This document shows, in pieces, positions 1-8,841 of a stretch of DNA of 8,841 bases. The position numbers were made by a program, and so were the translations under genes. The notes beneath the pieces are model-generated. The model was not told the origin of the DNA, searched no databases, and was given only the letters and a program-made list of their open reading frames with translations. Where the stretch lies: NCBI GenBank assembly GCA_946482355.1, contig CAMLRE010000062.1:1-8841 (forward strand), given 5' to 3'. Within the stretch, counting starts at the first letter, position 1. Every line of letters starts with the position of its first letter. Origin of the DNA: an uncultured Bdellovibrio sp. (GTDB taxonomy: Bacteria; Bdellovibrionota; Bdellovibrionia; Bdellovibrionales; Bdellovibrionaceae).

Positions 1-129
1 ATCACTATAGAAAATGCAAATTTAAAGTTCGTTTGGTTGTATAAAGCTATTAGGAAACATAATAAGTCTTATAACGAGACCTTTGTCCTGAATAAGCCAG
101 AAGAATATCGTCTAATCACTATAAAATAA
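1..129 (+). CDS. C-terminal fragment of an unidentified protein
   Basis: Frame 1 is open from the first base of the window to a TAA at 127-129, giving the last 42 residues of a protein whose start lies outside. The tail is basic and aromatic, with KFVWLYKAIRKHNKSYNE near its middle, and ends in EEYRLITIK. A tail ending in YRL after a basic helix is loosely like the wing of a winged-helix DNA-binding domain, but this fragment is too short to assign and I do not claim a function. No terminator-like hairpin follows within the 90 bases before prkA. Codon use (AAT, AAA, TTA) resembles its neighbours. It could also be a chance open stretch, although an uninterrupted frame reaching the window edge just ahead of a plausible promoter favours a real gene end. 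Confidence 0.45.
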   Translation: MTIENANLKFVWLYKAIRKHNKSYNETFVLNKPEEYRLITIK

Positions 130-159
130 TTTTACTTCGCTAACCGAAATAACAAGAGG

Positions 160-165
160 CATAAT
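160..165 (+). promoter_or_regulatory. Possible -10 element of the prkA operon
   Basis: CATAAT matches the sigma-70 -10 consensus at five of six positions and would start the transcript near 172, giving a leader of about 50 nt. No good -35 hexamer is found 16-18 bases upstream, so an activator or another sigma factor may be needed. In E. coli the homologous yeaG operon uses sigma-54, but I see no GG/GC pair at -24/-12 here. Confidence 0.3.
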
Positions 166-178
166 CTAAGTAAGAAGC

Positions 179-201
179 CCTCACTTTTTCTCAAAGTGGG
201 G
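179..201 (+). promoter_or_regulatory. Leader hairpin ahead of prkA
   Basis: CCTCACTTT (179-187) pairs with AAAGTGGGG (193-201) to give a 9-bp stem with one G-T wobble and a 5-nt loop (TTCTC). It ends 7 bases before the ribosome site of prkA (209-215). No T-run follows, so it is not a typical intrinsic terminator. It is more likely a 5' leader structure affecting mRNA stability or ribosome access. Confidence 0.5.
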
Positions 202-222
202 CACTTATGGAGGAGAATCACT

Positions 223-2301
223 ATGTCGTCTTCTATCAATCTTCGCTCTATCGTTGAAAAGCACCAACAGGGCAGCAACAAGAAAACAGCTATGCATTGG
301 ACAGGTACTTTTAATGAGTATCTAGAGCTAGTGAAGAAGAATCCTAAGTTAGCTAGAAATTCTTACCAGCGTATGTATGACATGATCATGGAAGCCGGTA
401 CGGAAGAGTATGTTGATTTTAAAAAGCATGTTATCCGTTATAAATTTTTCGATGATAAACAAAATAACGGTAAAGATGCGATCTTCGGTTTAGATGTTCA
501 ATTAATGAAATTCGTTAATATCTTAAAGGCAGCCTCTTTAGGATACGGAACTGAAAAACGTGTTATTTTACTTCACGGCCCGGTGGGTTCGGCAAAATCT
601 TCGATCTGCCGTATCTTAAAAAAAGGTTTAGAAGATTATTCTAGAACCGATCAAGGCGCACTATTTACTTTTGAATGGGTGATTGAAGATTCTAAAATCC
701 AACACTTATTAGGAAAAGACGTTAAAGTTTATCATACGCCGATGAATGAAGAACCGCTATGGTTAATTCCAGATGATATGCGCCAAGCGGTGGCTGATGA
801 AATCAACCGTTCGCAAGACGGTGATTACCGTGTGAAAATCACGGGCGAACTTTGCCCTCCATCGCGTTTTATCTTTAAAGGCTTAATGGATTACTACGAA
901 GGTGATTTAATGAAAGTATTAAATCACGTGCGTGTAAAACGTATGTTTATTTCTGAAGCTGACCGTGTAGGTATTGGTACTTTCCAGCCGAAAGATGAAA
1001 AAAATCAGGATTCAACAGAGTTAACCGGCGATATCAACTACCGTAAAATTGCTGAATACGGTTCTGATTCAGATCCACGGGCATTTAACTTCGATGGTGA
1101 GTTTAACGTAGCTAACCGCGGGATGATTGAATTTGTCGAGGTTTTAAAACTTGATGTGGCGTTCTTATACGATTTATTAGGAGCCTCACAAGAGCATAGA
1201 ATTAAACCTAAAAAATTCGCTCAGACTTATATTGATGAAGTGATCATTGGTCACACGAATGAGCCTGAGTACAGAAGATTACAAGATAACGAATTCATGG
1301 AGGCCTTACGCGATCGTACGGTGAAAGTGGATATTCCGTATATCACGCGCTTAAAACAAGAAGTGAATATCTATAAAAAAGATTTCAATTCACAAAAATT
1401 ACGCGGAATTTCAATTGCACCGCACACGATTGAAATGGCGGCAATGTGGGCGATTCTAACTCGTTTAGAAAAACCTAAAAAAGCAAATCTAACCCGTTTA
1501 CAAAAACTAAAATTATATAACGGTAAAACATTAGCGAATTACACTGAAGATAACGTTAAAGAGTTACGTAAAGAAACTTTACGTGAAGGTTTAGATGGTA
1601 TTTCTCCTCGTTATATTCAGGATAAATTATCAAATGCGCTTGTAATGGCTCAGCAGATGAATAAAGGTTCTGTGAACCCGTTCATGGTGATGAATGAATT
1701 AGAAAGTGGTTTAAAACATCATTCGTTAATTTCAGACGAAGAGCGCAAGCAAGAGTACCGCGAATTATTAAGTGTAGTTAAACAAGAGTACGAAGAAATT
1801 ATCAAAGGTGAAGTTCAACGTGCGATCAGTGCCGATGAAGGTGCATTACAGCGTTTATGCGCTAATTATATTGATAACGTTAAAGCTTATACGCAAAAAG
1901 AAAAAGTGCGTAACCAGTTCACGGGGCAGGATGACGATCCAGATGAGCGTTTAATGCGCGCGATTGAGGAAAAGATCGAAATTCCTGAATCACGCAAAGA
2001 CGACTTCCGCCGCGAGATCATGAATTACATCGGGGCATTGTCATTAGATGGTAAGAAATTTAACTACAAAATGAACGAACGTCTTCACAAAGCTTTAGAA
2101 TTAAAACTTTTCGAAGATCAAAAAGACAGTATTAAGCTTACGTCTTTAGTAAGTTCGGTAACAGATAAAGACACGCAGGAAAAAATCGAAATCGTTAAAT
2201 CACGTCTTATTAAAGACTTCGGATACGACGAAATTTCTGCAACCGATGTATTACATTACGTAGCCAGCATCTTCGCGCGCGGAGATGTGAAGAAACAATA
2301 A
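223..2301 (+). CDS. prkA: PrkA family AAA+ / serine protein kinase
   Basis: Cytoplasmic PrkA (YeaG) kinase, a 692-residue protein slightly longer than the roughly 630-645 residues usual for the family. The N-terminal two-thirds is the PrkA AAA+ domain. The Walker A motif GPVGSAKSS is at residues 119-127 with Lys125. The family block [19 protein letters not shown] (about 288-306) carries the Walker B-like acidic stretch, and [13 protein letters not shown] (341-353) is the sensor-like segment. The C-terminal part, roughly 430-690, is helical and charged and corresponds to the PrkA kinase-like domain. ATG 223 is chosen because GGAGGAG at 209-215 lies 7 bases before it; a GTG at 196 in the same frame lies inside the leader hairpin and has no ribosome site. 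It is the first gene of an operon with yeaH and spoVR. In enterobacteria and Bacillus, PrkA homologues phosphorylate proteins and act in stationary-phase and stress physiology; the substrate here is unknown. Confidence 0.95.
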
Positions 2302-2316
2302 TCGTTCGAAGTTTGA

Positions 2317-2336
2317 GAACGACCGCGAGGTCGTTC
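2317..2336 (+). promoter_or_regulatory. Perfect 8-bp hairpin with GCGA loop, prkA-yeaH gap
   Basis: GAACGACC and GGTCGTTC are exact reverse complements around a GCGA loop, which fits the stable GNRA tetraloop class. It starts 16 bases after the prkA stop. No U-tract follows (CTTTAGG), so it is more likely an mRNA-stability or partial-attenuation element than a full terminator. Confidence 0.55.
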
Positions 2337-2347
2337 CTTTAGGATAG

Positions 2348-2366
2348 GGTCTGCCGGAGGCAGATC
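2348..2366 (+). promoter_or_regulatory. Second hairpin in the prkA-yeaH gap
   Basis: GGTCTGCC (2348-2355) pairs with GGCAGATC (2359-2366) around a 3-nt GGA loop, with seven Watson-Crick pairs and one G-T pair. It ends 6 bases before the AAGGAG ribosome site of yeaH (2372-2377) and could influence translation of yeaH relative to prkA. Confidence 0.45.
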
Positions 2367-2383
2367 AACACAAGGAGCGTAGC

Positions 2384-3493
2384 GTGCCAATTCGTGAAGA
2401 CCAGAACCGGTTTAAAAATATTATTAAAGGCAAAGTTCGCGATGACTTTAAGAAATATGTCACGAATGGCGAGCTGATTGGTAAACGCGAAGAGGAATTC
2501 GTAAAAATTCCGCTTCCACGTATCGATATCCCTACGTTTCGTTACGGTCCTAAACAAGATCAACAAGGCGTAGGCCAGGGTGAAGGTGACGGCGATGGCC
2601 AACCTCAACAGGGCCAAGGCCAACAAGGCTCTGGCAAAGGCGAAGCTGGCGAAAATCCCGGCGAGCACATGCTTGAGGTTGAGATTTCTTTAGAAGAATT
2701 AGCCGAAATCTTAGGTGAAAAGTTGCAACTTCCGCGCATTTTACCAAAAGGCACTGCGAATTTAGTGACTGAAAAAACGCGTTACTCAGGTATTGCGCCA
2801 GTTGGACCAGAAGGCTTACGTAAATTTAAACAAACTTATAAAAAAGCTTTAGCCCGTTATATTTCTTCAGGAACATATAACCCGAATGATCCGGTGATTG
2901 TGCCGATTCGTTCAGATTACCAGTACCGCACGATCAAAAAAACGCAGAAGCCGCACACCAAAGCTGTGGTGATTTACATGATGGACGTGTCGGGTTCAAT
3001 GGGTGAAGAACAAAAAGAGATCGTTCGTTTAGAATCTTTTTGGATCAACACCTGGTTAAAGAAACATTACAAAGGCTTAGATACAAGATTCATCATTCAC
3101 GATGCTGCGGCTAAAGAAGTTGATGAAGACACTTTCTTTAAAACTTCTGAATCGGGCGGAACGCTCATCAGTTCGGCGTACAAAATGTGCCAACAGATTA
3201 TTGATGCTGAATACCCGGCGGATGAATGGAATATTTATCCGTTTCATTTTTCGGATGGTGATAACTGGTCAGGGGAAGACACAAGATTATGTATTCAACT
3301 GATCAAAGAATACTTTTTACCGCGCGTGAATGTGTTTTCATACGGTCAGGTTGAAAGTAAATACGGTTCAGGTCAGTTTTTAAAAGACCTGCAAAAAGAA
3401 TTCGGCGAAGACGAACAGGTGACTTTAAGCCAAATCGAATCGCGCGATAAAATTTTAGACTCAATCAAAGATTTCTTAGGAAAAGGTAAGTAG
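2384..3493 (+). CDS. yeaH: YeaH/DUF444 family protein, vWA-like, PrkA partner
   Basis: DUF444 (YeaH/YhbH) family protein of 369 residues, shorter than the 427-residue E. coli YeaH, mainly through a shorter N-terminal and middle part. The C-terminal half is a von Willebrand A-type fold with a visible metal site: DVSGS at 201-205 (the DxSxS motif), Thr260 in ESGGT, and Asp291/Asp293 in SDGDN. Residues about 57-96 form a low-complexity linker rich in Gly, Gln, Asp and Glu. Residues about 97-118 are an acidic segment ([18 protein letters not shown]) like the YeaH helix that follows the linker. Translation starts at GTG 2384, supported by AAGGAG at 2372-2377 six bases upstream; the short first residues ([12 protein letters not shown]) match the usual RRLKG-type beginning only loosely. 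It lies 82 bases after prkA and 19 before spoVR, so all three are probably one transcript. Its exact function is unsettled; a scaffold or adaptor for PrkA and SpoVR is the usual inference. Confidence 0.92.
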
Positions 3494-3512
3494 CACCTTT
3501 TGGAGGCCACCG

Positions 3513-5039
3513 ATGGCAAATTTAACTCTAGAACTTGAAACAGAAAGAAAAAAGATCTGCCAAGTCGCTAAAAACGTCGGCCTTGATTGTTTTGAAACTA
3601 TTTTCGAACTGATCAGCTACGATCAAATCAGCCAATTCGCAAGCTACGGCGGTTTTCCCGTACGTTATCCACACTGGAAATTCGGTATGGAGTACGAACA
3701 ACTTTCAAAATCTTACGAATATGGTTTATCTAAAATCTATGAAATGGTGATTAACACTGACCCTTGTTACGCGTACCTGATGGAAGGAAATTCCATGATG
3801 GACCAAAAACTTGTGATGGCGCACGTGTATGGTCACTGTGATTTTTTCAAGAACAATATCTGGTTTTCAAAAACCAACCGTAAAATGATGGATCAGATGG
3901 CAAACCATGCAACCCGCATTCGCCGCTACATCGATCGTTATGGTTATGAAGAAGTTGAACGCTTTATTGATACTTGTCTAAGTTTGGAAAATTTAATCGA
4001 CCGTTATTCAATTTTAAACGGGCCAACGCAATTTACCGAAAAAAAACCTCAGGTGCGTGAAGCTGATTTTGTGTTCCAGGTTGAAAAGTCTTATATGAAA
4101 AACTATATCAACCCGCCAGATGTGGTTGAAGAGTTTAAAAAAGACCAAATGCAAAAGCTTCAAGATAAAGCGCAGTTTCCGGCAGACCCGGTTCGCGATA
4201 TCTTAACATTTTTAATCCATTATGCCCCCTTAGAAGAGTGGCAACAGGATGTTTTATCGATTGTGAAAGATGAAGCTTACTATTTTGCTCCGCAAGGAAT
4301 GACTAAAACCATGAACGAAGGCTGGGCTTCTTACTGGCATTCGCACATTATGACTAAATATATTCTTAATGACTCAGAAATTATCGACTTTGCCGACCAC
4401 CATGCCGGAACCATGTTTATGAAAATGGGGGGGTATAACCCCTATAAAGTAGGCATCGAGTTGATGAGAGACATCGAAGAAAGATGGAATAAAGGAAAAT
4501 TTGGTCGCGAGTGGGATGAATGTGACGATGTTAAAGAACGGAAAAATTGGGATCGTAAGCTCAATTTAGGGCGCGAGAAGATCTTTGAGGTTCGTAAGCT
4601 TTATAATGACGTTACATTTATTGACGAGTTTTTAACAGAGGACTTCTGTGTTCGTAATAAAATGTTTGTTTACAAAATGAATAAGGAAACGGGCAAATTT
4701 GAAGTCGATACGCGTGACTTTAAAGCAATTAAGGCTCAGCTCCTGTTCCAGCTCGCTAATTTTGGCCAACCGATCATTAAAATCGAAAACGCAAATTTCG
4801 AAAACAGGGGGGAGTTGTTACTTCGCCATGTTCACGAAGGTTTAGATCTGCAGCCTAATTATATGGACGCCACAATGAAAAACTTAAACAAACTGTGGAA
4901 GCGTCCGGTAAATATAATTACAGTTATGGATAACGAGCCGCAGCTTTTCAGATTCGACGGCAAAGAATATACAAAGCACAGCTTATCGGAAAAATCGAAT
5001 TCTCAAGCTGAGCCGTCTCACAAAGAATCGGGAAGTTAA
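3513..5039 (+). CDS. spoVR: SpoVR/YcgB family protein
   Basis: SpoVR family protein of 508 residues, close to the 510 of E. coli YcgB, so full length. Family landmarks are present: AHVYGHCDFFKNN at 103-115 followed by WFSKTNRK; MNEGWASYWHSH at 267-278; ADHHAGTM at 294-301; and GGYNPYKVGIELMRDIEERW from 306. The His/Glu-rich blocks (His104, His108, Glu269, His276, His278, His296, His297) look like a possible metal-binding core, but no activity is established and I infer none. The C-terminal domain (about 370-490) includes GELLLRHVHEGLDLQPNYM, which corresponds to the YcgB C-terminal strand-rich part. ATG 3513 has GGAGG at 3502-3506, six bases upstream. It is the third gene of the prkA operon and is followed by a terminator-like hairpin. 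Family members were first linked to spore cortex in Bacillus, but the gene is widespread in non-sporulating Gram-negatives, where it accompanies prkA and yeaH. Confidence 0.93.
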   Translation: MANLTLELETERKKICQVAKNVGLDCFETIFELISYDQISQFASYGGFPVRYPHWKFGMEYEQLSKSYEYGLSKIYEMVINTDPCYAYLMEGNSMMDQKLVMAHVYGHCDFFKNNIWFSKTNRKMMDQMANHATRIRRYIDRYGYEEVERFIDTCLSLENLIDRYSILNGPTQFTEKKPQVREADFVFQVEKSYMKNYINPPDVVEEFKKDQMQKLQDKAQFPADPVRDILTFLIHYAPLEEWQQDVLSIVKDEAYYFAPQGMTKTMNEGWASYWHSHIMTKYILNDSEIIDFADHHAGTMFMKMGGYNPYKVGIELMRDIEERWNKGKFGREWDECDDVKERKNWDRKLNLGREKIFEVRKLYNDVTFIDEFLTEDFCVRNKMFVYKMNKETGKFEVDTRDFKAIKAQLLFQLANFGQPIIKIENANFENRGELLLRHVHEGLDLQPNYMDATMKNLNKLWKRPVNIITVMDNEPQLFRFDGKEYTKHSLSEKSNSQAEPSHKESGS

Positions 5040-5063
5040 GTTTTCTTAACAATATCGTTTCAA

Positions 5064-5094
5064 GAAGATTCGGATTTACGAATTTTCATTTTTT
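5064..5094 (+). terminator. Intrinsic terminator of the prkA-yeaH-spoVR operon
   Basis: GAAGATTCG (5064-5072) pairs with CGAATTTTC (5079-5087), a 9-bp stem with one G-T wobble and a 6-nt loop. It is followed by ATTTTTT (5088-5094). It starts 24 bases after the spoVR stop. The stem is A/T-rich, so termination may be incomplete. Confidence 0.55.
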
Positions 5095-5101
5095 CGCATA
5101 G

Positions 5102-5134
5102 CTATTTGACAAAATAGTGTAATATTAATCTTAA
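5102..5134 (+). promoter_or_regulatory. Promoter-like region with inverted repeat, SUI1/regulator operon
   Basis: A perfect -35 hexamer TTGACA lies at 5106-5111. The best-placed -10 with a 17-bp spacer is TCTTAA (5129-5134), only three of six, while better A/T hexamers (TAATAT, TATTAA) are too close. The inverted repeat CTATTT-GACA-AAATAG (5102-5117) overlaps the -35 and would be a natural site for a dimeric regulator, possibly the response regulator encoded downstream. Confidence 0.42.
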
Positions 5135-5150
5135 CGAGCGAGAGTTCGTT
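5133..5150 (+). promoter_or_regulatory. Hairpin abutting the SUI1 start codon
   Basis: AACGA (5133-5137) pairs with TCGTT (5146-5150), which ends directly at the ATG. The 8-nt loop holds the only purine-rich ribosome-site candidate (GCGAGAG). Such a structure could present or hide the initiation site; with only 5 bp it is a weak call. Confidence 0.3.
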
Positions 5151-5537
5151 ATGCGGAATGAGGAACGTAATCTGGATAATAAAAACCGCGTCTTAGTCTA
5201 CAGCGATGATCCGAAAGATCAGGCGATCATGTCGGGAGAAAACGAAAGACAAGCTTTCGAAGCCCAACAAAAAGCCCTCGTCGCTGATAAAAAATTTGTG
5301 GTCGTTTTTCGAATCGAGAAGAACGGTCGCGGTGGCAAGACGGTTACTGTCTTAGATCAATTACCGGCCTACGATCCATTCCTAAAAGATTTAACAAAAG
5401 AATTGAAAGCTAAATGCGGTGTCGGTGGAAGTTATTTCATCGAGGGAAATAGGGGCTGCATTGAGATTCAAGGTGATAAGCGGGATGCGATTAAAAAGAT
5501 ATTGGATGTCAAAACCATGAAGTATAAAGGGGCCTAA
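5151..5537 (+). CDS. yciH: SUI1/YciH family translation initiation factor
   Basis: Bacterial homologue of eukaryotic initiation factor 1 (SUI1 domain), 128 residues. The SUI1 domain occupies about residues 48-128: the basic loop EKNGRGGKTVTVLDQL, then LTKELKAKCGVGGSYF, GCIEIQGDKRDAIKKIL and MKYKGA at the end. The KCGVGG and IEIQGDKRD blocks match the conserved core of YciH proteins. The first 47 residues are a charged, Gln/Glu-rich extension not present in E. coli YciH, which has 108 residues in total. YciH is thought to bind the small ribosomal subunit near the P site and to influence start selection or repress translation under stress. ATG 5151 has only a weak ribosome site (GAGAG), so initiation may be inefficient or regulated. 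The gene ends 3 bases before the response regulator and is probably co-transcribed with it. Confidence 0.87.
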   Translation: MRNEERNLDNKNRVLVYSDDPKDQAIMSGENERQAFEAQQKALVADKKFVVVFRIEKNGRGGKTVTVLDQLPAYDPFLKDLTKELKAKCGVGGSYFIEGNRGCIEIQGDKRDAIKKILDVKTMKYKGA

Positions 5538-5540
5538 TAA

Positions 5541-6248
5541 ATGAATAAAGTCGTCATCATAGATGATCTAGTGGATAGCTGCTCAGTGATCTCAGAAATT
5601 CTTAGTCCTTATTTCGAGTGCAAAGCCACTTCTGAATCGCATTCAGCTTTAGACCTTATTTTAGATTTTAAGCCAAACATCGTTTTAATGGATTATCAAA
5701 TGCCACGTATAAACGGCGCTGAGCTTTGTAAGACGTTAAAAGAAAACCCGGCTACTAAAGATATTCCAATTATCTTTATGTCTGGAGTAGCGACGGAAGA
5801 CGAGCGCGTAGAAACTTTAGAGTTAGGTGGCGATGACTTTATTGCCAAACCTTTTCACCCTAAAGAATTAATCTTAAGACTTAAAAAAAGAATCCAAGGC
5901 TACACAGTTAAACCGCCGATCGATAACAATGCGGTGATTGCAAATGTGAATGCGTCGACGTTAGCTGTAGGTAATTTAAAAATGAATCTGAATTCACGTC
6001 TGGTGTATGTGAATGAGCGTGAAATTACATTAACTCCGAAGCAGTTCGAAATTCTGAAACTGTTGATCGAAAACCAGAATCATCTGGTATCCCGCAGCAC
6101 TTTTATGGAAGAAGTGTGGGGTCACTTCGAAGTAACACCGCGAAACGTAGATTCTCAGATCAATTACTTGAAAAAGAAAATTGAAGGATTTCAGGGCATT
6201 ATCACAGCGGTACCAAGCTTCGGTTACCGATTAGATTATAAACTGTAG
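5541..6248 (+). CDS. OmpR/PhoB-type response regulator, orphan
   Basis: Two-domain response regulator of 235 residues. The receiver domain (about 1-118) has the acidic pair Asp8/Asp9, the phosphorylation site Asp51 in VLMDYQMP, Ser81 in FMSG as the switch residue, and Lys103 in AKPF, so it should be phosphorylation-competent. A linker (about 119-140) leads to an OmpR-type winged-helix domain (about 141-235) with ITLTPKQFEILKLL and the recognition helix RNVDSQINYLKKKI, ending in FGYRLDYKL, where YRL is the typical wing. ATG 5541 is preceded by AAAGGGG at 5526-5532, eight bases upstream, inside the end of the SUI1 gene. No histidine kinase lies in the window, so the partner is elsewhere. A role in controlling the SUI1 promoter or the next gene is inference only. 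Confidence 0.9.
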   Translation: MNKVVIIDDLVDSCSVISEILSPYFECKATSESHSALDLILDFKPNIVLMDYQMPRINGAELCKTLKENPATKDIPIIFMSGVATEDERVETLELGGDDFIAKPFHPKELILRLKKRIQGYTVKPPIDNNAVIANVNASTLAVGNLKMNLNSRLVYVNEREITLTPKQFEILKLLIENQNHLVSRSTFMEEVWGHFEVTPRNVDSQINYLKKKIEGFQGIITAVPSFGYRLDYKL

Positions 6249-6266
6249 CCTCGTAATCCGGGGCTA
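6246..6266 (+). terminator. Hairpin at the response-regulator stop codon
   Basis: TAGCCTCG (6246-6253, including the stop codon) pairs with CGGGGCTA (6259-6266): seven Watson-Crick pairs, one G-T and a 5-nt loop. Only TTT follows, so termination may be weak; with the next hairpin it could form a tandem structure. Confidence 0.4.
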
Positions 6267-6269
6267 TTT

Positions 6270-6300
6270 GCTACGGGTCAATCAGGGTTGATCTCGTAGC
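6270..6300 (+). promoter_or_regulatory. Long inverted repeat upstream of the M48 lipoprotein gene
   Basis: GCTACGGG (6270-6277) pairs with CTCGTAGC (6293-6300), and TCAA (6278-6281) with TTGA (6288-6291). This gives a 12-bp stem with one wobble, a single bulged base and a 6-nt loop. It ends 24 bases before the next start codon and overlaps the possible -35 of that gene. It may be an operator or an mRNA hairpin; no U-tract follows. Confidence 0.5.
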
Positions 6301-6317
6301 GAAAAACTAGTTAGTAT
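6288..6317 (+). promoter_or_regulatory. Possible promoter of the M48 lipoprotein gene
   Basis: TTGATC (6288-6293, four of six) and TAGTAT (6312-6317, four of six) are separated by 18 bp. The start would fall at about 6324, at or next to the ATG at 6325, which agrees with the absence of any ribosome site there and suggests a leaderless message. Confidence 0.33.
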
Positions 6318-6324
6318 TGTAGCC

Positions 6325-7128
6325 ATGAAAACTACAAAACTACTTCTTATCGCGTTCTCTTTTTTAATTGTAAGCTGTAAAACTAACCCGGAATCTGCGG
6401 GCATCAGTGAAGATGATATTAACGTCGAAGCTGCCAAAGCTTACGCTGAAGTAAAAGCTAAATCTAAAATTTCAACAAACCAAGAATGGACCGCGATGGT
6501 TAACCGCGTGGCTAAACGTATCGCTTTAGCTTCAGGTAAACCCTATAACTGGGAAGTCGTTTTAATCGATAGCCCTGAAGTTAATGCGTGGTGTATGCCT
6601 GGCGGTAAAATGGCCGTTTACACAGGAATTATGCCTGTCGTAAAAACTGAAGCCGCTCTTGCGGCCGTTATGGGCCATGAAGTAGCGCATGCGACTTTAA
6701 AACATGGTTTAGCTCACTATGCGCGCGCAAAACAAAGCAATATGATTGGTGCAGTTGTCGGTGTGGGAACTGTTTTAGCTGGCGAACTTTTATGTAAAAC
6801 CGATTCTTGTAAAAAGTGGGCTCAACTTGGAGGAATTGCCGGCGGTTTTGCTGTGGCATTCTTTGATATGAAATTCTCTCGTGAAGATGAATCTGCCGCT
6901 GATAAAGAAGGTCAGATTTATATGGCCGACGCAGGCTATGAGCCCAGTGAATCTATCAAATTATGGGAGCGCATGGGGGCTGCTGGCGGCGGAAAACCAC
7001 CAGAAATTTTATCAACACATCCGTCTGATGAACGCCGCCGTGGAAACTTAACCGCTTGGTTACCTGCGGCTCAGGCTAGATACAACTCGGCTCCGCAGAA
7101 ATTCGGCTTAGGCGCAACGATCAAATAA
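6325..7128 (+). CDS. M48 family metalloprotease, outer-membrane lipoprotein
   Basis: Zinc metalloprotease of the M48 family, 267 residues, similar in size and layout to E. coli LoiP/YcaL. A lipoprotein signal (about residues 1-18) has a KTTK n-region, a hydrophobic core and the lipobox IVSC with Cys18. Lys19 at +2 does not match the inner-membrane Asp retention signal, so outer-membrane anchoring facing the periplasm is expected. The catalytic motif HEVAH is at 118-122, the third zinc ligand is Glu189 in EDESAAD (ExxxD pattern with Asp193), and STHPSDERR with His232 is the usual C-terminal family signature. Two hydrophobic stretches (about 141-157 and 167-180) lie between HExxH and the Glu ligand, as in other M48 proteins. 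No TPR domain follows, unlike BepA. The likely role is envelope protein quality control. ATG 6325 is the only start that keeps the full signal peptide, though no ribosome site precedes it. Confidence 0.92.
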   Translation: MKTTKLLLIAFSFLIVSCKTNPESAGISEDDINVEAAKAYAEVKAKSKISTNQEWTAMVNRVAKRIALASGKPYNWEVVLIDSPEVNAWCMPGGKMAVYTGIMPVVKTEAALAAVMGHEVAHATLKHGLAHYARAKQSNMIGAVVGVGTVLAGELLCKTDSCKKWAQLGGIAGGFAVAFFDMKFSREDESAADKEGQIYMADAGYEPSESIKLWERMGAAGGGKPPEILSTHPSDERRRGNLTAWLPAAQARYNSAPQKFGLGATIK

Positions 7129-7144
7129 GGCTTCGAACGGGGAA

Positions 7145-7248
7145 AATTTTTTTCTCCCTTCAAAAGCCTCAGACAATCCGTTTGTCACGCCTTTGCGTTC
7201 GCAAAGCCGCGCCAAGCCCGAACTCGTTTTTGAAGGAAGAAAAAAATT
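7145..7248 (+). repeat. Structured inverted-repeat element, copy 1 (sense +)
   Basis: A 104-nt element starting 16 bases after the M48 stop. Outer arms 7145-7165 and 7228-7248 pair at 20 of 21 positions (one C-A mismatch at 7156/7237), and a further G-T and C-G pair extend inward. Inside are a middle stem GTTTG/CAAGC (7180-7184 with 7213-7217) and an apical stem 7189-7196 with 7201-7208, interrupted by one mismatch and closing a GTTC loop. The core carries GCCTCA, GTCAC, TTCGCAA, GCGCC, CCGAACT and CGTTTT, all shared with copy 2. There is no open reading frame of note and no U-tract after the stem, so a classical intrinsic terminator is not the best description. A mobile palindromic repeat, 3' UTR element or small RNA are the alternatives. 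Confidence 0.75.
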
Positions 7249-7288
7249 CTAATCTTTCAAATTCTCTATTCTCTCTACAATCGAAGAT

Positions 7289-7400
7289 CTAAAAATATTT
7301 AATGCCTCTAAAACGTAGTTCGGAGGTGGGCGCAAGGTTGCGAATGCAAGCTTGTGACACCCCCGCTGTTTGAGGCTTTAGAGGTATTAAATATTTTTAG
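7289..7400 (-). repeat. Structured inverted-repeat element, copy 2 (sense -)
   Basis: A 112-nt element whose outer arms 7289-7312 and 7377-7400 pair at all 24 positions (one G-T at 7304/7385). Read on the minus strand, its core aligns with copy 1 almost without gaps: about 49 of 72 positions agree by hand alignment, with one single-base gap in a C-run and one near CCGAACT. The middle stem is CGGGGGTG/CACCTCCG (minus-strand reading of 7358-7365 and 7321-7328). The apical stem is 7346-7353 with 7334-7341 around a 4-nt loop read as ATTC. The arm sequences are unrelated to those of copy 1. It lies 30 bases beyond the tadA stop on tadA's sense strand. Confidence 0.75.
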
Positions 7401-7416
7401 CCTCGCGTGCAGACTG

Positions 7417-7441
7417 AACTTATTTGAAAGTTATTTTTTTT
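7417..7441 (+). terminator. Weak terminator-like hairpin with T8 tract
   Basis: AACTT (7417-7421) pairs with AAGTT (7428-7432) around a 6-nt loop and is followed by A and eight T's (7434-7441). It would stop plus-strand transcription arriving from the protease gene just as it enters tadA in antisense. The stem is short, and the T-tract is also the Lys-rich 3' end of tadA, so this may be coincidence. Confidence 0.3.
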
Positions 7442-7907
7442 CTGAGCGTTTTTGTTTGAAGAAGGTCTTCAGTAAATCACTGCATTCGTGTTGCATGAGT
7501 CCGTTTTCGGCTGTGAATCTGTGATTTAGTTTTGGGTGTTTTGATAAATCTTCGAGTGAGCCCATGGCTCCGGCTTTTGGGTCGTGGGTGGCGAAGACAA
7601 CGCGTTTGATTCTTGATTGCACTAAGGCTCCCGCGCACATGTAGCACGGTTCAAGAGTTACATAGAGGGTGCAATCGACTAAGCGCCATGAGTTTTTGGT
7701 TTTGCAGGCTCTGTGAAGGGCTACTAGTTCGGCGTGGCCTAAAACAGTATTTAGTTGTTCGCGCTTGTTTCCGGATTTTCCGATGACCTTGCCTTCAGCA
7801 TCGACCACTACGGCGCCGATCGGTACTTCGCCTTTTAATTGGGCGTTTTTGGCCAATTTAAAGGCTAATTGCATGAATTTATGGTCTTGTTCGGTGAATT
7901 GATCCAT
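7431..7907 (-). CDS. tadA: tRNA(adenine34) deaminase TadA
   Basis: Zinc-dependent deaminase that converts A34 to inosine in the anticodon of tRNA-Arg(ACG), allowing decoding of CGN codons; essential in most bacteria. The protein has 158 residues, normal for TadA. GEVPIGAVVVDAEG at 26-39 is the family N-terminal block. The zinc site consists of His58 in HAE (with Glu60 as the proton shuttle) and Cys88 and Cys91 in PCYMC, followed by AGALVQSRIKRVVFA and DPKAGAMGS, all typical of TadA rather than cytidine or guanine deaminases. The C-terminus is basic (KQKRSEKK). It is transcribed toward the M48 gene and away from rpsU. The ATG at 7907 gives the expected N-terminus; upstream there is only a poor ribosome site (GAG). 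Confidence 0.94.
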   Translation of the reverse strand: MDQFTEQDHKFMQLAFKLAKNAQLKGEVPIGAVVVDAEGKVIGKSGNKREQLNTVLGHAELVALHRACKTKNSWRLVDCTLYVTLEPCYMCAGALVQSRIKRVVFATHDPKAGAMGSLEDLSKHPKLNHRFTAENGLMQHECSDLLKTFFKQKRSEKK

Positions 7908-7923
7908 CTACGGGCTCAGTCTT

Positions 7924-7929
7924 AGTATA
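7924..7929 (-). promoter_or_regulatory. Possible -10 element of tadA
   Basis: Read on the minus strand this is TATACT, five of six to the -10 consensus. Transcription would begin near 7917, only about 10 bases before the tadA ATG, leaving no room for a normal ribosome site. The -35 region (about 7947-7952, TTTAGT) is poor. Confidence 0.33.
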
Positions 7930-7996
7930 AAAGCTTGAAATATTTAACTAAATGGTCTTGCTGCAGCCAGTCATTAAGTGTAAATACAGTCCTCGG

Positions 7997-8024
7997 TTGT
8001 TAATACTTTCTATTCATTTTGAAT
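7997..8024 (+). promoter_or_regulatory. Weak promoter candidate for rpsU
   Basis: TTGTTA (7997-8002, four of six) and TTGAAT (8019-8024, four of six) are 16 bp apart, giving a leader of about 45 nt. TACAAA at 8028-8033 is an alternative -10 but has no -35. A promoter must lie in this divergent region because tadA points the other way; which of these is used is uncertain. Confidence 0.28.
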
Positions 8025-8034
8025 TTGTACAAAT
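8023..8034 (+). promoter_or_regulatory. Perfect 12-bp palindrome upstream of rpsU
   Basis: ATTTGTACAAAT reads the same on both strands and lies at or just downstream of the likely start region of rpsU. The length and symmetry fit a dimeric repressor site, but A/T-rich palindromes of this size also occur by chance. Confidence 0.35.
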
Positions 8035-8076
8035 ACAGCTTCAAAAAATCCACAGCGGAAGGCAGGTGAATATCTT

Positions 8077-8283
8077 ATGGCATTAGTTAAAATCAGAGAC
8101 GGTGAATCTTTCGAATCAGCATTCAGAAAGTTCAAAAAGTCTTGTGAGAAAGCTGGTATCCTTTCAGAAGTTAAAAAACGTGAACACTTCGAAAAACCAA
8201 GCGTATCTGCTAAGAAAAAATCTATCGCTGCTCGTAAACGCGCTACGAAAAAAACTCGTGGTGGTTTCAGAGACCGCGACTAG
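8077..8283 (+). CDS. rpsU: 30S ribosomal protein S21
   Basis: Small, highly basic protein of the 30S subunit, 68 residues, the usual size for S21. It joins late in assembly near the platform, close to the anti-Shine-Dalgarno end of 16S rRNA, and assists initiation. The start [22 protein letters not shown] matches the family closely: the [14 protein letters not shown] block in one helix, then [12 protein letters not shown], and an Arg/Lys-rich tail with [17 protein letters not shown] 8077 has AGGTGA at 8064-8069, seven bases upstream. A strong terminator follows before yqeY; this gene pair commonly heads a unit leading to dnaG and rpoD. Expression is probably high, judging by the tidy terminator and good ribosome site. 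Confidence 0.94.
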
Positions 8284-8307
8284 TTCGTAATTTTATTACA
8301 AGCTTAT

Positions 8308-8345
8308 AGAGCTCTTAGGGATTCATTTCTTAAGAGCTCTTTTTA
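8308..8345 (+). terminator. Intrinsic terminator between rpsU and yqeY
   Basis: AGAGCTCTTA (8308-8317) and TAAGAGCTCT (8331-8340) are exact reverse complements, giving a 10-bp stem that can extend into the loop through G-T pairs. TTTTTATTT follows immediately. This is the clearest terminator in the window. Some read-through would be needed if yqeY depends on the rpsU promoter. Confidence 0.87.
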
Positions 8346-8378
8346 TTTCAAATTCAAATTATTTAAGGGAGTAGACTC

Positions 8379-8825
8379 ATGGAACTTAAAGATCAAATCA
8401 TGGCTGATATCAAAGCTGCAATGATTGCCAAAGATTCAGTAAAATTAAACACTCTTCGTTTTTTACATGCAGCGATTAAGCAAAAAGAAATCGACTCTCG
8501 TCCGAATCCGTTAACAGCTGACGATGTTATGGCTGTTTTAAAAAAATTAGTTAAACAACGTAAAGAATCTATCGACCAATTCGCAACTGCAGGTCGTACT
8601 GATTTAGTTGACGCTGAAACAGCTGAGTTAAAAGTGATGGAAGTTTACTTACCGGCTCAAATGTCTCGTGAACAAATTGAACAAGTTGTTGCTGACGTAA
8701 TTAAAGAAACAGGCGCTTCATCGATCAAAGATATGGGCACTGTGATGAAAGCTGTTCAAGCTAAAACTGCTGGAACTGCTGACGGCAAAACAATTAGCGA
8801 AGTGATTAAATCAAAACTGAACTAA
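8379..8825 (+). CDS. yqeY: GatB/YqeY domain protein
   Basis: GatB/YqeY-domain protein of 148 residues, full length for the stand-alone family. An N-terminal helical part (about 1-70: MELKDQIMADIKAAMIAKD, LRFLHAAIKQKEID, VLKKLVKQRKESIDQF) is followed by the domain that resembles the tail of the GatB amidotransferase subunit. Its landmarks are the GRTDLVDAETAELKVMEVYLP region near 72-92, SSIKDMGTVMKAV and GTADGKTISEVIK. Such domains bind tRNA in GatB; the role of free YqeY is not established, though a link with tRNA or amidotransferase function is inferred. ATG 8379 has AAGGGAG at 8365-8371, seven bases upstream. It follows the rpsU terminator by about 33 bases with no strong promoter visible, so it may rely on read-through. 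Downstream sequence ends before any next gene can be seen. Confidence 0.93.
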   Translation: MELKDQIMADIKAAMIAKDSVKLNTLRFLHAAIKQKEIDSRPNPLTADDVMAVLKKLVKQRKESIDQFATAGRTDLVDAETAELKVMEVYLPAQMSREQIEQVVADVIKETGASSIKDMGTVMKAVQAKTAGTADGKTISEVIKSKLN

Positions 8826-8841
8826 GTTGGGATTTAAGCAA

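Follow-up and report, generated by a model that had tools for sequence, protein, structure and literature searches.

Two inverted palindromic elements behind convergent genes of an uncultured Bdellovibrio sp. belong to a dispersed family with a shared core

Two copies between convergent genes

The window (the whole 8,841-nt stretch analyzed, from contig CAMLRE010000062.1 of an uncultured Bdellovibrio sp.) contains an M48 peptidase gene and a tadA-like deaminase gene that converge on a gap holding two palindromic copies in opposite orientation. Both gene identities had been proposed in a preliminary description made from the sequence alone, and Pfam agreed (Peptidase_M48 and a deaminase fold). 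The spacing was also as described, with 16 nt between the end of the M48 stop at 7128 and the copy 1 arm at 7145 and 30 nt between the end of the copy 2 arm at 7400 and the tadA stop codon at 7431. Each copy consists of a core enclosed by its own inverted repeat, and arm limits were set by ungapped pairing outward from the core. X refers to the side bearing CTC..ACA and Y to the side bearing GAACTCG.

6325 to 7128, plus strand: M48 peptidase gene, upstream of copy 1 (Pfam PF01435, E = 7.6e-33)
7145 to 7165, plus strand: copy 1 outer arm, X side; pairs with 7228 to 7248 over 21 bp with one C.A mismatch
7166 to 7227, plus strand: copy 1 core, from a four-way alignment with copy 2 and two of a relative's copies that served to build model R1
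7167 to 7175, plus strand: copy 1 X junction, CCTCAGACA, within the core and followed by inner hairpins
7220 to 7226, plus strand: copy 1 Y junction, GAACTCG, within the core after the inner hairpins
7228 to 7248, plus strand: copy 1 outer arm, Y side; pairs with 7145 to 7165
7289 to 7312, minus strand: copy 2 outer arm, Y side; pairs with 7377 to 7400
7313 to 7376, minus strand: copy 2 core with inner hairpins, from the alignment with copy 1 and the relative's copies
7314 to 7321 of the plus strand, element on the minus strand: copy 2 Y junction, GAACTACG, within the core
7368 to 7376 of the plus strand, element on the minus strand: copy 2 X junction, CCTCAAACA, within the core
7377 to 7400, minus strand: copy 2 outer arm, X side; pairs with 7289 to 7312 over 24 bp with one A.C mismatch
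7431 to 7907, minus strand: tadA-like deaminase gene, upstream of copy 2 (Pfam PF14437 and PF00383, deaminase fold)

Global alignment of the plus strand of 7162 to 7231 with the minus strand of 7309 to 7380 gave 50 identical columns out of 72 and a score of 26, confirming a likeness previously counted by hand at about 49 of 72; 500 dinucleotide-shuffled pairs of the two stretches had a mean score of −11.7 and a maximum of 8, and none reached 26. Predicted folding was stronger than in all 200 shuffles of the same sequence for both copy 1 (z = −3.2) and copy 2 (z = −9.1). The outer stems, which end short of both genes, have no sequence relation to each other, yet each pairs with itself near-perfectly. 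An unusual terminator had been suggested as one possible role; a simple scan of 7050 to 7480 for a GC-rich stem followed by a T run lent this no support (0 found, compared to 0.7 in shuffles), and a promoter scan also returned nothing.

The closest relatives found by M48 protein (90% identity) were Bdellovibrio sp. qaytius (L001) and a Pseudobdellovibrio sp. metagenome-assembled genome (L002). Their M48 and tadA stops lie about 8 and about 3 nt apart, as judged by eye, and neither window copy is present. The genome of L002 (G002) carries copies at other places, again with other stems. Elsewhere in the window, positions 196 to 5039 hold a row of three genes annotated by Pfam as encoding AAA-type kinase-like, von Willebrand-type, and SpoVR proteins, the first PrkA-like and the second YeaH-like by eye.

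A family spread through one order

Covariance models matched further copies in the genomes of relatives, bearing out the proposal that the two stretches belong to a repeat family. Model R1 matched 8 of the 14 genomes of G002's genus at E ≤ 0.1. The constant part was the junction, with variable stems both outside and inside it, and so a second model (R2) was built from seven short copies. At E ≤ 0.5, R2 matched 10 of the 14 genomes in the genus, including some matches that lacked arms and were hence false; weak model matches at L166, L167, L174, L175, and L184 had no arms and were judged false by folding. Under the stricter filters applied in searches of more than 40 genomes, R2 matched 13 of 66 family genomes and, among the matches listed, 35 of 140 order genomes (both E ≤ 0.01). 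At E ≤ 0.001, it matched 29 of 368 phylum genomes, all 29 inside the order's 140. More than 150 R2 matches were listed order-wide, and the element counts given here rest on the subset that was fetched. Matches in single genomes numbered at least 29 (G125) and at least 19 (G098).

A scan of the fetched DNA for the junction plus paired arms returned 120 distinct elements at 109 loci, with arms of 12 to 133 bp (median, 29 bp); the same scan was empty over 400 kb of the G005 genome and over M48 loci totaling 850 kb. The core runs from an AAA-rich start through CTCRRACA, a variable inner hairpin, and GAACTCG to a TTT-rich end, and the consensus over 82 nonredundant elements was AAA[GA][GC]CTC[AG][GA]ACA and GAACTCG[TCG]TTT around the inner hairpin. 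The scan pattern fixes CT-[CT]-N-[AG]-ACA and AACT, such that the invariance of those letters is partly built in; near-constant junction positions among the 82 elements occur outside these letters too. Elements are sometimes nested, in the same or opposite orientation (L208, L213, and L081).

The window copies are members of this family of small dispersed palindromic elements in the order holding Pseudobdellovibrio. The family is real, widespread within that one order, and absent from Rfam. For the whole window, Rfam gave no match at gathering score and, at E ≤ 10, only sub-gathering matches, none of them credible; for six loci with copies it returned tRNA and c-di-GMP-I only and no family for the element. 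The earlier statement that no named family matches therefore holds in Rfam. A literature search, conducted largely outside subscription papers, found no description of the family. Plasmids gave no family match at E ≤ 0.01, and viral contigs, scanned with one pattern, yielded two matches only, both in phage coding sequence without arms.

Several features were observed alongside the family. Five loci of G012 (L131, L133, and L135 to L137) carry a related variant, CTCAGACGAA .. CCTGAGACGCGTCACGCTTTTCGG, that is branched and has long paired arms, and GAATTC is present in several stems of that genome. Near position 2650150 of G005 (L169), a palindrome, TGTTCCACGTGGAACA, which we take to be parS-like, precedes a pair of elements by about 100 bp. 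All ten G005 matches at E ≤ 0.01 fall in the approximately 36% of the genome nearest coordinate 0, although the model may miss others.

Gene ends, stems, and presence in relatives

Elements in G002's genus, including the window, were found predominantly in convergent gaps (27 of 36 classifiable places, with 9 tandem and none divergent). Among 232 comparison gaps, 30 were convergent, 123 tandem, and 79 divergent (Fisher P = 5e-14 for the convergent excess of elements). In other genera, the 41 classifiable places comprised 10 convergent, 24 tandem, and 7 divergent gaps. These counts derive from 90 rows, less 7 duplicate loci and with 6 of the remaining 83 unclassed at contig ends, and used a crude ORF caller (≥80 amino acids). 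The preliminary description had placed the repeat at gene 3′ ends, which describes the genus well and is not supported as a rule in other genera, where 7 of 41 places are divergent gaps. Its other generalization, that each element lies in the sense orientation of its own gene, was not upheld, since elements in tandem gaps ran with the genes in 19 cases and against them in 14 (P = 0.49); sense-orientation copies do recur, for example behind rpoD-like genes in two genomes. All 8 nonnested close pairs face inward, like the window pair, which supports inward facing as the rule for close pairs.

Read from the sequences, the outer stem is mostly locus specific and not a fixed family sequence. Among ten copies in G098, six have an identical 45-nt core and four differ from it by one change each, and their stems differ. 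Six of these copies pass the arm scan, with arms of 48 to 70 bp; the other four (L249, L250, L254, and L256) fail the ungapped scan through three clustered mismatches and have arms that pair by eye. The G098 stems are not wholly independent, as core-adjacent blocks are common to subsets of copies. In G077, the cores of four copies, lying between A6 and T6, are nearly identical, whereas the stems differ, and two of these stems extend into genes. Stems are common to copies in G091, and part of a stem is common to two copies in G058. The G091 copies (L265 to L268) form a MITE-like subfamily in which stems are shared and the core occurs in either orientation; farther out lies another asymmetric internal loop, the second, and two copies have a further inverted flank, CCTACAACAGTG / CACTGTTGTAGG.

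At single loci, the arms mirror the ends of genes. In L228, which has a 47-bp arm, a tatC-like gene ends inside the arm, and the far arm exactly mirrors the gene's last 30 nt and 3′ region. TatC proteins of four relatives end at positions similar to that of the L228 protein; the closest comparison genomes are only 65 to 73% identical and therefore offer no clean empty site from which the older arm could be read. In L275, the final 8 nt of a tRNA-Arg(CCT) gene, called by both ARAGORN and Rfam, are mirrored exactly by the 43-bp arm. A 133-bp stem in L277 contains 16 nt of a gene and lies at a contig end, so that an assembly fold-back is possible there. Among the 120 elements, the arm includes the 3′ end of a gene on the X side at 7 loci (3 to 30 nt; two are tRNAs) and on the Y side at 5 (3 to 18 nt), with two loci counted on both sides and several overlaps of 3 to 4 nt constituting weak evidence. 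The occurrence of overlaps on both sides indicates that the template side is not fixed.

Relatives differ in the presence of elements at matching sites, as would be seen for a mobile element, both at the window site and for two elements of a G125 contig. The latter are absent from the aligned gaps of two genomes of the same genus, G126 (89 bp, versus 223 bp in G125) and G124 (37 versus 225 bp), gaps too diverged to tell the older arm. Three gene positions are occupied in two species of the genus each, with different stems (behind rpoD in G005 and G011, L209 and L217, and L206 and L212). Repeated insertion at these gene ends or later remaking of the stem would produce this; if each position reflects one old insertion, the second applies and the stems were not fixed at insertion.

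Possible origins of the stems

A constant core surrounded by stems that vary by locus and mirror genes is explained most simply by fold-back copying. In this process, the core's T-rich end would pair with its A-rich start, and the 3′ DNA end folded back in this way would prime synthesis; the flank next to it would be copied in inverted form before synthesis returned to its normal template. The stem would be formed from the flank at the core's site and not carried as fixed sequence, and effects on transcripts, such as a 3′-untranslated region (3′-UTR) hairpin or a block to convergent read-through, would be secondary. Copying may have taken place at insertion or repeatedly later, and the core may move alone or with a helper. 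We consider the chances about even that these are small dispersed palindromic elements whose stems were copied by fold-back from the DNA beside them, either during insertion or afterward. The conserved junction within paired arms of widely varying length, the mirrored gene ends, the pairing of one core with different stems in G098 and G077, the differences in presence between relatives, and the lack of flush direct repeats argue for this reading. Shared positions with different stems, stems common to some copies, and the lack of a fixed template side argue against it, as do the window stems that stop short of the genes, the lack of a clean empty site for L228, and an asymmetry between strands (below) that the mechanism does not predict. 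No moving enzyme was found in the 20 Y1-transposase loci fetched or as an ORF-bearing long version between junctions in the 2.23 Mb searched; three long-version candidates, with inserts of 121 to 264 nt, proved to be neighboring or nested copies.

The elements could alternatively be structured RNAs (3′-UTR hairpins, processing sites, or unusual terminators) that are inherited vertically, with stems kept by compensatory selection. Arm mismatches on the X-first strand were 60 A.C/C.A and 12 G.T/T.G (43 and 10 when counted by element), and for 61 of 82 elements the opposite strand gave the better core fold. An excess of A.C on the X-first strand equates to tolerance of G.U on the other, so if one strand is selected to fold, it is probably not the sense strand of the preliminary description. 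K-turn and ribozyme readings of the junction were considered by hand, and on that opposite strand its bases could be arranged as a C-G pair, tandem G.A/A.G pairs, and a G-Y pair. This asymmetry is evidence for an RNA element or for single-stranded DNA of one strand. The bias to convergent gene ends within the genus and the three shared positions, at which stems differ yet remain paired, also favor an RNA, as does the position of one element (in L085) after a c-di-GMP-I aptamer. Selection on an RNA stem, however, is not a ready source of the coding and tRNA sequence inside stems, nor does it fit the different stems on near-identical cores in one genome, the inconsistent orientation to genes, or a window with no terminator-like match; we consider an RNA element unlikely. 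The aptamer of L085 (1228 to 1302; G002:C60) is a lone c-di-GMP-I riboswitch aptamer that shares the strand of the element and lies about 200 nt upstream of it. Abundant, free-standing c-di-GMP-I RNAs occur in Bdellovibrio.

A MITE of the classical type or a REP-like repeat, having terminal inverted repeats of its own and moved by a host transposase such as RAYT, would explain the dispersal of many near-identical cores per genome, and both the G091 copies and the Y1 transposase domains found in 96 of the 140 genomes are in line with it. REP and BIME sequences are short intergenic palindromes in many copies, often between convergent genes and in inverted pairs, with stems that are family sequence. 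The present elements resemble those of REP/BIME systems with RAYT (TnpA-REP) in being short, palindromic, many-copy, often convergent, and paired in inverted orientation. In contrast, their stems are locus specific and mostly differ between copies, and no RAYT adjoins them, as no elements were found in the 20 Y1-transposase loci fetched. The element-rich genomes G125, G104, G106, G124, G126, and G012 also lie outside the 96 with Y1 matches. One Y1 transposase gene (L285; G097:C35) is flanked by complex short palindromes, as would be expected for a RAYT with its own REPs. MITEs are described, in the portion of one account consulted, as having terminal inverted repeats of approximately 4 to 30 bp and flanking direct repeats when young (PMC10969869). 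The elements are like prokaryotic MITEs (RUP, Correia/NEMIS, ERIC, and others) in being <500 bp, noncoding, intergenic, and bounded by inverted repeats. Terminal inverted repeats are common to the G091 copies and different in G098 and G077. The elements differ from MITEs in that the outer arms mostly vary by copy and in that no target-site duplication was found: none of 111 testable elements (of 120) had a flush direct repeat of ≥4 bp (shuffled mean, 0.45). A MITE or REP origin is thus improbable.

Insertion of the core at the tip of a pre-existing palindrome or terminator hairpin is very unlikely: nested copies (L208, L213, and L081/L206) and the resemblance of some inner hairpins to A/T-flanked terminators would fit, but palindromes of this size are too scarce to be a likely ready-made target (400 kb of G005 held 11 whose arms reached ≥16 bp, and the core was in none of them), one that already included the end of a tatC or tRNA gene would be improbable, and relatives have almost no intergenic DNA at the window site.

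Other systems share parts of this arrangement. Integron attC sites are imperfect hairpins just behind a gene that share little sequence beyond short boxes, and the elements are likewise hairpins behind genes with little shared sequence beyond short boxes; unlike attC sites, they have no R-box by eye, adjoin core genes rather than cassettes, and occur in both orientations. Mitochondrial mobile hairpins (double-hairpin elements and RHE) are, in the excerpted accounts, dispersed and without an obvious enzyme (PMC2800124 and PMC4478555), as are the present elements in different genomes. Quasipalindrome template-switch mutation, in the excerpted text of one paper, involves hairpin-directed inverted copying of nearby DNA (PMC7202029). 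It starts from an imperfect palindrome and has a small result, unlike an element with a conserved core and stems of up to 70 bp or more at many loci.

By appearance, the family is a new variety among dispersed palindromic repeats. Fold-back copying can be extended to a fuller proposal, to which we give somewhat less than an even chance: a bacterial mobile element that inserts by fold-back replication, its core capturing a DNA 3′ end so that the flank, often a gene 3′ end, is mirrored as an inverted rather than a direct target duplication, seeding long perfect cruciforms between convergent genes across a predatory order. Small palindromic repeats are common in bacteria, and their stems are normally family sequence. 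Work on fold-back DNA synthesis has otherwise dealt with chromosome breaks and template-switch mutation. Should the mirror-copy mechanism be right, elements would have a further, new mode of establishing themselves in DNA. A family with host-mirroring stems would let fold-back DNA synthesis be studied as an experiment that nature has repeated, and it could be a source of new long hairpins, bidirectional 3′ ends, and cruciforms.
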